A stretch of 64,000 bases of DNA from Nitrososphaerota archaeon (GTDB taxonomy: Archaea; Thermoproteota; Nitrososphaeria; Nitrososphaerales; Nitrosopumilaceae). Numbering within the stretch: position 1 is the stretch's first letter; every line of letters starts with the position of its first letter. The position numbers and the translations under genes were made by a program. The notes under the pieces were generated by a model. The model saw only the letters and a program-made list of their open reading frames with translations, had not been told where the DNA came from and did no database searches. Positions 1-64,000 of the stretch are shown here, piece after piece. Location: contig JAJPKL010000011.1 of NCBI GenBank assembly GCA_021323705.1, forward strand, positions 1 to 64,000. Reading direction: 5' to 3'.

Positions 1-185
1 ATGTCCCTCAAATCTTCCATATTTGGACATCCTATCTCTACAATTATGTCATATACACCATAGACGCCTTGAATCTCGAATTTGGAAAACTGTTTGTTTG
101 GGTTCATCATCATGTTTTTGATCTTGTTTATTATTTCAAGTTCGGCGTTTGGTTTTGTATTCAACAAAATGTATGCAGATGGCAT
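1..185 (-). CDS. Stand-alone Lrp/AsnC-type ligand-binding (RAM) domain protein, 3' end outside window
   Basis: Reading the minus strand from an ATG at 183-185 gives 61 codons that stay open to the window edge. The peptide starts MPSAYILLNTKPNAELEI and continues with the beta-alpha-beta pattern and the GVYGVYDIIVEI strand typical of AsnC_trans_reg/RAM domains. There is no N-terminal helix-turn-helix, so it is a stand-alone effector-binding domain like the proteins at 54926 and 63001. In this family the domain binds amino acids or related small molecules and oligomerises. The missing end prevents a length check. The ligand and DNA-binding partner are unknown. Confidence 0.7.
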   Translation of the reverse strand, partial: MPSAYILLNTKPNAELEIINKIKNMMMNPNKQFSKFEIQGVYGVYDIIVEIGCPNMEDLRD

Positions 186-502
186 AATATTCTTAGGGCG
201 TCGTGCTATTTCAGGTTGAATATATCATAAAACCTAATTTGCAATTCTCGACATAACTTGGATAGCATGCCTCCAGAACCAAGCAGCTAGTCCTTTAACC
301 AACTGTCCATCAGCTGGGAGTATCCATACCGATGTTTTTTCTGAGGGTTGATATCCAAGATATAATACACATCTCTAAAATAAAAAGACTCTCTCATATT
401 ACAGGAACCCAAAATTTTGATTACCTTTTCTATTTCTTTTAAGATAAAACAATTGAGAACCTAACTCATTAACTTTGTTACGGCAATTATAATGGCTGGA
501 CT
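186..502. other. Gap of 317 bases without a convincing gene
   Basis: No long reading frame lies here on either strand. The minus strand has a 36-codon ATG frame at 287-397, and an overlapping frame that stays open for about 45 codons and ends at about 230. Neither has a recognisable motif. Together they could be the remains of a frameshifted gene, but nothing decides this. Confidence 0.4.
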
Positions 503-1249
503 CTAGAGAACGCTTGATAGCATAGACTCGTTGCCAATTATGGAGCCGTCAAGTGTTGCAATCTTGGCAGAGCTTGGGCCTTTGACTGCCTCAATTATTG
601 GAGAGATTGACCGCTTGTGATTTTTCTTGTATGTGGCGTAAAAATACCTGTTAAATGACGGCATGATGGTAATCTCGATTTGTCCTTGTGACGAGGGAAA
701 GACCTTGCTTTTTTCTGCCTTGATTGATACCCATACTCTTTGGCCGTCAAGCACCGAACCCTCTTGAAAGTATACTGGATGCACATGGCCCATCACTATC
801 TTGTTTACTTGGGACAAGTTCTCAGACGGCATTACATGTCCATGTGTTAACAGCACATCGCCGATTACAATTCCTGATGAACTTGACACTGCAATCCAGT
901 CGGGTACAAGCCTTTGTATGTTGGAATCATGGTTTCCTGGGACTACGATGGTCTCTATTTTTTTTCCAATCTCAAAGAAGAGGGGGACCGCACTCCACTC
1001 TATCTTGGATATTGATTCCACGCTTGATTTTACGTCACCTAACAATATCAGCGAGTCTGGCTTTGTCGCATCTATGATATCTTGCAAGGTTTGTATCATT
1101 TCTGATATGGTGTCCTTTGGGTCTACGTAGATGTTGTTTGCAGCAAGCTTGGACTCAAAGCCAATGTGCAGGTCTGTCACTATGAGGTAGCGTTTTGTAT
1201 CTTCCAAAATGAGTGCAGGCTGTGACTGGACAATCCTAGTTGATACCAT
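503..1249 (-). CDS. Archaeal SbcD/Mre11-related metallophosphoesterase (ICC-like)
   Basis: A 248-residue calcineurin-like phosphoesterase with the metal-binding motifs in order: DLH (26-28), GDVK (71-74), GNHD (105-108), THGH (135-138) and GHVHP (154-158). The order and spacing match the short archaeal SbcD-related family, which lacks the long Mre11 capping domain. The ATG at 1249 is preferred over the adjacent TTG at 1252. It is divergent from the SWIM gene at 1285 with only 35 bases between, so they may share a promoter. Members are predicted nucleases or phosphodiesterases; the substrate is not known. Confidence 0.85.
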   Translation of the reverse strand: MVSTRIVQSQPALILEDTKRYLIVTDLHIGFESKLAANNIYVDPKDTISEMIQTLQDIIDATKPDSLILLGDVKSSVESISKIEWSAVPLFFEIGKKIETIVVPGNHDSNIQRLVPDWIAVSSSSGIVIGDVLLTHGHVMPSENLSQVNKIVMGHVHPVYFQEGSVLDGQRVWVSIKAEKSKVFPSSQGQIEITIMPSFNRYFYATYKKNHKRSISPIIEAVKGPSSAKIATLDGSIIGNESMLSSVL

Positions 1250-1284
1250 CAAAGATTATACATCTAGTTTTGAATTAAATTCTT

Positions 1285-1587
1285 GTGAAAGGCCGCGGCG
1301 ATGTGGACTCGATTGTATCCTCGATGGGAGTAAAACTGCACTACTTTGAGCCAAGCGGAAGAAAGGTCTGGACCGTAGTAGGAAAAGAAAACGAGCACTG
1401 GCTTGACCCAGAGCTTGGGTTTTGCTCATGTGAAGACTATTACTATAACGTACTGAGCACTGGAGGCAAGTGCTATCATCTCAAGGCAGTACTTGCCGCA
1501 CAAGAAAAAGGCAAGGTAGAGACTGTGAAATTTTCTGATTCAGAGTTTGAGAGTTTCATTGCGGCATTGGTCAAGGACTTGATCTAA
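1285..1587 (+). CDS. SWIM zinc-finger protein
   Basis: A 100-residue protein from a GTG start. It contains the SWIM signature C-x-C (Cys47, Cys49) followed by C-x-H (Cys63, His65). A TATA-like element around 1255-1262 lies about 26 bases before the GTG, fitting a leaderless transcript. Small SWIM proteins in archaea have been linked to recombination (Sws1-like partners of RadA paralogues), but this role is inference here. The divergent neighbour is a SbcD/Mre11-like phosphoesterase, which is compatible with a DNA-repair context. Confidence 0.75.
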   Translation: MKGRGDVDSIVSSMGVKLHYFEPSGRKVWTVVGKENEHWLDPELGFCSCEDYYYNVLSTGGKCYHLKAVLAAQEKGKVETVKFSDSEFESFIAALVKDLI

Positions 1588-1638
1588 TCTCTTCCACTCG
1601 TATGTTGGCAATCTATTTTGTTTGGGTATCTAATGTCT

Positions 1639-1682
1639 GACAAATATGTCATAAACAAATTTATTATATACAAATATGTATA
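1639..1682. promoter_or_regulatory. Two palindromic operator candidates flanking a TATA box
   Basis: GACAAATATGTC (1639-1650) and TATACAAATATGTATA (1667-1682) share the core ACA-AATA-TGT with matching inverted arms. Their centres are 30 bases apart, about three helical turns. A TATA-like stretch at about 1659-1668 sits between them, roughly 29 bases before the ATG at 1692. Such a layout suits a dimeric repressor covering the promoter, most simply the winged-helix protein it precedes. Confidence 0.55.
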
Positions 1683-1691
1683 ATATAACAT

Positions 1692-2006
1692 ATGGCAACA
1701 CCTATTCTAAAGAAAAAAGATAAACATATCGCTAAGAGTGCAACCTACAAGACTCATGCTCCTACTCTGAAGACAATTCAAATGGTGGAAAATGTCCTAA
1801 TGAAAGAAAAAGAGTTTAGCTCTAGAAACAAACTGTCAAGAGCCTTACCAAAGCAAGTCCAGCCAAAAACCATAAACGCAATTTTAGAGTATCTTGAGAG
1901 ATCAAACAAAGTAATGCGTCCAAAGGACGGCTCTATAATGTGGATATTTGCAGAAAATAATCCAAAACTAATGAAACTGCATAGAATGTCAACAGAACTA
2001 AAGTGA
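1692..2006 (+). CDS. Small winged-helix DNA-binding protein
   Basis: A 104-residue basic protein. Residues about 25-85 predict helix-helix-helix-wing: KTIQMVENVLMKEKEF, then a helix with SRNKLSRALP, a recognition-like helix with PKTINAILEYLERSNKV, then a short beta wing ending GSIMWIF. The Lys-rich N-terminus would aid DNA binding. Two spaced palindromes precede the start, so it probably represses itself. It ends one base before the end of the convergent RelE-like gene. It might act as an antitoxin for that gene, although true antitoxins usually lie in tandem. No precise family is recognised. Confidence 0.65.
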   Translation: MATPILKKKDKHIAKSATYKTHAPTLKTIQMVENVLMKEKEFSSRNKLSRALPKQVQPKTINAILEYLERSNKVMRPKDGSIMWIFAENNPKLMKLHRMSTELK

Positions 2007-2007
2007 T

Positions 2008-2325
2008 CTAGTAGCCAAACCGTTTTTCATATTCTTTATGATTTTGGAAATATTCCAAAATGTTGCAATATGTGATATCTGACACAGAATAAATGGTATA
2101 GATTAATCGCCTGCCGTCTCTTAATTCGAATCTGTAGAGATTTTGTATGTTAAAATTTTGAATGTAACATTTCGGCCATCTGTCTTTTGGAATTTTATTT
2201 CCATGTTCACAATCTTCTTTTAAAAGCGCCAAGGCACCGTCTATCTCTACATAAAGATCGCTTGTTTTTGGCACCGAACTGTAAAATTTCATGAATTTCA
2301 ATGATCCTCGAATCCTAATTTCCAT
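2008..2325 (-). CDS. RelE/ParE-like toxin-family protein
   Basis: Start chosen at the ATG at 2323-2325, giving 105 residues (MEIRIRGSLKF...). A longer frame runs upstream to 2415, but its hydrophobic N-terminal 30 residues do not resemble the family. The C-terminal part has the RelE/ParE pattern: FELRDGRRLIYTI strands and an ending HKEYEKRFGY, very like the HKEYD-x-FGY tail of archaeal RelE-like proteins. The family cleaves ribosome-bound mRNA or inhibits gyrase. No tandem antitoxin is seen, but the convergent winged-helix gene is one base away. Confidence 0.65.
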   Translation of the reverse strand: MEIRIRGSLKFMKFYSSVPKTSDLYVEIDGALALLKEDCEHGNKIPKDRWPKCYIQNFNIQNLYRFELRDGRRLIYTIYSVSDITYCNILEYFQNHKEYEKRFGY

Positions 2326-2447
2326 AGAATGAAAATTACGTAACTTGAGAGAAAAAGATCTGGTTATATTGTTATTTTGCAATATCTGTAATTGCAAAAA
2401 TACCGCAACAACCAAAATCTATAAACTTGTTTCTGTTTATCTCCTTG

Positions 2448-3098
2448 TTATTCTATTTTTTTGACACTTTTTCTATATTCTTTTGAATACATATCCGCAA
2501 GCCGTAACGGCTCTGGCATCCATTCCCTTTCTTTTACCAATGATTTTGTTATTTTGGTTGCAGTCTTCAAGCTAATCATATTTCCTATACTTACAAAGAT
2601 CTTCTTGCCGTTATTCTCAATCACACTTCCTACAATTTCATCTCCAAGTGTAACAAACTTGTCTGATATCTTGCCGCAAAGCAGGCTTTTTGCCACGCCG
2701 ATTGTTGGTTTGTCAAGAAGAATTCCAAGATAGCACGCAAGACCGCACCTGCGGGGGTGTAGCCTGCCGTTTCCATCAACAAGCAAGAGGTCATAGTCCT
2801 CCTTCAATGATTTGATTGCAGACAAGGCAGGTTTTGCCTCTCGCAGCATCATCAAGCCTGGTACGTACGGAATCTTGACCTTGGTCCTAGTCTTCACATG
2901 CTTCAAGACCTCCAATGTTTTCATATCTGCAAGTACGGCAGCAGCATGTGCATCTTGGCCTCTGTATGAGACATCTACCCCGCAGGCTGTACGTAATTTC
3001 TTGAATTTGTCATCTGCAATGACCTGCGGGGCTAGCTTTTCTTGGAGTTTTACCGCATCTGTATAACGAGACATCCGATCAAGTTTCCAGTCCAACAC
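2448..3098 (-). CDS. nfi: Endonuclease V
   Basis: A 216-residue protein, normal length for EndoV, which cleaves the second phosphodiester bond 3' of deoxyinosine or inosine. Visible motifs: GVDVSY with Asp42, YVPG (78-81), the following Glu87, and DGNGRLHPRRCGLA (108-121), whose Asp108 is a metal ligand. The family consensus is DGHG, so His110 to Asn is a small departure. An alternative start is Met9. It is a single gene between the RelE-like gene and a zinc microprotein on the other strand. Confidence 0.93.
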   Translation of the reverse strand: MLDWKLDRMSRYTDAVKLQEKLAPQVIADDKFKKLRTACGVDVSYRGQDAHAAAVLADMKTLEVLKHVKTRTKVKIPYVPGLMMLREAKPALSAIKSLKEDYDLLLVDGNGRLHPRRCGLACYLGILLDKPTIGVAKSLLCGKISDKFVTLGDEIVGSVIENNGKKIFVSIGNMISLKTATKITKSLVKEREWMPEPLRLADMYSKEYRKSVKKIE

Positions 3099-3185
3099 TG
3101 ATAATGTTTCTCACATGGTACTGCACCAAAAATGAGACTGTATATGATATCAATGATCTACTGTATGTCATGTGAACTTGTAGTC

Positions 3186-3213
3186 ACGTAGAAAAGCTAC
3201 GTCACTCTTTTAA
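3186..3213 (+). promoter_or_regulatory. Hairpin/palindrome and TATA-like box before the zinc microprotein
   Basis: ACGTAG and CTACGT form a perfect 6-bp inverted repeat with an AAAAG spacer (3186-3202). It is immediately followed by CTCTTTTAAG (about 3204-3213), centred about 27 bases before the ATG at 3236. This is a plausible leaderless promoter with an upstream operator. Confidence 0.4.
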
Positions 3214-3235
3214 GAAAGAAAATACCGTTTTTCAC

Positions 3236-3391
3236 ATGGAACAAAGGCTGACGTGTGCAAACCATTCCGACGAGGAGGTACTTTTGCACCAAGTAGGATG
3301 GGCAAGTTTTGTCTGTCCAAAATGTGGTGGCGATTATTCTATTGGAAGAAAGGTAGTGGTGCTGGACCCAAAACCTGCACGCTGTGGGTAA
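3236..3391 (+). CDS. 51-residue zinc-binding microprotein
   Basis: ATG at 3236 to TAA at 3389-3391. The peptide has Cys7-x2-His10 near the N-terminus and CPKC (Cys27-x2-Cys30) in the middle, plus a Cys next to the C-terminal Gly. Four ligands of this kind suggest one bound zinc. A TATA-like box sits at leaderless distance. The function is unknown; small single-zinc proteins of this size are common in archaea and often act as nucleic-acid or protein adaptors. Confidence 0.6.
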   Translation: MEQRLTCANHSDEEVLLHQVGWASFVCPKCGGDYSIGRKVVVLDPKPARCG

Positions 3392-3447
3392 AAGTAAAAA
3401 TCAACTCTATCCTCTGAAAATACCCGTATCCTTTGGAATCATTTCTG

Positions 3448-4221
3448 TTATAGAATTACTCGTATAGTCCAAAAGTCACTAGATAGGTTGTTGCTATCAA
3501 GATATGCGTACGGCATGGTAAAGTATCCGCCCATTCCCCAGCTTGGTCCCCAAGAGTTTCTAACTATGAACCATTGGTTAGAGTCGTCGTATCCAACTGC
3601 AACCACTGCGTGGCCCCCTATGACCTTCTCGCCTGGCAAAGGCATTGTGGCATGACCTGACTTGGCTACCTGTTGGCTCTCAAAACCCTCATACACAGTA
3701 AAGCCAAAGACAAATGGATAGCCAGATGCTAGGCAGCCCTTGAACTGATTCAGATCCTGGATGAGGCGTTGATAGCTTACGGCCTTGTACTTTTTTGCTT
3801 GGTCATAACAGGCTTTTGGAGGCTTTTGTGTAAACTTGGTGATGTCATATGGCCATAATGTTTCAGGACAATCGCCCAATTTGGACACGCTTTTTATTCC
3901 ATCGCGTATCTGTGCTCCCGAGTCTGTGTTTACATGTCCCTCTATTGCTCGTTCGTTGTAATAGATGAAAAGCCTAGACGGCACAAAGAGATTTTGGAAT
4001 TTCTGTTTCATTTCATCAAACTGCATGGCTGCTGCTATGGCGTTGGCTGTACAACTTCCGAGTTGCCCCTGATCATATACGGGAGGACAGTGTGGTCTTA
4101 GGTCTACACTTGATGGCAGAGTTGTCATGACCTCTGGAAGTGTAGCGTAAAAATGATCACGCTGGTCTGGCAAATCTGGAACCCATCCGTATCTTGCTGT
4201 CTTTCTTACACTGTATGACAA
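3448..4221 (-). CDS. Papain-family (C1A) cysteine protease, no signal peptide
   Basis: A 257-residue protein with the papain active-site set: QGQLGSCTAN with Cys57 as nucleophile and Gln51 or Gln53 for the oxyanion hole, GGHAVVAVGYDD with His204, and RNSWGPSWG with Asn222. The N-terminus (GWVPDLPDQRDH) is like that of bacterial and archaeal C1A enzymes without a long propeptide. No signal peptide or membrane segment is visible, so it may work in the cytoplasm. It stands alone and its substrates are unknown. Confidence 0.88.
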   Translation of the reverse strand: MSYSVRKTARYGWVPDLPDQRDHFYATLPEVMTTLPSSVDLRPHCPPVYDQGQLGSCTANAIAAAMQFDEMKQKFQNLFVPSRLFIYYNERAIEGHVNTDSGAQIRDGIKSVSKLGDCPETLWPYDITKFTQKPPKACYDQAKKYKAVSYQRLIQDLNQFKGCLASGYPFVFGFTVYEGFESQQVAKSGHATMPLPGEKVIGGHAVVAVGYDDSNQWFIVRNSWGPSWGMGGYFTMPYAYLDSNNLSSDFWTIRVIL

Positions 4222-4523
4222 ATTTCCATCTCCAAGAAAATGCGTCTCTCCTCATTTGCGTGTGAATTTGCTTTCATGCATGAGAGACTTGAGTCCATTA
4301 GTAGATATGTCCGGTACACAATTATTTAAAGGTGATCCTCCTTAGATTGGCTGATGGTAAAATAATTTCATCTGAAACGTATTTTAAAATCATTTATTGA
4401 AATTGTGTTATAATTTTTATTGTTTTTTAGAAATAATTGAAAGTTACAAGGCAGGCTAGACCATTCCAGGACCAAAACCTAGTTGTGATATTGATACCAG
4501 AAAATCTTCTGGCTGGTTTGATT
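4222..4523. other. AT-rich gap of about 300 bases
   Basis: Between two minus-strand genes. It is strongly AT-rich around 4370-4440. A TATTTAAAGG-like element near 4322-4332 could read as a promoter in either direction, but it is about 100 bases from the protease start. No convincing reading frame or RNA is seen. Confidence 0.4.
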
Positions 4524-4850
4524 TTACAGCTTGACTGTAAACAGGTCTTCTTTTGATACGCCCTTCCACAATCCAATCATGCCTTCTGGCTTGACAGGCT
4601 CTACCTTTGTAATCTTTTGAATCTTGATGTGGTCGGGGTTTGGGGGCATCCAAAGCATTGCCATGTAATCTCCTACGGTACCCACTGCATCAGGCCTTGC
4701 AGAAACTATCTTGTCTTTTGCAAATCCTTGTGATACCAGTGCGTCTACTGCCTTTTGCTCAAGGTCCATTCTTCCATGGGAGAAAAGATAGACTGATCTT
4801 GCAGAATCTATTGTGCTCATATGGTAAAGTGTTTTAGAATCATTAATCAA
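4524..4850 (-). CDS. Hypothetical protein, about 100 residues
   Basis: A 108-residue frame. Met11 (MSTIDSARSVYLFSHGRMD) is an equally good start, giving 98 residues. It predicts alternating helices and strands, with several Pro in the C-terminal half (MLWMPPNPDHIKIQKITKVEPVKPEG). No signal peptide, metal motif or known domain is recognised. It is divergent from purD with about 90 bases between. Codon use matches its neighbours, so it is probably real. Confidence 0.55.
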   Translation of the reverse strand: MINDSKTLYHMSTIDSARSVYLFSHGRMDLEQKAVDALVSQGFAKDKIVSARPDAVGTVGDYMAMLWMPPNPDHIKIQKITKVEPVKPEGMIGLWKGVSKEDLFTVKL

Positions 4851-4938
4851 GTTTGCTAATTATACGGAACCCTGATGCAAAATTTGCTTTCCATGGTATG
4901 TCTTTAGCTTTTATACAAGCCGCAAAAAAGAAAAATCG

Positions 4939-6195
4939 TTGATAAACGTTCTAGTTGTAGGCTCTGGCGGACGCGAGCATGCACTTGGGTGGAAGATAAG
5001 CTCAAGCCCAAAGGTCAAAAAAGTGTACCATGCGCCAGGAAACGGAGGAACTCTAAACAATGTGGATATTGGTCCAGACAAGATGGACCTTCTTGCCAAG
5101 TTTGCCTCAGAAAACAAGTGCCTTACTGTAGTGGGTCCTGAGGTGCCGCTTGCAGCAGGGATTGTGGATGTATTTACACAAAAGGGGCTTGAGATATTCG
5201 GCCCTACAAGGCAGGCGGCTCAACTTGAATCAAGCAAGGTCTGGGCAAAAAATTTCATGAAAAGAAACGGGATTCCAACTGCACGCTTTGAGATATTTGA
5301 TGATGCTGTATCCGCAAAAGAGTATGCCAAGTCTGTTGACTTTCCGCTAGTTGTCAAAGCAGACGGGCTTGCTGCAGGAAAGGGAGTAATCGTATGTAAT
5401 GATTCAAAGGATGCGGTCTCTGCAATAGATAAGATTCTAGTTGAGAAGAGCTTTGGCGATGCTGGACTGCGAATCATACTAGAAGAGAGAATTGATGGGG
5501 TTGAGGCGTCATACATTGCAATATGCGATGGAAACACTGCATATCCGATGGCCACAAGCCAGGATCACAAACGCATCTATGACAACGACATGGGTCCAAA
5601 CACTGGAGGGATGGGGGCCTACTCGCCAACTCCTGTGATTGATGATACGTTATCCGAAAATATACAGAAAAACGTAATTGAAAAAACGGTATCTGCAATG
5701 AAAAAAGAGGGGATGCCGTTTAAGGGGTTCCTGTATGCGGGAATAATGGTAAAAGACGGCAAGCCGTATGTCCTGGAGTTTAATGCAAGGATGGGCGACC
5801 CCGAATGCCAGCCAATAATGGTGCGAATGGAGTCTGATCTTGTCGATTACATCCAGGCAAGCATAAACGGCACGTTATCTTGTCTTCCCAAGATTTCGTG
5901 GAAGCGCCAAAGTGCAGTATGTGTTGTATTGGTATCAAAGGGGTATCCCGACTCTTATCCAAAAGGCGAAGAGATACTGGGGCTTGGCGATACGGATGCA
6001 AATTCGTATGTGTTTCATGCAGGAACTAGCCGTGTTGATGGAAAGGTCTTGACAAGTGGTGGCCGCGTGCTTGGTGTTACTGCTTTAGGTGATACGCTAC
6101 AGGAAGCAATATCAAACGCGTATTCGAGGGTTGCTCAAATCAGCTGGCCCAGTAAATATTGCAGGACTGATATTGGGAAGAAAGGACTTTGGTAA
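4939..6195 (+). CDS. purD: Phosphoribosylamine-glycine ligase (GAR synthetase)
   Basis: A 418-residue ATP-grasp enzyme of purine synthesis joining phosphoribosylamine and glycine. The N-terminal GSGGREHALGW binds the phosphoribosyl substrate. ATP-grasp motifs follow: VVKADGLAAGKGV, then GPNTGGMGAYSPTP, then LEFNARMGDPECQ with the metal-binding Glu and Asn. The start is TTG at 4939. A TATA-like TTTTATACA at about 4911-4919 lies about 25 bases upstream, supporting a leaderless start. It is separate from the other pur genes, which lie near 24 kb and 57-64 kb. Confidence 0.95.
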   Translation: MINVLVVGSGGREHALGWKISSSPKVKKVYHAPGNGGTLNNVDIGPDKMDLLAKFASENKCLTVVGPEVPLAAGIVDVFTQKGLEIFGPTRQAAQLESSKVWAKNFMKRNGIPTARFEIFDDAVSAKEYAKSVDFPLVVKADGLAAGKGVIVCNDSKDAVSAIDKILVEKSFGDAGLRIILEERIDGVEASYIAICDGNTAYPMATSQDHKRIYDNDMGPNTGGMGAYSPTPVIDDTLSENIQKNVIEKTVSAMKKEGMPFKGFLYAGIMVKDGKPYVLEFNARMGDPECQPIMVRMESDLVDYIQASINGTLSCLPKISWKRQSAVCVVLVSKGYPDSYPKGEEILGLGDTDANSYVFHAGTSRVDGKVLTSGGRVLGVTALGDTLQEAISNAYSRVAQISWPSKYCRTDIGKKGLW

Positions 6196-6198
6196 GTA

Positions 6199-6433
6199 AT
6201 GGATTTCAATAGATTTGGATCCATAGTGGAATCCAGATTTGTAAGGATTCCAATCTCTGATGATTATCAGTTATTTCATAATTACATTTAGACCACACAT
6301 GGCTTTGGATGGTAAGACGCCAACTGAGAAGGCAGATATCTGCCTTGATTTAGGTGAGGACAAAATCGAGAGTTTAATAAAAATAGCATCTTCCATGCTA
6401 GAATATAAAGACAGTAAAAATTTAAGTAACTAA
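6199..6433 (+). pseudogene. Decayed transposase C-terminus
   Basis: From ATG 6199 one frame reads up to DDYQLFHNYI and hits a stop at 6289-6291. A one-base shift continues the same protein as RPHMALDGKTPTEKADI and ends at 6433. The joined sequence YQLFHNYI/RPHMALDGKTP matches the usual C-terminal end of DDE transposases, where the pattern is YN-x-x-RPH-x-LDGKTPAE. Only this end remains, with no catalytic part upstream because purD is adjacent. It is an old, broken insertion. Confidence 0.6.
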
Positions 6434-6451
6434 CGCCTATCCTAAATCCAG

Positions 6452-6658
6452 TTGTCCACTGTTGAATCTCAATTCCTCGAATCGGGTGATTTTTCAGAAT
6501 TTGAGGGTGAATGGGTGGCTATATTGGATAAAAAGGTAGTTGCTCACGGTAAAACACTAAGCGAAGTTTACGATAAAGTGGTAGAAGCAAACTTAGTTAG
6601 AACACCATTATTTCATCGGATACCAAAGAAAGATGACGTAGATACATTCATTCTCTAA
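6452..6658 (+). CDS. DUF5678-like small protein
   Basis: A 68-residue protein from a TTG start with a TTTAAG box about 29 bases upstream. The pattern FEGEWVAILDKKVVAHGKT-LSEVYDKV matches DUF5678, a small archaeal and bacterial family with a beta-strand pair (residue about 20-32) and a helix. The C-terminus has a HRIPKKDDVDTFIL segment. Such genes are often followed directly by a retropepsin-like gene, as here (6706). The pair may form one unit, but its function is unknown. Confidence 0.65.
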   Translation: MSTVESQFLESGDFSEFEGEWVAILDKKVVAHGKTLSEVYDKVVEANLVRTPLFHRIPKKDDVDTFIL

Positions 6659-6705
6659 AACCTAGTTTGCGTAAATAATATTAGGCAAATTTTTGTTCGC
6701 TATTC

Positions 6706-7227
6706 ATGGTAGATTTTGGTCGCGGTGCTGACAAACTTCATTTTCATTACAAGTCATTGCCCCATTGGAATAAAGAAGGAAAATTAGTTTATATCAAAAA
6801 ACCAGCAATTGAAATAACTTTTAGAAAATTTTCCGAGATAAAAAGTTCCGAGAACAGAGAATTAAGATTAAATGCATTAATTGATTCTGGTGCGGATAGG
6901 TCGTTTTTACCAAAAGAAATTGCGGATGCATTGCATCTTGAAATACAAACTTCAGACCAAAGAATCTTAACCATTGCAGGAGATACCAATGTATTGGAAT
7001 CAAAAGTATATGCTGAAATTCAACGGTATGGAAAATTACCTGTTCCTATAGGGTTTCTCAATGTATTTGTAATGCCACATACTGTTAAAGAAACCCAAGT
7101 ACCTCATTTTGTAATTCTAGGTAGAAAAGATTTCTTTGAGAAATTTGAAGTGACTATTAATGAATCAGGACAACATATCACGTTGAAAGACGTTCATAAA
7201 GACAGAGAGAAAAAGACTAGATTTTAA
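6706..7227 (+). CDS. Retropepsin-like aspartic protease
   Basis: A 173-residue protein. ALIDSGADRSFLP (Asp60-Ser61-Gly62-Ala63) is the catalytic D-S/T-G loop of retroviral-type aspartic proteases, which act as dimers. The second hydrophobic-Gly motif is VILGRKDFFEKF (about 136-147). One such domain per chain fits a retropepsin rather than pepsin. It has no signal peptide, so it is cytoplasmic. It lies 47 bases after the DUF5678 gene; possible roles include processing or removing that partner, which is inference. Confidence 0.8.
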   Translation: MVDFGRGADKLHFHYKSLPHWNKEGKLVYIKKPAIEITFRKFSEIKSSENRELRLNALIDSGADRSFLPKEIADALHLEIQTSDQRILTIAGDTNVLESKVYAEIQRYGKLPVPIGFLNVFVMPHTVKETQVPHFVILGRKDFFEKFEVTINESGQHITLKDVHKDREKKTRF

Positions 7228-7242
7228 ACTCCCAAAAAACTA

Positions 7243-7255
7243 GCCAGAAACTGGC
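7243..7255. repeat. Small hairpin after the retropepsin gene
   Basis: GCCAG-AAA-CTGGC forms a 5-bp stem 15 bases after the stop codon. No T-run follows directly, so it is a weak terminator candidate at best. Confidence 0.25.
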
Positions 7256-7331
7256 GAGAACTCCAAAGAAACTCGGAAATAACTCTTAAAAATCAGAGGG
7301 GAGGAATTTTGAGTCATCAGAATCAAAGAAT

Positions 7332-7583
7332 TCAGGCATGGATTTGTACAGTTTTTCCACACATGAAGAATTCTCTTCCTTTTTGGGATGTCTTATACAG
7401 ATTTTTTTCTTTATCGTACGTGACGAGCCTATGATACAAGACATGTTCTAGATATCTTGAAGCCATCTGATTGGATAACCGAGCCAAGAAAATGATCATT
7501 GTTTTGTTAGCTCCATTTAGTGCTACTTTCAAAATACGTGCAACCACGTCTATCTTGGTTCTGTAGGGATTCTTTGTCATCAT
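7332..7583 (-). CDS. HTH_45-type winged-helix regulator
   Basis: An 83-residue protein matching the small archaeal winged-helix family with the pattern ID-x3-ARIL-x4-NGA-K-T-x-I (residues 11-32), SNQMASRYLEHVL (recognition helix), VTYDKEKNLYKTSQKG (wing) and a final helix. Only one DNA-binding domain is present. Nitrososphaeria carry many paralogues of this type. It is convergent with the retropepsin gene and no operator is obvious. Confidence 0.8.
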   Translation of the reverse strand: MMTKNPYRTKIDVVARILKVALNGANKTMIIFLARLSNQMASRYLEHVLYHRLVTYDKEKNLYKTSQKGREFFMCGKTVQIHA

Positions 7584-7899
7584 TCATCTAATTAGAAAAA
7601 TGAAATTATTAAAGACATGGGAACACGCCTCTTTACGTTTGTCTAGAAATGTAAAGTGACGTATTAGATAACATTGTTAGGTATGCTCCGATAATCAAAT
7701 TAGTAAAATCTACTTGCGTTCTCCTCATGGGTGCGATCCACGCGAATAGTAGTAAGTCTTACCGTCCCAGATTCATGTGGATACGGACCTGTGAGAGTCC
7801 GAATTTTGTAGGATTAGAACATAGCATGATGTTGTACCGAAACTTGTAAAAGATTTGAAACATAATTATTGGCATGACTTTGAATTAAACAAAAAACAC
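7584..7899. other. Gap of about 316 bases, no gene seen
   Basis: No reading frame with protein-like character is seen. A short hairpin CGGAC-CTGTGAGA-GTCCG lies near 7782-7800. This stretch together with 7900-8415 makes an 830-base region that holds only the remnants of a mobile element. Confidence 0.4.
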
Positions 7900-7960
7900 C
7901 ATCCCGACGTTCGGTGGGATGTGGCTTTCCTTTGGAGCGACATTCACGGTTTTGCATCCC
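7900..7960 (-). mobile_element. Right end/omegaRNA-like terminus of an IS200/IS605-type (TnpB) element
   Basis: On the minus strand the stretch reads GAATGTCGCTCC, AAAGGAAAGCC and then a hairpin CATCCC...GGGATG (7900-7921). This order, in which a stop codon is followed by a GTCGCTCC-like box, GGAAAGCC and a terminal GC-rich hairpin, is the usual right end of IS200/IS605 and IS1341-like elements, from which the TnpB guide RNA is made. The adjacent protein part is decayed, so the element is presumably dead. Confidence 0.5.
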
Positions 7961-8230
7961 AGTCGCTGCTAGGTTTGCCCTCGCCAACACTCTTTGAGAT
8001 TCCCGTGTTTTGACACCCAGTCTCCCGCGTTTGAGCGCTGGCGGACGATTGTCTGGCCAGAAGATTCCAAGCCTTTACCTGGTCTTCAAATCTGACAAGC
8101 GTATCGTCACCTTTGCCGGTCGGATGGTTTCATTATATCGATAGCAGCCATTAGGACGTGACAATCCGAAGACTGTCAATCCACCGCCCCTCCACTTTTG
8201 GGTCGGTGTTGTCGCCTATGTTGCTATCTG
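7944..8230 (-). pseudogene. Decayed TnpB C-terminal coding region
   Basis: The minus strand holds protein-like pieces in shifting frames. One frame contains HVLMAAIDIM, resembling the D-x-NAAINI helix after the TnpB zinc finger. After a shift, an open frame of about 60 residues (8129 to the TGA at 7944-7946) ends SSDWDAKP, like the hydrophilic tail of TnpB. The zinc-finger cysteines cannot be read, so this is a degraded fragment. Identification relies mainly on the terminus at 7900-7960. From 8231 to 8415 nothing else is seen apart from AT-rich promoter-like sequence. Confidence 0.4.
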
Positions 8231-8415
8231 AAATATAATACGTGAACAAACAATAAAAATATGATCAATATAGTTCGCATATGTGATTTTCAATAAATTG
8301 CATCAAAACATATCTCGTATGGAAAAATTTTCATAATTGCAAACCAGATTCTCTACTAAACTGTTAGTGCAAATCTGCGCCAGTTTTTTATATCAAATCA
8401 AGTGATTCTATACCC

Positions 8416-9036
8416 ATGAAGTTTAGGTGGTGGTATGTCTCCATGGGAGTCACTGCCGTAGTGGTTCTTGGAAGCATGATGTATCTTGGCAACATTCTCT
8501 GTGTGCCGATGGAAAACGCTCCGTGCACCTCATTTTTGCCACTTGAAGGCCAGATGATACCTGCTGCTCCACCAGAGACTACAACTAGCAGTCAAGTCTC
8601 GCCACCGCCTCAAACAAATACCGAAACCAGCACAGTCCCTCCGGGAAGCGGCGGAACCGTACAAGCTACTGGAAAGAAGGTTGACTTTACGTTATCATTT
8701 CAGATAAGCTCTGATTTCTCAAAGTACGGTTTTAATGCACCAATTGGTTCCTCTGGCGCAAACCCTGACATTGAGGTGCACTCGGGAGATACCGTAACAA
8801 TCCATCTTTCAAATCCATCCAAGTCATTTCATGCGTTTGGCGTGGTAATTGACCCGCAAAACCCAAGTGCTGTTCTTTGGAACTCGGCCTACAAGACTGC
8901 TGACAACCCGATGAAACCAGGCGAGTCAGGCGATGTAACATTTGTTGCAGGAACTCCAGGTCTGTACCACTACATCTGTACAGTTCCAGGGCACGCCGAG
9001 CTTGGGATGGACGGCAACTTTATTGTAGAAAAGTAA
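8416..9036 (+). CDS. Membrane-anchored cupredoxin (blue copper protein)
   Basis: A 206-residue protein. An N-terminal hydrophobic segment (about 7-27) anchors it outside the membrane. A Pro/Thr/Ser-rich linker (about 50-85) follows, then a cupredoxin domain. Type 1 copper ligands are visible: His139 in SFHAFG, then Cys188, His193 and Met198 in CTVPGHAELGM. Its role would be electron transfer at the cell surface; such proteins abound in ammonia-oxidising archaea. It is a single gene, with a second copper protein at 48063. Confidence 0.87.
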   Translation: MKFRWWYVSMGVTAVVVLGSMMYLGNILCVPMENAPCTSFLPLEGQMIPAAPPETTTSSQVSPPPQTNTETSTVPPGSGGTVQATGKKVDFTLSFQISSDFSKYGFNAPIGSSGANPDIEVHSGDTVTIHLSNPSKSFHAFGVVIDPQNPSAVLWNSAYKTADNPMKPGESGDVTFVAGTPGLYHYICTVPGHAELGMDGNFIVEK

Positions 9037-9136
9037 TCTGTCATTTTTTTTAAGCGATGAAGGTACCGCACATATAAGATATGACAATCTTACATTTTAC
9101 AATAATTATAAAATCATATGCGACATACAGTTTGAA

Positions 9137-10027
9137 TCATTGTACAAAGAGTATGTCCTGCCCTAAGAGCAGCAACACCTTGCGAATAAGATGTCTTACC
9201 GCCAGGTAATCTTCCAAATTATGTTCTCTGAGAATAGCAAAGATGTTCTGTACCTTCTCAAATATTGATGGTTCAAGGGCATCGCCAAATTGAATAATCA
9301 CCTTTTCCAATTCAGACACCAGTTTATAATGCAACGCCGTACTGTTCCCGCACTTGCCTCCGTCTGATGACTTTGCAAGCTCTTCCAAGTTGTGCTGCAG
9401 CAATACTAGGATCATCTCAATCATGTCTCTTGCAAATCCTTTTCTGTTGATTCTAAAACCGTCTCCCTTCTCTATCATCTTTTGTAGCGATTGTTCATTT
9501 TGTGCGTCTGAATAGAAAATGTATTCTGCAACTGAGAGGCACACTCGTGCAGGAATGTTTAGTGTACCGTCATGCATGCGAAGGTATACCAGAGTTGGCA
9601 AATAATGCTGCGAAAGAAAACACCTTCTATAATCTACCTGTATCGAACTGGGAAGTGGAATGGAAATCAGAATACTTTCTAATTCCTGTGACAATACTCT
9701 CCAAACAGGCTTTTCCTCATTATCGTAGAGTTTCAGAGAAATGTCAACCGTATCCATGCCAGAATCAGTGGGGATGTGCAAGATAATCGAATCTGGTAAA
9801 AATCCATGCTCTTCTATTGCTACATAGCTTCGCTTTGTTACAAAGAATATCTTTGTCTCAAAGAATGCCTTATCATCACACAAGTAAAAAAAGCCACAGC
9901 CTGAACCTACCTTTGATTTCTTATCTTCATCTATTACATCAAATTTGGCTACTCGTCTGTAAATTTCCGTGATGGGAAACTCCAACATGTAATGTGAAAT
10001 TACTTGGAGAGATATTTGATTTTCCAT
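9137..10027 (-). CDS. Trypsin-like serine protease homologue lacking the catalytic His
   Basis: A 296-residue protein. Residues about 40-110 match the N-terminal barrel of a bacterial/archaeal trypsin-like family: SGCGFFYLCDDKAFFETKI, FFVTKRSYVAIEE, then PDSIILHI and SLKLYDNEEKPVW. In active members the second motif reads TNRHVV; here it reads TKRSYV, so the catalytic His is replaced by Ser67. No GNSGGP-like Ser motif is seen downstream. Instead the C-terminal half (about 180-296) is helical. No signal peptide is present. It is probably a non-catalytic scaffold or binding protein. Confidence 0.6.
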   Translation of the reverse strand: MENQISLQVISHYMLEFPITEIYRRVAKFDVIDEDKKSKVGSGCGFFYLCDDKAFFETKIFFVTKRSYVAIEEHGFLPDSIILHIPTDSGMDTVDISLKLYDNEEKPVWRVLSQELESILISIPLPSSIQVDYRRCFLSQHYLPTLVYLRMHDGTLNIPARVCLSVAEYIFYSDAQNEQSLQKMIEKGDGFRINRKGFARDMIEMILVLLQHNLEELAKSSDGGKCGNSTALHYKLVSELEKVIIQFGDALEPSIFEKVQNIFAILREHNLEDYLAVRHLIRKVLLLLGQDILFVQ

Positions 10028-10144
10028 CTGAACGATTGCGATTGATTGCTGGATATCATATTTTTTACCTCTAGTAGGTCATTCCGTAATAAAATCATGG
10101 TATCATGTTCTATGATATCAATACTGTCTAGGAAACATACGTTA

Positions 10145-10158
10145 TTTTTTTAAACTAT
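10145..10158 (+). promoter_or_regulatory. TATA box of the first surface-protein operon
   Basis: ATTTTTTTAAACTAT is centred about 29 bases before the ATG at 10180. It matches the boxes before 13794, 15742 and 16847. Confidence 0.6.
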
Positions 10159-10179
10159 CAAAGTCCAGTACATTTCAAA

Positions 10180-11610
10180 ATGAATCGAGTTTATTTCATG
10201 TCTGTGGCTGCAGTTCTATGCCTAACATTTGCAACGGCTCATGCATATGGTCAAGAACCTGATTGGAAGTATTTTATCAAGGTAGGCTCGTTCTGGTATT
10301 CCAACCCTCAGCAGCCCTCAGAACTCTTCAAAATTCCTTACAGGATTGAAAACGGAACCATTACGACCCTTGAAACTGACAACAAGGCTGACGTTTTTGT
10401 TCAAATCAAAAGCGACAAGGAAGGCAAGTTTGAGTTACAGATTCCAAAAAATTTTCCCTACACAAACTATGACTTTGATTCACGAAATACTCTATTTGAC
10501 ATTTCCATAAACGATACGCAGATGAACACGCCTGCATTTGAGACTCAAAACGACTGTTACTATGTCTTTTCTCTTCCTTTCAAGGGAGACTCGCAAATCA
10601 AGTTCAGCTTTAACGCAGACTATCAGTCAAGAAAACCATGGCATGGGGATAATGTTGACCAAAGATGCATCCCTGAAACCACTGTAAACGATGTAAATAA
10701 TGCACAAGACAGCTCTTATCTAATACCAATTAATTTCGCCTATCCAAAACTGGTTCAAGACTACTGGGCTGGAACCATCACCTTGCCAATAGAGCACGAC
10801 CAGTACACGAACTTTTCAACCAATTTCCGAACTACATACAAGGGTGACACACTCCCATACCAGCCATCAGGACAGACAAAAAAGCAGCTAATTGACGAAA
10901 ACTTTCAAGAATATCTCAAAAGAAATGGCGCCACAGTTCTGATTCAGGACAGAGTTTTTGAGCTCAACCGTACTGTATTTCACCTAGAACAAGAAAGGGA
11001 ACGTGCAAAATTATTACATGACGACAACAAAGTAAAGAATATGTCTGACACTATTGATGTGTTAGAACAGCAGGTATCCATATACCAGCAAGAATCCAAA
11101 AGACTATGGGACGAGCTAAATCTCATTCAAAAATACAATGTCGACCTCTACAAGATGGATCCTCAAAAAGCCAAAGAATATGCCGACGCCCAAACCGTTA
11201 TCACGCAAAAATATCTCAACGGAAACAGTATACATCCAAATTATATCACAACAGTATTTGTTGATTTTGTCAATGAGACCTTGGTAGTGGGCGTAAATAT
11301 ACCTGATAATTCAGTTGTTAAGAAAGAGTATGTTGCAAATCTATCAGATGGGATAAAAAAACTCGTAGGCGACAAGATCTCGTTTGAAATTCGGGATGTC
11401 AAGATTTGCATACCGGAAGACGCAAGCTGCATGGGGCCACCTCCAAAAACCCCCGTGCCATACCAGCAGTTCAAGCGAGGAATCGGGATTGATTCTGTGA
11501 AGTGTGACCCGCCATTTGAGCTGCACATCAAGGGACCAACAGAGCCGATATGCATCAAACCAGAGACATATGACAAGCTTGTATCGTGGGGATACTTTTT
11601 GTATCGATGA
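10180..11610 (+). CDS. Secreted protein with coiled coil and C-terminal two-Cys domain
   Basis: A 476-residue protein with a clear signal peptide (MNRVYFMSVAAVLCLTFATA, cleaved near AHA-YG). The first half predicts beta-sandwich folds with several N-glycosylation sequons. Residues about 255-325 form a coiled coil (FELNRTVFHLEQERERAKLL onward). The last 50 residues carry the domain shared with four neighbours: QFKRGIGIDSVKC, then PICIKP and a final SWGYF. Two Cys are conserved, probably as a disulfide. It lies 8 bases before the 11619 gene, so they form an operon. Function unknown. Confidence 0.75.
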   Translation: MNRVYFMSVAAVLCLTFATAHAYGQEPDWKYFIKVGSFWYSNPQQPSELFKIPYRIENGTITTLETDNKADVFVQIKSDKEGKFELQIPKNFPYTNYDFDSRNTLFDISINDTQMNTPAFETQNDCYYVFSLPFKGDSQIKFSFNADYQSRKPWHGDNVDQRCIPETTVNDVNNAQDSSYLIPINFAYPKLVQDYWAGTITLPIEHDQYTNFSTNFRTTYKGDTLPYQPSGQTKKQLIDENFQEYLKRNGATVLIQDRVFELNRTVFHLEQERERAKLLHDDNKVKNMSDTIDVLEQQVSIYQQESKRLWDELNLIQKYNVDLYKMDPQKAKEYADAQTVITQKYLNGNSIHPNYITTVFVDFVNETLVVGVNIPDNSVVKKEYVANLSDGIKKLVGDKISFEIRDVKICIPEDASCMGPPPKTPVPYQQFKRGIGIDSVKCDPPFELHIKGPTEPICIKPETYDKLVSWGYFLYR

Positions 11611-11618
11611 GGATCTAG

Positions 11619-12533
11619 ATGAGAATTCTATCTCGCGCAATAATTTTTATCAGTTTTATCGCCCTGACGGTGTTTCTTGGTGCTTACACATTATTTTCAC
11701 CCATCGATGCATATGCCAAATCAATCACGATTCGCACAGACAAACCATCCTATCATTGGGGATATAATATAACAATAACAGGTAAAGTGGATGGAACCGG
11801 CATGCTACATTTGAGAATACTCAACCCGTTTCAAAATCCTGTATCTTCCAAGTATTTCTTTCCAAGATGGGACGGAACATTTTCCCAAACCATATTGGCA
11901 AAAGGTCCTCTCTGGTCAGTAACTGGAAACTATACTGTAGAAGTCAGCGGAATTCCATCAAATACGCTTAGGACAACACTCTACTTTGATTCTAACCGTT
12001 CTAGCACATGGAAAAACATTACGAAACTGCAGGCCTTGCCACTTGACCAGCTCAGGTCTGGAGTCGCTGTAGAAAATATCCAGTGCAATGATGGATACAG
12101 CCTTGTAATCAGAGCCGAGGATGAATCCCCCGCATGTGTGACACCTCAGACAGCGCAGATCCTAGGAGCGCGTGGCTGGGCAATACAGGTTGGCACAGAT
12201 ATAGTACTTGAAAAGCCAAGCTCTTCTGCAAGGCCGTTTCCAATATGTAATTCCAATCCAGCAAAAGAGAAACGTGTCCGTGAAAAACAAGAGATTCTTC
12301 AAGAAGCGCTATCGCCTCCAGGAAAGCAGCATGGCAAATTTGGAAACATGACACAGAACTTGCCGTGGTCATTCATAGGCTATGACTGCCAAGATAACAC
12401 GCTTGAGGTTGGAATACTTCCCAAATACTTTACCGAAGACTTGATTCCAAAATACTTTGAGATTATTAGAAGCATAGTGGGATACTCTATCGACATTGCT
12501 CTCTCACCACAAGAATATGCACAACCACTTTGA
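11619..12533 (+). CDS. Secreted Ig-like protein with internal two-Cys domain
   Basis: A 304-residue protein. Signal/anchor at 5-33, then an Ig-like beta domain (34-123, TDKPSYHWGYNITITGKVDG) of the type common in archaeal surface proteins. Residues about 140-190 are the shared domain: PLDQLRSGVAVENIQC, ESPACVTPQTAQIL, ARGWA. Here it is followed by about 115 more residues with two further Cys and a WSFIGYDCQDN segment, similar in layout to the tail of the 14279/15220 gene. It is the second gene of the operon starting at 10180. Confidence 0.75.
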   Translation: MRILSRAIIFISFIALTVFLGAYTLFSPIDAYAKSITIRTDKPSYHWGYNITITGKVDGTGMLHLRILNPFQNPVSSKYFFPRWDGTFSQTILAKGPLWSVTGNYTVEVSGIPSNTLRTTLYFDSNRSSTWKNITKLQALPLDQLRSGVAVENIQCNDGYSLVIRAEDESPACVTPQTAQILGARGWAIQVGTDIVLEKPSSSARPFPICNSNPAKEKRVREKQEILQEALSPPGKQHGKFGNMTQNLPWSFIGYDCQDNTLEVGILPKYFTEDLIPKYFEIIRSIVGYSIDIALSPQEYAQPL

Positions 12534-12627
12534 TTCCGTAATTTATTCCAAATAAGGTTCAAGCCTTAAATCTCATCATCCAAGGAAAATATCGTGACAT
12601 CAAATAATGAAATAGTAATGAAAATTC

Positions 12628-13044
12628 ATGAACAATACCTATGAGACTAATGAACAGATTCTCCTACGACACAAAAAAAGAACTAATGAACAAGTATACA
12701 TCGGGGTAATTCAAAAAAATATGGATGAAGTGCTTCGCATGATAAATAATGTTGGAAATTCTGGAAATAAAGAACAAGATTTACTTGAAATAGCCGCTCA
12801 CATCCTAGGGGCAGTTACTTTGAAGCAACCATTCATGGATGGCAATAGGAGAACTGGTATTATTGCTACAGGTAAATTTCTACGTGATAACGGATATGAT
12901 TTAGATATTGATCCAGGAGAGGAGAATTCGGAATTAAGATCGTTGTTAAGAAAAATCAAGGACCAACTGTTAACTTTGAACCCGGAAGTCATGAAACAGA
13001 TGTCTTTTTATATCTCGCAAAGAATGAGAAAACATGAGCCCTGA
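12628..13044 (+). CDS. Fic/Doc-family protein with altered active-site motif
   Basis: A 138-residue protein. The Fic/Doc core is present, but the motif reads QPFMDGNRRTG (67-77) instead of HPF-x-DGN-K/G-R, so the catalytic His is Gln67. Fic/Doc enzymes transfer AMP or phosphate; without the His, activity is doubtful. A TATA-like CCTTAAATC at 12564-12572 points to a GTG at 12594, whose frame reads EIVMKIHEQYL and then stops at 12642. That helix looks like a Fic N-terminus, so the gene may be frameshifted near 12640. Confidence 0.65.
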   Translation: MNNTYETNEQILLRHKKRTNEQVYIGVIQKNMDEVLRMINNVGNSGNKEQDLLEIAAHILGAVTLKQPFMDGNRRTGIIATGKFLRDNGYDLDIDPGEENSELRSLLRKIKDQLLTLNPEVMKQMSFYISQRMRKHEP

Positions 13045-13117
13045 AGATAAGAAAATCAACGATGAACTTATTGAGAAATACTCTAAACTTTTAGATGATC
13101 TCGCTCATGACGACTAG
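13034..13117 (+). CDS. 27-residue downstream open frame
   Basis: The ATG overlaps the last codons of the Fic/Doc gene. It encodes an acidic, helical peptide MSPEDKKINDELIEKYSKLL followed by DDLAHDD. Translational coupling and helix-like composition suggest that it could be real, perhaps a small partner, but the length alone proves little. Confidence 0.3.
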   Translation: MSPEDKKINDELIEKYSKLLDDLAHDD

Positions 13118-13189
13118 TTTCTAACCTGTTTTGTTCTCTGGAATTAAATTCGAACAACTACTAACTGCAAAATTTTGATTCAATCCAAA

Positions 13190-13216
13190 TTTAATCGAGG
13201 AAAAACCTTGATTAAA
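13190..13216. repeat. 11-bp stem hairpin
   Basis: TTTAATCGAGG and CCTTGATTAAA pair (one G-T) around an AAAAA loop. It lies in the gap after the Fic/Doc gene and could be a terminator or operator. Confidence 0.4.
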
Positions 13217-13289
13217 AACATAACAAAGTTCTGGTACCAGTCCAGAGCCAACAAGTAATTGGATCGTCATCGAACTTAATATTCTAAGG

Positions 13290-13475
13290 ATGCGTAGGAA
13301 TTCGTTGGATATTTATTATTTTGATAAAGATGTGGTTGAGCAGCTAAGGCAGTCCCTTGACCTGCTTCCCGAAGAGGCGCCGTATTTGTACGAGGGAGGA
13401 GTCGACTTTCTGCTGGATAGTGTCACTCCACGACTTGATAGACGAGAACGGACTGAGGGATTGGATAAAGGATAA
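13290..13475 (+). CDS. Hypothetical acidic small protein
   Basis: A 61-residue frame (MRRNSLDIYYFDKDVVEQLR...). It has a helix with LRQSLDLLPEEAPYLYEGG and an ending rich in Arg, Asp and Glu. No known motif is found. The next small gene starts 29 bases later. The Leu/Glu periodicity is protein-like, but a promoter at leaderless distance is not clear. Confidence 0.35.
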   Translation: MRRNSLDIYYFDKDVVEQLRQSLDLLPEEAPYLYEGGVDFLLDSVTPRLDRRERTEGLDKG

Positions 13476-13504
13476 TATAGTTTACGAGACATAGAGATGT
13501 AGAG

Positions 13505-13687
13505 ATGGCATTTACCGTAAGACAGATAGACAAGGAAAGACTCGGAAAGGTGTCGAAGAAATCTATTGCTGAGATTAAAGAGGATCTAGAACTTCTCAGG
13601 GCTTATGATGAAAAAATTGCCAACGGCCCCATCTCGGACGGAAGAAAGTACGTAAAGCAGCTGATGAATGCAGGGCGCACAACCTAG
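13505..13687 (+). CDS. Hypothetical helical small protein
   Basis: A 60-residue, highly charged, helical protein (MAFTVRQIDKERLGKVSKKS, then IAEIKEDLELLRAYDEKI). It follows the 13290 frame closely and could be its partner. No domain is recognised. Confidence 0.4.
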   Translation: MAFTVRQIDKERLGKVSKKSIAEIKEDLELLRAYDEKIANGPISDGRKYVKQLMNAGRTT

Positions 13688-13754
13688 CAAGACAGAATTA
13701 GCCAACAAAGCATTTGATTATGTTAAAATCAAATTTAATATGGAACAAGGGTGT

Positions 13755-13770
13755 GCCACTTTTTTAAATC
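13755..13770 (+). promoter_or_regulatory. TATA box of the 13794 operon
   Basis: GCCACTTTTTTAAATC is centred about 29 bases before the ATG at 13794. Fourteen of its bases (GCCACTTTTTTAAA) recur unchanged before the 16847 gene. Confidence 0.65.
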
Positions 13771-13793
13771 ATTATGTCCAGTGCGTATTAAAA

Positions 13794-14282
13794 ATGAAAA
13801 TTTACAATCTTCCAATAATTGTGATATGCGTCTCTTCAATAGCTCTCGGTATCTTCCTTGTTGCCCAGTTTCATACGGATTATGTCAGTCCCATAGATAT
13901 GGCAAGAAGCGTGCTGGTTCAAGTGCAGGCCACATCTGATCCTCAAACAATACAGAACAAACTTGTAACCGTAGAAAGACTCTTGCCAGTTACCGGTAAT
14001 CCTGTATTGATATCACCTACCGAAGATACAGATTTTGGGCTGATGCAAAATGACTTGAAGTCTATGCTTGGGACTGTAAATCACATCACAAATGCCCCAT
14101 CGTGGAGCTCAAATTTTCACACTGGAATGCTGAACGTGCATGCACAGGCAGCTACCCTTGTCTTCAACCTACTTGACACTACGCCATACCTCTATGCCAG
14201 CCCGCCTTTTGTACTTGCAAATATCTTGTGGTTGCTTGGTGCGATTGGGCTTGTACAATATGCAAGTATCAAGAAAAAATGA
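13794..14282 (+). CDS. Membrane protein with N- and C-terminal transmembrane segments
   Basis: The start MKIYNLPIIVICVSSIALG at 13794 is chosen over an earlier in-frame ATG because the TATA box lies 29 bases before it and the N-terminus is then a signal or membrane segment. The protein has 162 residues. A second hydrophobic helix (FVLANILWLLGAIGLVQYA) lies at the C-terminus before Lys-Lys-Lys. The middle, outside part is soluble and has no known motif. Its stop overlaps the start of the next gene (ATGA). Confidence 0.7.
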   Translation: MKIYNLPIIVICVSSIALGIFLVAQFHTDYVSPIDMARSVLVQVQATSDPQTIQNKLVTVERLLPVTGNPVLISPTEDTDFGLMQNDLKSMLGTVNHITNAPSWSSNFHTGMLNVHAQAATLVFNLLDTTPYLYASPPFVLANILWLLGAIGLVQYASIKKK

Positions 14283-15205
14283 AAACTTTCTGTATAATTA
14301 CAATCATCGTTTCAGTGTTTTTCATATTATTCGTTTCAAGTCCAGCATATGCTCCATGTGCTATTGGTCCAAATGGGACTCAGACATGCGGTGGTCCGCC
14401 ACAAATCCACATGACCATAACACATGACAGTTTTGCATATGCTGAAAATGATACTGTCACAATTTTAGGCAAAGTTGACCAGTACATATTATCAAATTAT
14501 GGTAGACACCTATCAATCAAAATATACAATCCGCAGATGATGTTATACAGATCAGACCAGTTCCAGACATCCTCTGACGGCTCTTTTTCATATTCTTTCA
14601 AAATAAAAGGAAACCTTGCCCTCAGCGGCTATTACAATGTATATGTTAGCCCAGATGAAAAAATAATGTCGTATGGAACTGCATTTGAGTACCAGGCCAT
14701 TCCATACGATCTGATATTAGGTGACAAGCGTTATCCTGTTACGTATGTTGTAGATCCTGGGTCGTTGGATGAGATTGACGCAAGTCTGCAGGGAAAATCA
14801 ATTGTTTTGCATGTTGTAAACGCGACATCGCCTAGCGTCCTAAGAGTAGACCTTCCAAGGACTCTCATAGACTCTGCATCTGACACTTACGATTCTCCAT
14901 TCACTGTGTTGGTTGGCAATTCCCAAGAAACAAGATACATGAAACCTGCAAATTTCAATGAGACTCTGACTAATTCTGAAACAAGAAGGCTGGTAATTGA
15001 TCTTCCGTACAACCCTTACATGAATCCTGGCAAATGGTATGTGAAGATAATTGGAACAAGTATCGCATCAGGATATGAGAATACTGTCAATTCTCCACTC
15101 AAGCAATTCAGACTGGGAGTATCCTCTTATGACGTAATCTGCCAGAGCGGTCTGCAACTAATCATTAAAAAAGACGATTCCCTGCATGTGTCAGGCCCAG
15201 TATAG
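14279..15205 (+). CDS. Secreted Ig-like protein, 5' part of a frameshift-split gene
   Basis: The ATG at 14279 overlaps the previous stop. The signal peptide is MKTFCIITIIVSVFFILFVS, cleaved near SPAYA. An Ig-like domain (about 45-135) with TVTILGKVD and DGSFSYSFKIKG resembles the 11619 protein, followed by a second beta domain. Near the end the shared domain begins (SPLKQFRLGVSSYDVICQSG), but the frame reads on as DDSLHVSGPV and stops. Another frame continues with ACVRPSIAAKLWMLGW, so one base is missing around the CCC at 15180-15182. The rest is at 15220. Confidence 0.7.
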   Translation: MKTFCIITIIVSVFFILFVSSPAYAPCAIGPNGTQTCGGPPQIHMTITHDSFAYAENDTVTILGKVDQYILSNYGRHLSIKIYNPQMMLYRSDQFQTSSDGSFSYSFKIKGNLALSGYYNVYVSPDEKIMSYGTAFEYQAIPYDLILGDKRYPVTYVVDPGSLDEIDASLQGKSIVLHVVNATSPSVLRVDLPRTLIDSASDTYDSPFTVLVGNSQETRYMKPANFNETLTNSETRRLVIDLPYNPYMNPGKWYVKIIGTSIASGYENTVNSPLKQFRLGVSSYDVICQSGLQLIIKKDDSLHVSGPV

Positions 15206-15219
15206 CTGCCAAGCTGTGG

Positions 15220-15696
15220 ATGCTTGGATGGATAAACCAATCTCCAGAAATATACACAAGGTTTGGAGATTCCAAGATCCAGTCAAGATTTCAGTCGGAG
15301 ATTATCAGTAAAGAGAGAGCCTTGTCAATAGTCAATGATTTCATAAAACGTTACACCATGACATTGCATGTAGACAGAAACAATACCTCCTTTCACATCG
15401 AAACGTCGTTAGATTACATTAGCTTATCAAAGGATTACCAGAAACTTCTCGATGTTGACCCTGACACAGGTCTTCCAACCCAGATTATGCCACCTTGGTG
15501 GACAAATTACTATGAGAATCCTAGGTGGTGGACAGAGCTTGAAAAAGACTATCTTGGATTGCCAAGCAACAGGGTAGAAAACGGATATCTTGCATGGACC
15601 ATAAGATACAGAGACTGTTCTGAATGTATAGCCCAATATCCCATTTTTTCGGTCGACGCTATAAATGGTAAAGTCTTGACTGCAAATCCAGGGTAG
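15220..15696 (+). CDS. 3' part of the frameshift-split surface protein
   Basis: The first ATG in this frame gives 158 residues with no signal peptide. Upstream in the same frame, from about 15183, it reads ACVRPSIAAKLWMLGW, which completes the two-Cys domain begun in the 14279 frame. So this is very probably not a separate gene. The rest has KERALSIVNDFIKRY and a Trp-rich WWTNYYENPRWWTELEKDY, a PepSY-like layout, and ends with AINGKVLTANPG. It might be translated only if ribosomes shift frame or if the sequence has an error. Confidence 0.6.
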   Translation: MLGWINQSPEIYTRFGDSKIQSRFQSEIISKERALSIVNDFIKRYTMTLHVDRNNTSFHIETSLDYISLSKDYQKLLDVDPDTGLPTQIMPPWWTNYYENPRWWTELEKDYLGLPSNRVENGYLAWTIRYRDCSECIAQYPIFSVDAINGKVLTANPG

Positions 15697-15704
15697 AAAT
15701 CTAC

Positions 15705-15719
15705 GTCAATTTTTTAAAC
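15705..15719 (+). promoter_or_regulatory. TATA box of the 15742 gene
   Basis: GTCAATTTTTTAAACC is centred about 28 bases before the GTG at 15742, at the same distance as the related boxes. Confidence 0.6.
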
Positions 15720-15741
15720 CAATAAAATAAACTTCAAACTT

Positions 15742-16740
15742 GTGGAGAATTTACAAATTATTGCACTTGTAGCAATTGCAATATCTCTAGTCAGCATTGG
15801 GCTGGTGGTTGCCAACGTTTTAAATCTTCAAGGCACATTGATGAACCTTAATGCAAGCATAATTGAACAGTCACAGGGTACCAAATCTCTAAACCAGCAA
15901 GCAAATTCCACACAACAACTAATCAACGAACAGAAGAAGAATATCTCACAAATGGAATACGGCATAGGGAATCTAACAAACGAGATTAAATCATTGGAAG
16001 GGAGAGTTGCGTCACTTGAACATTCACGGCCGCATTGCTCTCCAGAGGGATGTCCTCCGCTCACCAACCAACCATCTTCTAGCACAAAATTTGTGCCAAT
16101 TGCATTAAGAGATGACAAGGGAAACCTGTGGACATCATGGTTCATCAAGGAGAGCCTTTACTATCCTACATTATACAGCACAAGCTGTGACGCTCCTTCC
16201 GTAGATTGTTACGTTAACTTTTCCAACATTTCTACTCCAAACGGCACCGGTATTGAGGCAGACACCATAGGAGCTACCGTATATGGCTACTGGTTTCTTG
16301 GATATTCCCAAGAATACGTGGTACCAGAAAATGGAACTGTAACCATCTCCGGAAATTTCTTAAAAAATGATACCTTTTCACAAGTTTATGGGCTTGTGCC
16401 GCCACATCCCAGTCAAAACACGTCTGAAGGTTATGGCGCAATGATGCCTGCACCCTCTATGCATCAAAACTTGACGCAGGTTCCGGAGGGAAGAAGCCAC
16501 ATCTTTGTATTCATATTGGATAGGGATCCGAACATAATACTTGCACAAAAGGAAGCCGTGTTATCATCGGATAATGTTACAACGTGGTATGATAGGTCAG
16601 TAACCTTCAATTTACATCCGGGACAAGTGTTCAGGGTTGGCATAGGGTCTGAGAATAACTGGGCAAATGACTATCATGTCTACGTTGCATGGAATGGAGT
16701 AACAATTCGTGCTGAACCGGCATGGAGTCCATTGCAGTGA
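15742..16740 (+). CDS. Membrane-anchored coiled-coil protein with beta-rich outer domain
   Basis: GTG start supported by the TATA box. It has 332 residues: a membrane anchor (about 5-28), a coiled coil with N-glycosylation sequons (about 30-95), a Cys/Pro-rich hinge (HCSPEGCPP) and a beta-rich domain to the end with many NxS/T sites. It stands alone between two operons of the surface cluster and lacks the two-Cys domain. Such a stalk-and-head layout suits a surface or sensor protein. The function is unknown. Confidence 0.65.
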   Translation: MENLQIIALVAIAISLVSIGLVVANVLNLQGTLMNLNASIIEQSQGTKSLNQQANSTQQLINEQKKNISQMEYGIGNLTNEIKSLEGRVASLEHSRPHCSPEGCPPLTNQPSSSTKFVPIALRDDKGNLWTSWFIKESLYYPTLYSTSCDAPSVDCYVNFSNISTPNGTGIEADTIGATVYGYWFLGYSQEYVVPENGTVTISGNFLKNDTFSQVYGLVPPHPSQNTSEGYGAMMPAPSMHQNLTQVPEGRSHIFVFILDRDPNIILAQKEAVLSSDNVTTWYDRSVTFNLHPGQVFRVGIGSENNWANDYHVYVAWNGVTIRAEPAWSPLQ

Positions 16741-16805
16741 AGAATCTGTTCATAGACAAAAACGTTGGTTGCAATTGAGTACCGAAGAAACCCGAAGAAT
16801 GCTGC

Positions 16806-16820
16806 GCCACTTTTTTAAAC
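16806..16820 (+). promoter_or_regulatory. TATA box of the 16847 operon
   Basis: GCCACTTTTTTAAACC is centred about 32 bases before the ATG at 16847. It shares GCCACTTTTTTAAA with the promoter at 13755. Confidence 0.6.
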
Positions 16821-16846
16821 CATTGATTGTACCGTCCATATGGTAT

Positions 16847-18382
16847 ATGAAGATCATTTCACGCTCAAATTTGTATAGAAAACACAATAGGTTTCTACCA
16901 CATTGCCAAAGTTCAAAAATATATTCATCACATTTGAAAACGAACGATTCTTGTTTTTTAGCACTTTCCATAATATCCATTTGTCTTTTGTCAGCAGTTC
17001 CGCTAATAATTCCAAATGTCAATGCAGCAACTCCACAGATTACATTTGGTTCGCTTGGTTCCGCGCCTGGCCAATTGGATCTCCCAAGGGGGATGGCAGT
17101 TGATAATGCCGGAAATGTCTATGTTGCAGACAACAGGAACCATAGGGTAGAGGAATTTGGACCCTCAGGAAAATATATTTCAGAATTTGACAAAGGCGGC
17201 ATTCCAGAAGGCATTGCAGTCGATGGCTCTGGCAATATTATTGTGGTAGACAGGGAAAACATGACTGTAAAAAAATTTAGTCCTCAAGGGGCATTGCTTT
17301 CATCCTTTGGTTCTGCAGGTTCAGAGCCTGGCCAGCTTGGAAACGCAGAAAGGGTTGCACTTGACAGGTCGGGCAACATCTACGTTACGGATGCTAACAC
17401 AGTGGAAAAATTCGACCCAAAGGGTTCTTTTATGTCGTATTTTTTTGCAAATGACACAAAAAACTGTTGCATGGACGCGATGGGAATTGCAACCGACAAT
17501 TCGAACAATATCTATGTTGCAGACATGTTCTATCACAGAATAATAAAGTTCAATTCTACAGGCTATATCCTGTCAGTGTTTAATGCAACTTTTTCCGTTC
17601 CAAGAATCAGCAGTACGCCGCAAGACGTTGCAGTCGATACTGCAGGCAACATGTACGTGGCAGACACATACAATGGAAGAATAGTTAAACTCGACCCGAC
17701 TGGGCGTCCATTGTCATCACTTGAGATATCTGGTGTGCCTGTAGGAATTGCAATCATGGGAGACAAAGTCTATGCCACAGATTTGGCAAATAATAGAGTT
17801 GAAGTATTCCAAACATCACAATTTGTGAACAACGGCACTGATATTGTTCAAAACAGTACGCAAAGAAAAGAGCCTCCCCTCAACCAAAACTCGACAGCGC
17901 TTGATGCCGCAATAAAACTTGCCACAAACTCCCCCCAGTTCCAGTCTCTGGTTGAGGGGTACAACTATTCATTTAGCAGTGATTTTGAAGAATCAGGCCC
18001 ACTGTCCAAGGGTGGTATAGGATTAACAGCACACGGATTTGCCTTTGAGATATACTCTGGTCCTGTAAAACCAGGCAAAGCAGTAAAAGTTGTAGAAGTA
18101 TTGGAAGACCCAACACTTAGCAAGATTCTAAACGTGACATCATATCCTGCAGTCTACATGGGGCCTGCAATGCCTCCCACTGCAAATGCCACTGAAAACC
18201 ATGGGCAAAGCAATACCATACCATCCCCATTGAAGCAGTTCAAGTCAGGAATCGCTGCCGCAGATGTAAAATGTCAATCAGGATTGTTGCTAGTCTTTAA
18301 AACAACGGATGGTACTCCTGCATGTGTGAAATCCAACACTGCCAATATTCTGGTAGAACGTGGTTGGGCAAGATCCTCTTAG
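16847..18382 (+). CDS. Secreted NHL-repeat beta-propeller with two-Cys domain
   Basis: The ATG at 16847 is preferred over an earlier in-frame start at 16709, which would overlap the previous gene and precede the TATA box. It has 511 residues: a membrane/signal segment (CFLALSIISICLLSAVPLII), then about six NHL repeats, for example LPRGMAVDNAGNVYVAD and PQDVAVDTAGNMYVADTYNG, forming a propeller. A further domain and the shared C-terminal domain follow: SPLKQFKSGIAAADVKC, TPACVKSNTANIL, ERGWARSS. NHL propellers usually bind proteins or sugars. It leads the 18387/20077 genes. Confidence 0.8.
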   Translation: MKIISRSNLYRKHNRFLPHCQSSKIYSSHLKTNDSCFLALSIISICLLSAVPLIIPNVNAATPQITFGSLGSAPGQLDLPRGMAVDNAGNVYVADNRNHRVEEFGPSGKYISEFDKGGIPEGIAVDGSGNIIVVDRENMTVKKFSPQGALLSSFGSAGSEPGQLGNAERVALDRSGNIYVTDANTVEKFDPKGSFMSYFFANDTKNCCMDAMGIATDNSNNIYVADMFYHRIIKFNSTGYILSVFNATFSVPRISSTPQDVAVDTAGNMYVADTYNGRIVKLDPTGRPLSSLEISGVPVGIAIMGDKVYATDLANNRVEVFQTSQFVNNGTDIVQNSTQRKEPPLNQNSTALDAAIKLATNSPQFQSLVEGYNYSFSSDFEESGPLSKGGIGLTAHGFAFEIYSGPVKPGKAVKVVEVLEDPTLSKILNVTSYPAVYMGPAMPPTANATENHGQSNTIPSPLKQFKSGIAAADVKCQSGLLLVFKTTDGTPACVKSNTANILVERGWARSS

Positions 18383-18386
18383 AGAA

Positions 18387-20072
18387 ATGAAAACTCTGGG
18401 CCTTTCCATTATTCTAGCAGTGGCATCTGTAACTATAATGATAACACAAAATGTTATGGCAATGCCATACCTGTCACCGCAAGATCTGTACCGGCAAAGC
18501 GATGTGGTGTTTTATGGCCAAGTCATATCAAAACAAGTCGGGCCTGGACCAGATTATGACTATTATCAAATCAAAGTTAAAACATATTTCAAAAATCCGC
18601 AGACATCTGACTCGATAACCGCCGCAGGGCACATGCCTTCCGGAGGACATGTCACATACACACAGTTTGAGGTGGGAGATAAGGCTCTTTTTTACATAAT
18701 AAAGGAACAAGGAATCAACATCATATCTCCATATTCTACAAAAGCTGGTGAAGGGTGTGATATACATGCATTTTTGGGACCGGCGCCTATAGCAGATGAG
18801 CCAATCATGAGGGGACAACAAAGTCCACTTGAGCAAATCACTGATGCGAACATGACAACGCGAGGCTCATTTGGGATAAACCAAACAGTCTTGGTATCAT
18901 ATCATGTATGGAACAATTTTCCACAATCAAAAAATTTCACTGTTGAACTATCTGCAACAAATCAGAATGATACAACTAATTCTTTCTATAAAAAACAAAA
19001 CATCCGAGTTGGCGCATGTGATACCAGCGACGTCAAATGGCTCTTTGTGCCAACAAAAGCAGGAAATTATATTGTCAATGCCACTGAAAATGGAAAATTC
19101 AGAGCAGGGACAAGTTTTGAAGTTGTAAATTCCAGTCAATATAAAATTGCAGAAAACACAAACCCAACATTTGAATTAAATGATGACGGTATAAAATCAT
19201 CAAACGAGACACAATTTCCGCTGAAGATAAACGGGACATTCACACAAAAGGAAGGCCCACTTGTATTCAAGATGACATTGCTCAATATTACTTCAGACTC
19301 GAGATGCCCTATTGGGGTAACATGCATCTGGCAAGGACAGGTCGCGATTTTGGTAAGAGCAACGCAAAATGGCCAAAGTCTTGGAAACTTTAGTCTCTCA
19401 AGTGAAAAAGGAAAGGATACTGTATCACTTGGCATACACACTTTACACCTAGTGCAGGTAAATCCATATCCCTCTGGTAAAAAAATATCGCCTTCAGATT
19501 ACACTGCCATATTTACAATTTCGCGTCAGGTTCTGTCTCCTCTAAAACAATTTGATCTAGGGATAATGCCAATTGAGGTAAAATGTGAAAAAGATCTTGT
19601 TCTAATAATAAAATCAAAGGAAGGCTTGCCTGCATGTGTGAAACCTGACACTGTGCAGATACTTGAACAACGAGGATGGGCGGAGATGAAATCAATTCAA
19701 GCAAATCACAACTCAAATGTTAAAACTAATCCATTTGGTGTAGCTGGGCTTGTGTTATACTACGGCGGCGGTCCGTGCGGAGTAGGTACTTGCCCTTTTA
19801 ACACATTCAATCTCAAAATAAACTCAAACTATACTGCATATTTACTTGGGTACAACATTTGTGACGGCAATTCGTGCACAAAGACAACTGATTTGAAAGT
19901 ATTGCTACCGCTCAACCAGTTCATAGGCCCATATTTTAAAACAATACCACTACCTGAGGGCTTGCCATGGAAACACAATGATACATTTAGTATTCAGGTT
20001 TTGGTGTCCCAAACCCCTGACAACAAAACAGCGATATGGACAGATCTTGGAAATTCTACAATAGTTCCTTGA
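18387..20072 (+). CDS. Secreted multidomain protein with NTR-like and two-Cys domains
   Basis: Start at 18387 (MKTLGLSIILAVASVTIMIT), four bases after the previous stop, gives a good signal peptide. It has 561 residues. The N-terminal part (SDVVFYGQVISKQ onward) resembles a TIMP/NTR-like OB fold. The middle has DSRCPIGVTCIWQGQVAIL, a Cys-containing motif also found in bacterial lipoproteins. The shared domain follows at about residues 388-438 (SPLKQFDLGIMPIEVKC, LPACVKPDTVQIL, QRGWAEM). A last domain of about 120 residues has four Cys. It is the second gene of its operon. Confidence 0.72.
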   Translation: MKTLGLSIILAVASVTIMITQNVMAMPYLSPQDLYRQSDVVFYGQVISKQVGPGPDYDYYQIKVKTYFKNPQTSDSITAAGHMPSGGHVTYTQFEVGDKALFYIIKEQGINIISPYSTKAGEGCDIHAFLGPAPIADEPIMRGQQSPLEQITDANMTTRGSFGINQTVLVSYHVWNNFPQSKNFTVELSATNQNDTTNSFYKKQNIRVGACDTSDVKWLFVPTKAGNYIVNATENGKFRAGTSFEVVNSSQYKIAENTNPTFELNDDGIKSSNETQFPLKINGTFTQKEGPLVFKMTLLNITSDSRCPIGVTCIWQGQVAILVRATQNGQSLGNFSLSSEKGKDTVSLGIHTLHLVQVNPYPSGKKISPSDYTAIFTISRQVLSPLKQFDLGIMPIEVKCEKDLVLIIKSKEGLPACVKPDTVQILEQRGWAEMKSIQANHNSNVKTNPFGVAGLVLYYGGGPCGVGTCPFNTFNLKINSNYTAYLLGYNICDGNSCTKTTDLKVLLPLNQFIGPYFKTIPLPEGLPWKHNDTFSIQVLVSQTPDNKTAIWTDLGNSTIVP

Positions 20073-20076
20073 ATAC

Positions 20077-20892
20077 ATGAAAACATTGCATCTCCTAGCA
20101 GTTGTTATCTCAGTAACGTTATTTGGTGCTCTTGGCATGTCAAGTGAACAAACTCTGATTCCTTCTTGGATTAAAAACACTGCCAAGTGGTGGTCTGAAG
20201 GGCAGGTAGATGATAGTGATTTTACAAAAGGTCTTGAGTACCTAATACAAAATAATATTGTAATAATACCGCCTACAAACTCAACTGCCATAAAGGAAAA
20301 CAAGATACCGCTTTGGGTTAAAAATAACGCTGGCTGGTGGGCAGATGGAAAAATCTCAGATGGCGAGTTTGTGAAAGGAATCCAGTATCTAATCGGAAAA
20401 GGTATCATAAACGTAAGCTCAAACCCAGTTGTAAATAATACAAGTCAGTGCGATAACATCTCAACCCCTGCAGAAAAGGAGACATGTCTTGAACAAGCAC
20501 AGCGTGATGCCAAGATCAAAAATGCGATTGCAAGCACCGTACCATATGGTATAGGTCCTGTCACTTTTTACTACGTTGGAAGCCAAGTCCAACCTGCTGA
20601 TGGCAACAAGTCAATTGTCACACTACACTTTATGGTACAAGACAATGGAAGCAACCAAGTTACAATGTCATGCCAGAATCAAAATTCCTGCAATTACGTA
20701 TTCAGTGATGGTACAAGGAACATCCAATTTGCCACAAACACGTTAGTTTATGGAAGCCTCACGCTTGTGCCAAAGGCGCCAACCTTTGTAGACTGGACAT
20801 ACTATGACACATTTGACACGCAAAGGAATTACACTTTTGATGTAAACGAGCAGTGGGGAACAGGTTCCATACCAATAAGGATCAATTGGTAG
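20077..20892 (+). CDS. Secreted protein with two W-W repeats and a beta domain
   Basis: A 271-residue protein starting four bases after the previous stop. Signal peptide MKTLHLLAVVISVTLFGALG. Two repeats follow (about 27-64 and 77-113) with the pattern IP-x-W-I/V-KN-x-A-x-WW-x2-G-x-I/V-x-D-x2-F-x-KG-x2-YLI-x3-I. They recur at 40599 and 52106. The C-terminal part (about 150-271) is a beta-sandwich, perhaps DUF4352-like, with two Cys in MSCQNQNSCNYVFS. It is the third gene of its operon. Confidence 0.75.
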   Translation: MKTLHLLAVVISVTLFGALGMSSEQTLIPSWIKNTAKWWSEGQVDDSDFTKGLEYLIQNNIVIIPPTNSTAIKENKIPLWVKNNAGWWADGKISDGEFVKGIQYLIGKGIINVSSNPVVNNTSQCDNISTPAEKETCLEQAQRDAKIKNAIASTVPYGIGPVTFYYVGSQVQPADGNKSIVTLHFMVQDNGSNQVTMSCQNQNSCNYVFSDGTRNIQFATNTLVYGSLTLVPKAPTFVDWTYYDTFDTQRNYTFDVNEQWGTGSIPIRINW

Positions 20893-20911
20893 ATAGGGCA
20901 GGAACTAGAAA

Positions 20912-21316
20912 TTACTGACCAAATCCACCGTTGCCAATCATTGGGGCATTGGCAGGAGTGGTATACTGTTTTACTATATCGATGCCGTTGTCAGCAGTTA
21001 CCTTGACTTGTTCAAGGTCGCTGCCATCTGGTGGCGATAGCATTACTCTGTCGCCGGGGTCTAGTACCGGTACAAAATCTGACTTTTGGTTGCCGTAATC
21101 CACTCTTACATTAGTTACAGGTTCCCTTCCGGTATTTTTTATAAAGACATGAGTGTAGGTCCCAAAATCTCCTTTGGACATTATTGGGTCAACTGAAAGC
21201 ATATAGTCTTGTGTTGGCACAAGTAGAACAAATGCAATTATGGCTGCGGCAAGTGCTGCACCTCCACCCGATGCAACAATGATTATCTTTTTCAAACAAT
21301 TGGATAAAAACACCAT
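20912..21316 (-). CDS. Membrane-anchored protein with a CARDB-like outer domain
   Basis: A 134-residue protein. The hydrophobic segment at about 9-31 (KIIIVASGGGAALAAAIIAF) anchors it. The outer part (about 38-115) looks like a small beta-sandwich: TYTHVFIKNTGREPVTNVRVDY and a PGDRVMLSPPDG turn, as in CARDB/Ig-like domains. The tail is Gly/Asn-rich. The function is unknown. Confidence 0.6.
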   Translation of the reverse strand: MVFLSNCLKKIIIVASGGGAALAAAIIAFVLLVPTQDYMLSVDPIMSKGDFGTYTHVFIKNTGREPVTNVRVDYGNQKSDFVPVLDPGDRVMLSPPDGSDLEQVKVTADNGIDIVKQYTTPANAPMIGNGGFGQ

Positions 21317-21359
21317 AAGATAAATGATTTAGCTGATCTATTGCCTTGCAAAAGAAGTA

Positions 21360-21923
21360 TCATTTGTTTGGATAAATGACCTCGTCTTCTGTTACGATGC
21401 AGTCAACTTTTACGTCGTGACTGTCATGTGGGATTGATTTTATGACCTGTTTGGAAAAAGACAGCGCAATCTTCTTTGAGCGCTTGTCGTGTAGGTACCT
21501 ATCGTAATATCCAAATCCGTATCCGAGCCTGTAGCCTTCGCGTGTTACTGCAATTGCAGGGACAAGTATTACCTCAAGTTTTTTTACCGTTTCACATCTC
21601 TCCTTTGGCTCCATCACAGAAAAGTTTCCCATCTCAAGGTCTGAAAAACTAGAGATCTTCTTGAAAACAAGGTCGTTTTTTTCAACCTTTGGCAAGGACA
21701 ATTCCTTTCCTGCGTTTAGTATCTCTTGCAATATGTCTTGTGTGCGTACCTCGCTTCCTACTGCATGGTATCCACCTAACATTTTGGCATTTCTGTAATA
21801 CTCTATCTTCCTTAGGTTATCCTGTATCTTGCTGCTTGCTATCTTGATAAAGTCAGGCGAGAGTCCGTCTCGCTGATCTAAAAGCTGCTTGCGGAGGCGA
21901 GCTTTCTCAACGCTGTGTGCCAA
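21360..21923 (-). CDS. 5-formyltetrahydrofolate cyclo-ligase
   Basis: A 187-residue protein, normal for the family. It has the N-terminal basic helix KARLRKQLLDQRDGLS, which binds ATP/folate, and the signature GYRLGYGFGYYDRYL. The enzyme turns 5-formyl-THF into 5,10-methenyl-THF using ATP. The start overlaps the end of folD by 17 bases, so both are made from one message and share the folate pathway. Products support PurN and other C1 reactions. Confidence 0.92.
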   Translation of the reverse strand: MAHSVEKARLRKQLLDQRDGLSPDFIKIASSKIQDNLRKIEYYRNAKMLGGYHAVGSEVRTQDILQEILNAGKELSLPKVEKNDLVFKKISSFSDLEMGNFSVMEPKERCETVKKLEVILVPAIAVTREGYRLGYGFGYYDRYLHDKRSKKIALSFSKQVIKSIPHDSHDVKVDCIVTEDEVIYPNK

Positions 21924-22776
21924 TTCCTTTACTAATTGAAGTTGCAGTAACAGTGTTTTTTAAAAGCATCGCTCGAGTCATGGGCCCCACGCCTCCAGGT
22001 ACGGGAGTGGCATACGATGCCTTTTTGATCACGTTATCATAGTCGACGTCACCTGCAAGTTTGCCGTCAAGCCTGCTTGTACCGACATCTATCACGACAG
22101 CGCCTTCTTTTACCATGTCTTGAGTCAAAGTAAACCTGCTTCTGTTGCCAACGGCGCTTACAACAATGTCAGCGCCAAGACAAAGTGATTTGAGATCACG
22201 TGTCTTTGAGTGGCATGTGGTTACAGTGGCATTTTTTTCAAGCATCAGGTGATACAGTGGCTTTCCAACCAAGTTGCTTCGATTTATGATTACGACGTGT
22301 TTTCCTGAAATGTCTATCTTGTAAAAATCAAAAAGCTCCATGATGCCTGACGGCGTGCATGGCTTGAGAAGCGCCCTGCCTGATGCCAAAAGCCCCATGT
22401 TGTATGGCGTTAGGCCGTCAACGTCCTTTATGGGGGAGATCTTGGTTATTACACCAAACTCGTCCAGCTGTTTTGGTAATGGTAGCTGGACCAAGATTCC
22501 ATGAACTGTATTGTCATTGTTTAACAAGTCAATCAAACTTTCAAGTTCTTTTTGTGAGAATGTCTGTGGGAGTCGATGGTCTTTGGTTGCAATGCCAACT
22601 TCGGCACAGTCTTTCTGCTTGCTTGTAACATATGATGCAGACGCTTGATCATCTCCAACCAAGACGGTTGCAAGACAAGGCTCGATTCCTTCTTTTTTTA
22701 GCTCGGCAACGGCTGCCCTGACCCTGTCCTTGACAGAGTTTGCAACTGCAATGCCGTCAATCTTCTGCCCGGTCAA
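21907..22776 (-). CDS. folD: Methylene-THF dehydrogenase / methenyl-THF cyclohydrolase
   Basis: A 289-residue bifunctional enzyme. Motifs in order: YVTSKQKDCAEVGI with the catalytic Lys, QLPLPKQL, KDVDGLTPYNMG, PCTPSGIMELF, the Rossmann loop NRSNLVGKP, GTSRLDGKLAGDVD and PVPGGVGPMTRAML. A TATA-like GATTAAATATC at about 22798-22808 lies 27 bases before the ATG. It interconverts methylene-, methenyl- and formyl-THF. A bacterial-type folate route instead of methanopterin only is typical of Nitrososphaeria. Confidence 0.96.
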   Translation of the reverse strand: MTGQKIDGIAVANSVKDRVRAAVAELKKEGIEPCLATVLVGDDQASASYVTSKQKDCAEVGIATKDHRLPQTFSQKELESLIDLLNNDNTVHGILVQLPLPKQLDEFGVITKISPIKDVDGLTPYNMGLLASGRALLKPCTPSGIMELFDFYKIDISGKHVVIINRSNLVGKPLYHLMLEKNATVTTCHSKTRDLKSLCLGADIVVSAVGNRSRFTLTQDMVKEGAVVIDVGTSRLDGKLAGDVDYDNVIKKASYATPVPGGVGPMTRAMLLKNTVTATSISKGIGTQR

Positions 22777-22846
22777 ACATGATTGAGTAATTTGCTCGAT
22801 ATTTAATCTTTGGAACTTTTATGTCTCTGTACTTTAGAATATCTTG

Positions 22847-23392
22847 ATGAAACACAGGGAAGCAGATCTCCTAGTCCGGGATGTACTTGGCAAAATTAGA
22901 AACCACGAAATTGAGTTGCAAAAAGAATGTGTAGCATGTCATGTAATATTTTCACTAAAACAAAACTCAGGAAGGTCTGAGCAGGATGCAGCAGACCTGC
23001 TCTCTGATATATTGACACATGATCCAAAGCTAAACTCCGAGTTCATAGAGGTGGTGGAGCAGATACACATGAGGGAAAGAGGGATGGGAGGCGCATTTGC
23101 AGCAAGGGAAAGGGAATCAAAGGACAGCTATCTTGAGGCATACTTTTCAAACGTACTTGACGAGCTTACATCTGACCTGCACTTTGCAACATATGATGTA
23201 ATCTTGAGAAAACTGCTGCTAAGCTATCTTGCACTATATCTTGCTCAAACAATAGGAGTTGACTATCATGCGGCAACAGAAGAGCTGTACTATCTGCTAC
23301 GAAAAGATGATGCAAAAAATTCAAAGATTGCGTATCTCATTGCAAAGTTTGAAGAAAAGATACGAAAACAAGGCTCAAGCAACAGTCATTAA
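22847..23392 (+). CDS. Hypothetical helical protein
   Basis: The ATG at 22847 is chosen over the adjacent TTG at 22844; a TTTTATG box lies about 29 bases upstream. It has 181 residues, nearly all helical (KHREADLLVRDVLGKIRNHE), with Cys-x2-Cys at about 30-33 (KECVACHVIF). No membrane segment or known domain is recognised. It is divergent from folD and upstream of the cupin gene on the same strand, with a gap of 20 bases. Confidence 0.6.
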   Translation: MKHREADLLVRDVLGKIRNHEIELQKECVACHVIFSLKQNSGRSEQDAADLLSDILTHDPKLNSEFIEVVEQIHMRERGMGGAFAARERESKDSYLEAYFSNVLDELTSDLHFATYDVILRKLLLSYLALYLAQTIGVDYHAATEELYYLLRKDDAKNSKIAYLIAKFEEKIRKQGSSNSH

Positions 23393-23412
23393 TCTCAAAC
23401 CCCTGCCTGATT

Positions 23413-23736
23413 TTGTTGAAAATCGAGTTTGACACAAAAGAATACGTAAAAAACATTGCCAAATCAAAATCATACTTTCACACTTTCATAAACCGAGAAA
23501 ACATTGCAGCGGGTGTGCTCCGATTATTGCCAGGAGAGGAAGACACGCAGGCTCCACATGATAGCGATGAAGTGTACTATGTAGTGCGGGGAGACGGCTT
23601 TCTGACTGTTGGAAAAAAGGACTATTCCGTTTCTGAAGGCATGTCATATTTTGTTGCAAAAAATGTTGAGCACAGGTTTCACGGCAACACCCAAGAACTT
23701 GTGGTTGTATACTTTTTTAGCGGTCCTGATTCCTAG
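23413..23736 (+). CDS. Small cupin protein
   Basis: A 107-residue single cupin. Motif 1 is seen around DTQAPHDSDEVYYVVRGDGF, with His and Glu ligands though the usual first His is not present as HxH. Motif 2 is FVAKNVEHRFHG with His. The start is TTG. Its last four bases overlap the convergent purN end. Cupins of this size may be metal-dependent enzymes or sugar-binding proteins; the substrate cannot be told. Confidence 0.8.
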   Translation: MLKIEFDTKEYVKNIAKSKSYFHTFINRENIAAGVLRLLPGEEDTQAPHDSDEVYYVVRGDGFLTVGKKDYSVSEGMSYFVAKNVEHRFHGNTQELVVVYFFSGPDS

Positions 23737-24350
23737 GATATTATGGTCTTTCTGCCGCTTGTTTTTATCTTTCCTTCTGCAAAAAGTTTGACGGCTTGGG
23801 GGTATATCTTGTGCTCTTGCCTGAGGATGCGCTTTGAGAGGCTCTCCTCAGTATCATTGTCTTTTATCTCTACTACTGCCTGCAATATTATGGGTCCTGT
23901 ATCTACTCCCTCATCAACAAAGTGTACTGTGCATCCAGAGTATTTGACGCCATACTCCAGTGCTTGCCTCTGGGAATGCAATCCAGGAAAAGCAGGCAAG
24001 ATTGCAGGATGTATGTTGAGTATCCTTCCCCTGTAATGCTTGATAAATTCCGGGCTCATTATTCTCATGAAACCTGCAAGGCAGACAAGACCGTTTTTGG
24101 GGGTGACGTTGTTTTCTTCAAGAACTGATACAAGCTTCTTGTCGTATTCCCATCTTCCTCCCTTGATTCCAGCACTCTCAACTACTGCAGTCTTGACTCC
24201 AAGTTTTTGCGCAATTTTCAATCCTTTTGCATCAGGTTTGTTTGATATTACGATTGTAGGTGTGACTGGAATTTTTTTCTTTTTGACAGCGCGCAGGATT
24301 GCTTCCATGTTGGAACCGCGTCCTGAAATCAAGATTGCAAGGTTTATCAT
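23733..24350 (-). CDS. purN: Phosphoribosylglycinamide formyltransferase
   Basis: A 205-residue enzyme that transfers a formyl group from 10-formyl-THF to GAR. Visible: the N-terminal LISGRGSNMEAIL phosphate loop, the catalytic Asn and His in ILNIHPAILPAFPG, and the Asp-containing VDEGVDTGPIILQ. It lies close to folD and the cyclo-ligase (21.3-22.8 kb), which supply the folate. It is on the opposite strand from the cupin. Confidence 0.94.
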   Translation of the reverse strand: MINLAILISGRGSNMEAILRAVKKKKIPVTPTIVISNKPDAKGLKIAQKLGVKTAVVESAGIKGGRWEYDKKLVSVLEENNVTPKNGLVCLAGFMRIMSPEFIKHYRGRILNIHPAILPAFPGLHSQRQALEYGVKYSGCTVHFVDEGVDTGPIILQAVVEIKDNDTEESLSKRILRQEHKIYPQAVKLFAEGKIKTSGRKTIIS

Positions 24351-24396
24351 GTGTCGTGATTTGAATCCTGTCTAAATAAAGTCTCTTGCATTGTGA

Positions 24397-25053
24397 ATGT
24401 ATCTATATTGCCAACTCTTCACATCTTGTGCCCTAAAACTAAAGAGGCAGAAAACATCCAAAGGCTTGTTGGACAAAACAGATCCAAGCTATGCGATACA
24501 TGCTATTGCAAAAATCTTTCGAGAATATATTGTTGATGCAAACAGTATGACCTCAGAAGAATCTTACAAACATGCATCGTCAAATCTTGACAAGGTAAAC
24601 TTTTTCCTAAGTGATGTGCCAATTTTTGCACGCTTGATAAGCGGTGAGTATTTCACGGACAAGGCAAACTATTGGACTGCGGGCCTATTCATATCAGCTG
24701 CAATAAACAAGGTAATAAAAGAAAATGAGATTGTAACGCTTGGCTTTCCTATCCTGGGTTTCCCTGTTGATTGCATTGGATACGGACTCAAACGAGGCAA
24801 AATTGCACTACAAGAAAACGCAGGAGACTATCTGGGAGAAGGCATGTCTGGAGGTGAGATCACAATCCAACATAATGCAGGATATTACCTTGGGTATAAC
24901 ATGTCAGGCGGACGCATCATAGTACATGGAAACACAGGTGACCACATCGGCACATACATGTCAGGAGGCATCATAGATATCAAGGGCCAAATTGGTTCAA
25001 TAGCTGGATCTTGCAGAGGCAAAATCTATCATAGAGGAATGTTAGTAAGATAA
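24397..25053 (+). CDS. Stand-alone GXGXG-domain protein
   Basis: Residues about 135-215 form a right-handed beta-helix of GXGXG type, with repeats AGDYLGEGMSGGEITI, AGYYLGYNMSGGRIIV and TGDHIGTYMSGGIIDI. This fold occurs in FwdC (formylmethanofuran dehydrogenase) and in the glutamate synthase C-terminus. The helical N-terminal half is different. TTG codons at 24466 or 24469 are possible starts, with a CCTAAAAC box upstream, giving about 194 residues. No partner subunits of either enzyme are nearby, so the role is open. Confidence 0.7.
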   Translation: MYLYCQLFTSCALKLKRQKTSKGLLDKTDPSYAIHAIAKIFREYIVDANSMTSEESYKHASSNLDKVNFFLSDVPIFARLISGEYFTDKANYWTAGLFISAAINKVIKENEIVTLGFPILGFPVDCIGYGLKRGKIALQENAGDYLGEGMSGGEITIQHNAGYYLGYNMSGGRIIVHGNTGDHIGTYMSGGIIDIKGQIGSIAGSCRGKIYHRGMLVR

Positions 25054-25197
25054 TCTGTGTACAGTTTTACGTACCGTATCTGAGTGTGTGATCATCTTTG
25101 AACATGACTATGTGTTCAGGTTTGAATCACTTAGACTAGGTGTTGCACTCGATCAATCTTGTAACTTATATTCAATGCATTTCACGGAATTTTTAAT

Positions 25198-26178
25198 TTG
25201 AAACAAGTTGTAAAGATGACACCTAATGGTATTGTATCAACTCACAATGACACAACAATCCATCTTGACCCAAAAAAAGGGACTGGAAACGGAATAACAT
25301 TTGTATCGCACGCCCACATAGACCACCTCCACAAACAGAATGGCGGCATAGTTCTCACCTCAAAGCAGACAAGCGAGATTGCCAAGCTTAGAGGGTATGC
25401 GATTGAAAACTATAGTGAAGAGTATGAGAATTTCTCGATGATTGATGCAGGGCACATACTTGGAGCAAAGGGTTTGTTGTTTGGTGATGGAATATTTTAC
25501 ACCGGAGACATTAGCATACGCGAGCGGGCATTCATGAAGGGCGCCAAGGTCCCAAAGTGCAAGGTACTGATAACAGAATGCACATTTGGCATGCCAGAGT
25601 ATGTGTTTCCAAAGATTGAGGATACGGTCAAACGGGTAAATGAGATAATATCTGATTCATATTCTAGAGGAAAACCTGTGATACTTTTGGGCTATGAGCT
25701 TGGAAAAGCTCAGATCCTCTCTTACCTATTCTCGCATTGGGAGCCATACTATCATGATTCCGTCAAGAGAGTAAACGACATTTACAGAAAATTTGGAATT
25801 GGACTGCCTGACTCAAAAGGACACTCGGAGGCAGAAGGTGCAGGGCTTCTTGACAAAAAGCCATGGGTTATGATTGCGCCCAATCTAAGTGGAAAAAACG
25901 CGTTTGTACAGCACATGAAGTCAAGGTATGACGCAATTACCGTAGGGTTTAGCGGATGGGCACAGTCGCCAAGATTTGCGTTTGCAAGACAGCATGATTA
26001 TTCGATTCCACTAAGTGACCACTGCGATTACAACGAGCTGTTACAACTAGTAAAAGACTGCAACCCAGAAAAGATCTATACAGTGCATGGCTTTGTTGAA
26101 GAGTTTGCATCAGACCTTGTAAAGATGGGATATGACGCGCGGCCCCTGACTGAAAATGCCCTTGACGATTACTTTTGA
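25198..26178 (+). CDS. MBL-fold (beta-CASP-like) exonuclease
   Basis: A 326-residue protein of COG1236 type from a TTG start. The metal-binding HAHIDH (38-43) is followed by DAGHILGAKGLLF, YTGDIS, ITECTFGMPEYVFP, and SDHCDYNELL plus YTVHGF near the end. This set occurs in archaeal and bacterial putative exonucleases related to CPSF-73/RNase J, some of them ligase-associated. It overlaps the end of uvrC, which is convergent, by 10 bases. RNA or DNA as substrate cannot be told. Confidence 0.85.
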   Translation: MKQVVKMTPNGIVSTHNDTTIHLDPKKGTGNGITFVSHAHIDHLHKQNGGIVLTSKQTSEIAKLRGYAIENYSEEYENFSMIDAGHILGAKGLLFGDGIFYTGDISIRERAFMKGAKVPKCKVLITECTFGMPEYVFPKIEDTVKRVNEIISDSYSRGKPVILLGYELGKAQILSYLFSHWEPYYHDSVKRVNDIYRKFGIGLPDSKGHSEAEGAGLLDKKPWVMIAPNLSGKNAFVQHMKSRYDAITVGFSGWAQSPRFAFARQHDYSIPLSDHCDYNELLQLVKDCNPEKIYTVHGFVEEFASDLVKMGYDARPLTENALDDYF

Positions 26179-27752
26179 AACTTGCGCAATGCCCTGTTGT
26201 ATGTAACGCCAAACCTGTGAGCCTCATCTCTTGCATGCTGCAAAACTTTGAGTGCAGGACTGCTTTTTGGCAAAATTATTGGACTCTTCATATCTGGATG
26301 GTAGATCTCTTCATTTTCTTTGGCAAGCGATATTATAGGTATTTTTGTTCCAACTGACTTGAGTGCATCCTGTGCTGCGTTTAGCTGGCCGCGACCTCCG
26401 TCAATTAACACAAGGTCTGGCATCTTGGATTTTTCTTCTCGCAGACGCAAGTATCTGCGTTTTACTATCTCGTTTATCATGGCAAAATCATCCCTTCCAG
26501 ATACGGACTTTATCTTGAACTTGCGGTATCCTGACTTGAACGGCTTGCCGTCCACAAGGCATGACATTGAACCTACTGCATAGTCTGCTCCCTGGTTTGA
26601 TATGTCAAAGCACTCTATCCTGGTTGGTATGTGGTCAAGACCCAGTTTTTCTTGCAGCTCCACTACCGAAGGGTCAGCACCCTTTGATAGCACCAAGTCG
26701 ATATTTTTCAAAATGAGATTTATCATCTCCTTGCGCTTGCCTCCTGTTGGAACAACGATGTTTACCTTGATTCCGGCAGTGCGTGAAAATATCTCTTCCA
26801 AGATCTCTTTTCTGTCTGGAATCTCGCTTACAACTATGTACTTTGGAATAGGGTTTGTGGAATAGTACTGTGACAGGAAATTTGAAAAAGAATTGTCGCC
26901 CACAAGATCAAACACAAACTTGTTTCGGTCTTTGATGACACCGCGCGTCTGCCTAAAGCTCATTACATGCGACGTCTGCTCTTTTGTTCTAATTCCAAAA
27001 TATTCCTCATCTGTGTTTTGAACAGTTTCCATCTTTTGTCTTGTCTGCAAGTTCTGCAGCCTCTGCAGTGTCTCGTGAATCTCCTTTGCCCTTTCGTATT
27101 GGAGGTTAGATACGGCTTGTTTCATCTCAGACTCGAGTTTTTTTACAAAATCTCCAAGCCTCTGTTTTCCTTTCAGAATTGAATCCAATTCCGCAACATG
27201 TTCTGGATATCTCTTGCGCCCTTTCTCAAATTGACACGGTGCTTCGCAGTTGCCTAGGTGGTATTCAAGGCAGGCCTCTTTTGGAAGCCTCTTGCATATT
27301 CTTATCTTGAATGTCTTTCTTAGAAGCCCAATTGAGAGCATCTTTGAGCTACCATGCGTAAACGGTCCGTATACCTTGCCTCCTCCGAGAAACTCGCCTG
27401 TTCTTGTTCTTCTTGCAACCATGAGGCGGGGAAATTCTTCGTTTGTGATTCTCAGGTAGGTGTACCTCTGTTGGTCTTTGAGCTCGATGTTGTAGGGAGG
27501 CCTGTACCGCTTTATCATGTTGGACTCTAGCAGAAAGGCTTCTTCCTCGTTGTCGGTTAGGACAAACTCGATATCATGTATCTTTTCAACGAGTTTCTGG
27601 GTTTTGTAGTTTTGATTTTTTACAAAGTAAGACCTTACCCTATTTTTGAGATTTTTTGCTTTTCCTATGTAGAGTATTGCACCGCCAGAATCTTTCATTA
27701 TGTAGATTCCGGAATGGGGAGGAATGCTTAGTTTTGATATATCAAGTGCCAT
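26169..27752 (-). CDS. uvrC: Excinuclease ABC subunit C without C-terminal HhH domain
   Basis: Start at [20 protein letters not shown] (27752), overlapping the end of uvrA by 11 bases. It has 527 residues. The N-terminal GIY-YIG nuclease (GIY 15-17, YIG 28-30) makes the 3' cut. A Cys-rich part (CLEYHLGNCEAPCQF) and a UVR motif (about 185-220) follow, then the RNase H-like 5' nuclease (RIECFDISN, LVLIDGGRGQL, ARDEAHRF). The protein stops at RALRKFQK, where bacterial UvrC usually continues with a tandem HhH domain. Confidence 0.94.
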   Translation of the reverse strand: MALDISKLSIPPHSGIYIMKDSGGAILYIGKAKNLKNRVRSYFVKNQNYKTQKLVEKIHDIEFVLTDNEEEAFLLESNMIKRYRPPYNIELKDQQRYTYLRITNEEFPRLMVARRTRTGEFLGGGKVYGPFTHGSSKMLSIGLLRKTFKIRICKRLPKEACLEYHLGNCEAPCQFEKGRKRYPEHVAELDSILKGKQRLGDFVKKLESEMKQAVSNLQYERAKEIHETLQRLQNLQTRQKMETVQNTDEEYFGIRTKEQTSHVMSFRQTRGVIKDRNKFVFDLVGDNSFSNFLSQYYSTNPIPKYIVVSEIPDRKEILEEIFSRTAGIKVNIVVPTGGKRKEMINLILKNIDLVLSKGADPSVVELQEKLGLDHIPTRIECFDISNQGADYAVGSMSCLVDGKPFKSGYRKFKIKSVSGRDDFAMINEIVKRRYLRLREEKSKMPDLVLIDGGRGQLNAAQDALKSVGTKIPIISLAKENEEIYHPDMKSPIILPKSSPALKVLQHARDEAHRFGVTYNRALRKFQK

Positions 27753-30561
27753 CTCTAAGCAAGGGTTTGAGGTACTGCCCTGTGTAGCTCTTGGGATTTT
27801 GTGCAACTTGCAGTGGAGTGCCTGCTGCTATTACAGTTCCTCCGCCGTGACCCCCCTCTGGGCCCAAGTCGATTATCCAGTCAGAGTTTTTTATCACATC
27901 CATGTTGTGTTCTATTATTATGACGGTATTTCCCAAGTTGACAAGCCTGTTGAGCACCTCAAGCAATTTCTGGACGTCTGCAAAATGCAGCCCAGTTGTT
28001 GGCTCGTCCAAGATGTAAAGCGTCCTGCCGGTATCTCTTTTTGACAATTCGGAGGCAAGCTTTACTCTTTGTGCCTCGCCGCCTGACAGTGTAGTTGCAG
28101 GCTGGCCAAGCTTGATGTATCCAAGGCCTACGTCTGCTATGGTTTGAAGCTTTCTCTGAATTGCTGGAATGTTTTCAAAAAATTCAAGCGCTTCGTCAAC
28201 TGTCATTGCAAGCACGTCAGAAATGTTTTTGCCCTTGTATAGCACTGCCAAAGTCTCAGAGTTGTATCTTTTTCCCTTGCACTCGTCACATACTACGTAA
28301 ACATCTGAGAGAAACTGCATCTCTATTTTTTTTACACCGTCTCCTTCACATGCAAAGCATCTCCCGTCTGCAACATTAAACGAGAACTGACCAGGTGTGT
28401 ATCCGCGCTCTTTTGAGATCTCTGTATTTGCATAAAGTTCACGGATTGGGGTAAACGCGCCTATATACGTGGCAGGGTTTGAGCGGGGCGTTCTTCCTAT
28501 TGGCGACTGGTCTATCCCAATCACCTTGTCTATATTTTCAAGACCGTCAATTTTTTTGTGCTTTCCAGGTCTTTCAATCGAGCCGTAGAAATGCGATGCA
28601 AGTGCAGTAAACAATATGTCGTTTACAAGTGTCGACTTGCCAGAGCCTGAGACTCCTGTAACGCATATCATAAGCCCGAGGGGGAACTCGACGTCAATAT
28701 TTTTGAGGTTGTTCTCAGACGCTCCTCTTACTGTCAGCTTGCCAGACTGGTTGCGGGTCTTTTTTGCAAGTTTTATGGCGTTGTGGTTGCGCAGATACTG
28801 GCCTGTGACTGACTCTCTACTTTTTTGAATGCCGTCTACAGTTCCCGAATAAACTAGATTTCCCCCATGGACTCCTGCACCCGGGCCCAAGTCCAAGATC
28901 CAGTCCGAATTACGCATAACTTCCTCATCATGCTCCACTACAAGTATTGTATTTCCAAGGTCTCTTAGCTTAAGCAGCGTCTTGATGAGCTTTGCATTGT
29001 CCCTCTGATGCAGGCCGATTGTAGGCTCGTCTAAGACATAGAGCACTCCTGTTAGGTTTGAGCCTATCTGTGTTGCAAGCCTTATTCTCTGAGACTCGCC
29101 TCCTGAAAGCGTGGCGCTGACCCTGTTTAGTGTAAGATAGTTCAGTCCGACATTTTTCAAAAACTCTAGCCTTGAGAGAACCTCTTTGAGAATAGATTTT
29201 GCAATGTACTTTTCAGTATCAGTAAGTGTTAGGTTGCTAAAAAACTCGTAACAAGAATCAATTGACAAGTCGCAGACGTCCATGATTGATTTAGAATTTA
29301 TCAATACTGCAAGAGCCTCATTTCGCAACCTTCTGCCCTTGCAAAAGTTGCACGGCGTTTCCCGCATGAACTTGCTGAGCTCTTCTCGTTTTGACTCTGA
29401 ATCAGTCTCGGCAAAATTTTTCTGCAAGCTTGGAATCACGCCGCTGAAGGTGTTTGTGTACTGCCACCTCGAGTCTGTGGTTTGTGCCTCGTAGGAGAAC
29501 TGTACAAGCTCATCTGTGCCATAAAGTATCACGCTGAGCTGTCGTGGAGTCATTTTATTTATTGGAGTCATCAAGTCAAAGCCAAACTTTTTTCCAACAT
29601 CTCGCAGTGTTTGTCTCCTAAAGGACGAGAACCTGCCTGACCACGGTATTATTGCACCATCGAGAATGGATTTTGACTTGTCAGGGATGAGAAGGTCTGG
29701 GTCAAACTCCATCTTTACGCCAAGTCCATGGCATGTCTTGCACGCTCCAAAAGGCGAGTTAAATGAAAATGCCCTGGGCTCAAGCTCTCCTATTGTGAGC
29801 CCACAGTGGGGGCACGCATTATTTTGGGAAAAGATCTTTTCTTTGCCGTTGAGCACCATGACTGTTCCCTTGCTTGCTTTTGTCGCAGTCTGGATTGATT
29901 CAAAGAGCCTGCTTTTTTCTTCCCACGATGCCTTGAGTCTGTCTACTACGATCTCTATGTTATGCCACTTTTGTTTGTCAAGTGTTGGAATCTCGCCATT
30001 TAGCTCAATGACGTCTCCGTCCACTCTGATTCTTGAATATCCCAGTTTTTTTACCTGTTCGAACAATTTTTCATAAGTGCCTTTCTTTCTCTGTATAAGC
30101 GGGGCAAGAATCATTATCTTTTGACCTTCTGATTCCTTGAGAATTGATTCGCAGATGGATTCTACCGACTGGTTTGATATCTTTCTGCCACACTTGGGGC
30201 AGTGAGGTATTCCTATTCTGGCATAAAGCAATCTTAGGTAATCGTAAATCTCAGTTATTGTACCAACGGTTGACCTTGGGTTCTTGCTTGTGGTCTTTTG
30301 CTGAATTGATATCGCAGGGGAGAGTCCTTCAATGGAATCAACGTCTGGCTTGTCCATCATCTCCAAGAACTGTCTTGCATAGGCAGAAAGGGATTCCACA
30401 TACCTTCGCTGACCCTCTGCATAAATTGTATCAAAGGCAAGTGTAGATTTGCCAGACCCAGAAAGCCCAGTTATCACTACGAGATTGTTTTTTGGAATCT
30501 CAAGATTGATATTTTTTAGGTTGTGGTGCCTTGCACCGCGAATTATCAGTTTGTCGTTCAT
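27742..30561 (-). CDS. uvrA: Excinuclease ABC subunit A
   Basis: A 939-residue double ABC ATPase that recognises DNA damage with UvrB. Walker A motifs: GLSGSGKST near residue 32 and GVSGSGKST near 640. Two ABC signatures, [10 protein letters not shown] and [10 protein letters not shown], are visible, and zinc modules [13 protein letters not shown] and CFACEGDG. Its ATG overlaps the uvrB stop by four bases and its end overlaps uvrC. Length and motifs are those of a complete protein. Confidence 0.97.
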
Positions 30562-32495
30562 TTTGCTAGTTCTTTTTGAATTCTTGTCAGTTTGTCTCTA
30601 TATTCTATTGCTCGCTCAAAGTCAAGCTCTTCGGCAAATCTCTTCATTGCAGATTCAAGCTCAATTGCATACACCTCAAGGTCATGGCGCGACATGTGTT
30701 TTACCTCGTCTAACTCTACTGTCTGCTTGGGTATTGCCTTGATGATAGTAGTTGGAGTAATTCCCATCTTCTTGTTGTACTCTAGCTGCTTTTTGCGTCT
30801 TCTTTCCGTTTCAAGCGTTGCAAGCTTCATTGATTCAGTAGTGGTATCTGCATACATTATGACAGAGCCGTCCACATTTCTTGCGGCACGGCCAAAGGTC
30901 TGAATAAGGCTTGTGACATTTCTGAGAAATCCCTCCTTGTCTGCATCAAGGATTGCAACAAGGGAGACCTCTGGAATGTCAAGCCCTTCACGAAGAAGGT
31001 TTATGCCTACCATTACGTCAAACTCGCCAAGCCTCAACTGCCTGATAAGCTCAGTTCGTTGGAGGTTTTCAATCTCAGAGTGGAGGTATCGCACCTTTAC
31101 CTTGTGCTTTGAGAGGTACTCTGCCAAATCTTCGGCCATTCGCTTTGTTAAAGTGGTCACAAGAACTCGCTGGTTCTTTTCTACACGCTTGTTTATCTCA
31201 GATACTAGGTCGTCCATCTGATTTTCGGTCTTTCTTACTTCTACCTTGGGGTCCACAAGTCCTGTCGGCCTGACAAGCTGCTCTACTATTTGAAAACTTT
31301 TCTTTCGTTCATACTCGCCTGGCGTTGCAGATACAAAGATTGTATTTTTGACATATTTTTCAAACTCGTCAAACTTTAACGGCCTGTTGTCAAAAGCGCT
31401 TGTAAGTCTAAAACCATAATCTATCAAAGATTTCTTTCTGGTGTGATCACCGTTGTACATGCTGTGCAGCTGGGGAAGTGTTACGTGGGACTCGTCTATT
31501 ACAAGCAAAAAGTCGTCACCAAAAAAGTCAAGGAGGCAAAATGGCGGCTCGCCTGGTAGTCTCCCATCGAAATGTCTTGAATAATTCTCAATTCCAGAAC
31601 AATATCCAAGCTCTTCTATCATCTCCAAATCATACTTTGTTCTCATCTCAAGTCTTTGGCGCTCAAGCTCTGGCAGCTCGCGAAGCCTCTCTTTGAGCTC
31701 TACTCGTATAGATTCGGTTGCCTTCTTTCTAACGTCTGCTGCAACAAGATAGTGCTTTGCTGGATAAATCTTGATTTTTGATATCTGTTTTTTTTCTTTG
31801 AGCGAGACGGGGTCGCAGATTGATATCTTTTCAATATCGTCTCCAAATATGGAAATTCTAACAATGGAATCAGAATATGCCGGTATGACATCAATGGTAT
31901 CTCCTTTTATCCTAAATCTGCCTGGTGCAAGCTCAGTATCGTTTCTTTCATACCTTGCATTGACAAGCTGTTTTATCAGTGAGCCACGACTCGACTCAGT
32001 TCCTTTTTCAACTGTGATTGACATTACCTCCCAGTCGCGGGGAGAGCCAAGTGAGTATATGCAAGAAACTGTTGCAACTATGATAGTTGGCTCACCTGAG
32101 AGAAGCATCGCAGTTGCCTCAAGCCTCATCTTTTCAATCTTTTCGTTGATTTGGGTGTCTTTTTCTATGTAGGTGTCAGTTTGCGGTATGTAGCTTTCGG
32201 GCTGATAGTAGTCGTAATAGCTTACAAAATAACCAACATTGTTTTTTGGAAAGAACTGCTTGAGCTCAGAATACAATTGAGCTGCTAGCGTCTTGTTGTG
32301 GGAAATGACAAGGGTGTTTTTGCCAGTCCTTTGAACCGCGTTGGCTATTGTAAATGTCTTGCCGCTGCCTGTTACCCCAAGAAGCGTCTGAATCTTTTTC
32401 TTTCTTATTCCTTCAACCAGAGTTTCTATTGCCTGAGGCTGATCTCCTGTTGGTGCAAAGTCTGATATTATTTCAAAGGTTGGATTTTGTAGCAA
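30558..32495 (-). CDS. uvrB: Excinuclease ABC subunit B
   Basis: A 645-residue helicase-like damage-verifying subunit. Motif I is [15 protein letters not shown], followed by the beta-hairpin region [30 protein letters not shown] and the C-terminal UVR motif ([22 protein letters not shown]), which binds UvrC. It is first in the uvrB-uvrA-uvrC operon. A complete bacterial-type set is found only in some archaea and points to old gene transfer. Confidence 0.97.
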
Positions 32496-32594
32496 GATGG
32501 TTCTTTTTTAGCCGAATCCTAACTAAAACTTTGAGTTCTCTTTGTTATTGACTAGATATGTACAGCACAAACTGCATCTGTGTCATCGTATGTG

Positions 32595-33227
32595 TTACCA
32601 GCTTGGCTCTTCTGATACTGCAAGGCCGTCTTTTGTCTCTTTTATGCCCATAGTTTTTACAGTATTTCTTGCTGTAGGCAAGTTTCTCTCAAGAATCAGC
32701 CTTGCTAGTTCAAGCCGCGTCTTTTTGTCCAAGTGCTGCCCTATCTTGTACTTGCCGCGCATTGTTTGCGGAGTTACCTTGATTATGGCAACCTCGTCTA
32801 CCACACGCATCTCAGGCCTTATCTTCTCGTATCTTCCCTCTGGCTGGTATTTTTCCATAAGCGAGTTGAGCGCAAATGCTTTTTCATTTTTGTCAGTCAC
32901 CAAGATGCCAGTCCCCTTGATCACCACGCTTATGTAAAGCGTGTCTGCCTGTGATGCATCAGTTGGATGGCTAAAGTATGAGGGCAGAAACTCTAGGCTT
33001 TGGTCCACCTCAAAGCCCACCTTTGAATTCCTTGCAATGTTTTCAAGCTTTTCCCCTTTGATGTGTGAGTGCATGTATATGGCATCTTTTGTATACACAA
33101 AGTTCATTGGAATTATTTGCGGATACCCATCCTTGTCTATGCTGCAAATCCTGCCTGTTTCTTGGCTGTTTAGAAATTCGATGATTTTTTCTCTTGATTT
33201 TATTTCCAGTCTTCCAAGCAGTTGCAT
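32595..33227 (-). CDS. FMN/F420-binding split-barrel protein (PPOX family)
   Basis: A 210-residue protein. The N-terminal barrel has LNSQETGRICSIDKDGYPQI, IPMNFVYTKDAIYMHSH and GEKLENIARNSKVGFEV, the pattern of pyridoxamine-phosphate-oxidase-like flavin or F420 binding proteins. The C-terminal 60 residues are helical and basic (KKTRLELARLILERNL). Such proteins reduce small molecules or store flavin. The substrate is not known. It lies about 100 bases upstream of uvrB on the same strand. Confidence 0.8.
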   Translation of the reverse strand: MQLLGRLEIKSREKIIEFLNSQETGRICSIDKDGYPQIIPMNFVYTKDAIYMHSHIKGEKLENIARNSKVGFEVDQSLEFLPSYFSHPTDASQADTLYISVVIKGTGILVTDKNEKAFALNSLMEKYQPEGRYEKIRPEMRVVDEVAIIKVTPQTMRGKYKIGQHLDKKTRLELARLILERNLPTARNTVKTMGIKETKDGLAVSEEPSW

Positions 33228-33300
33228 AGTTTAGATTCTCAAAGTTAGTATTTTTGCGTATGGATTAATAGTTAAATTGGGGCAAGTGCCCTCACTTGGC

Positions 33301-33711
33301 ATGAAATCTGCAGCCGATCAATCAAACATTCGGGCATTTTTACTAATTGGCTCATCTGTTGCAGGATTTTCAAGTTTTGTGTACAACTTGTTTGGAAACA
33401 CGATACCCTCTGTCTTTTGGGTTCACCTCAAAGAGATCGGTGCCGCACTGATAATGATAGCAGTCTTTGTGTTTGCTGTCGCATGGCTGCTCAAGGCAAA
33501 GCCTCACAAAAAACCCCAGAGATATCTAATCAAGGTCTTTGACGTATTTGGCCAAGAGTTTGCACTAGACGGAATACGAACTGAGTTCAAGACTCATGAT
33601 GTGGCATGGAGCTTTATGAAAAATTACAAAAAATCCTATCCCATGTACAACTTTGCTCTAGTGTCTGATCTGCCAAACTCTGAAAGAATGACCATTTTCA
33701 GATATCTGTAA
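33301..33711 (+). CDS. Two-TM membrane protein
   Basis: ATG at 33301 is preferred over an in-frame TTG at 33277; an ATTAATAG stretch near 33264 may be the TATA box. It has 136 residues: hydrophobic segments at about 12-30 (AFLLIGSSVAGFSSFVYNLF) and 45-62 (IGAALIMIAVFVFAVAWLL), then a basic cytoplasmic domain (QRYLIKVFDVFGQEFALDG) with a beta-alpha pattern. No known family is recognised. Confidence 0.6.
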   Translation: MKSAADQSNIRAFLLIGSSVAGFSSFVYNLFGNTIPSVFWVHLKEIGAALIMIAVFVFAVAWLLKAKPHKKPQRYLIKVFDVFGQEFALDGIRTEFKTHDVAWSFMKNYKKSYPMYNFALVSDLPNSERMTIFRYL

Positions 33712-33725
33712 AATATATCTGCAGG

Positions 33726-34811
33726 TTACTTTCTTGGGTTGTTCTGATCCTTAAAGTATGGCAATATGGTGGAGGCAAACTTGTCTATAGAGCCAAAGTA
33801 GCCAGAACCCCAGAATCTTACAATAAAGTGATTTACTCCAGCTTTTATGAACCTCTCAAAGACTGGAATGATATCGTCTGGTGTTCCCATGCCTATTGAG
33901 GAGCGAGCCACCTTGTCAGGTATTGTCTGGGCTGCTTCTCTCATCTTTACTATCCACTCTTGGTTTGACATTGAATATTCTGTAAAGTATTTCTTGAAAT
34001 CAAAGCCTGCAACGTCTTTTATGCCATGCACCTTGAGAACTTCTGGTTTGAACAAGCTGACCTTTACAGCATTTTTCATCTTTGCCCATGCTACCTCTGC
34101 ATCATCTGAAAAGTAAACGTCGATATCTACGCCATATTGGAAGTTTGAAGCATCTCTTCCGTTTTCTTTCATGGATTGCTTGATTGCCTTGACATGCTCT
34201 TCGTAAAGTTCTGGCGTATATCCAATTGGAATCCAACCGTCTCCATACTTTCCACAGAGAGCAAGAGTTCTTGGTGCACCTGCTGCCATGTAAATTGGAG
34301 GATGGGGACTTCGTATTGGTTTTGCCTGCAGACAAGCTTCTTCAAGCTGATAAAACTCACCGTTGAAACTTACTCGATGTTCGGGAGACGAACCAAAAAG
34401 TAACTTGATTACTTGGAGTTGTTCTTCAAACCTCCCTACTGGCTTGTCCCACTGGATCTTGAACTCTTTGATGTTCTGGGCCTCACCTGCGCCGATTCCA
34501 AGAGTTCCTCTTCCGTGTGAAACTCTATCAAGTGTAATGGTAGCTAGTGCAATGTTTGATGGATGTCGTCTTACTGCATCTGTTACACAGGTTCCAAGCT
34601 CGACCTTACTTGTTATGGAAGCGATGGCAGAAAGCATAACCCATGGGTCATTTACTATGGCATGGTTCCATTGAGGTACGTTACTGTGGTCCATGTACCA
34701 TATAGAATCATAGCCCACCTTGTCAGCAAGTACACATGCTGTTAGGATCTGATCTTCTGTTAGCCCAAGTCGAGCCACATTCAACCCCTGTTGAATTCCA
34801 AACTTGATCAT
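33726..34811 (-). CDS. F420-dependent luciferase-like (LLM class) oxidoreductase
   Basis: A 361-residue TIM-barrel protein. Typical LLM features: the start IKFGIQQGLNVARLGLTEDQ, YDSIWYMDHSNVPQW, KVELGTCVTDAVRRHPSNIA, RGTLGIGAGEAQN and PPIYMAAGAPRTLALCGKYG. These match F420-dependent enzymes such as Mer and F420 dehydrogenases better than bacterial luciferase. The likely reaction is hydride transfer to or from F420; the substrate is not known. Confidence 0.85.
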   Translation of the reverse strand: MIKFGIQQGLNVARLGLTEDQILTACVLADKVGYDSIWYMDHSNVPQWNHAIVNDPWVMLSAIASITSKVELGTCVTDAVRRHPSNIALATITLDRVSHGRGTLGIGAGEAQNIKEFKIQWDKPVGRFEEQLQVIKLLFGSSPEHRVSFNGEFYQLEEACLQAKPIRSPHPPIYMAAGAPRTLALCGKYGDGWIPIGYTPELYEEHVKAIKQSMKENGRDASNFQYGVDIDVYFSDDAEVAWAKMKNAVKVSLFKPEVLKVHGIKDVAGFDFKKYFTEYSMSNQEWIVKMREAAQTIPDKVARSSIGMGTPDDIIPVFERFIKAGVNHFIVRFWGSGYFGSIDKFASTILPYFKDQNNPRK

Positions 34812-34946
34812 TTTATTTGAAACCTATTGCAATTTGGTCATTAAGAAGCGCTATTTAAGTTTAGTAAAAAGATGGTAAATGCTACATTTGGTGGTCCAAA
34901 TGGAAACAAAATTTGGAAAGGATACATGTGAATTGGATTTTGCCCT

Positions 34947-36284
34947 CTACAGCTTTACTCTGTAATAATCCCATCTTTCGGGGTCAAATTGTTTCACAAA
35001 CTCGATCTTTTCATTGCGCTTTATCCTTTCCTTTATCACATCGCGGAGCGCAAAACTTGAGAGGTACTTGTATCCCTTTGACTGGGCCTGCATCAAAAAC
35101 AAAAGTCGCATTTCACGCCCCCCTCCCAATCCCCAGTATCCCATTTTTAGCGCCATTGGCTCCAAAAATACAGTGTCCTCCTTTCCAAAATGGGGGTCAT
35201 CGATACCTAAACGAAGTTTGTATCTTTCAAGCGACCTGCCCTTTACAAACCCGACAATTGGTCCGTTCTCATCGCCGTACCTTAACGTGTTGAGCAATAC
35301 GGTTGGATCGCGAACAGATTCTGCAAAATTTGATCTCATAAACTGCAGTGGAGATGGTAATTCTTGGAAGATCTCATAGAGCGCACTAACAAACTCGTCT
35401 TTCTCTCTTATTTTCATCGGGTCTATGGTGGGCACTAGCTGAATTTTATCATAAATTACAGATGCTTGATTTTGTATTTCAGTCTCTCTGAGTTTCATGA
35501 ACCCAAGCACATTATCCATGAATGACTTGCGCATGACTCTTGGCAAAGATCCTAAAATTTGGTTGCACATTTCAGATTCGTTGTTTAAAAGATCTTCAAA
35601 GTATGCGACAGAACGTATGGCAATCAAGTAGGGGTGCCATGCTAAAGAATGCGCATTCTTTTTTGCCATCTCAAGCGCGTATGAAAAGTTACCAAGTGCG
35701 TATCCGCCTATTCTATCTGCTACTGAAAGGAACCATCCAAGTTTTTTGAAATGTTCTACAGATGAGGTGTTATCTCTCGTCACATCTGACAGTGAGTAGA
35801 AATTATCAATTAACAATTCGGCTTTTTCCTTTTTCTCGCCGCTCCATGGATATGTTGTTCTCAGTATGAGAGCTGCCACAATGTTAGAATCAATGTCGGC
35901 CTCTTTGAACAGGGATCCTAACATTTTGTCTGTCTTTACAAAATTCACTGCGTCAGGCTCATGTGGTTTGTCAACGCGTTTTTGTGGATCATAGTCATGA
36001 AACAGGGCAGATGCAAAGAGGTACTTTACGTCTTCTTTTGAGATGAGGCTCTGCTGGCTCTGCCACTGGGCAGCCACCAGCGTAACGTATGTCACCTCAA
36101 GCTCGTGGATGATATTGTGGTACCCGTAATAGTCAATTCCAAGTCCTTTTTGGTGGAATAGGTCTATTGTATAATCAAGTATCTTTGAATAGCACAACGA
36201 GTCAAACCCAGCTTCATTTAGGATTCCTAAAATCTTCTCCCGTAAGTCGTTGGTGTTGTATAGCTCTTGCATTGGAACTTTCAA
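34947..36284 (-). CDS. HD-domain phosphohydrolase fused to a GNAT-like domain
   Basis: A 445-residue protein. The N-terminal half carries HD motifs: YHNIIHELEV (His56, His60), ALFHDYDP (His96-Asp97) and LSVADRIGG, as in metal-dependent phosphohydrolases such as nucleotide phosphodiesterases. The C-terminal part (about 310-445) resembles an N-acyltransferase: PIVGFVKGRSLERYKLRLG, then a GLGGGREMRLLFLMQAQSKG segment that could hold the acyl-CoA loop and helix. Nothing shows the substrates. The fusion may link a signal nucleotide to an acylation step. Confidence 0.65.
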   Translation of the reverse strand: MKVPMQELYNTNDLREKILGILNEAGFDSLCYSKILDYTIDLFHQKGLGIDYYGYHNIIHELEVTYVTLVAAQWQSQQSLISKEDVKYLFASALFHDYDPQKRVDKPHEPDAVNFVKTDKMLGSLFKEADIDSNIVAALILRTTYPWSGEKKEKAELLIDNFYSLSDVTRDNTSSVEHFKKLGWFLSVADRIGGYALGNFSYALEMAKKNAHSLAWHPYLIAIRSVAYFEDLLNNESEMCNQILGSLPRVMRKSFMDNVLGFMKLRETEIQNQASVIYDKIQLVPTIDPMKIREKDEFVSALYEIFQELPSPLQFMRSNFAESVRDPTVLLNTLRYGDENGPIVGFVKGRSLERYKLRLGIDDPHFGKEDTVFLEPMALKMGYWGLGGGREMRLLFLMQAQSKGYKYLSSFALRDVIKERIKRNEKIEFVKQFDPERWDYYRVKL

Positions 36285-36389
36285 TAGTTTAGAGCCGGTT
36301 GCATAAAAGGTTAATCCGAACTATAAAATCCTGTTGTCAGTCTGAAACACTGGATAAAAGTGGAAAAGTAGGAAGTATGTGTATCTTCT

Positions 36390-37334
36390 CTACAGCTTGC
36401 CATTTACGATGTCCTGCAGTAGGACCATGACGTCTTGTTTTGTTACCGGGATGGGGTTTGGATCAAGATGACCCTTGTCTGTCATGACTACATCTGCGGC
36501 TTGATCAATTGGGGCCTTGAGTGTAAGCTTGTCAAATTTCAGCTTCTCAATTACTTCCTTGAACTTGTCATAGAAGACTGATTTGTTGAATCTGTGTGCA
36601 ACAGTAGTGCATGACGAAAGCGAGTATCCATGTGGCACTCCCTCGTTTGAAAACACGTATGATAATGCATGTCCCAGTGTAGTTGATGCATTGCCAAAGC
36701 CAATTCCTGACAACATGGAACCAAATGGATAGTTCTCTGGCTTGTTGTTCATTATTGCATCATACAATACGTCAAATGCAGACTTGCACAACATCTTTGT
36801 AAACTCGTTGCCCTTTTTGCTGTCATATCCTTCCGTTGCTTGTGCGCATGCATCGCAGACAGAGTTCTTGACTATTGCTTCTGGTGTTCCTTCCATAAAG
36901 TATGAATCTATGACTGCAACATCTGCAAGGAATCGCTCATCTTGTAGAAGTTTCTTTTTGCCGTCAAACTTGAGCACACAGTATGTTGTCATTTCTGCTC
37001 CTGTGCCAAAGGTTGTTGGTATGAGAATTTTTGGAATCTTCAATTCAATACTTGCGTATTTTGCAACATCAAGCGAACTTCCTCCGCCAAGTCCAATTAT
37101 TGCAGATGGATTTTTTGGCTTGTACTCTGCAACAACCTTGTTTACTGTCTCAATGGATGGCTCTGGTTCTACTTTGTCATATAGCACATAATCTGTAATC
37201 TTCATTTTGTCTAGCCATTTTTTTGATACTTCAGGAGGTGCTGTTGTAACAACAAGAGCATTTTTTGGATATTGTGTTTCGGATAATGCGTTTTTACCAA
37301 AGTTAATTGTTTTTGGAATTCTTACTGTATGCAT
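36390..37334 (-). CDS. Iron-type alcohol dehydrogenase family, candidate semialdehyde reductase
   Basis: A 314-residue protein, shorter than the usual 380. NAD(P) binding is seen as IIGLGGGSSLDVAKY. The metal site usually uses Asp, His, His, His; here Asp161, Gln165 (in DACAQATEGY), His222 (LGHALSYV) and His235 (VPHGYSLS), so one His has become Gln. In Nitrosopumilus an iron-type ADH reduces malonic or succinic semialdehyde in the 3HP/4HB carbon fixation cycle, and this may be its homologue. The gene stands alone. Confidence 0.75.
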   Translation of the reverse strand: MHTVRIPKTINFGKNALSETQYPKNALVVTTAPPEVSKKWLDKMKITDYVLYDKVEPEPSIETVNKVVAEYKPKNPSAIIGLGGGSSLDVAKYASIELKIPKILIPTTFGTGAEMTTYCVLKFDGKKKLLQDERFLADVAVIDSYFMEGTPEAIVKNSVCDACAQATEGYDSKKGNEFTKMLCKSAFDVLYDAIMNNKPENYPFGSMLSGIGFGNASTTLGHALSYVFSNEGVPHGYSLSSCTTVAHRFNKSVFYDKFKEVIEKLKFDKLTLKAPIDQAADVVMTDKGHLDPNPIPVTKQDVMVLLQDIVNGKL

Positions 37335-37486
37335 AACAACATAAGATTTCCAATTATTATTATACTATGTGTTCTTTTTTGAATTGCAGAATGTAAAACA
37401 GGTAATTGTTTCCATTTGGTATACCGCACGAAGGGAACCAAGGGTGTGATTTTTATATCTAAAAACTAGGAGGGTATCTCAAGCAA

Positions 37487-37789
37487 ATGAGCCCAAAAAA
37501 CGCAGACGAGACAATCACTAAAATTGATTCTATGATACGTGTGCTGTCAAAAGCTACTCCTCATGGCAACATACTTGACCAAGATGATATCAAGTCTCTA
37601 AACAGTGTCGACTCTGAAGACCAGCTAAAACTAGCTGACAGGCTAGAAGACATGATTGTATTTCTAAAAGACGAGCCTGACAACAAAAGAAAGATACTGG
37701 AATCTCACGACCTGATAATGGACGAGTTTGGTCACGTAAACCCAATACGCGATTCAATGGATGCAGTCAAGTCGTACTTTCTCAAATAG
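37487..37789 (+). CDS. Hypothetical helical protein
   Basis: A 100-residue, acidic, all-helical protein (NADETITKIDSMIRVLSKAT). A TTTTTATATC box about 32 bases upstream and a Shine-Dalgarno-like AGGAGGG (37468-37474) precede the ATG. It is one of the few genes here with an obvious ribosome binding site. No known domain; it might be a conserved protein of this lineage. Confidence 0.6.
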   Translation: MSPKNADETITKIDSMIRVLSKATPHGNILDQDDIKSLNSVDSEDQLKLADRLEDMIVFLKDEPDNKRKILESHDLIMDEFGHVNPIRDSMDAVKSYFLK

Positions 37790-37794
37790 AGTCT

Positions 37795-38832
37795 CTACAA
37801 GCCGATGCTGTTAATTGCAGCACCAGAGTTTGCATCAATTACCAGAATTATCTTCTTTCCCTTATGGTCGTACTTGGCAAACCATATTGGAACATGTAAC
37901 AGTTCGCCGCTTGAGACATCTTCCTGAGTATCCATCTGCTGTATCATGTGATACTTGGAATGTGCCGTTTCCGACTGGAGCCTGTCTGCGATGGTCTTTG
38001 CCTGGTTTTTTGCAGAATCCTCGTTTATGTCACCATTTAGAATCTTAACCGATTTTGGAATCTTTTTTGGATCAAAGTCAACTCTGCTGTCTAGCGCAAA
38101 CTCGTAATCGTGAGGCTGATACATCGTCAGAGCCTTGAGCGCAATTACCGGACAGTTATAGTTCTCATCTATGGTGTATGCCTTTTTTGTATTTGCAGAG
38201 CCCATCATCCCTCCGCCTCCAAGCACGCTGCCCATGAGCATGCCATCCATCATGCCAACACCCATTCCGCCGCGTCTGTCGCCAAATCCTCCGCCCATTG
38301 CACCGCCCATGACTCCAAAGAGCGCAGCAGTTGTAGCAATGCTTCCAACCTCGGCTGCAATATCTGTGGCAACAAGATTAGTTCGGGCAGCAACAGGAAT
38401 TATCCAATATGGCACCATGCTTAGGTTGATCTCTTCAAGGGTTGATGACTCCTGCAGGTGCCTGTGGAGCAAACCCCTGTCCATCATCTTGTGCAATCTT
38501 GCCGTAATGTCGTCTTTGTCAAGAACTGTAATTGGAAGCATGGAATGTTTTGCAATGTTTTTCCATCCTGCATTTTCCAGGGTCACACTGCTACCGCAAT
38601 ATTCGCATGTTATTACCATCTCTCCAAATTTTGGAGCAATTGGTGCTCCACAGCTTGGGCACTTTATCTCTTTTACGCCAGATGATTGGTCTGTAGGCTG
38701 GGGTGCAGATTGCATTGTAGACTGGGCTGTGGATTGTTCTTGCTTGGGGGGCTGTGATTGCTGTCTTGCTCCGCATTTGATGCAAAATGAAGCGTCATCT
38801 GGAAGTTGGGTGCCACACTTGATACAGTACAT
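37795..38832 (-). CDS. Double zinc-ribbon protein with Gly/Met-rich segment
   Basis: A 345-residue protein. Zinc ribbon 1 is at 3-22 (CIKCG...CIKCG), a Gln/Pro/Ser linker follows, and ribbon 2 is at about 58-80 (CPSCG...CEYCG). A middle alpha/beta part follows, then a long Gly/Met-rich stretch (about 165-215, GVMGGAMGGGFGDRRGG) that could insert in or lie on a membrane. The C-terminus has a beta-rich part, VPIWFAKYDHKGKKIILVID. It starts 11 bases after the SPFH gene on the same strand. Confidence 0.7.
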   Translation of the reverse strand: MYCIKCGTQLPDDASFCIKCGARQQSQPPKQEQSTAQSTMQSAPQPTDQSSGVKEIKCPSCGAPIAPKFGEMVITCEYCGSSVTLENAGWKNIAKHSMLPITVLDKDDITARLHKMMDRGLLHRHLQESSTLEEINLSMVPYWIIPVAARTNLVATDIAAEVGSIATTAALFGVMGGAMGGGFGDRRGGMGVGMMDGMLMGSVLGGGGMMGSANTKKAYTIDENYNCPVIALKALTMYQPHDYEFALDSRVDFDPKKIPKSVKILNGDINEDSAKNQAKTIADRLQSETAHSKYHMIQQMDTQEDVSSGELLHVPIWFAKYDHKGKKIILVIDANSGAAINSIGL

Positions 38833-38843
38833 TATATCTATCC

Positions 38844-39929
38844 CTACGAAGTCTTTAGTTGCTTGCCGCAGTTGGAACAGAACTTGGAATCAGTAGCAAT
38901 ATGTGCACCACATTGGGGGCATAAAATTCCCTCTTGCGGTTTTGGCTGTTGCACCTGTTGTTGGCCTGCACCACAGTTTGGGCAAAAGTTGTTAGATGAA
39001 GGCATCATCATTCCACATTTTGTGCACTGCTTCATCGGTGGCTGATACATCCCCTGCGCCATCTGGCCTGCCATGACGTATCCTATGCCAGCGCCTGCGC
39101 CCATCCCCACGCCAAGGCCAGTACCTAGGCCTGCTACCCCGCTAGGGTTTTTTGCAGCGTCGGTCATTGCCTGGCCTGCTTGATACTGCAAATAGTTGAC
39201 GCCAAGCACAGACATTTGTGATCTCGTATCTATTGCTTTCTGAACCTCTTCTGGGAGGCTTATGGTAAGTCCTGATATCTTGTTAATCTCGATTCCGTAT
39301 TGCGAAAAATTGGATGTAGAGTTGGCAAGTACTACCTGTTCTATGTTCTGAAGGTTGGCAGCCAAATCTGTTACCTTGAGGCCTTTGTCCTTCATCTTTC
39401 CTATCGCATTGAATACCAAAAGGATCATCTGCTCTTTGAGACGGGATTCTATCTCATCTGAGGTCTGGGCCGCAAATGTGCCAACAAACTGATTGACAAA
39501 GTTTTCTGGCTGGGATATCTTCCACCTGTACTCCCCAAAGATTCGGAGGTTGACTATGCCAAAGACTTGGTCTACAAACTGGTATGGCTGCGTTGAACCA
39601 AACTTGCCATCGATGTATCTGTTTTGTAAATAGTAAACCTCGGCTGCTTGCTGTACTCCAGTGAAGAATTTCAAGAGGCCCCCAACAATTGGAGCGTTAA
39701 AATCAGTAAGGGCGTACCTGTTTGGCTTGTCAAAATACGTCAGAACTTTTCCGTCTCTGAAAAATACCGCAATCTCGTCTTCTCTTACTACAATGTTGTC
39801 GTTTAACCTAATCAAGCGAGGAACCTTCCACATTATGTTGCCTTCTTTGTACTGCGAGTCCCACTCTATTGTAGTGGAGCCAACTACGCTACCTCCGCCA
39901 AAATTAGGGTCTTTTTTATGTCCGAACAT
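38844..39929 (-). CDS. SPFH-domain protein with C-terminal zinc ribbons (YdjI-like)
   Basis: A 361-residue protein. Residues about 30-235 form an SPFH/virion-core (YdjI-like) domain: IEWDSQYKEGNIMWKVPRL, VVREDEIAVFFRDGKVL and FGIVNLRIFGEYRWKI. A Gly/Ala-rich segment (about 265-290) follows, then two zinc ribbons (CTKCG...CPNCG and CPQCG...CSNCG). In Bacillus, YdjI acts in a PspA-linked membrane-stress operon, so this gene with its neighbours probably acts at the membrane. The neighbours share zinc ribbons and the Gly-rich segment. Confidence 0.82.
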   Translation of the reverse strand: MFGHKKDPNFGGGSVVGSTTIEWDSQYKEGNIMWKVPRLIRLNDNIVVREDEIAVFFRDGKVLTYFDKPNRYALTDFNAPIVGGLLKFFTGVQQAAEVYYLQNRYIDGKFGSTQPYQFVDQVFGIVNLRIFGEYRWKISQPENFVNQFVGTFAAQTSDEIESRLKEQMILLVFNAIGKMKDKGLKVTDLAANLQNIEQVVLANSTSNFSQYGIEINKISGLTISLPEEVQKAIDTRSQMSVLGVNYLQYQAGQAMTDAAKNPSGVAGLGTGLGVGMGAGAGIGYVMAGQMAQGMYQPPMKQCTKCGMMMPSSNNFCPNCGAGQQQVQQPKPQEGILCPQCGAHIATDSKFCSNCGKQLKTS

Positions 39930-39974
39930 CTATGATACACTTTTTGTCTTTCTTACTATTATTAGTTTCATCAA

Positions 39975-40520
39975 TTACTTTGTCACCAATATGTTCTCAA
40001 CAGATTCTAGTCGTTGCTTCCATGTATTTTTGAAATCTTCAATCATTGGACCAATCTTGGCAGCAATTGCTTGCGCAGTAGTTGTACCAGATGTGTAATC
40101 GCTGAATGCAGTGTTGACTGCAGAAAAGATCTGCTCTGCACTGTTTACAAAATTATAATCGTATTCGTATAGCTTGTTTAGTGTGTTCTCATCTATCCGT
40201 ATATTTGGTGAGATGCCTGCTGACCCTTGTTGGGAACGAAATACCTCGCCAGCTATCTGTTGTATTTGTGAGATGGTAGAACCAATTGGAGTTATACTTG
40301 TAAAATCGCCCTTGTCTGACATTGCCTTTCTAAGCGACTCTAGCTTGCTTTTTGCACCGTCTAGCTTGTCAAAGACTTGTTTTCGCAAAATCTGGTCTGC
40401 AGCTCTGATGTCTTCAAGCTTGCGATACTCCCTGAGCGCAGGTATTGCAAGCTGTAGTTTTTTGAAAAAGCCTCGGCTTTCATCCACCTTGTCTCTCAGA
40501 TCTGGGCTATTTCCTGACAT
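39975..40520 (-). CDS. Helical protein heading the SPFH operon
   Basis: The ATG at 40520 (MSGNSPDLRDKVDESRGFF) is preferred over the one at 40532: a CTTAAG box centred near 40549 lies 29 bases before it. It has 181 residues, nearly all amphipathic helix. It lies 45 bases before the SPFH gene. It is not clearly PspA, but it holds the position that PspA has in the Bacillus ydjFGHI operon. A membrane-binding or oligomeric role is inference. Confidence 0.6.
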   Translation of the reverse strand: MSGNSPDLRDKVDESRGFFKKLQLAIPALREYRKLEDIRAADQILRKQVFDKLDGAKSKLESLRKAMSDKGDFTSITPIGSTISQIQQIAGEVFRSQQGSAGISPNIRIDENTLNKLYEYDYNFVNSAEQIFSAVNTAFSDYTSGTTTAQAIAAKIGPMIEDFKNTWKQRLESVENILVTK

Positions 40521-40598
40521 GTGTGACTCCATATGATATAATATTGCTTAAGCATTGCGTAACTAAATTCATGACTTCTTGACGCACCCAATATGCAA

Positions 40599-41369
40599 CT
40601 ATACCACTATTATGCCATTAGTGACAAGCCACTGTATTCCCTTGACAAAGTCTTGGTCGCCAACTTGACCGCTTGACCACCATCCGGCAGTCTTCTTGAC
40701 CCATGAAGGAATTGACTGTGCGCCAGACGGTGTGTTAGAGTTTGCTTGATGCGGTATCTGCATTATTCCATTTTGAATCAAGTATTGTATTCCTTTGATG
40801 AAATCAGAATCGCCGACTTGGCCACTTGACCACCATCCGGCAGTCTTCTTGACCCATTGAGGAATCACCACGTTTTGGGTGCCGTTTGGCGTAGTAGAGG
40901 TTGTGTTAGAACTTGGAGGGCTTGTGTTTGACGAGCCGCCACTTAGATCAACAGTAAATGTTGCGGTCTCTGGCGGAATTGGTTGAAACACTATTCCGTC
41001 CACCTCTACAATCACCTGATATTTTGCAGCGTCCGGAAACTGGCAAGGAAAGCTTATGGTGGGTTCCGTTCCTTTGTGCAGAGGAGGAGTGCCGCAGATC
41101 TGGTCACTTCCTTCCATTACTGAAATTTTATAATCTACATGGTCTTGGGATGTATGCGTCGACTTGTTGATGAAGCTAATGTTGAGGGTTGTCTGACTGC
41201 CGGGAGTGGGGTTTGCTGGGTCAGTTGCAAAGCTTACATTGATCGTGCCACCGCTGGTTGGCTTTACTACCTGATCTGCGAAGGCAGGAGTCATGATGAC
41301 TGCAACCAGCGTCAAAAGTCCAAGGTAGACTGATAGTTTACTCTTGGATGGAAAATTGATATCTTTCAT
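40599..41369 (-). CDS. Secreted protein with Ig-like domain and two W-W repeats
   Basis: A 256-residue protein. The signal peptide (about 10-31, ending AFA-DQ) is followed by an Ig-like domain (about 40-140), a Ser/Thr/Asn-rich linker (144-166) and two repeats: residues 168-205 and 219-256. Each reads IP-x-WVKKTAGWWSSGQVGD-x-DF-x-KGIQ. The repeats are also nearly identical in DNA (33 bases exact), so the duplication is recent or kept by conversion. The same repeat occurs at 20077 and 52106. Confidence 0.8.
   Translation of the reverse strand: MKDINFPSKSKLSVYLGLLTLVAVIMTPAFADQVVKPTSGGTINVSFATDPANPTPGSQTTLNISFINKSTHTSQDHVDYKISVMEGSDQICGTPPLHKGTEPTISFPCQFPDAAKYQVIVEVDGIVFQPIPPETATFTVDLSGGSSNTSPPSSNTTSTTPNGTQNVVIPQWVKKTAGWWSSGQVGDSDFIKGIQYLIQNGIMQIPHQANSNTPSGAQSIPSWVKKTAGWWSSGQVGDQDFVKGIQWLVTNGIIVV
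40672..40857. repeat. 33-base direct repeat inside the W-W repeat gene
   Basis: The 33 bases 40672-40704 recur unchanged at 40825-40857, 153 bases (51 codons) away. They encode the core WVKKTAGWWSSGQ of each protein repeat. The exact match over third codon positions points to recent duplication or gene conversion. Confidence 0.85.
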
Positions 41370-41490
41370 ATCTCTTCCTTGTTACCGACTATATATAAAA
41401 AAACTGCAACAATGGTCAGCATTCCTTTTAAATTCAGATCTTTCTGGCACCACAAAGATTCAAAGATTTGACTACCTATCAGTACGAGTA

Positions 41491-42780
41491 TTGAGGACAA
41501 TAATCCAAAACTTCAAGCAACTTGCAACAAACCATGATAAAAAATTAGCACTTTCGATAATTGAGCGAGGGCTTGAGTCTTCTCTGCCATATGTTGCACT
41601 ACAAAAGACTGTCAAGCAAAACTACCTTCAACTTGGTAAAAAAAGACTCTTTTTTAAAAAACATGATAATGTCTATGTTGTCGCCATAGGCAAATCGGCT
41701 GATCTTATGACAAAGGCGGTAGCCTCCCTTACTCATGTAAAGGGAGGAATTGTGGTAATGCCAAGCAGGATGCACCGTATGATTGATGCCAGCAAGTTTG
41801 TTATTGTAAGGTCTAGTCATCCACTCCCAAGCGGTAAAAGCGTCATTGCAGCAAAAAAGGTCATTAATTTTCTCAAATCACTAGATAGTACAGATTTTGT
41901 TATGTTTCTCGTCTCTGGAGGGGCATCTTCGCTTCTTTCACTGCCTGATGGAATATCGCTAAATGATAAGCAGATTACAACCGATCTGCTGCTCAAGTCT
42001 GGGGCTGATATACACGAAATCAACTGTGTACGAAAGCATCTCTCTAAAATAAAAGGAGGGCAACTCTTAGAATCATTAAGGTGCAATGCAGTTTCACTTG
42101 TAATGTCAGATGTAATAGGGGACGATCTGTCAGTGATCGCATCTGGACTAACATATTGCGACAAGTCAACCTTTCCTGACGCAAAAAAAACTCTGTTAAA
42201 GTACAACTTGAAAGATCGGGTTCCAAAGTCGGTATGGAATAGAATCGTACTTGGTACTATGGGAAAAGTTCCTGAAACCCCAAAGAAACCAAAAATTGAA
42301 AATTATGTAATATCTTCTAATAAAGACTGTATTGATGCCATGAAAGCACATGCAGAAAAACTTGGTGTGGCAACAAAAACTATCTGGCCAGTAAACGGAC
42401 ACGTAAAAAATGCAGCAGCCAAGATCTCAAAAATTTTTCCGCTCAGAAAAAATTCTTGCCTTATTTTTGGCGGGGAGACTACGGTTACAGTAAAAGGAAA
42501 GGGAATGGGAGGAAGAAACCAAGAACTAGTTTTGTATTTGTTACAAAAGATGCAGGCTCGAAATGAAAAGATGATTGCGATATCTGTGGGCACTGACGGG
42601 GTTGATGGAAACACAATTGCTGCAGGTGCAATTGTCGATCACACTATGCCAAAAGAGCAGATAAACAAGTATCTGAAAAACAACAACTCATACTGCTACT
42701 TCAAAAAATACGGCGGTGCAATTTTTACAGGGCCTACCCACACAAATCTAATGGACATAGGTTTGGTCTTACACAAGTAA
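41491..42780 (+). CDS. Glycerate 2-kinase (MOFRL family)
   Basis: The TTG at 41491 (MRTIIQNFKQLA) is chosen: a CCTTTTAAATTC promoter-like stretch near 41424-41435 precedes it and the family starts there, although the frame is open back to 41344 across the neighbour's promoter. It has 429 residues. Motifs: VAIGKSADLM, VRSSHPLPSGKSV, FLVSGGASSLLSLP, KHLSKIKGGQL and GGETTVTVKGKGMGGRNQEL. The enzyme phosphorylates glycerate to 2-phosphoglycerate, feeding lower glycolysis. Its end overlaps the convergent 42769 gene. Confidence 0.88.
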   Translation: MRTIIQNFKQLATNHDKKLALSIIERGLESSLPYVALQKTVKQNYLQLGKKRLFFKKHDNVYVVAIGKSADLMTKAVASLTHVKGGIVVMPSRMHRMIDASKFVIVRSSHPLPSGKSVIAAKKVINFLKSLDSTDFVMFLVSGGASSLLSLPDGISLNDKQITTDLLLKSGADIHEINCVRKHLSKIKGGQLLESLRCNAVSLVMSDVIGDDLSVIASGLTYCDKSTFPDAKKTLLKYNLKDRVPKSVWNRIVLGTMGKVPETPKKPKIENYVISSNKDCIDAMKAHAEKLGVATKTIWPVNGHVKNAAAKISKIFPLRKNSCLIFGGETTVTVKGKGMGGRNQELVLYLLQKMQARNEKMIAISVGTDGVDGNTIAAGAIVDHTMPKEQINKYLKNNNSYCYFKKYGGAIFTGPTHTNLMDIGLVLHK

Positions 42781-43158
42781 ACTTGTTGCCTTGTTTTCAT
42801 GCTGCTCTATAGTATCATACCTGACTGTTATCTTTCGCTGATCTATTAGTTGCTGAATAAATCTGGTTCGCGAATTTACGAATGGATCGTTTTGCATTTT
42901 ATTTTCTCCAAGATTCTCAAACATGGATTTGAGATCAAGTTTTACATTTACAGTATCTCCATTTTTTATTATGAATCTGCCAATTCCCCAAAAAATTCCA
43001 ACATGTAGTGCAACATACTTTGATTGTTCGAGTGATATCTTTTCATAATAGTCTTCGATGTGGGTCCTCACCTGATCTATTCTTGCACCGTTTGTCTCAA
43101 TTGTCCATGAGATCTTTTTCTTGTCTCCATCAAAATAATATGTGTGGTCCAATGTCAA
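42769..43158 (-). CDS. Conserved-looking hypothetical protein
   Basis: A 129-residue protein with beta-rich N-terminus (LDHTYYFDGDKKKISWTIET), a helix and an alternating C-terminal half ending HENKATSLLV. No signal peptide. The convergent end overlaps the glycerate kinase by 12 bases. Function unknown. Confidence 0.6.
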   Translation of the reverse strand: MTLDHTYYFDGDKKKISWTIETNGARIDQVRTHIEDYYEKISLEQSKYVALHVGIFWGIGRFIIKNGDTVNVKLDLKSMFENLGENKMQNDPFVNSRTRFIQQLIDQRKITVRYDTIEQHENKATSLLV

Positions 43159-43227
43159 TCAAAAAGGTGTTGATTGTCTATATATTTTGAATATATGACT
43201 GAATAACAAAAACAAAAACTTGTTTTC

Positions 43228-43434
43228 GTGCTAGAAGCTAATTCATTTTTCACAAACATGGTAGACGAGTTGGTCGAGTTCTCAGCATACGATCCCGAAC
43301 TTGCCGAGGGCTTGAAATGGATAGACCATGAGGCCCAAAAACGAGGAATAACTTTCTACGAGATGGTGTTCCACGTTCTTCACAGATATGACGTGGACAC
43401 CCGCGCAAAGGACTGGCTTGCTAGGAGAAACTAA
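43228..43434 (+). CDS. Small acidic protein, paralogue of 45959
   Basis: A 68-residue protein from a GTG start. The helical pattern ELVEFSAYDPELAEGLKWID followed by E-x-KRGITFYEMVFHVL resembles residues of the 45959 protein (VDSFVVETTN, LDRESRLLGISFYDMCCVIM), so they are paralogues. Function unknown. Confidence 0.6.
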   Translation: MLEANSFFTNMVDELVEFSAYDPELAEGLKWIDHEAQKRGITFYEMVFHVLHRYDVDTRAKDWLARRN

Positions 43435-43503
43435 GCCATAAATTTATGCAGCAGGGGTACATCTCAAACAATCTTTAAGGTTCACCTAAAACCTAATCTT
43501 GAC

Positions 43504-43962
43504 GTGAAAAAGAAATTTGCCAAAGCTCCAAAGAGTCTCTTTGACAAGTTCTCATCATATTTTCCGTACTCTACAGTAGATCTTGTGATACGTGATAACG
43601 GTTCTGTGCTTTTGACTAAGAGAACCATTTTACCCTACAAAAACAAGTGGAACCTTCCAGGAGGAGTAGTTTTCAAGACAGAAAAATTATCTGATGCTGC
43701 CAAAAGAGTCGCAAAAGAAGAACTTAATCTGATCGTAAAACTGGAAGGCTTTCTTGGCGTTTATGAGAATCCTGTGTATTCAAGACATGACATTTCGCAT
43801 GTCTTTATTGCAACTATTGTAAGAGGAAATATAGTAAGGGATTTTCAGAGTAGCCAAGTGAAATTCTTCAAAGAAATACCACATGACATGGTACCATATC
43901 AGAAAAAGATACTGCGTGACGCCAAGACCATTTCCAGAAAAAGAAGATCAATGCAGAGCTGA
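43504..43962 (+). CDS. NUDIX hydrolase
   Basis: A 152-residue protein from a GTG start. The NUDIX box is present as GGVVFKTEKLSDAAKRVAKE followed by ELNL, with the E-E catalytic pair and the upstream KWNLPGG. The core resembles GDP-mannose mannosyl hydrolase-like NUDIX proteins (YSTVDLVIRDNGSVLLTKRT). The substrate is not known. It overlaps the next small minus-strand gene by 15 bases. Confidence 0.85.
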   Translation: MKKKFAKAPKSLFDKFSSYFPYSTVDLVIRDNGSVLLTKRTILPYKNKWNLPGGVVFKTEKLSDAAKRVAKEELNLIVKLEGFLGVYENPVYSRHDISHVFIATIVRGNIVRDFQSSQVKFFKEIPHDMVPYQKKILRDAKTISRKRRSMQS

Positions 43963-44130
43963 GCAAATGTCGCCAAATATGTTTGGGTTATACTGACCTG
44001 CATAGAGTTTGACGCTGTTATCACGAGGGATATACTTGCAAATTACCTGAGGAATAAGAAAATCTGCCATAACGTATACTCCTATTAACAAGCATCCTAT
44101 CAAAATGATGATGCCCCATGGTACCTTCAT
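43948..44130 (-). CDS. Small single-span membrane protein
   Basis: A 60-residue protein with an N-terminal hydrophobic segment (WGIIILIGCLLIGVYVMADF) and an outer part with two Cys (QVICKY and DICSALH) that may form a disulfide. It lies between the NUDIX and citrate synthase genes. Function unknown. Confidence 0.5.
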   Translation of the reverse strand: MKVPWGIIILIGCLLIGVYVMADFLIPQVICKYIPRDNSVKLYAGQYNPNIFGDICSALH

Positions 44131-44188
44131 GGCTAGGCAGTGTATTTGGCCTGTATAATAATCATTTAACCAATTTTCAATTTGCTCA

Positions 44189-45403
44189 TCAGGAGGGCGT
44201 TACTCTTTTTTCAATTGGAACATATTCGCAACCTGAAGGGCCGCAATACTTGCCAACATAGACTGCCTTTGGTCTGTACAACATGGGCTTTGGTTGGGCT
44301 TCAGCAAATTTTTCTTCGATTACATGGGCTGTCCATCCTGCAGCTCTTGAGACTGCAAATATTGGAGTGTTAAGATCCATCGGAATGCCAAGCATATAGT
44401 ATGTGGAAGCGCTGTACAGGTCTACATTTGGAAAAATGTCAGAACCCTTTACTTTTTTCATCTCTTCTTCTGTTATGTCTTCGACTTTTTTTGTAATTTT
44501 ATACCATGGCTGGCCTGTCTTTTCAGATAATCTTCGAGAAAGCTCTCGCAGCACCTCCGCTCTTGGATCAAAGGTCTTGTACACTGCATGGCCCATCCCC
44601 ATGATTCTCTCGCCTTTTGCAAGTTTTTCTTTTATCCATTGTTCTGCTCTGTCTTCAGTTTGGATCTCAAGGAGCATCTTCATTACTTGGAAGTTTGCTC
44701 CTCCATGAAGCTCACCACTTAATGCACCTATGGCTGCACTTACCGCCGCATACATATGCGCACGGGTTGAAGCAACTTCTCTTGCTGCAAAGGTTGATGC
44801 GTTAAAACTGTGCTCTGCGTGCAATATCAAACAGATATCAAAAATTCTGGCAATCTCAGAATCAGGCTCCTTTCCTGTTAACATGTAAAGAAAGTTTCCA
44901 GCATGACCAAGATTCGATGAGGGTGGAATTATCTCCTTTCCAGTTCTGATTCTCTCCCAGTATGATATGATTATTGGAATCTTTGATATGAGATCGATTG
45001 CTCTGTTGTAATTTGCGTGCCTGTCATCTCCTTTTTCCTTGTCATAGGCTGCAAGCTCTGATACTCGGGACTGAACTACATCCATCGGGTTGGCAGTCTT
45101 GGGCAGGTTTTTGAGGTTTTTTTCTACGTCTTCGGGTATGTTTCGTGCTTCAGTCAACCTATGTGAAAAATCATCCAAAATCTTTTCAGTAGGTAGGTCG
45201 TCATTGAGAAGAAGACATGCCGTTTCCTCAAAGTTTGATTTTTTAACCAAGTCTAAAATATCGTATCCCCTATAGATGAGCTTACCATTAATGCCGTCAA
45301 TTGCACAAATTTTTGTATCAGCTACTTCGATGTTGCGAAGGCCGATGTTCTTTGTTTGCACCTTATGATATTGCGAAAAATGCGTATTAAATAGTTCCGT
45401 CAT
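44189..45403 (-). CDS. Citrate synthase
   Basis: A 404-residue enzyme joining acetyl-CoA and oxaloacetate. Motifs: GINGKLIYRGYDI near the N-terminus, LHAEHSFNASTFAAREVAST, GELHGGAN with a catalytic His, GMGHAVYKTFDPRA with the second His, and PNVDLYSAS with the catalytic Asp. The size and motifs match the bacterial/archaeal type II-like short synthases. It is a single gene, with paralogous small proteins on both sides (43228, 45959). Confidence 0.96.
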   Translation of the reverse strand: MTELFNTHFSQYHKVQTKNIGLRNIEVADTKICAIDGINGKLIYRGYDILDLVKKSNFEETACLLLNDDLPTEKILDDFSHRLTEARNIPEDVEKNLKNLPKTANPMDVVQSRVSELAAYDKEKGDDRHANYNRAIDLISKIPIIISYWERIRTGKEIIPPSSNLGHAGNFLYMLTGKEPDSEIARIFDICLILHAEHSFNASTFAAREVASTRAHMYAAVSAAIGALSGELHGGANFQVMKMLLEIQTEDRAEQWIKEKLAKGERIMGMGHAVYKTFDPRAEVLRELSRRLSEKTGQPWYKITKKVEDITEEEMKKVKGSDIFPNVDLYSASTYYMLGIPMDLNTPIFAVSRAAGWTAHVIEEKFAEAQPKPMLYRPKAVYVGKYCGPSGCEYVPIEKRVTPS

Positions 45404-45501
45404 ACTTGTTGGAGGTTCCTGAAAATCAAGGAAACAGATTAGAATACTAATCAGTATCTTTCTGACGAAATTTACTTATTGAAAGTCTTGGTTTGTAACC
45501 C

Positions 45502-45837
45502 ATGAAATTAAGATATGTACTAGTCATTCCTGCCTCGCTGGCTGTGATTCTTATCGGTATCTTTACCATACTTGACGAAAACCCGTTTATGCCTATCGAT
45601 TCCAAACAGCAACTGGTTCAATTAGCATTATCCGATCAACGAGTAAAGCAAGCCCTTAGTGGTAGACCCTACCGCGTCCATTTTGTTGAATCTCTAGTTC
45701 CCAACGTTGGTCCTCCATTTACAGATACAATAATCAGATTTTATTTTAATGATGATACATATATCCAAGTTAGGGAAAACATCTTTCAGCATAAAGTAAT
45801 TGACGTACAAAACGGCACTAGGTTTGCACTATCATGA
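45502..45837 (+). CDS. Membrane-anchored small protein
   Basis: A 111-residue protein with a hydrophobic N-terminus (LRYVLVIPASLAVILIGIFT) and an outer alpha/beta domain (QLVQLALSDQRVKQALSG, then strands TIIRFYFNDDTYIQVREN), similar to the PepSY-like layout. Function unknown. Confidence 0.6.
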   Translation: MKLRYVLVIPASLAVILIGIFTILDENPFMPIDSKQQLVQLALSDQRVKQALSGRPYRVHFVESLVPNVGPPFTDTIIRFYFNDDTYIQVRENIFQHKVIDVQNGTRFALS

Positions 45838-45958
45838 TTTCTCTAAGGTATGATGGCATAGTCTTGAAACGACTCAGAGAGTAGGTTAAAAAATTAAGCA
45901 CTTGGTCTAATCTAACAACTCTGGCGCATATAGCGAAATTTTCAATGGACTGTATGAA

Positions 45959-46192
45959 ATGGTTCAATTGGAAGAAGACTTCATAAAACTAGTAGACAGC
46001 TTTGTGGTTGAAACAACAAACCCAAAGATTTTGGAAGAGATATCTCAACTTGACAGGGAATCTAGACTGCTGGGAATCTCGTTTTATGACATGTGCTGTG
46101 TAATAATGCAAGATGGTGTAAAACACAAGATGCTGGTTTCAGAATTCAAAACTTACATGAATCTAAAAAAACCAGCAACTTTTGCAGTATAG
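45959..46192 (+). CDS. Small acidic protein, paralogue of 43228
   Basis: A 77-residue helical protein. DFIKLVDSFVVET and LLGISFYDMCCVIM match the 43228 protein in pattern. The C-terminus is longer and basic. Function unknown. Confidence 0.6.
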   Translation: MVQLEEDFIKLVDSFVVETTNPKILEEISQLDRESRLLGISFYDMCCVIMQDGVKHKMLVSEFKTYMNLKKPATFAV

Positions 46193-46252
46193 ATCAACTT
46201 GGAAAAATCCCGTTTTTAGTTTAAATGAGGGTGATTCTGCCTTGTTAATTCT

Positions 46253-47233
46253 ATGGCAAGAACTAAGGTAGTTTGCATATCTCACAAAGAAGACGCTGAC
46301 GGCATAGGTGCAGCGTCGCTAATCAAGCAGGCCTTTGGTGGAGACACCAGGCTTGTTGACTATCCGGGACTTATGACTGAGCTTGAACAACTCCGTAGTG
46401 ACGAGTCTCTAAAGACCGTATACATATGCGATTTGGGTCTAAGCAAGACAAACCAAGACCAATTCGTCGAACTACTAAAAGACCTAAGAAAAAAGCGTAT
46501 TTCCGTAACCTACATAGACCATCACGACCTTGACGAAACAATAAAGAAAAAAATCCAGTCTCTCAAAGTCAAACTGATTCACACAATCAACGAGTGTACC
46601 ACCGTACAAGTTTACAACGCATTTAAATCAAAATTAAATGACCACAGCTCCCTGCTTGCAGCGTGTTCTGCGGTTACCGATTACATGGAAGACAGACCAC
46701 TTGGCTCAAAACTGCTCCAAAGGTTTGACAGGCAGTTTATTTTACTTGAAGCTACAGTTCTCACCTTTACAATTGTCAGCCATCAAAAAGACAACGACTA
46801 TCTCTTGTATCTTGTAGAAGAGCTCAGTCAAGCAAAATATCCTCACGACATTCCAAATACTTTTGAATTTGCTCGTATACAAGCAGAAAGAATTTCTGGC
46901 GTAATCCAAAAGGTAAAAGAAAACATGAAAAAAATGAAGAATTTGGCATACATGGAAGTTACAGACTCTGGTGCAAGCATGGTCGTTAATTTTGTCTTGG
47001 GATTGTCAGGAAAAGGTGTTGGAGTCTCGTACAAATTGCGAGAAGAAAAGGGAATCTATGCCGTATCAATTCGAGGCTCCAAGTCATGCAAACTCCATCT
47101 TGGAAGAATTGTTAACCAACTCGCAACAGATCTTGGTGGCTCAGGTGGAGGACACGACAAAGCATGCGGTGCAGTCATACCAAAAGAAAAAATTTCTCAA
47201 TTCATAAAGAAATTCAACTCTAAGCTTGGCTGA
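46253..47233 (+). CDS. DHH/DHHA1-family phosphoesterase
   Basis: A 326-residue protein. DHH motifs: SHKEDADGIGAASLI (D-x-DG), YICDLGLS, YIDHHDLD (DHH). The C-terminal DHHA1 part ends GGSGGGHDKACGA. RecJ-like and oligoribonuclease (NrnA) enzymes share this layout; archaeal members degrade short nucleic acids or take part with GINS. A TATA-like TTTAGTTTAAATG at about 46214-46226 lies at leaderless distance. It overlaps the convergent RidA end. Confidence 0.88.
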   Translation: MARTKVVCISHKEDADGIGAASLIKQAFGGDTRLVDYPGLMTELEQLRSDESLKTVYICDLGLSKTNQDQFVELLKDLRKKRISVTYIDHHDLDETIKKKIQSLKVKLIHTINECTTVQVYNAFKSKLNDHSSLLAACSAVTDYMEDRPLGSKLLQRFDRQFILLEATVLTFTIVSHQKDNDYLLYLVEELSQAKYPHDIPNTFEFARIQAERISGVIQKVKENMKKMKNLAYMEVTDSGASMVVNFVLGLSGKGVGVSYKLREEKGIYAVSIRGSKSCKLHLGRIVNQLATDLGGSGGGHDKACGAVIPKEKISQFIKKFNSKLG

Positions 47234-47681
47234 CTTCGGCCACCAAATCAATCTCAACTGTGGAATTTAGTGGCAGGCTTGCAACCCCTACTGCAATTCT
47301 AGAATGTTTGCCTTTTTCTCCAAATATTTCAAACAAGAGATCGGATGCAGCATTGATAACTTTGGGCTGGTCAAAAAAATCACTTGCACTGTTTACAAAG
47401 CCAGATACTCTGACAATTTTTGAAACCTTATCCAAGGTGCCTGTCTCTGACTTGAGCTGTGCCAATGCATTGATGATGCAAAGTTTGGCAGCCTTTTGAG
47501 CCACATCTATTGAGACATCGGTTGGTACTTTTCCTTGAAACTCTACCTTGCCGTCTTTGACTGGAATCTGTCCTGAGACAAATACCAAGTTGCCAGTCCT
47601 GACAACTGGAATGTAAGAGCCTGCAGGCTTGGGCGGCACAGGAAGTGCGATGTTCAGAGAAACAAGTTTTTCATCAATCAT
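47220..47681 (-). CDS. RidA/YjgF-family enamine/imine deaminase
   Basis: A 153-residue protein: GNLVFVSGQIPVKDGKVE, a helix with AAKLCIINALAQLKSETG, VSKIVRVSGFVNSASDF and SRIAVGVASLPLNSTVEIDL. The longer version with PPKPAGSYIPVVR at the N-terminus matches the second RidA subfamily. The Arg in HSRIAVGV is the usual substrate-binding Arg. The likely role is hydrolysis of reactive 2-aminoacrylate-type imines. Confidence 0.9.
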   Translation of the reverse strand: MIDEKLVSLNIALPVPPKPAGSYIPVVRTGNLVFVSGQIPVKDGKVEFQGKVPTDVSIDVAQKAAKLCIINALAQLKSETGTLDKVSKIVRVSGFVNSASDFFDQPKVINAASDLLFEIFGEKGKHSRIAVGVASLPLNSTVEIDLVAEVSQA

Positions 47682-47748
47682 GGTGTCCTTGCTTAGCTTG
47701 CAAATCTTTTAACTTTATCTTGATATATGTGATAATCGCAGTCTGGCT

Positions 47749-47985
47749 GTGGAAAAATCGCACAGCAAGAAAATGCAAAAGGATCTTGAAATTATAGAAT
47801 CCAAGCTCAACGCGCTAGAGGCTTCCTCTGATGATAGATACCAAAGGTCTATGATAAGTGCGTTAAAGGGACTGACTGAAAACCAAAAACAGATTGTAAA
47901 TGAATTTGAACACTTGAAAAAGGCAATAGATCTGCTCACGCTGCAGATCTTTAAAGTAGAAAAAAGCCTCAATTCTAAACAATAG
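47749..47985 (+). CDS. Small coiled-coil protein
   Basis: A 78-residue protein from a GTG start, helical throughout (MQKDLEIIESKLNALEASSD and FEHLKKAIDLLTLQIFKVEK). The heptads suggest a dimer. A partner is not known. Confidence 0.5.
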   Translation: MEKSHSKKMQKDLEIIESKLNALEASSDDRYQRSMISALKGLTENQKQIVNEFEHLKKAIDLLTLQIFKVEKSLNSKQ

Positions 47986-48062
47986 ACTGTAAAATCATGA
48001 AATTCTGTGCCGAGTAATTTATAATAAAAGATTAAATTCAGCACCTATTTTTTGGACAACAA

Positions 48063-49427
48063 ATGTCTGCATCAAACAACCCGTCAGATAACACAAAACC
48101 GGTTGTAAAAGACAAGAATCCACATAATTATAGAAAAGTGGGCTATTCCATGATAATAATCTCAGTATCTCTTGTAATAATTGGTCTACTCTCTTGGAAC
48201 TTGGCTGACAATTATCATTTTTCATCAAACATAATGGCTTTACAAGAGGTAGATGCCATGACTCCAAAGTCTGGCTATGCTGTTGTTATGTTTGATGTAT
48301 CACAACCAGTGGGTGCAAAGCTAAAAATGCTTGATGAGGCAGACACCATTGACGCTGCACAGGCATTGCAAACACAAGAGGAAAAACAAAACGCCGGGAA
48401 TACAATTCAAGTATTGCTCTTTAACAGCTCAAAAGATTACAATCTAAATCTGATGTCAGACGCCGAAGTCTTTCTTAAGACACCGCTTAAGGGATACAAC
48501 GTAGTTCTCTATGAGAGTGCTTTGGCAATTGGACAAAAACTCACACTAGGCCAACACTTTGACTTGCTTGATAATGCTACAGCATATCAAAAACAGCAAG
48601 AAGACAACTTGAAAGGAACTACAACCCAAGTTTTAATATTTACACCTGACTACAAGGCAAATCTAAAAATGATCACAGGCTCTGACGTGCCTGTTGAATA
48701 TTACGCAGCCTTGGCACAAAACATGACTGCTTTGGCACAAGCCGCTATCCAAACACCACAAAACCAAACTGCCCAAGTAAATAATGCCACAAGCACCAAC
48801 ATGACCCAAGCGCCGTCCCCCACGCCACCTGCTACCAACCAAACCGTTGCAGTTTCAGCCAATCAATCAATGACTGGCAGTAACCAAACTATATCCAAAG
48901 TTGCACCCCAAATGAACATGACTGAAACAACAAACATGACTACAAACATGACGACGACAACTAACCAAACCAATGCATCTTCTAAAACAAATCTTGGCAC
49001 AACAGCTACAAGTACTCCAAATAAACTAACTGTAATAATCAGCAAAGGAGCTAGCTCAACACAAGGCACTTGTGACGAAACAAACTGTTACAACCCACAA
49101 GAGATAAAAATCAATGTTGGAGATTCTGTGACTTGGATAAACGATGACACTGTCCCACATACTGCAACATATTATGATGGAAACATGTCAGACAGCTCAG
49201 TAGGCACTATCTGGGACAGCGGCATGATCAAAGCTGGCGGAACATACGCATCACCTGCATTTACAAAAGCAGGCGAATATCCATACTTCTGCCAAGTTCA
49301 TCCATGGATGACTGGAGAAATAATTGTAGGCTCTGAAAGTTCGGGCGAATCAAGCAACAATGAAACTGGAACAGCAAAGACGGTTACCCTAAATGAGACA
49401 ATAGGCGTAAACGCAACTGGTAAGTAA
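48063..49427 (+). CDS. Large membrane-anchored cupredoxin with N/T-rich stalk
   Basis: A 454-residue protein. A TM anchor lies at about 27-48, then a folded region (60-215) with two related halves (TIQVLLFNSSKDYNLNLMSD and TTQVLIFTPDYKANLKMITG). Residues 216-318 are a Gln/Asn/Thr-rich stalk with many glycosylation sequons. The C-terminal cupredoxin (320-424) has copper ligands His366 (VPHTAT), Cys410, His413 and Met416 (CQVHPWM), plus an extra Cys337/Cys342 pair. It would pass electrons outside the membrane. Confidence 0.88.
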   Translation: MSASNNPSDNTKPVVKDKNPHNYRKVGYSMIIISVSLVIIGLLSWNLADNYHFSSNIMALQEVDAMTPKSGYAVVMFDVSQPVGAKLKMLDEADTIDAAQALQTQEEKQNAGNTIQVLLFNSSKDYNLNLMSDAEVFLKTPLKGYNVVLYESALAIGQKLTLGQHFDLLDNATAYQKQQEDNLKGTTTQVLIFTPDYKANLKMITGSDVPVEYYAALAQNMTALAQAAIQTPQNQTAQVNNATSTNMTQAPSPTPPATNQTVAVSANQSMTGSNQTISKVAPQMNMTETTNMTTNMTTTTNQTNASSKTNLGTTATSTPNKLTVIISKGASSTQGTCDETNCYNPQEIKINVGDSVTWINDDTVPHTATYYDGNMSDSSVGTIWDSGMIKAGGTYASPAFTKAGEYPYFCQVHPWMTGEIIVGSESSGESSNNETGTAKTVTLNETIGVNATGK

Positions 49428-49431
49428 GATA

Positions 49432-49584
49432 TCATATTAATTCCTCGTCGATTTTGTCTATGGGGTCAAGGTATTGCTTGCAAGTGCAAGTAGGCACCAA
49501 ACATTTGCCAACCTTTAGGACCGAAAGGTTCTTGCTTGAAGGCTCGTGCGCGGCATCAGTATGATGGCAACGCTTGCAATTCAT
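49432..49584 (-). CDS. 50-residue Cys/His-rich zinc microprotein
   Basis: Minus strand, ATG at 49584 to TGA at 49432. MNCKRCHHTDAAHEP has Cys3-x2-Cys6 with His7-His8, and the middle has KCLVPTCTCKQY with further Cys. Four to five Cys plus His suggest one or two metal sites. It is tail-to-tail with the cupredoxin gene. Function unknown. Confidence 0.6.
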   Translation of the reverse strand: MNCKRCHHTDAAHEPSSKNLSVLKVGKCLVPTCTCKQYLDPIDKIDEELI

Positions 49585-49681
49585 ATTTGAATGAATTTCT
49601 GCCAGTATTTAATATTTGAAAGAGAGAAATGTCTGCCATTACGTGTAAGAAACAAATACTCATTTTTCAATTCTAATAAAT

Positions 49682-51712
49682 GTGGAACCAAACAGGTTAG
49701 CTTCGGAATCAAGTCCTTATCTTTTGCAACATGCATACAATCCAGTCAAGTGGTATCCATGGTGCGATGAAGCATTAAAGAAAGCAAAAGATGAGAACAA
49801 ACCAATATTTCTAAGCGTTGGTTACAGTGCATGTCATTGGTGTCATGTTATGGCACACGAGTCTTTTGAAAACGTAGAGATTGCCCAGGTAATGAATGAA
49901 AATTTTGTCAATATCAAGGTGGATAGAGAAGAGAGGCCTGACATTGATGACATTTACCAAAAAGTATGTCAGCTTACGACGGGAAGCGGCGGATGGCCAC
50001 TGAGCGTCTTTCTTACGCCTGACCAGAGGCCGTTTTATGTAGGAACATACTTTCCACCACTTGACAGCTACGGAAGGCCCGGATTTGGCAGTGTTATAAG
50101 ACAACTTGCCCAGGCATGGAAAGAGAAACCATATGATGTAGAGGCTGCTGCTGAAAACTTTGTCAGCTCTTTGAAAAAAACTGAATCAATTACTTTGCCA
50201 TCAAAATTGGAAAAGTCAATTCTTGATGAAGCCGCAGTGAACCTCTTATCTATTGGAGATCCTACAAATGGAGGATTTGGACATGCACCAAAATTTCCAA
50301 ATGCCGCAAACTTGTCATTTATGTTGCGCTACTCTAAGCTTTGTGGAATATCAAAGTTTCAAGAATTTGTGTTGAAGACCTTGACAAAGATGGCAAATGG
50401 AGGAATATATGATCAGATTGGTGGAGGATTTCATAGATATTCAACTGACTCTAGATGGCTTGTACCTCACTTTGAAAAAATGCTATATGACAATGCGCTT
50501 CTGCCAATTGTATATGCAGAAGCATATCAGATAACAAAAGATATGAAATATCTTGAGGTGGTAAACAACACACTCGGATACATCCTAAGGGAAATGACCT
50601 CGCCAGAAGGTGGCTTTTATTCTGCACAAGATGCAGACTCTGAGGGAGAAGAGGGCAAGTACTATGTTTGGAAAAAAAGCGACGTTCAAAAAATTCTTGG
50701 CGCCGACTCTGATGTGTTTTGTTTGTACTATGATGTCACAGATGGAGGAAATTTTGAAGGACACACAATACTGAATAACTCTATCAACTTGTCCTCTGCC
50801 GCATTTCATTTTGGCAAGACAGAGCATGAGATCAAAGAAGTTTTGGAAAGATGCAAGACAAAACTATTGGAAGAAAGAAAAAAACGCGTACCTCCAGGAA
50901 GGGACGAGAAGATACTTGTAAGCTGGAACAGCCTTATGATCTCGGGATTTTTACGCGGATACCGTGTTACCCAAAACGAAGATTTCTTGGCCGCAGCAGA
51001 AAAATGCATCTCGTTTATAGAGCAAAAAATGGTAAAAGACGGCGAACTGTTGCATACCTACAAGGACAGACACGCAAAACTGCGCGCATATCTAGATGAC
51101 TATGCATATTTTGTAAATGCGCTTGTTGACTATTTTGAAATCAAACCATCAAAAAAGTACCTTGACCTTGCCACCTACTATGCAAACTATCTTTTAGAGC
51201 ATTTCTGGGACGAGAATGAAAAAGGCTTCTTTTTTACTGCAGACAATCACGAAAAACTAATCATTAGAACAAAGAACATCTACGACCTGTCTCTCCCGTC
51301 TGGAAACTCGGTTGCGTCAGGAGCTCTGTTGCGGTTGTACCACATTACACAGGACAAACGGTATCTTGATGCGTCGCTGAAGGTAATGGAATCGCTTTCT
51401 ACAATGGCTGCAGAAAACCCATTTGGGTTTGGGCAACTGCTAAATGTCATCTACACGTACCTGAAAAAACCAACCGAGATTACGCTGATAAACAGTACCA
51501 ACAAGCAGCTCTGCTCATATCTTGAAAAAAAATTCCTTCCAGAAGCAATACTTGTAGGTATCCAAAACAAAGATACTTTAAAAGAGTTACAGCATTTGCC
51601 GTTTTTTGCAGGAAAAGAATTTCTTGACGATAAAACCCGAGTGTACGTTTGTAAGGACTTTACATGTTCATTACCGCTTGAAACAATCAGTGATGTAGAA
51701 AAACTACTCTAA
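49682..51712 (+). CDS. SPATA20/YyaL-type protein (DUF255 thioredoxin-like + alpha/alpha toroid)
   Basis: A 676-residue protein from a GTG start. The N-terminal DUF255/thioredoxin-like domain has [19 protein letters not shown] (CHWC), [13 protein letters not shown] and [14 protein letters not shown]. The long C-terminal part (about 200-676) is an (alpha/alpha)-barrel as in N-acylglucosamine epimerases and glycoside hydrolases ([24 protein letters not shown]). The length is typical. The real function is not settled in any organism; thiol-redox and sugar roles have been suggested. The end overlaps the 51709 gene. Confidence 0.92.
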
Positions 51713-52032
51713 ATTTTTTTGATGTTGACTTCAAGCCTCTGGCCAACCTGAGGACTGCCCATCCTCTCATACCTGCGCTTTGGCATGGTTATTGTTATTG
51801 CAGTCTGGGCATAGCTCTTGATTGCAATGGTTGGCTGTGCTTGAAGTATGGCTTCTAAAAATGGTAGGATTTGGTCTCTTAATTCGGGGTCTAATTTTTT
51901 ATTGATTGCCTCAAGCATGAGTTGCTTTTGCGAAACAGGCTCTGTTTGTACGTCTTCTACCAAAGAAAGCTGTACTGTTTGGCCATTGTCAACCAACTGC
52001 TGAATCTGATAATGTACTATTTCAGACATCAA
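51709..52032 (-). CDS. Hypothetical protein, faint arcadin-1-like pattern
   Basis: A 107-residue protein. It has strands at the N-terminus ([12 protein letters not shown]), a middle helix and the ending [20 protein letters not shown] followed by RLEVNIKK. The last part is a little like the end of arcadin-1 from crenactin operons (pattern Y-x2-LG-x-P-x-VGD), but no actin homologue is nearby. Function unknown. Confidence 0.5.
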
Positions 52033-52105
52033 TTGTGGTTCATAGAATTAGGATTTATCTGTAGTGTCCAGTTTTATCCGAAATACCTCCTGTTACAATT
52101 TTGCA

Positions 52106-52957
52106 CTAGAGATTGCCAAGTGTGATTAGTTTGGACTTTGCTGTTACGTTGAATTTGTCTACAAAGCCTGCGGTTACTTCCAAGACGTACTTTGTGTCCT
52201 GCCTCCCTCCATCGTACACTTGACATGGCATGTTATCACTGCAAGGAGACAGGCCTTTTTCTATGTGTATGACATTGCCGCTGCTGTCAAACCAAATCAT
52301 ATCTAGAGGAAACTGCATGTCTTTCATCCACATTGCAACTACCTGGGGTTCTTCAAAGACAAAGATCATGCCTTGGTTATATGGCAGCGGTTGCTGAAAC
52401 TGCAACCCCTCTGTCATCCTCTCTTGGGTATCAGCAACCTGCACATCAAGTGTCACATTGTCGAGCTTTATCTTGCCTTTTGAAAAGTTGTTCTCAAGCG
52501 TATTTGATTCCTGCACAGACGTATTGTCTTTGCCAGGCACCAGTTTTATTTCACCATTTGAAACAAGATATTGTATGTCAGAAATGAATTCATAGTCTGA
52601 TATGTTGCCATCTGCCCACCACATGGCAACGTCTCTAATCCACGATGGAATTGGCTTTTGTAAAACATACTCCGAGTATTCGTGTGGAAGTGACACAATG
52701 TTATTTGCCACAATGTACCTTATTCCTAAAATGAACTGCGAATCCTCAAGTTTTCCATGTGCCCACAACCCAGTATTGTTTTTGATCCAGTCTGGAATGG
52801 GCGATGCAATCACATTGTACTGTGAATCAACTGTATTGTTAGATGAGGGCTGGGCAAACACTGCGTGGATTTGGTTTTGTTGTGCGTAATCATTGATGCT
52901 GGATATGGCTACCACAAGCACAAGAACGCACATCAACATGTACACAAGGCGACTCAC
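52106..52957 (-). CDS. Exported protein with two W-W repeats and DUF192 domain
   Basis: A 283-residue protein. The signal or anchor is at about 3-22 (LVYMLMCVLVLVVAISSI). Two repeats (about 54-92 and 102-140) have the patterns PIPDWIKNNTGLWAHGKLED and PIPSWIRDVAMWWADGNISD, like those in 20077 and 40599. The C-terminal DUF192 domain (about 165-280) has MTEGLQFQQPLPYNQGMIFV, VAMWMKDMQFPLDMIWFD and a YVLEVTAGFVDKF ending. DUF192 proteins are exported and of unknown function. Confidence 0.85.
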   Translation of the reverse strand: MSRLVYMLMCVLVLVVAISSINDYAQQNQIHAVFAQPSSNNTVDSQYNVIASPIPDWIKNNTGLWAHGKLEDSQFILGIRYIVANNIVSLPHEYSEYVLQKPIPSWIRDVAMWWADGNISDYEFISDIQYLVSNGEIKLVPGKDNTSVQESNTLENNFSKGKIKLDNVTLDVQVADTQERMTEGLQFQQPLPYNQGMIFVFEEPQVVAMWMKDMQFPLDMIWFDSSGNVIHIEKGLSPCSDNMPCQVYDGGRQDTKYVLEVTAGFVDKFNVTAKSKLITLGNL

Positions 52958-53009
52958 AGTTTTTGTTTTCTTGTTGTCATATTAAAAAGCTCGAATTAAA
53001 ATGCTCACG

Positions 53010-53291
53010 TCATGCTTCTGCATCGAGAATACTTCGTTTTATCTGGGGAGCTCTTTTTTTGACAATCTGTGTAAACTCTTGTATGTCTTCAAGCGACGGC
53101 TTTTGCTGCTGGTTTGCGTATGATTGGATAAACGCAGAGTAGATGGAGCCTATTATGATTCCAAATGCAGTGTCAGACGAATCCCCTACAACCTCAGAAT
53201 ATGATTTTGCCATCTGTTTGTAGGACGAGGCTTCGCTTATGTAATAGTCTACCAGACTGTCAATAAAACTACGCGTCGTTGCAGAAATCAC
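53010..53291 (-). CDS. Hypothetical helical protein
   Basis: A 93-residue helical protein (SFIDSLVDYYISEASSYKQM) with a weakly hydrophobic middle (FGIIIGSIYSAFIQSY) and a charged C-terminus. No domain is recognised. It might associate with membranes. Confidence 0.5.
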   Translation of the reverse strand: MISATTRSFIDSLVDYYISEASSYKQMAKSYSEVVGDSSDTAFGIIIGSIYSAFIQSYANQQQKPSLEDIQEFTQIVKKRAPQIKRSILDAEA

Positions 53292-53437
53292 GAACTAGAG
53301 TTTCTCCTTATTCTTTATAATGTTTAGTTCCGTTCTGCCATCCCAAATGTATGGTAAATATAATATATGATTTTAGAGAGATTGCAAATATAATTTGACC
53401 TCGTTTCTTTTCTAGAAAAGTAGGAAATGAACATAAT

Positions 53438-53557
53438 ATGCCAATTGAGATTAACCGTATCAATCGAGAATGCCCTCAGTGCAAAAACTCTACCGTATTC
53501 AATACTGGCAAGAGTTATTTTTGCGGAAAATGCCTCAATACAGTTACAATATCCTAA
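53438..53557 (+). CDS. 39-residue zinc-ribbon microprotein
   Basis: ATG at 53438 to TAA at 53555-53557. It contains two CxxC pairs, ECPQCKN and FCGKCLN, spaced 14 residues, the knuckles of a zinc ribbon. The next gene starts about 27 bases later. Its function is unknown; it may act as an RNA or protein adaptor. Confidence 0.6.
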   Translation: MPIEINRINRECPQCKNSTVFNTGKSYFCGKCLNTVTIS

Positions 53558-53583
53558 TCAGATAGTTGTTTATTGAAAGTACC

Positions 53584-54039
53584 ATGTGGAAGGTAGAACT
53601 AGAGGGTCATTACTACAAAATATACGATAACAGAAAGAACATCGCTGGGTATTTTGCACCAGAATATGGCGAAATTTTTCCTGAAGAAAAGGCAGACGAA
53701 ATAATAGAGCAGATGCACAAAAGACACGAGAAGATAAAAAGCGGTTATCTGATGACACCGATGATAAAGTTTGGAATATTCAACGAAGGCCAAGAGATGA
53801 ACCTAGAATATGTCATAAAACAGATAGATGACGTAAAAATGCGTCTAGCATACTGGGCAGACTATATCTCAAGTAACGGTATGAAGCAACATAGGATAAC
53901 TGTATCTCATACAGATCATGACATGCTTAGCATAACAATACATCTGGCATTTCCTAACCCCATTCCACTTGACAAAAATGTCATACAAGATGAGGTTGGA
54001 AAGATACTTGGCCCTCTACAAGAAATGGGTTTACTGTGA
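53584..54039 (+). CDS. Hypothetical alpha/beta protein
   Basis: The ATG at 53584 (MWKVELEGHYYKIYD) is preferred; an in-frame TTG at 53566 would add six residues. It has 151 residues. The N-terminal part has beta strands, the middle a helix (EYVIKQIDDVKMRLAYWADY) and the C-terminal part HRITVSHTDHDMLSITIHLAF. No domain is recognised. It overlaps the convergent 54031 gene by 9 bases. Confidence 0.6.
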   Translation: MWKVELEGHYYKIYDNRKNIAGYFAPEYGEIFPEEKADEIIEQMHKRHEKIKSGYLMTPMIKFGIFNEGQEMNLEYVIKQIDDVKMRLAYWADYISSNGMKQHRITVSHTDHDMLSITIHLAFPNPIPLDKNVIQDEVGKILGPLQEMGLL

Positions 54040-54546
54040 GCTGCCTGTTTTGGCATTGTTGTAAGACTGGAGCGCATTCATCTCATACTGGAATGACTCT
54101 TGCAGAAGTTGGTCTGACTTTGCCCTGGTGGAGTTGTCTCCTGTCTGAACCCATTCTTTTAACATCTTATCACTTTCTATCTGCGTCTGCGTTGACAATC
54201 TGAAGAGCTGCAGCGAGGCAACAAATGGTTCAGGCGGATTCAAAGTGTCATATCTAGTTAGAATGTTTTGCATCTTTGCGATGTGTGAATCAGTTAGGTT
54301 TAGCATTTGGTCTTTTGGTATGTGGCCCTTCTCATACATGGTTAGCTTGGCATCAAAGCTTGAAGTCTCATTGTTCAAATCCGACTGTATCAAAGACAGA
54401 TTGTCTCCAAACCTTTGCCCCTTTAGATTTGCTTGATCCAAATTATAATTGACAGCTATGACTGCTGCAACTATTGCAATTCCTCCTACGATTGCAATCT
54501 GAACCTTCCTCTTTGGATTTGGCGCTTTTGTCTTTACTTTCTTCAC
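54031..54546 (-). CDS. Membrane-anchored helical protein
   Basis: A 171-residue protein: a basic N-terminus (KKVKTKAPNPKRKVQ), a TM segment (about 17-33, IAIVGGIAIVAAVIAVNY), then an outer all-helical part with N-glycosylation sequons (NNETSSF, MLNLTDSH). The shape resembles sensory four-helix bundles. Function unknown. Confidence 0.6.
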   Translation of the reverse strand: MKKVKTKAPNPKRKVQIAIVGGIAIVAAVIAVNYNLDQANLKGQRFGDNLSLIQSDLNNETSSFDAKLTMYEKGHIPKDQMLNLTDSHIAKMQNILTRYDTLNPPEPFVASLQLFRLSTQTQIESDKMLKEWVQTGDNSTRAKSDQLLQESFQYEMNALQSYNNAKTGSSQ

Positions 54547-54589
54547 AAGCCGACTAGGCCGTTATGTGGAATAAATTGTTTGTTAAAAC

Positions 54590-54877
54590 TTAGTCGATAT
54601 AGTTTCCTTCAGGATCTGTTTTTAACTCGATGATCTTTACGCTGCCGCTGATGTAGGAATCGTTTCTTACTGTTCTGACACGCCCCACATCTAGATGGTA
54701 TGGCCATACATTTACTACTACGGTTCCAATTTTTACATTGGACGGGGCGTCCGTTATTACAATATCTTCTTTTTTGATGCCGTAATCGGTCAACTTCTTG
54801 ACGCAATGATCAAGTAACTGCTGGGGAAGACCATGATTGATTGCCCAAACAGTTCCCTCGTAATCTATTTTTTCCAA
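54590..54877 (-). CDS. Hypothetical alpha/beta protein
   Basis: A 95-residue protein with YEGTVWAINHGLPQQLLDHC, a KKEDIVITDAPSNVKIG strand and a TVVVNVWPYHLDVG strand. No domain is recognised. It is just downstream of the RAM-domain gene at 54926 on the same strand and may form an operon with it. Confidence 0.55.
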   Translation of the reverse strand: MEKIDYEGTVWAINHGLPQQLLDHCVKKLTDYGIKKEDIVITDAPSNVKIGTVVVNVWPYHLDVGRVRTVRNDSYISGSVKIIELKTDPEGNYID

Positions 54878-54925
54878 CTGATTATCACCAAGTCAGCGTT
54901 TTTTTAAAGCTATCTGAACCAAAGA

Positions 54926-55162
54926 TTACCGAGGATCTGTTACCTTCAGAGTCATGGTGCTCTCAACCCTTGATATGTTTCTAATCTTATGTGATACTGC
55001 TTTATCAAATTCTTCAGACGTGGGAGCCTGTATCTCTGCTACCACATCGTAGGCACCAAATGTTATGTGAGCGCCCTTGACTTGGGGCAAGAGCTTTAGT
55101 TCCTCGACTACGTATTCCTCCGCACCAATATCACAATTTATCAGAACAAAGCCCTTTTCCAC
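54926..55162 (-). CDS. Stand-alone RAM (Lrp/AsnC ligand-binding) domain protein
   Basis: A 78-residue protein with the RAM fold only: KGFVLINCDIGAEEYVVEEL, VKGAHITFGAYDVVAEIQAP, SEEFDKAVSHKIRNISRVES and TLKVTDP. No helix-turn-helix. It is very similar in layout to the partial protein at 1-185 and to the 63001 protein. It may bind amino acids or a purine-related molecule and modulate a DNA-binding Lrp. Confidence 0.82.
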   Translation of the reverse strand: MEKGFVLINCDIGAEEYVVEELKLLPQVKGAHITFGAYDVVAEIQAPTSEEFDKAVSHKIRNISRVESTMTLKVTDPR

Positions 55163-55284
55163 AGAATTCTCAACTCTCTAACTTACTTAACTTTGTCTAT
55201 CCTATTACAAGTTTGCGAATTGTAATTCTAAATTTTCTTTTGATGTCTTTTATCTCAGGACTAGCTTGACTTTAAGAAAAACTA

Positions 55285-55344
55285 TACTCCAAAGACAAGT
55301 AACGTGAGACAGCAGTTTCACAGTTGACTAAACATTGGAGTATC
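55285..55344 (+). ncRNA. Candidate structured RNA upstream of the tRNA
   Basis: ATACTCCAA (55285-55293) pairs perfectly with TTGGAGTAT (55336-55344). Inside it, AACGTGA pairs with TCAC-A-GTT, leaving a loop of about 10 bases. Two nested stems in 60 bases suggest a structured RNA or a transcription signal. A CTTTAAG box at about 55271 could be its promoter. No known family is recognised. Confidence 0.35.
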
Positions 55345-55380
55345 TATACGATGTTGTTAGGACTTGCAGAAATTTTATCA

Positions 55381-55455
55381 AGCCAATGGAGGGATTTGGA
55401 CCCTCGACCTTCTGCTTACAAGGCAGATGCTCTAGCCAGGCTGAGCTACATTGGC
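55381..55455 (-). tRNA. tRNA-Thr (anticodon TGT)
   Basis: On the minus strand the 7-bp acceptor stem GCCAATG/CATTGGC closes a full cloverleaf: D arm GCTC-AGCCTGGCTA-GAGC, anticodon arm TCTGC-CTTGTAA-GCAGA with anticodon TGT (reads ACA), a five-base variable loop, and T arm GAGGG-TCCAAAT-CCCTC. The discriminator is T. No intron and no encoded CCA are seen. Confidence 0.95.
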
Positions 55456-55628
55456 ATTAGGTTAAAGGCATTTGGAGGGTGGTTTAAAATGTTGTCACGC
55501 CAAATTACTTGAAGGTTTGCCAGATAAAGATCCTTGGATATAGCGTGAATTTATTTACAGCACGTCTTGAGAAAAATTCTTTGTTAATGCAGCAAGGTGG
55601 CGCAGACCCCCGAAAGAAACGACTAATT

Positions 55629-56114
55629 ATGATACAAATTCAAACAAAAAAAGTGAAAAAAGAAAATTTTAACAAGATAAAACTTGACAAGTCTCTACTA
55701 GCTGAAAAACGAAATTATTTCTTTGGAGACGTAGTTTTGCATGATATTTCCAAAAACATTGGTGTCCAGGACCAAAAAGTTTACTATGCAGGCTTTAAAA
55801 ATGGTGCAAGGACTAAACTCCATTATCACGAAGGTGGCCAAACGCTGGTTGTTACAGAGGGAATTGGCATGCTTGTCTTGTACGAAAAAGCAAATCTTGG
55901 CTCAAAACATGTCAAGATAAAACAAAAAGCAAAACAAGTGCTAAAGGTGGGAGATGTGACTTACATACCAAAAAACACGCTGCACTGGCACGGTGCATTA
56001 AAGGGTAAAAACTTTGGGCATCTTGCATTTAACGGATTTTCATCAAAAAGAAGAGAGGCTATGACCATCTGGTACGACTCTAATTTCAAATCCCATGCAG
56101 TAAAGATATCCTAG
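55629..56114 (+). CDS. Cupin-domain protein
   Basis: The ATG at 55629 (MIQIQTKKVKKENFNKIKLD) is chosen; the frame is open further upstream, but that part lacks cupin features. It has 161 residues. Motif 1 is GARTKLHYHEGGQTLVVTEG with two His and Glu; motif 2 is GDVTYIPKNTLHWHGA with His. The fold is a single cupin that can bind one metal. Similar proteins include quercetinase-like or carboxymuconolactone-linked cupins; the substrate is not known. Confidence 0.8.
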   Translation: MIQIQTKKVKKENFNKIKLDKSLLAEKRNYFFGDVVLHDISKNIGVQDQKVYYAGFKNGARTKLHYHEGGQTLVVTEGIGMLVLYEKANLGSKHVKIKQKAKQVLKVGDVTYIPKNTLHWHGALKGKNFGHLAFNGFSSKRREAMTIWYDSNFKSHAVKIS

Positions 56115-56123
56115 TTCTAATCA

Positions 56124-56975
56124 TCAAGATGCAGACGATATCAGAACTGTCCAGGGAAAGATTATTCTGCCTTCTCTGATGTGCGGTGATACGTTTTGCC
56201 TAGACTCTTCTTTGATTGATGACATGATGTTACCTCCCATGCTCTCAATCTTTGGCCTTATCGAGTTGGCAGTCGAACGCATATAGTCTTGCCAATATTC
56301 CTCAAACGTACCTGCATCATAACTGAAAACATGTCTTGTAGTTTTGATGTCTGCAAAGCCTGCATCTTCAAGTTCTTTTTTCAGGTCTGAAACATTTCCA
56401 AATCTGTGAACCGTAGGTGTTCCCTTTGGCCTGATGTCTGGAACGTACTTTAGTATGGGCTTCATTATCGAACTAAAGTATGGAACCTCATCAGCCGTAC
56501 CGTGAACTGCCAGAGCGATACGACCTTTCTTAGATAGCATCTTTTTTGCAGTGGCAAGCACATGGTTTACGTTTGGAAAAAACATGAGGCCGTATTGGCA
56601 AAGTATCTTGTCAAATGTAATGCGAAACTCTATCTTTTCTGCATCCATCTCAAAAAAGTGTGCCTTGTCTGAGTTTGCAAATTTTTTTGCAATATTCAAT
56701 GCAGTTCTTGACAAGTCTATCCCAACAAGCAATCCTTCTCTGCCAAGGTGGCGCAGGACCTGATGTGAGACCGCACCTGTGCCGCACGCTATGTCAAGAA
56801 CCCTGTCTGCGGGCTCTATCCCCGCACTTCTCACTACTTCTTCAGTGGACTTGAAAGGCCCTACGTGCTCGTTTGCCCAATTCTCGTGGTATTGCGGCGC
56901 TACAGTATTCCAATTTGCTTTAGAGTTTAGCTTGTATTCAATCGGATCAAAAGTTGGTATCGACTCTTTGCTCAA
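56124..56975 (-). CDS. Class I SAM-dependent methyltransferase (UbiE-like)
   Basis: A 283-residue protein from a TTG start. Motif I (SAM binding) is DRVLDIACGTGAVSHQVL, then LLVGIDLSRTALNIAKKF, ADEKIEF-like motif II and FDKILCQYGLMFFPNV. The C-terminal part is like the UbiE/Coq5 or ArsM-type. The substrate is not known. It is divergent from purS with a common AT-rich region. Confidence 0.82.
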   Translation of the reverse strand: MSKESIPTFDPIEYKLNSKANWNTVAPQYHENWANEHVGPFKSTEEVVRSAGIEPADRVLDIACGTGAVSHQVLRHLGREGLLVGIDLSRTALNIAKKFANSDKAHFFEMDAEKIEFRITFDKILCQYGLMFFPNVNHVLATAKKMLSKKGRIALAVHGTADEVPYFSSIMKPILKYVPDIRPKGTPTVHRFGNVSDLKKELEDAGFADIKTTRHVFSYDAGTFEEYWQDYMRSTANSIRPKIESMGGNIMSSIKEESRQNVSPHIREGRIIFPWTVLISSAS

Positions 56976-57007
56976 GGCTTAAATTTATTATATTTTGTAC
57001 CGATTTT

Positions 57008-57268
57008 ATGCCTTCTTTTTTGGTGAGCGTTACAATTGAAAACAAGCCTGAGATAGTCGATCCTGAAGGCGATACAATTCTAAACGATCTCATACTAAAA
57101 GACAAAAAGACTAGCGTGAAGAAGGTAAGATCTGCCAAGATGCTAAGATTTCAGATAGAGGCAAAAAGCAAGGAATTGGCAGAAAGGCAAGTCATGGACT
57201 TGTGCAACGAATTTAGAATCTACAATCCTCTCGTATCCAGAGTATCAGTTGAGACCAGAAGCATCTAG
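57008..57268 (+). CDS. purS: Phosphoribosylformylglycinamidine synthase subunit PurS
   Basis: The ATG at 57008 (MPSFLVSVTIENKPEIVDPE) gives 86 residues, the usual size. A TTAAATTTATTATA box lies about 28 bases upstream. The beta-alpha-beta-beta-alpha-beta pattern with DPEGDTILNDL and MCDLCNEF-like (VMDLCNEFRIYNPL) matches PurS. It bridges PurQ and PurL in the FGAM synthase complex. The gene is 1.5 kb from purQ, split off by CBS and rhomboid genes. The end overlaps the CBS gene by four bases. Confidence 0.92.
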   Translation: MPSFLVSVTIENKPEIVDPEGDTILNDLILKDKKTSVKKVRSAKMLRFQIEAKSKELAERQVMDLCNEFRIYNPLVSRVSVETRSI

Positions 57269-57705
57269 CCGTTCTTTACTACTTTTCTATTTAGCGCTGT
57301 GATGTCATCAAGAGCTCCGTCTATGAGCAGCTTGCTTCGCAGGTACTTTGCAAGATCAGTTTCTGTTATGATTCCTACCAGCTTGCCGTTGTCCAAAACA
57401 AGGAGTCTGCGTATGTTTTTGTTTGTCATCCTTTGTACGGCGTCTTCGATTGGCGTCATGGGCTCCACCCACCTAAAGTTGGCAGACATTATCTCCGAGA
57501 GTGGCACTTCGGAGCTCTTCCTGTCAGTAGTTGAAACCTTTCTTACCAGGTCTCTTTCAGTCACTAGCCCTATTGGGTTGCCGTCCTTTACCACCACTAG
57601 GGAACTGATGCTCTTCTCAGTCATAAGCAATGCAACATCCTTTGCTGTCTTGTCATGCTCTATGGTAATGACATTGTTGACCATGATGTCGCGAACTAGG
57701 CCCAT
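57265..57705 (-). CDS. CBS-domain pair protein
   Basis: The ATG at 57705 (MGLVRDIMVNNVITIEHDKT) is supported by a TTTTTATT box 28 bases upstream, rather than the earlier start at 57717. It has 146 residues with two CBS motifs: ALLMTEKSISSLVVV-DG-PIGLVTERDLVRK and VQRMTNKNIRRLLVLDNG-LVGIITETDLAKY. Such pairs bind AMP, ATP or SAM as an energy sensor. It lies between purS and purQ, so a link with purine levels is possible but is inference. Confidence 0.88.
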   Translation of the reverse strand: MGLVRDIMVNNVITIEHDKTAKDVALLMTEKSISSLVVVKDGNPIGLVTERDLVRKVSTTDRKSSEVPLSEIMSANFRWVEPMTPIEDAVQRMTNKNIRRLLVLDNGKLVGIITETDLAKYLRSKLLIDGALDDITALNRKVVKNG

Positions 57706-57948
57706 AGCCAGTACCAAAGAGTATTAGAATAAAAACGATTTGCTCAATTGTTCCTAAAATTATACCGCGTTCCAAATGCACGATCGTACATTTGGTTGAT
57801 GAAATGACAACGTTTGCAGTTATTTGCTTAGTGTACATTCTTCTTAATTATGTAATTCTTGCAACGATATGCAAGAGACTGCGGAGCATACTCTTCCTAC
57901 CAAAAGTGTTTCCGCAGTTTCCTTTGGTTCTACCGAATTTTGCTGAAA

Positions 57949-58569
57949 TTATGTGGAATATGTGTTTGAGCGCCAGTCTCTTTTTCGCCGCTCAATTGAT
58001 ATCATGACCTTTGTAAGCACAAGCCCTGTGAGAAATCCGCCAACGTGCGCCATAAATGCTATTGAGAGCGAGGTAAACGATCCAATGAAAACATACAACA
58101 CTTGGATTGCAAGCCAATAGTACCCTCGTATGTCTCCAAGTGCGGCAGATACTCCAAGAATTCCAGAAATTGCCCCAGACGCGCCAATCAAGAGGGTGTC
58201 TCCGCTTGACAAAAGATATGATGCCACAACTCCATGCAGTAGCCCTCCTCCAAGTCCTGCAACTACATAAAGCAGTATGAACCGGGGGATGCCAATCGAT
58301 CTTTCTGCAAACCCTCCCATGTAAATGAGCGCAAATAGGTTAAACGATATGTGTGCAATGTTTGCATGTATAAACATCGAGGTAAACAGCCGTAAAATAC
58401 TATCTGACAAAAGTGAGCTGTTTGCGCGGAAGAGTTCGTCGGGAACAAAGCCATAGTGTGCTATGATGTCATGTTGCGTCTGAGTTGCCATCCCGTATGC
58501 AAAGATTAGCGCATTGATGACAGCCAAGGTAATAGTTACAGGTGGAAGGTGTCCAAGTGATCTTAGCAT
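57949..58569 (-). CDS. Rhomboid-family intramembrane serine protease
   Basis: A 206-residue protein with about six TM segments. Catalytic dyad: Ser131 in GASGAISGILG and His175 in AHVGGFLTG. The conserved loop FTSMFIHANIAHISFNLFAL, with HxxxxHxxxN, is present. It cuts membrane proteins in or near the lipid; the substrates are unknown. It is convergent to nothing certain and divergent from purQ. Confidence 0.93.
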   Translation of the reverse strand: MLRSLGHLPPVTITLAVINALIFAYGMATQTQHDIIAHYGFVPDELFRANSSLLSDSILRLFTSMFIHANIAHISFNLFALIYMGGFAERSIGIPRFILLYVVAGLGGGLLHGVVASYLLSSGDTLLIGASGAISGILGVSAALGDIRGYYWLAIQVLYVFIGSFTSLSIAFMAHVGGFLTGLVLTKVMISIERRKRDWRSNTYST

Positions 58570-58704
58570 CTCAAGTTGAAGGTTCAGGTGGCATAATAAA
58601 TGGTTTAGAAGTCACGAATCCGTGTGCGAGTCTACATGTACTGGACTGTAGCGGCATCTTGCGATCAGACCTTTGCCAAAAACGTTCTGTACTGCCCGCG
58701 ATTC

Positions 58705-58714
58705 GATTTAATAT
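58705..58714 (+). promoter_or_regulatory. TATA box of purQ-purL-purF operon
   Basis: GATTTAATATT is centred about 27 bases before the GTG at 58736. This distance decides the purQ start and suggests a leaderless message. Confidence 0.55.
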
Positions 58715-58735
58715 TGCTTGAAAGTAAGGGTATCT

Positions 58736-59416
58736 GTGAGGGTTGCAGTAATAGTTTTTCCAGGGAGCAATTGCGATCGAGACATGCACCATGTCTTAAC
58801 CGATGTCTTCAAGCTAGAATCGCAGCTAGTGTGGCATACTGACGAACTGCCAAAAAACATTGATGCCATAGTGCTGCCTGGAGGCTTTTCGTACGGTGAC
58901 AGGCTGAGAGCGGGAGTGATTGCGGCTCACAGTCCAATCATAGCGCAAGTAAAGAAGATGGCAGAAAAAGGGATGCCAATATTGGGTGTTTGCAACGGCT
59001 TTCAAATATTGACCGAGTCAGGACTCTTGCCTGGGGCACTCCTGCGAAACACATCGCTTAGCTACATCTGCAAATGGACTGAAATAATTGTAAAAAACAA
59101 CAAGACTCCGTTTACAAACAAGTTCAAGCTAAACCAACGAATCCCAATTGCAATTGCAAATGGAGAAGGGCGTTATTATGCAGACAAGGAGACACTGCAT
59201 CTTTTAAAGAAGAATAACCAAATCGTTTTCACTTATGCCGAAGATGTCAACGGCGCCACAATGAAGATTGCCGGAGTATGCAACAAGGAAGGAAACGTTG
59301 TGGGCATGATGCCTCATCCTGAAAGGTCTGCTGAACAAATTCTAAACCCAAAAGATGCCAAGCCAGCATCGCTTATCTTTGAATCTTTGCTCAATACGTT
59401 AGGTGTTATTGCATGA
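58736..59416 (+). CDS. purQ: FGAM synthase glutaminase subunit PurQ
   Basis: The GTG at 58736 (MRVAVIVFPGSNCDRDMHH) is chosen over an upstream TTG because of the TATA distance and the family start. It has 226 residues. The class I glutaminase triad is visible: Cys in LGVCNGFQIL, His and Glu in MMPHPERSAEQIL. The N-terminal PGGFSYGDRLRAG is also typical. It gives ammonia to PurL. Overlaps purL by four bases (ATGA). Confidence 0.95.
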   Translation: MRVAVIVFPGSNCDRDMHHVLTDVFKLESQLVWHTDELPKNIDAIVLPGGFSYGDRLRAGVIAAHSPIIAQVKKMAEKGMPILGVCNGFQILTESGLLPGALLRNTSLSYICKWTEIIVKNNKTPFTNKFKLNQRIPIAIANGEGRYYADKETLHLLKKNNQIVFTYAEDVNGATMKIAGVCNKEGNVVGMMPHPERSAEQILNPKDAKPASLIFESLLNTLGVIA

Positions 59417-61575
59417 GTCTTACTCCGCAAGAGTTTGACTATCTTGAAAAGAAAATAGGGCGAAAACCAAATCCTGTAGAACTGCAGATAGTTGCAGCAG
59501 AGTGGTCTGAACACTGCTCTTACAAATCATCAAAAAAATATCTCAAAACGCTTCCAAGGGAAGGAAAACGAGTCATTTCAGGACCGGGATATGATTCCGG
59601 AGTGTTGGATGTAGGTGATGGATATGTTGTTACGGTGCATATCGAGTCTCACAACCATCCTTCTGCGGTCGAACCATATGGTGGGGCCGCAACAGGTGTT
59701 GGCGGAGTAATACGGGACATCTTGTCTGCAGGAACAAGACCTATTGCAATCTTGGATGGTCTACGGTTTGGAGACATTGAAAAAGACACTCATGCCAGAT
59801 GGCTTTTCAAAAATGCTGTGAGGGGAATTGCAGATTATGGCAACTGTCTTGGAATACCAACAGTTGGAGGAGAGATAGAGTTTGACAAGTGTTTTACAAA
59901 TTATGCGCTAGTAGATGTTGCCTCTGTGGGATTTGGAAAAAAGGAGAAGCTCATACAAAACAGGGCAGACGGAGGAGACTATGTAGTATTGATTGGAGGC
60001 TCTACAGGAAGGGACGGCATTGGCGGCTCGCAGTTTGCATCTGACAAACTAGAGTCTGAGAACCGTTCTGCAGTGCAAATTCCAGACCCCTTTATTGAAA
60101 AGTTGGTAATTGAAGTAATTTTGGAGGCAAGAAACCAACACTGTATCAAAGCCATGAAAGATTTGGGAGGCGGAGGGCTTTCATGCGCAATCTCTGAAAC
60201 ATCTGATGCGCTCTCAGTTGGCATCGAGCTTGACTTGGCAATGGTTCACAAAAGGGAGCAGGACATGTCCCCCACCGAGCTTATGGTTTCTGAATCTCAA
60301 GAAAGAATGCTTGTGATAACGTCTCCTGAAAAACTAGAAACACTAAAAGAAATCTGCACAAAGTTTCACGTCCCATTTTCTGTTGTGGGTAGAGTAACTG
60401 ATGACAACTTGATGCAAGTCAAGTCACAAAATGATCTGGTAGCAAAGCTTCCAAGTAATATAGTTGCAAACGCTCCGCTGCTTGACAGGCCTGCCTCCAT
60501 GCCAAAGTATCTGCAGGCTATAACCTCAATTAAAAAACCAAAAACTCCTAATCTCTCAAAGACACTTCTGGAGATGCTTTCAAACCCAAACATTGCAAGC
60601 AAGCGTTGGGTGTACACTCAGTATGACCACGAAGTGGGCATTAGAACTGTTATCAAGCCAGGACAAGACGCATCTGTCTTAAGGCTTGACAACGGCAAGT
60701 TTCTCTCAATTAAGATTGACGGCAACTCTAAGCACTGTTACATAAACCCAAGACAGGGCGTGATGGGTTGCTTTGATGAGGCGTGCAGAAACGTTGTATG
60801 TACTGGAGCAACCCCAATTGGAATGGTTGACCATCTACAGTTTGGCAATCCAGAAGACCCTGAAATATTTTGGACGTTCAAAGAATCAGTTGAGGGAATA
60901 ATAGAATATGCAAAACATTTTGAAATACCATGTGTTGGCGGCAAGGTGAGTCTGTATAACGAGACTGATAAGGGACCAATCAAGCCAACTCCGTTGATAG
61001 GAGTGTTAGGTCTAATTGAGGGCAAGCCACTTATTCCAAAAAAAGCACAAAAAGACGATCTTCTTGTACTTGTAGGAATCACAAAAGACGAGCTTGGTGG
61101 CTCTGAATATTACGAATACGTACACAAGATTGTTGGGGGTGTGTGTCCTGCAATTGACATGAAGTCTTCTAAAGCCAATCAGGAAGCAATATTGAAAATT
61201 GCACCACAAGACTTGGCAAAATCAATACATGACTGTTCCAAGGGAGGACTAGGCGTTGCAGTATCTGAAATCTGTATAACAAACGAGATTGGGTGCTCTG
61301 TTATGCTTGACAAGGTACCTGCAGAAAACCTACAAGATGACGAACTGCTCTTTTCAGAAAGCCATTCTAGATTTTTACTGGTAGTGGACCCATCAAAGCT
61401 TGAAAGCGTCATATCGATACTTCAAAAACGTGGAATCAAACATGGCATAATAGGCAAGTTTTCAGGCAGTAGCATTGTATTCAAGAATAAAAACAAGCCG
61501 GCTGCAAGTATAAGGGTTGATAAAGCACAAGAAAAATGGTTAAACTCGTTGGGGTTGCTGGTAAGCCATGGTTAA
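59413..61575 (+). CDS. purL: FGAM synthase subunit PurL
   Basis: A 720-residue small-type PurL that works with PurQ and PurS, making FGAM from FGAR with ATP and glutamine-derived ammonia. Motifs: EWSEHCSYKSSKKYLKTL with catalytic His, SHNHPSAVEPYGGAATGVGG, GDIEKDTHARWLFKN, KDLGGGGLSCAISETS and CVGGKVSLYNET. The full set and size are standard. It overlaps purF by 8 bases. Confidence 0.97.
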   Translation: MSLTPQEFDYLEKKIGRKPNPVELQIVAAEWSEHCSYKSSKKYLKTLPREGKRVISGPGYDSGVLDVGDGYVVTVHIESHNHPSAVEPYGGAATGVGGVIRDILSAGTRPIAILDGLRFGDIEKDTHARWLFKNAVRGIADYGNCLGIPTVGGEIEFDKCFTNYALVDVASVGFGKKEKLIQNRADGGDYVVLIGGSTGRDGIGGSQFASDKLESENRSAVQIPDPFIEKLVIEVILEARNQHCIKAMKDLGGGGLSCAISETSDALSVGIELDLAMVHKREQDMSPTELMVSESQERMLVITSPEKLETLKEICTKFHVPFSVVGRVTDDNLMQVKSQNDLVAKLPSNIVANAPLLDRPASMPKYLQAITSIKKPKTPNLSKTLLEMLSNPNIASKRWVYTQYDHEVGIRTVIKPGQDASVLRLDNGKFLSIKIDGNSKHCYINPRQGVMGCFDEACRNVVCTGATPIGMVDHLQFGNPEDPEIFWTFKESVEGIIEYAKHFEIPCVGGKVSLYNETDKGPIKPTPLIGVLGLIEGKPLIPKKAQKDDLLVLVGITKDELGGSEYYEYVHKIVGGVCPAIDMKSSKANQEAILKIAPQDLAKSIHDCSKGGLGVAVSEICITNEIGCSVMLDKVPAENLQDDELLFSESHSRFLLVVDPSKLESVISILQKRGIKHGIIGKFSGSSIVFKNKNKPAASIRVDKAQEKWLNSLGLLVSHG

Positions 61576-63004
61576 AGAAAATTGCGGTGTAGTGGGGATC
61601 TTCAGCCTTGATGGCGCAAACGTTATTCCTATGGTTATAGATGCATTGCGTGCACTTCAACACCGAGGACAAGAGGCATGGGGCGTGGCAGTTCCAAAGA
61701 AACAACCCCACAAGCAACTTGGCCTTGTTTCTTCTGCCGTATCAGAGTTTGACAAGATTACCCGGGATTATGCATCCTCTGCCGCTATAGGTCATGTCAG
61801 GTATTCTACCATAGGTAAGAGCAACCTAGAAAACGCCCAGCCGCTTAAGGTAAAAGACCTGTGCATTGCCCACAACGGTACCATTTCCAACGTAGAGGAG
61901 CTTGCAGGAATGGTAGGTGGGTGTACGTTTACGCCACAAAATGCAAGCGACACACTTGTTGCAGCTCAGAGGCTTGTCTCACTCATGTCAGAAAACGGCA
62001 AACTTGGAAGTGCACTTTCAATTTTAAAAAACGAGATGATTGGCTCTTTTTGCTTTACCTTTGTTTCTGACGATAACGCTGTATACGCTGCAAGAGACCC
62101 ACGTGGGTTCAGACCAATGGTAATTGGATACAGAAAAGACAACAACTCTTACATTGTGGCATCCGAATCAGTTGCTCTTTCTGCAATAGGGGCGCAACTT
62201 GTAAGAGATGTAAAACCAGGAGAGCTTGTCAAAATCAGCAATGCGGGTCTTGAGTCAGAGATGTTCTCTGACGAAAAAAAACCAGCTCATTGCTCCTTTG
62301 AGTTTACTTACTTTGCACATCCTTCAAGTGTTATGGAAGGCTCTAACATCTATGTCGCAAGAAAAAGAATAGGGCAATTCCTTGCACGCAAGTTTCCAAT
62401 AAAAGATGCAGACATTGTAGTTCCAGTTCCTGACTCGGCAAGACCAGCAGCTCTTGGCTATGCTCAAGAACTCGGAGTTCCCTTTGAAGAAGGGCTGCTC
62501 AAGGACCGATACAGCAGAAAAGGTCCACTGCGCAGCTTCATCGAGCCACACCAGAGTGACCGTGTCGAGATCAACCGATGGATAATTCCAATAACCCAAG
62601 TAATCAACGGTAAACACGTTGTAGTAGTAGATGATAGTCTGGTACGCGGTACCAGTTCAAAGGCAATCATCAAAGCACTGCGAAGAGCAGGTGCAAGAAA
62701 GATAAGCATGGTCATCACTTTTCCACCAATCAAGTTTCCGTGTTATGCAGGAATCGACTTTCCATCACAAGACGAACTTGTTACGTTTCTTGGAGACGGA
62801 AAAAACTACACCGAAGAAGAGATAACCGAAAGAGTCAGGCAGCTGGTAGGTGCAGACTTTCTTGGATACAACGATTCCAAGAACCTTGCAGAAGCGGTAG
62901 GGATGGATCACAACTCAATGTGCTTTACGTGCTACACCGGCGATTACTCTACGCTTGGGATAAAACCCGCCTTTAAGAGCAGAGCCGAGATAAAGGGTGA
63001 ATGA
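61568..63004 (+). CDS. purF: Amidophosphoribosyltransferase
   Basis: A 478-residue Ntn-hydrolase/PRTase. The catalytic N-terminal Cys is Cys6 (MVKENCGVVGIF), so a five-residue leader must be removed, as in the Bacillus-type enzyme. LQHRGQEAWGV, GHVRYSTIG and the PRPP loop VVVVDDSLVRGTSSKAI are visible. Cys near FPCYAGID and the SMCFTCYTGD pair fit the iron-sulfur cluster form. It makes phosphoribosylamine, the first step of the pathway. Overlaps the next gene by four bases. Confidence 0.96.
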   Translation: MVKENCGVVGIFSLDGANVIPMVIDALRALQHRGQEAWGVAVPKKQPHKQLGLVSSAVSEFDKITRDYASSAAIGHVRYSTIGKSNLENAQPLKVKDLCIAHNGTISNVEELAGMVGGCTFTPQNASDTLVAAQRLVSLMSENGKLGSALSILKNEMIGSFCFTFVSDDNAVYAARDPRGFRPMVIGYRKDNNSYIVASESVALSAIGAQLVRDVKPGELVKISNAGLESEMFSDEKKPAHCSFEFTYFAHPSSVMEGSNIYVARKRIGQFLARKFPIKDADIVVPVPDSARPAALGYAQELGVPFEEGLLKDRYSRKGPLRSFIEPHQSDRVEINRWIIPITQVINGKHVVVVDDSLVRGTSSKAIIKALRRAGARKISMVITFPPIKFPCYAGIDFPSQDELVTFLGDGKNYTEEEITERVRQLVGADFLGYNDSKNLAEAVGMDHNSMCFTCYTGDYSTLGIKPAFKSRAEIKGE

Positions 63005-63252
63005 GTCTGGAACTTGCGTTTGTTCTTGTAAAGAGCAAGATGGGTCATGAAATGGAAGTGATGCATGACTTGCTAAAGATTGACGGTATAAAGGAAGCCA
63101 TGGGCACTTATGGCCAATATGACGTCTTTGTCAAGGTCCAAGTGCCAACCCGTGCCGAGGTTGAAAGAATAATTACAAAAGAGATACGCAAGATACCAAA
63201 CGTCGTCTCAACAACAACCCTGCCTGTAATTCCAGGCACCAACAAAAAATAA
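63001..63252 (+). CDS. Stand-alone RAM domain protein in the pur operon
   Basis: An 83-residue protein that overlaps purF by ATGA, so it is translated with it. Pattern: ELAFVLVKSKMGHEMEVMHD, IDGIKEAMGTYGQYDVFVKV, TRAEVERIITKEIRKIPNV, then TTTLPVIPG. It lacks a helix-turn-helix. A RAM domain in a purine operon suggests sensing of an amino acid or nucleotide precursor, such as glycine or glutamine; this is inference. Confidence 0.85.
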   Translation: MSLELAFVLVKSKMGHEMEVMHDLLKIDGIKEAMGTYGQYDVFVKVQVPTRAEVERIITKEIRKIPNVVSTTTLPVIPGTNKK

Positions 63253-63307
63253 TCATACCCTCTTGATTCTATCAACTTAAATCCTAGTCGGTTCAAATGA
63301 CGCCTGG

Positions 63308-64000
63308 TTGAGGTTTTTACGATCAGGCAAGGTCAAAGACATTTACGAACTAGACGATGAACATGTTTTATTTCATTTCACTGACAGGGTTTCTGCCTTT
63401 GATGTCAAGTTTCCGACCCCTATACCACGGAAGGGCGAGGTTCTCTGCAAGTTTGCCGAGTTTTGGTTCAAAAAACTGCCAGTCAAAAACCACTATGTGA
63501 GGACCGAGGCAAAAGACAAGATGGTAGTTAAAAAGATGCAAATGGTCCCAATCGAATGTGTTGTTCGCGGATACTTTTACGGCAGTCTGGTGCAGCGATG
63601 GAAAGAAGGACAGGTAAAACTTCCAGAAGGAACTGACACAAGAATTGCGGCAAAACTTGCAGAGCCATTCTTTGATCCCACTACAAAATCCGAAACCCAT
63701 GACATTCCAATAACCCGGCAAGACGTGCTTCGCATGAACCTTTCAACTCCTCAAGAATATGACTGGCTTGAGATGGCATCGCTTGAAATCTACCAAGAAA
63801 TGTACAAGACTGCTGAAAGGGCAGGATTCATACTTGCAGACCTCAAGTTAGAGTTTGGAAAGATTGGAAACGAGGTTGTCTTGGGTGACTCGATAGGCCC
63901 TGATGAATACCGAATGTGGCCAAAAGAATCGTACGCCATAGGAAAGACGCAAGAAAGCTATGACAAGCAGCTTCTGCGTGACTGGCTGGCAGCTCAAGGC
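63308..64000 (+). CDS. purC: SAICAR synthetase, 3' end outside window
   Basis: The TTG at 63308 (MRFLRSGKVKDIYELDDEHV) opens a frame of 231 codons without a stop to the window end. A CAACTTAAATCC box about 28 bases upstream supports it. The motifs GKVKDIYE, FTDRVSAFDVKFP, ECVVRGYFYGS and IGPDEYRMWPKESY match PurC, which joins CAIR and aspartate. The end is missing. Confidence 0.93.
   Translation, partial: MRFLRSGKVKDIYELDDEHVLFHFTDRVSAFDVKFPTPIPRKGEVLCKFAEFWFKKLPVKNHYVRTEAKDKMVVKKMQMVPIECVVRGYFYGSLVQRWKEGQVKLPEGTDTRIAAKLAEPFFDPTTKSETHDIPITRQDVLRMNLSTPQEYDWLEMASLEIYQEMYKTAERAGFILADLKLEFGKIGNEVVLGDSIGPDEYRMWPKESYAIGKTQESYDKQLLRDWLAAQG

What the first reader, a model, noticed from the sequence alone, without database searches (positions are those of the whole stretch)
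10180..20072. A shared two-cysteine C-terminal domain in five neighbouring exported proteins
Proteins at 10180, 11619, 14279/15220, 16847 and 18387 all carry one segment of about 45 residues: P-x2-Q-F/L-x2-G-I/V, then V/I-x-C, a short strand, P-x-C-V/I and L-x3-GW. Two Cys and a Trp (aromatic position) are kept while the rest of each protein (coiled coil, Ig-like, NHL propeller, NTR-like) differs. It is seen directly. It looks like a reused module, possibly for surface attachment, sorting or mutual binding. In two proteins it is internal, so it is not only a C-terminal sorting tag.
Basis: partly seen in the sequence, partly recalled or inferred. Interest (0 to 1): 0.75.

Follow-up and report, generated by a model that had tools for sequence, protein, structure and literature searches.

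The report
Portable docking-type module, archaeal surface proteins
Five neighbouring exported proteins of an ammonia-oxidising archaeon (Nitrosotalea) share one small disulfide-type domain that was catalogued in 2026 (NCBIfam WING-49) without a function; across many genomes it occurs exactly once per exported protein, is shuffled between unrelated partners and was never found together with a C-terminal membrane anchor, which suggests that it holds proteins at the cell surface.

Summary
Window proteins at 10180, 11619, 14279/15220, 16847 and 18387 each carry one copy of a ~50-residue module; the third copy is split by a 1-bp frameshift. It is not an undescribed domain: all five pass the cut-off of NCBIfam NF058652 "WING-49". 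That entry gives no function, and no Pfam family, solved structure or paper was found. The genome has 11-12 copies; most Nitrosopumilaceae have 1-40+, with few outside that family. AlphaFold2 gives a confident helix/beta-hairpin/helix fold (pLDDT 97), the same fold for the most divergent window copy.

New here: 190 of 190 open frames hold exactly one module, at any position, in almost only signal-bearing proteins with unrelated partners. None of 125 has a C-terminal transmembrane segment, against 47 of 223 other exported neighbours; homologous ectodomains carry either WING-49 or a PEFG-CTERM anchor. The module is basic while its partners are acidic. Module heads and tails recombine freely.

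Best explanation (about 0.45): a single-copy docking or retention module that holds unanchored exported proteins at the acidic S-layer/envelope, replacing a membrane anchor. The receptor is unknown and nothing was tested at the bench.

The parts
11458..11595 (+). WING-49 module, copy 1, C-terminal in the 476-aa protein 10180-11610 (most divergent copy; final W replaced)
   Evidence: E 0.008 with one query; 43.4 bits vs cut-off 22; AF2: same H-E-E-H fold, pLDDT 87.7
12039..12182 (+). WING-49 module, copy 2, internal in the 304-aa protein 11619-12533
   Evidence: (69.4 bits)
15092..15231 (+). WING-49 module, copy 3, internal; interrupted by a 1-bp frameshift (first half in the frame of 14279-15205, second half 15181-15231 in the frame that continues into ORF 15220-15696)
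   Evidence: continuous orthologues L140, L141
18224..18370 (+). WING-49 module, copy 4, C-terminal in the NHL beta-propeller protein 16847-18382
   Evidence: (77.7 bits; AF2 pLDDT 97.2)
19536..19682 (+). WING-49 module, copy 5, internal in the 18387-20072 protein
   Evidence: (71.3 bits)
10180..11610 (+). host protein 1: signal-bearing; its residues 41-169 are homologous to a protein that ends in PEFG-CTERM
   Evidence: match to L069:1452-2039, 33% over 132 aa
11619..12533 (+). host protein 2: Ig-like head, module, short alpha/beta tail
14279..15696 (+). host protein 3 (frameshifted): MG2-like head, module, PepSY-like tail
   Evidence: (MG2 E 2e-4; PepSY E 5.6e-4, both below Pfam cut-off)
16847..18382 (+). 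host protein 4: NHL repeats (Pfam NHL E 8e-34) plus C-terminal module
18387..20072 (+). host protein 5: two-part head, module, ~130-aa tail that recurs in other WING-49 and non-WING-49 proteins

Best explanation
WING-49 is a portable, autonomously folding docking module of about 50 residues that keeps exported, otherwise unanchored proteins at the cell envelope of Nitrosopumilaceae and relatives. Each protein carries one copy, at any point of the chain, so the module works as an addressed plug and not as a structural repeat. Two invariant cysteines probably form a disulfide that locks the helix/beta-hairpin/helix fold outside the cell. Its basic surface (in proteins that are otherwise acidic) is proposed to bind an acidic partner of the envelope, most simply the acidic S-layer lattice or its acidic glycans. 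It would thus be a non-covalent alternative to the PEFG-CTERM membrane anchor, and surface proteins exchange one for the other by domain shuffling. SHOWN: homology, single copy, position independence, export signals, absence of a C-terminal TM, anchor swaps, charge, shuffling. INFERRED: disulfide, retention, identity of the partner.
For: One module per protein in 190/190 open frames. Position free: 33 C-terminal, 23 N-terminal, 88 internal of 144. 125/132 module genes begin with a hydrophobic N-terminal segment vs 275/586 of other genes in the loci. C-terminal TM anchor: 0/125 module proteins vs 47/223 other exported proteins; still 0/99 vs 47/223 (Fisher 7e-9) when only modules with a tail of more than 40 aa are counted. 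Swaps: the same ectodomain with WING-49 in one protein and a PEFG-type anchor in another, e.g. L084:7065 vs L076:6094 (44% over 257 aa), L125:7911 vs L071:4495 (55% over 181 aa), L093:4083 vs L070:11343 (38% over 183 aa), window 10180 vs L069:1452. Module more basic than the rest of its own protein in 134/142 (+3.0 vs -4.1 charges per 100 aa; p 4e-23); sequons are at chance in modules (34 vs 37 expected) but 1.8-fold enriched in the rest (1216 vs 672), i.e. the module is not selected for glycosylation. AOA S-layer proteins are acidic, pI 3.4-4.9 (PMC6790972). Partners are unrelated: dienelactone hydrolase, beta-propellers, Kazal, cupredoxin, metallo-beta-lactamase-like, Hint, MG2.
Against: No receptor was identified, and no localisation data exist. 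Many exported homologues have neither WING-49 nor a C-terminal TM, so proteins of these families can do without either. TM calls are hydropathy-based, and only about a fifth of the comparison proteins are anchored. Homologues of the dienelactone hydrolase in genomes of another family are mixed: some have an uncleaved-looking N-terminal hydrophobic anchor, others a plain signal peptide. The S-layer is present far beyond the range of WING-49 (own knowledge), so the S-layer as receptor does not explain the restricted distribution. The basic charge alone does not prove binding.
Confidence: 0.45

Rival explanations
1. WING-49 is an outward-facing ligand-binding module (like a carbohydrate-binding module): it brings diverse secreted enzymes to a shared substrate, e.g. 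acidic polysaccharide, humic matter or a mineral, not to the own cell surface.
For: Partners include enzymes and binding folds; basic module; copy number is highest in some larger genomes of the window's own genus and zero in several small 0.8-1.2 Mb genomes.
Against: Binding modules of this kind often occur in tandem, but none of 190 frames has two. Does not predict the absence of C-terminal anchors or the swaps with PEFG-CTERM.
Confidence: 0.2
2. WING-49 mediates protein-protein assembly among the module proteins themselves or to a dedicated scaffold (dockerin-like), building an extracellular complex from the clustered genes.
For: One copy per protein and unrelated partners, as for dockerins; genes cluster: 5 of 12 in 8.1 kb here, 7 of 16 in 48 kb in G111 (P 5e-5).
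Against: No protein with repeated receptor-like domains recurs beside the modules; recurrent neighbours by strict clustering are BNR-type proteins with C-terminal anchors and housekeeping genes. Clustering also follows from local duplication and shuffling.
Confidence: 0.17
3. The module has no specific partner: it is a stable folded spacer that persists because it is a recombination hub. Homologous module DNA in neighbouring genes lets heads and tails be exchanged, which diversifies surface proteins.
For: Among 96 proteins with head and tail, 173 pairs share only the head, 193 only the tail and 25 both; two modules of one genome are 85% identical in DNA with unrelated flanks; ten module pairs of 78% or more identity have unrelated remainders; orthologues L140/L141 keep module and tail but differ in the head.
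Against: Conserved polar residues Q7, K28, R48 and a kept basic charge suggest a selected surface; a pure spacer would not need to be single or to exclude membrane anchors. Most module pairs are well below 78% identical in protein, which makes homologous exchange between them unlikely (inference).
Confidence: 0.13
4. The module marks proteins for a dedicated secretion, maturation or quality-control step in the pseudo-periplasm (for example oxidative folding) and is not retained by binding.
For: Found almost only in signal-bearing proteins; invariant Cys pair.
Against: Such signals usually sit at a chain end; here the position is free. Many exported homologues lack the module.
Confidence: 0.05

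Closest known systems
NCBIfam NF058652 WING-49 domain
   Same: Same domain: all five window copies and 120/120 scanned relatives match it.
   Different: No difference in the domain itself; the entry gives only a name and no function. No paper in the library mentions it.
PEFG-CTERM (TIGR04296), the thaumarchaeal C-terminal sorting/anchoring signal
   Same: Occurs in the same genomes, same gene clusters and on homologous ectodomains.
   Different: PEFG-CTERM is a C-terminal motif plus TM helix plus basic tail; WING-49 is a soluble folded domain at any position, and the two were not found in one protein.
Dockerin modules of cellulosomes
   Same: Small, usually one per protein, fused to unrelated catalytic and binding partners (own knowledge).
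   Different: No calcium-loop repeats; two-Cys helix/hairpin/helix fold; no cohesin-like scaffold seen near the genes. Analogy of use only.
S-layer homology (SLH) and other cell-wall-binding modules
   Same: Non-covalent retention of exported proteins at the envelope (proposed).
   Different: SLH usually comes in threes at a chain end (own knowledge); WING-49 is single and position-free; archaea here have no peptidoglycan.
Small phage hairpin-helix proteins (e.g. head-to-tail connector A0A345L0J1)
   Same: Foldseek aligns the hairpin-helix half: 33 columns, rmsd 1.1 A, TM 0.60.
   Different: E-value 0.5, not significant; probably a generic small fold.

Membership tests
NCBIfam NF058652 WING-49 | profile score above 22 bits | tested here: met
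   43.4, 69.4, 33.2 (half module), 77.7, 71.3 bits
NCBIfam NF058652 WING-49 | full-length match to the 49 positions | tested here: met
   1-47 to 1-49 of 49 in four copies; the frameshifted copy matches 1-29, its second half lies in the next frame
PEFG-CTERM / archaeosortase substrate | C-terminal P-E-F-G-like motif followed by TM helix and basic end | tested here: not met
   0/125 module proteins have a C-terminal TM
Dockerin | paired ~22-residue calcium-binding F-hand repeats | tested here: not met
   no dockerin among the Pfam families listed for 120 proteins (first 25 of 58 shown); the module is a helix/hairpin/helix with two Cys
Dockerin-like use | a repeated receptor (cohesin-like) on a scaffold | tested here: inconclusive
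   no recurrent candidate next to the genes; genome-wide search for a receptor not done
Disulfide-stabilised extracellular domain | invariant Cys pair in exported proteins | tested here: met
Disulfide-stabilised extracellular domain | Cys S-S distance in the model, or mass-spectrometric proof | not testable with these tools
   model coordinates are not returned

The most novel reading that the evidence does not exclude
Ammonia-oxidising archaea have a second, non-covalent surface-retention system beside PEFG-CTERM: a single-copy, position-independent, disulfide-locked basic plug (WING-49) that docks dozens of unrelated exported proteins per genome on the S-layer or another envelope receptor, and whose conserved DNA also serves as the junction at which surface proteins recombine.
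Probability: 0.3. Interest if true: 0.75.

Novelty: new member of a known kind. Interest (0 to 1): 0.5.

Why it matters
Ammonia-oxidising archaea are among the most abundant organisms in soil and ocean, yet how they hold enzymes and binding proteins in the space under or on the S-layer is hardly known. WING-49 labels 1 to more than 40 exported proteins per genome, many of them without a known family. If it is a docking module, one tag would identify a large part of their surface proteome, and a pull-down with one 50-residue peptide could reveal the receptor.

Tried and rejected
New uncatalogued domain: rejected, NCBIfam WING-49 matches all five. Pfam domain: none for the module. Solved structure by sequence: no hit up to E 1. 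Fold relatives: none significant in PDB (best E 2.5) or viral models (best E 0.27). Virus, phage or plasmid origin: no relatives in viral contigs, phages or plasmids. C-terminal sorting tag of the CTERM kind: rejected, position free and no TM. Lipid anchoring through a lipobox: lipobox-like motifs are equally rare in module proteins (3/125) and others (7/223). Recurrent neighbour as receptor: first loose clusters (22 and 19 loci) fell apart under a stricter length criterion. WING-49 and PEFG-CTERM as lineage-exclusive systems: rejected, they coexist in most genomes, PEFG reaching further. Two attempts with the full alignment A1 to scan collections failed because no stretch was conserved enough.
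Full report
CHECK OF THE OBSERVATION. The five proteins were translated. NCBIfam release 20.0 recognises all five as NF058652 "WING-49" over its cut-off; Pfam has no model of it. The third copy lies in one gene split by a one-base frameshift in the module: the upstream frame reads ...LIIKKDDS and the continuation PACVRP...GW lies in the next frame and runs into ORF 15220. Orthologues in two other Nitrosotalea genomes carry module and PepSY-like tail in one frame, so the window copy is broken or misassembled. [quoted passage not shown]

THE ORGANISM AND THE RANGE. The own genome has 11 copies with one query and 12 with the profile. Two other families of the order have a few copies. Over the phylum nothing but one marginal hit (E 0.009) lies outside, and 14 control genomes are empty. 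Several genera with 0.8-1.2 Mb genomes have none. Viral contigs, phages and plasmids have none.

SEQUENCE AND FOLD. In 61 aligned copies P4, Q7, G11, C19, P34 and C36 are invariant, and L5, L25, K28, A35, V37, L45, R48, G49 and W50 are kept in 90% or more. In 184 copies both Cys are kept in 183, and 183 of 184 modules have exactly two Cys. AlphaFold2 with this alignment gives mean pLDDT 97.2: helix 4-9, strand 24-28, strand 34-37, helix 39-47. The divergent 10180 copy gives the same order of elements at pLDDT 87.7. No significant fold relative was found.

ARCHITECTURE. From the fetched loci 184 distinct module proteins were gathered. Every one of 190 open frames has exactly one module. Of 144 complete proteins, 33 have it within 20 residues of the C-terminus, 23 within 70 residues of the start and 88 elsewhere. 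125 of 132 module genes start with a hydrophobic segment, against 275 of 586 others; the few exceptions include misplaced starts and truncated genes. Partners are unrelated: dienelactone hydrolase, WD40/PQQ/NHL propellers, Kazal, cupredoxin, MG2, Hint, DUF4377, metallo-beta-lactamase-like.

NO SECOND ANCHOR. By hydropathy, none of 125 module proteins has a C-terminal TM segment, while 47 of 223 other exported proteins from the same loci do, 21 of them with a PEF-type motif. The result holds when only modules with more than 40 residues behind them are counted (0/99 vs 47/223, Fisher 7e-9), so it does not simply follow from the module occupying the C-terminus. Homologous ectodomains are found with WING-49 in one protein and a PEFG-type anchor in another, including the first window protein. 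Many homologues have neither, and dienelactone-hydrolase homologues in another family are mixed, so the case is good but not closed.

CHARGE AND GLYCOSYLATION. The module carries on average +1.6 charges (+3.0 per 100 residues) in proteins whose remainder is at -4.1 per 100; it is more basic than the rest in 134 of 142 (p 4e-23), at the 87th percentile of 50-residue windows of the same protein. N-glycosylation sequons are 1.8 times over expectation in the remainder and at expectation in the module. AOA S-layer proteins are acidic (pI 3.4-4.9; PMC6790972), and Ca. N. [quoted passage not shown] An acidic envelope partner is therefore the simplest proposal; it is inference.

SHUFFLING AND CLUSTERING. 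Heads and tails recombine around the module: in 96 proteins with both, 173 pairs share only the head, 193 only the tail and 25 both (the script failed in its last, unneeded step). Two modules of one genome are 85% identical in DNA with unrelated flanks. Genes cluster (5 of 12 in 8.1 kb here; 7 of 16 in 48 kb in G111, P 5e-5).

CONCLUSION. The evidence favours a single-copy docking/retention module used in place of a membrane anchor (0.45), over a ligand-binding module (0.2), an assembly module (0.17), a recombination spacer (0.13) or a maturation signal (0.05). Identity of the partner is open.

LIMITS. Loci are unevenly sampled and related to each other, so the p-values overstate independence; TM and signal calls are simple hydropathy; gene starts were chosen mechanically; the literature library lacks most subscription journals.

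Noticed in passing
window 14279-15696: One gene split by a 1-bp frameshift within the module; continuous orthologues in G012 and G003, the latter with a different head domain.
   Followed up: yes
window 12628-13044: Fic/Doc-family protein (Pfam Fic E 2.7e-7) whose active-site motif reads KQPFMDGNRRTG, with Gln where the catalytic His is expected; lies between the module genes.
   Followed up: partly
window 1692-2003 (+) and 2011-2415 (-): Convergent pair of small proteins (one weakly winged-helix-like, the other RelE-like by eye) that recurs beside WING-49 genes in five other loci; possible toxin-antitoxin pair.
   Followed up: partly
window 20077-20892: Exported protein with two tandem copies of a different motif, IPxWIKNxAxWWxxGxISDxxFxxGIxYLI; no Pfam or NCBIfam match. 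A similar motif occurs in L079.
   Followed up: partly
L006, L031 and other members of A3: Five WING-49 proteins match the Pfam Hint_2 domain, C-terminal in the two read; whether autoprocessing takes place is unknown.
   Followed up: no
L120: WING-49 gene in a contig labelled Alphaproteobacteria (OFTM68); its head matches Nitrosopumilus proteins, so the contig is probably misbinned.
   Followed up: partly
L068, L069, L097, L099, L101, L111, L112: BNR-type (sialidase-like) exported proteins with C-terminal anchors recur inside WING-49 gene clusters.
   Followed up: no
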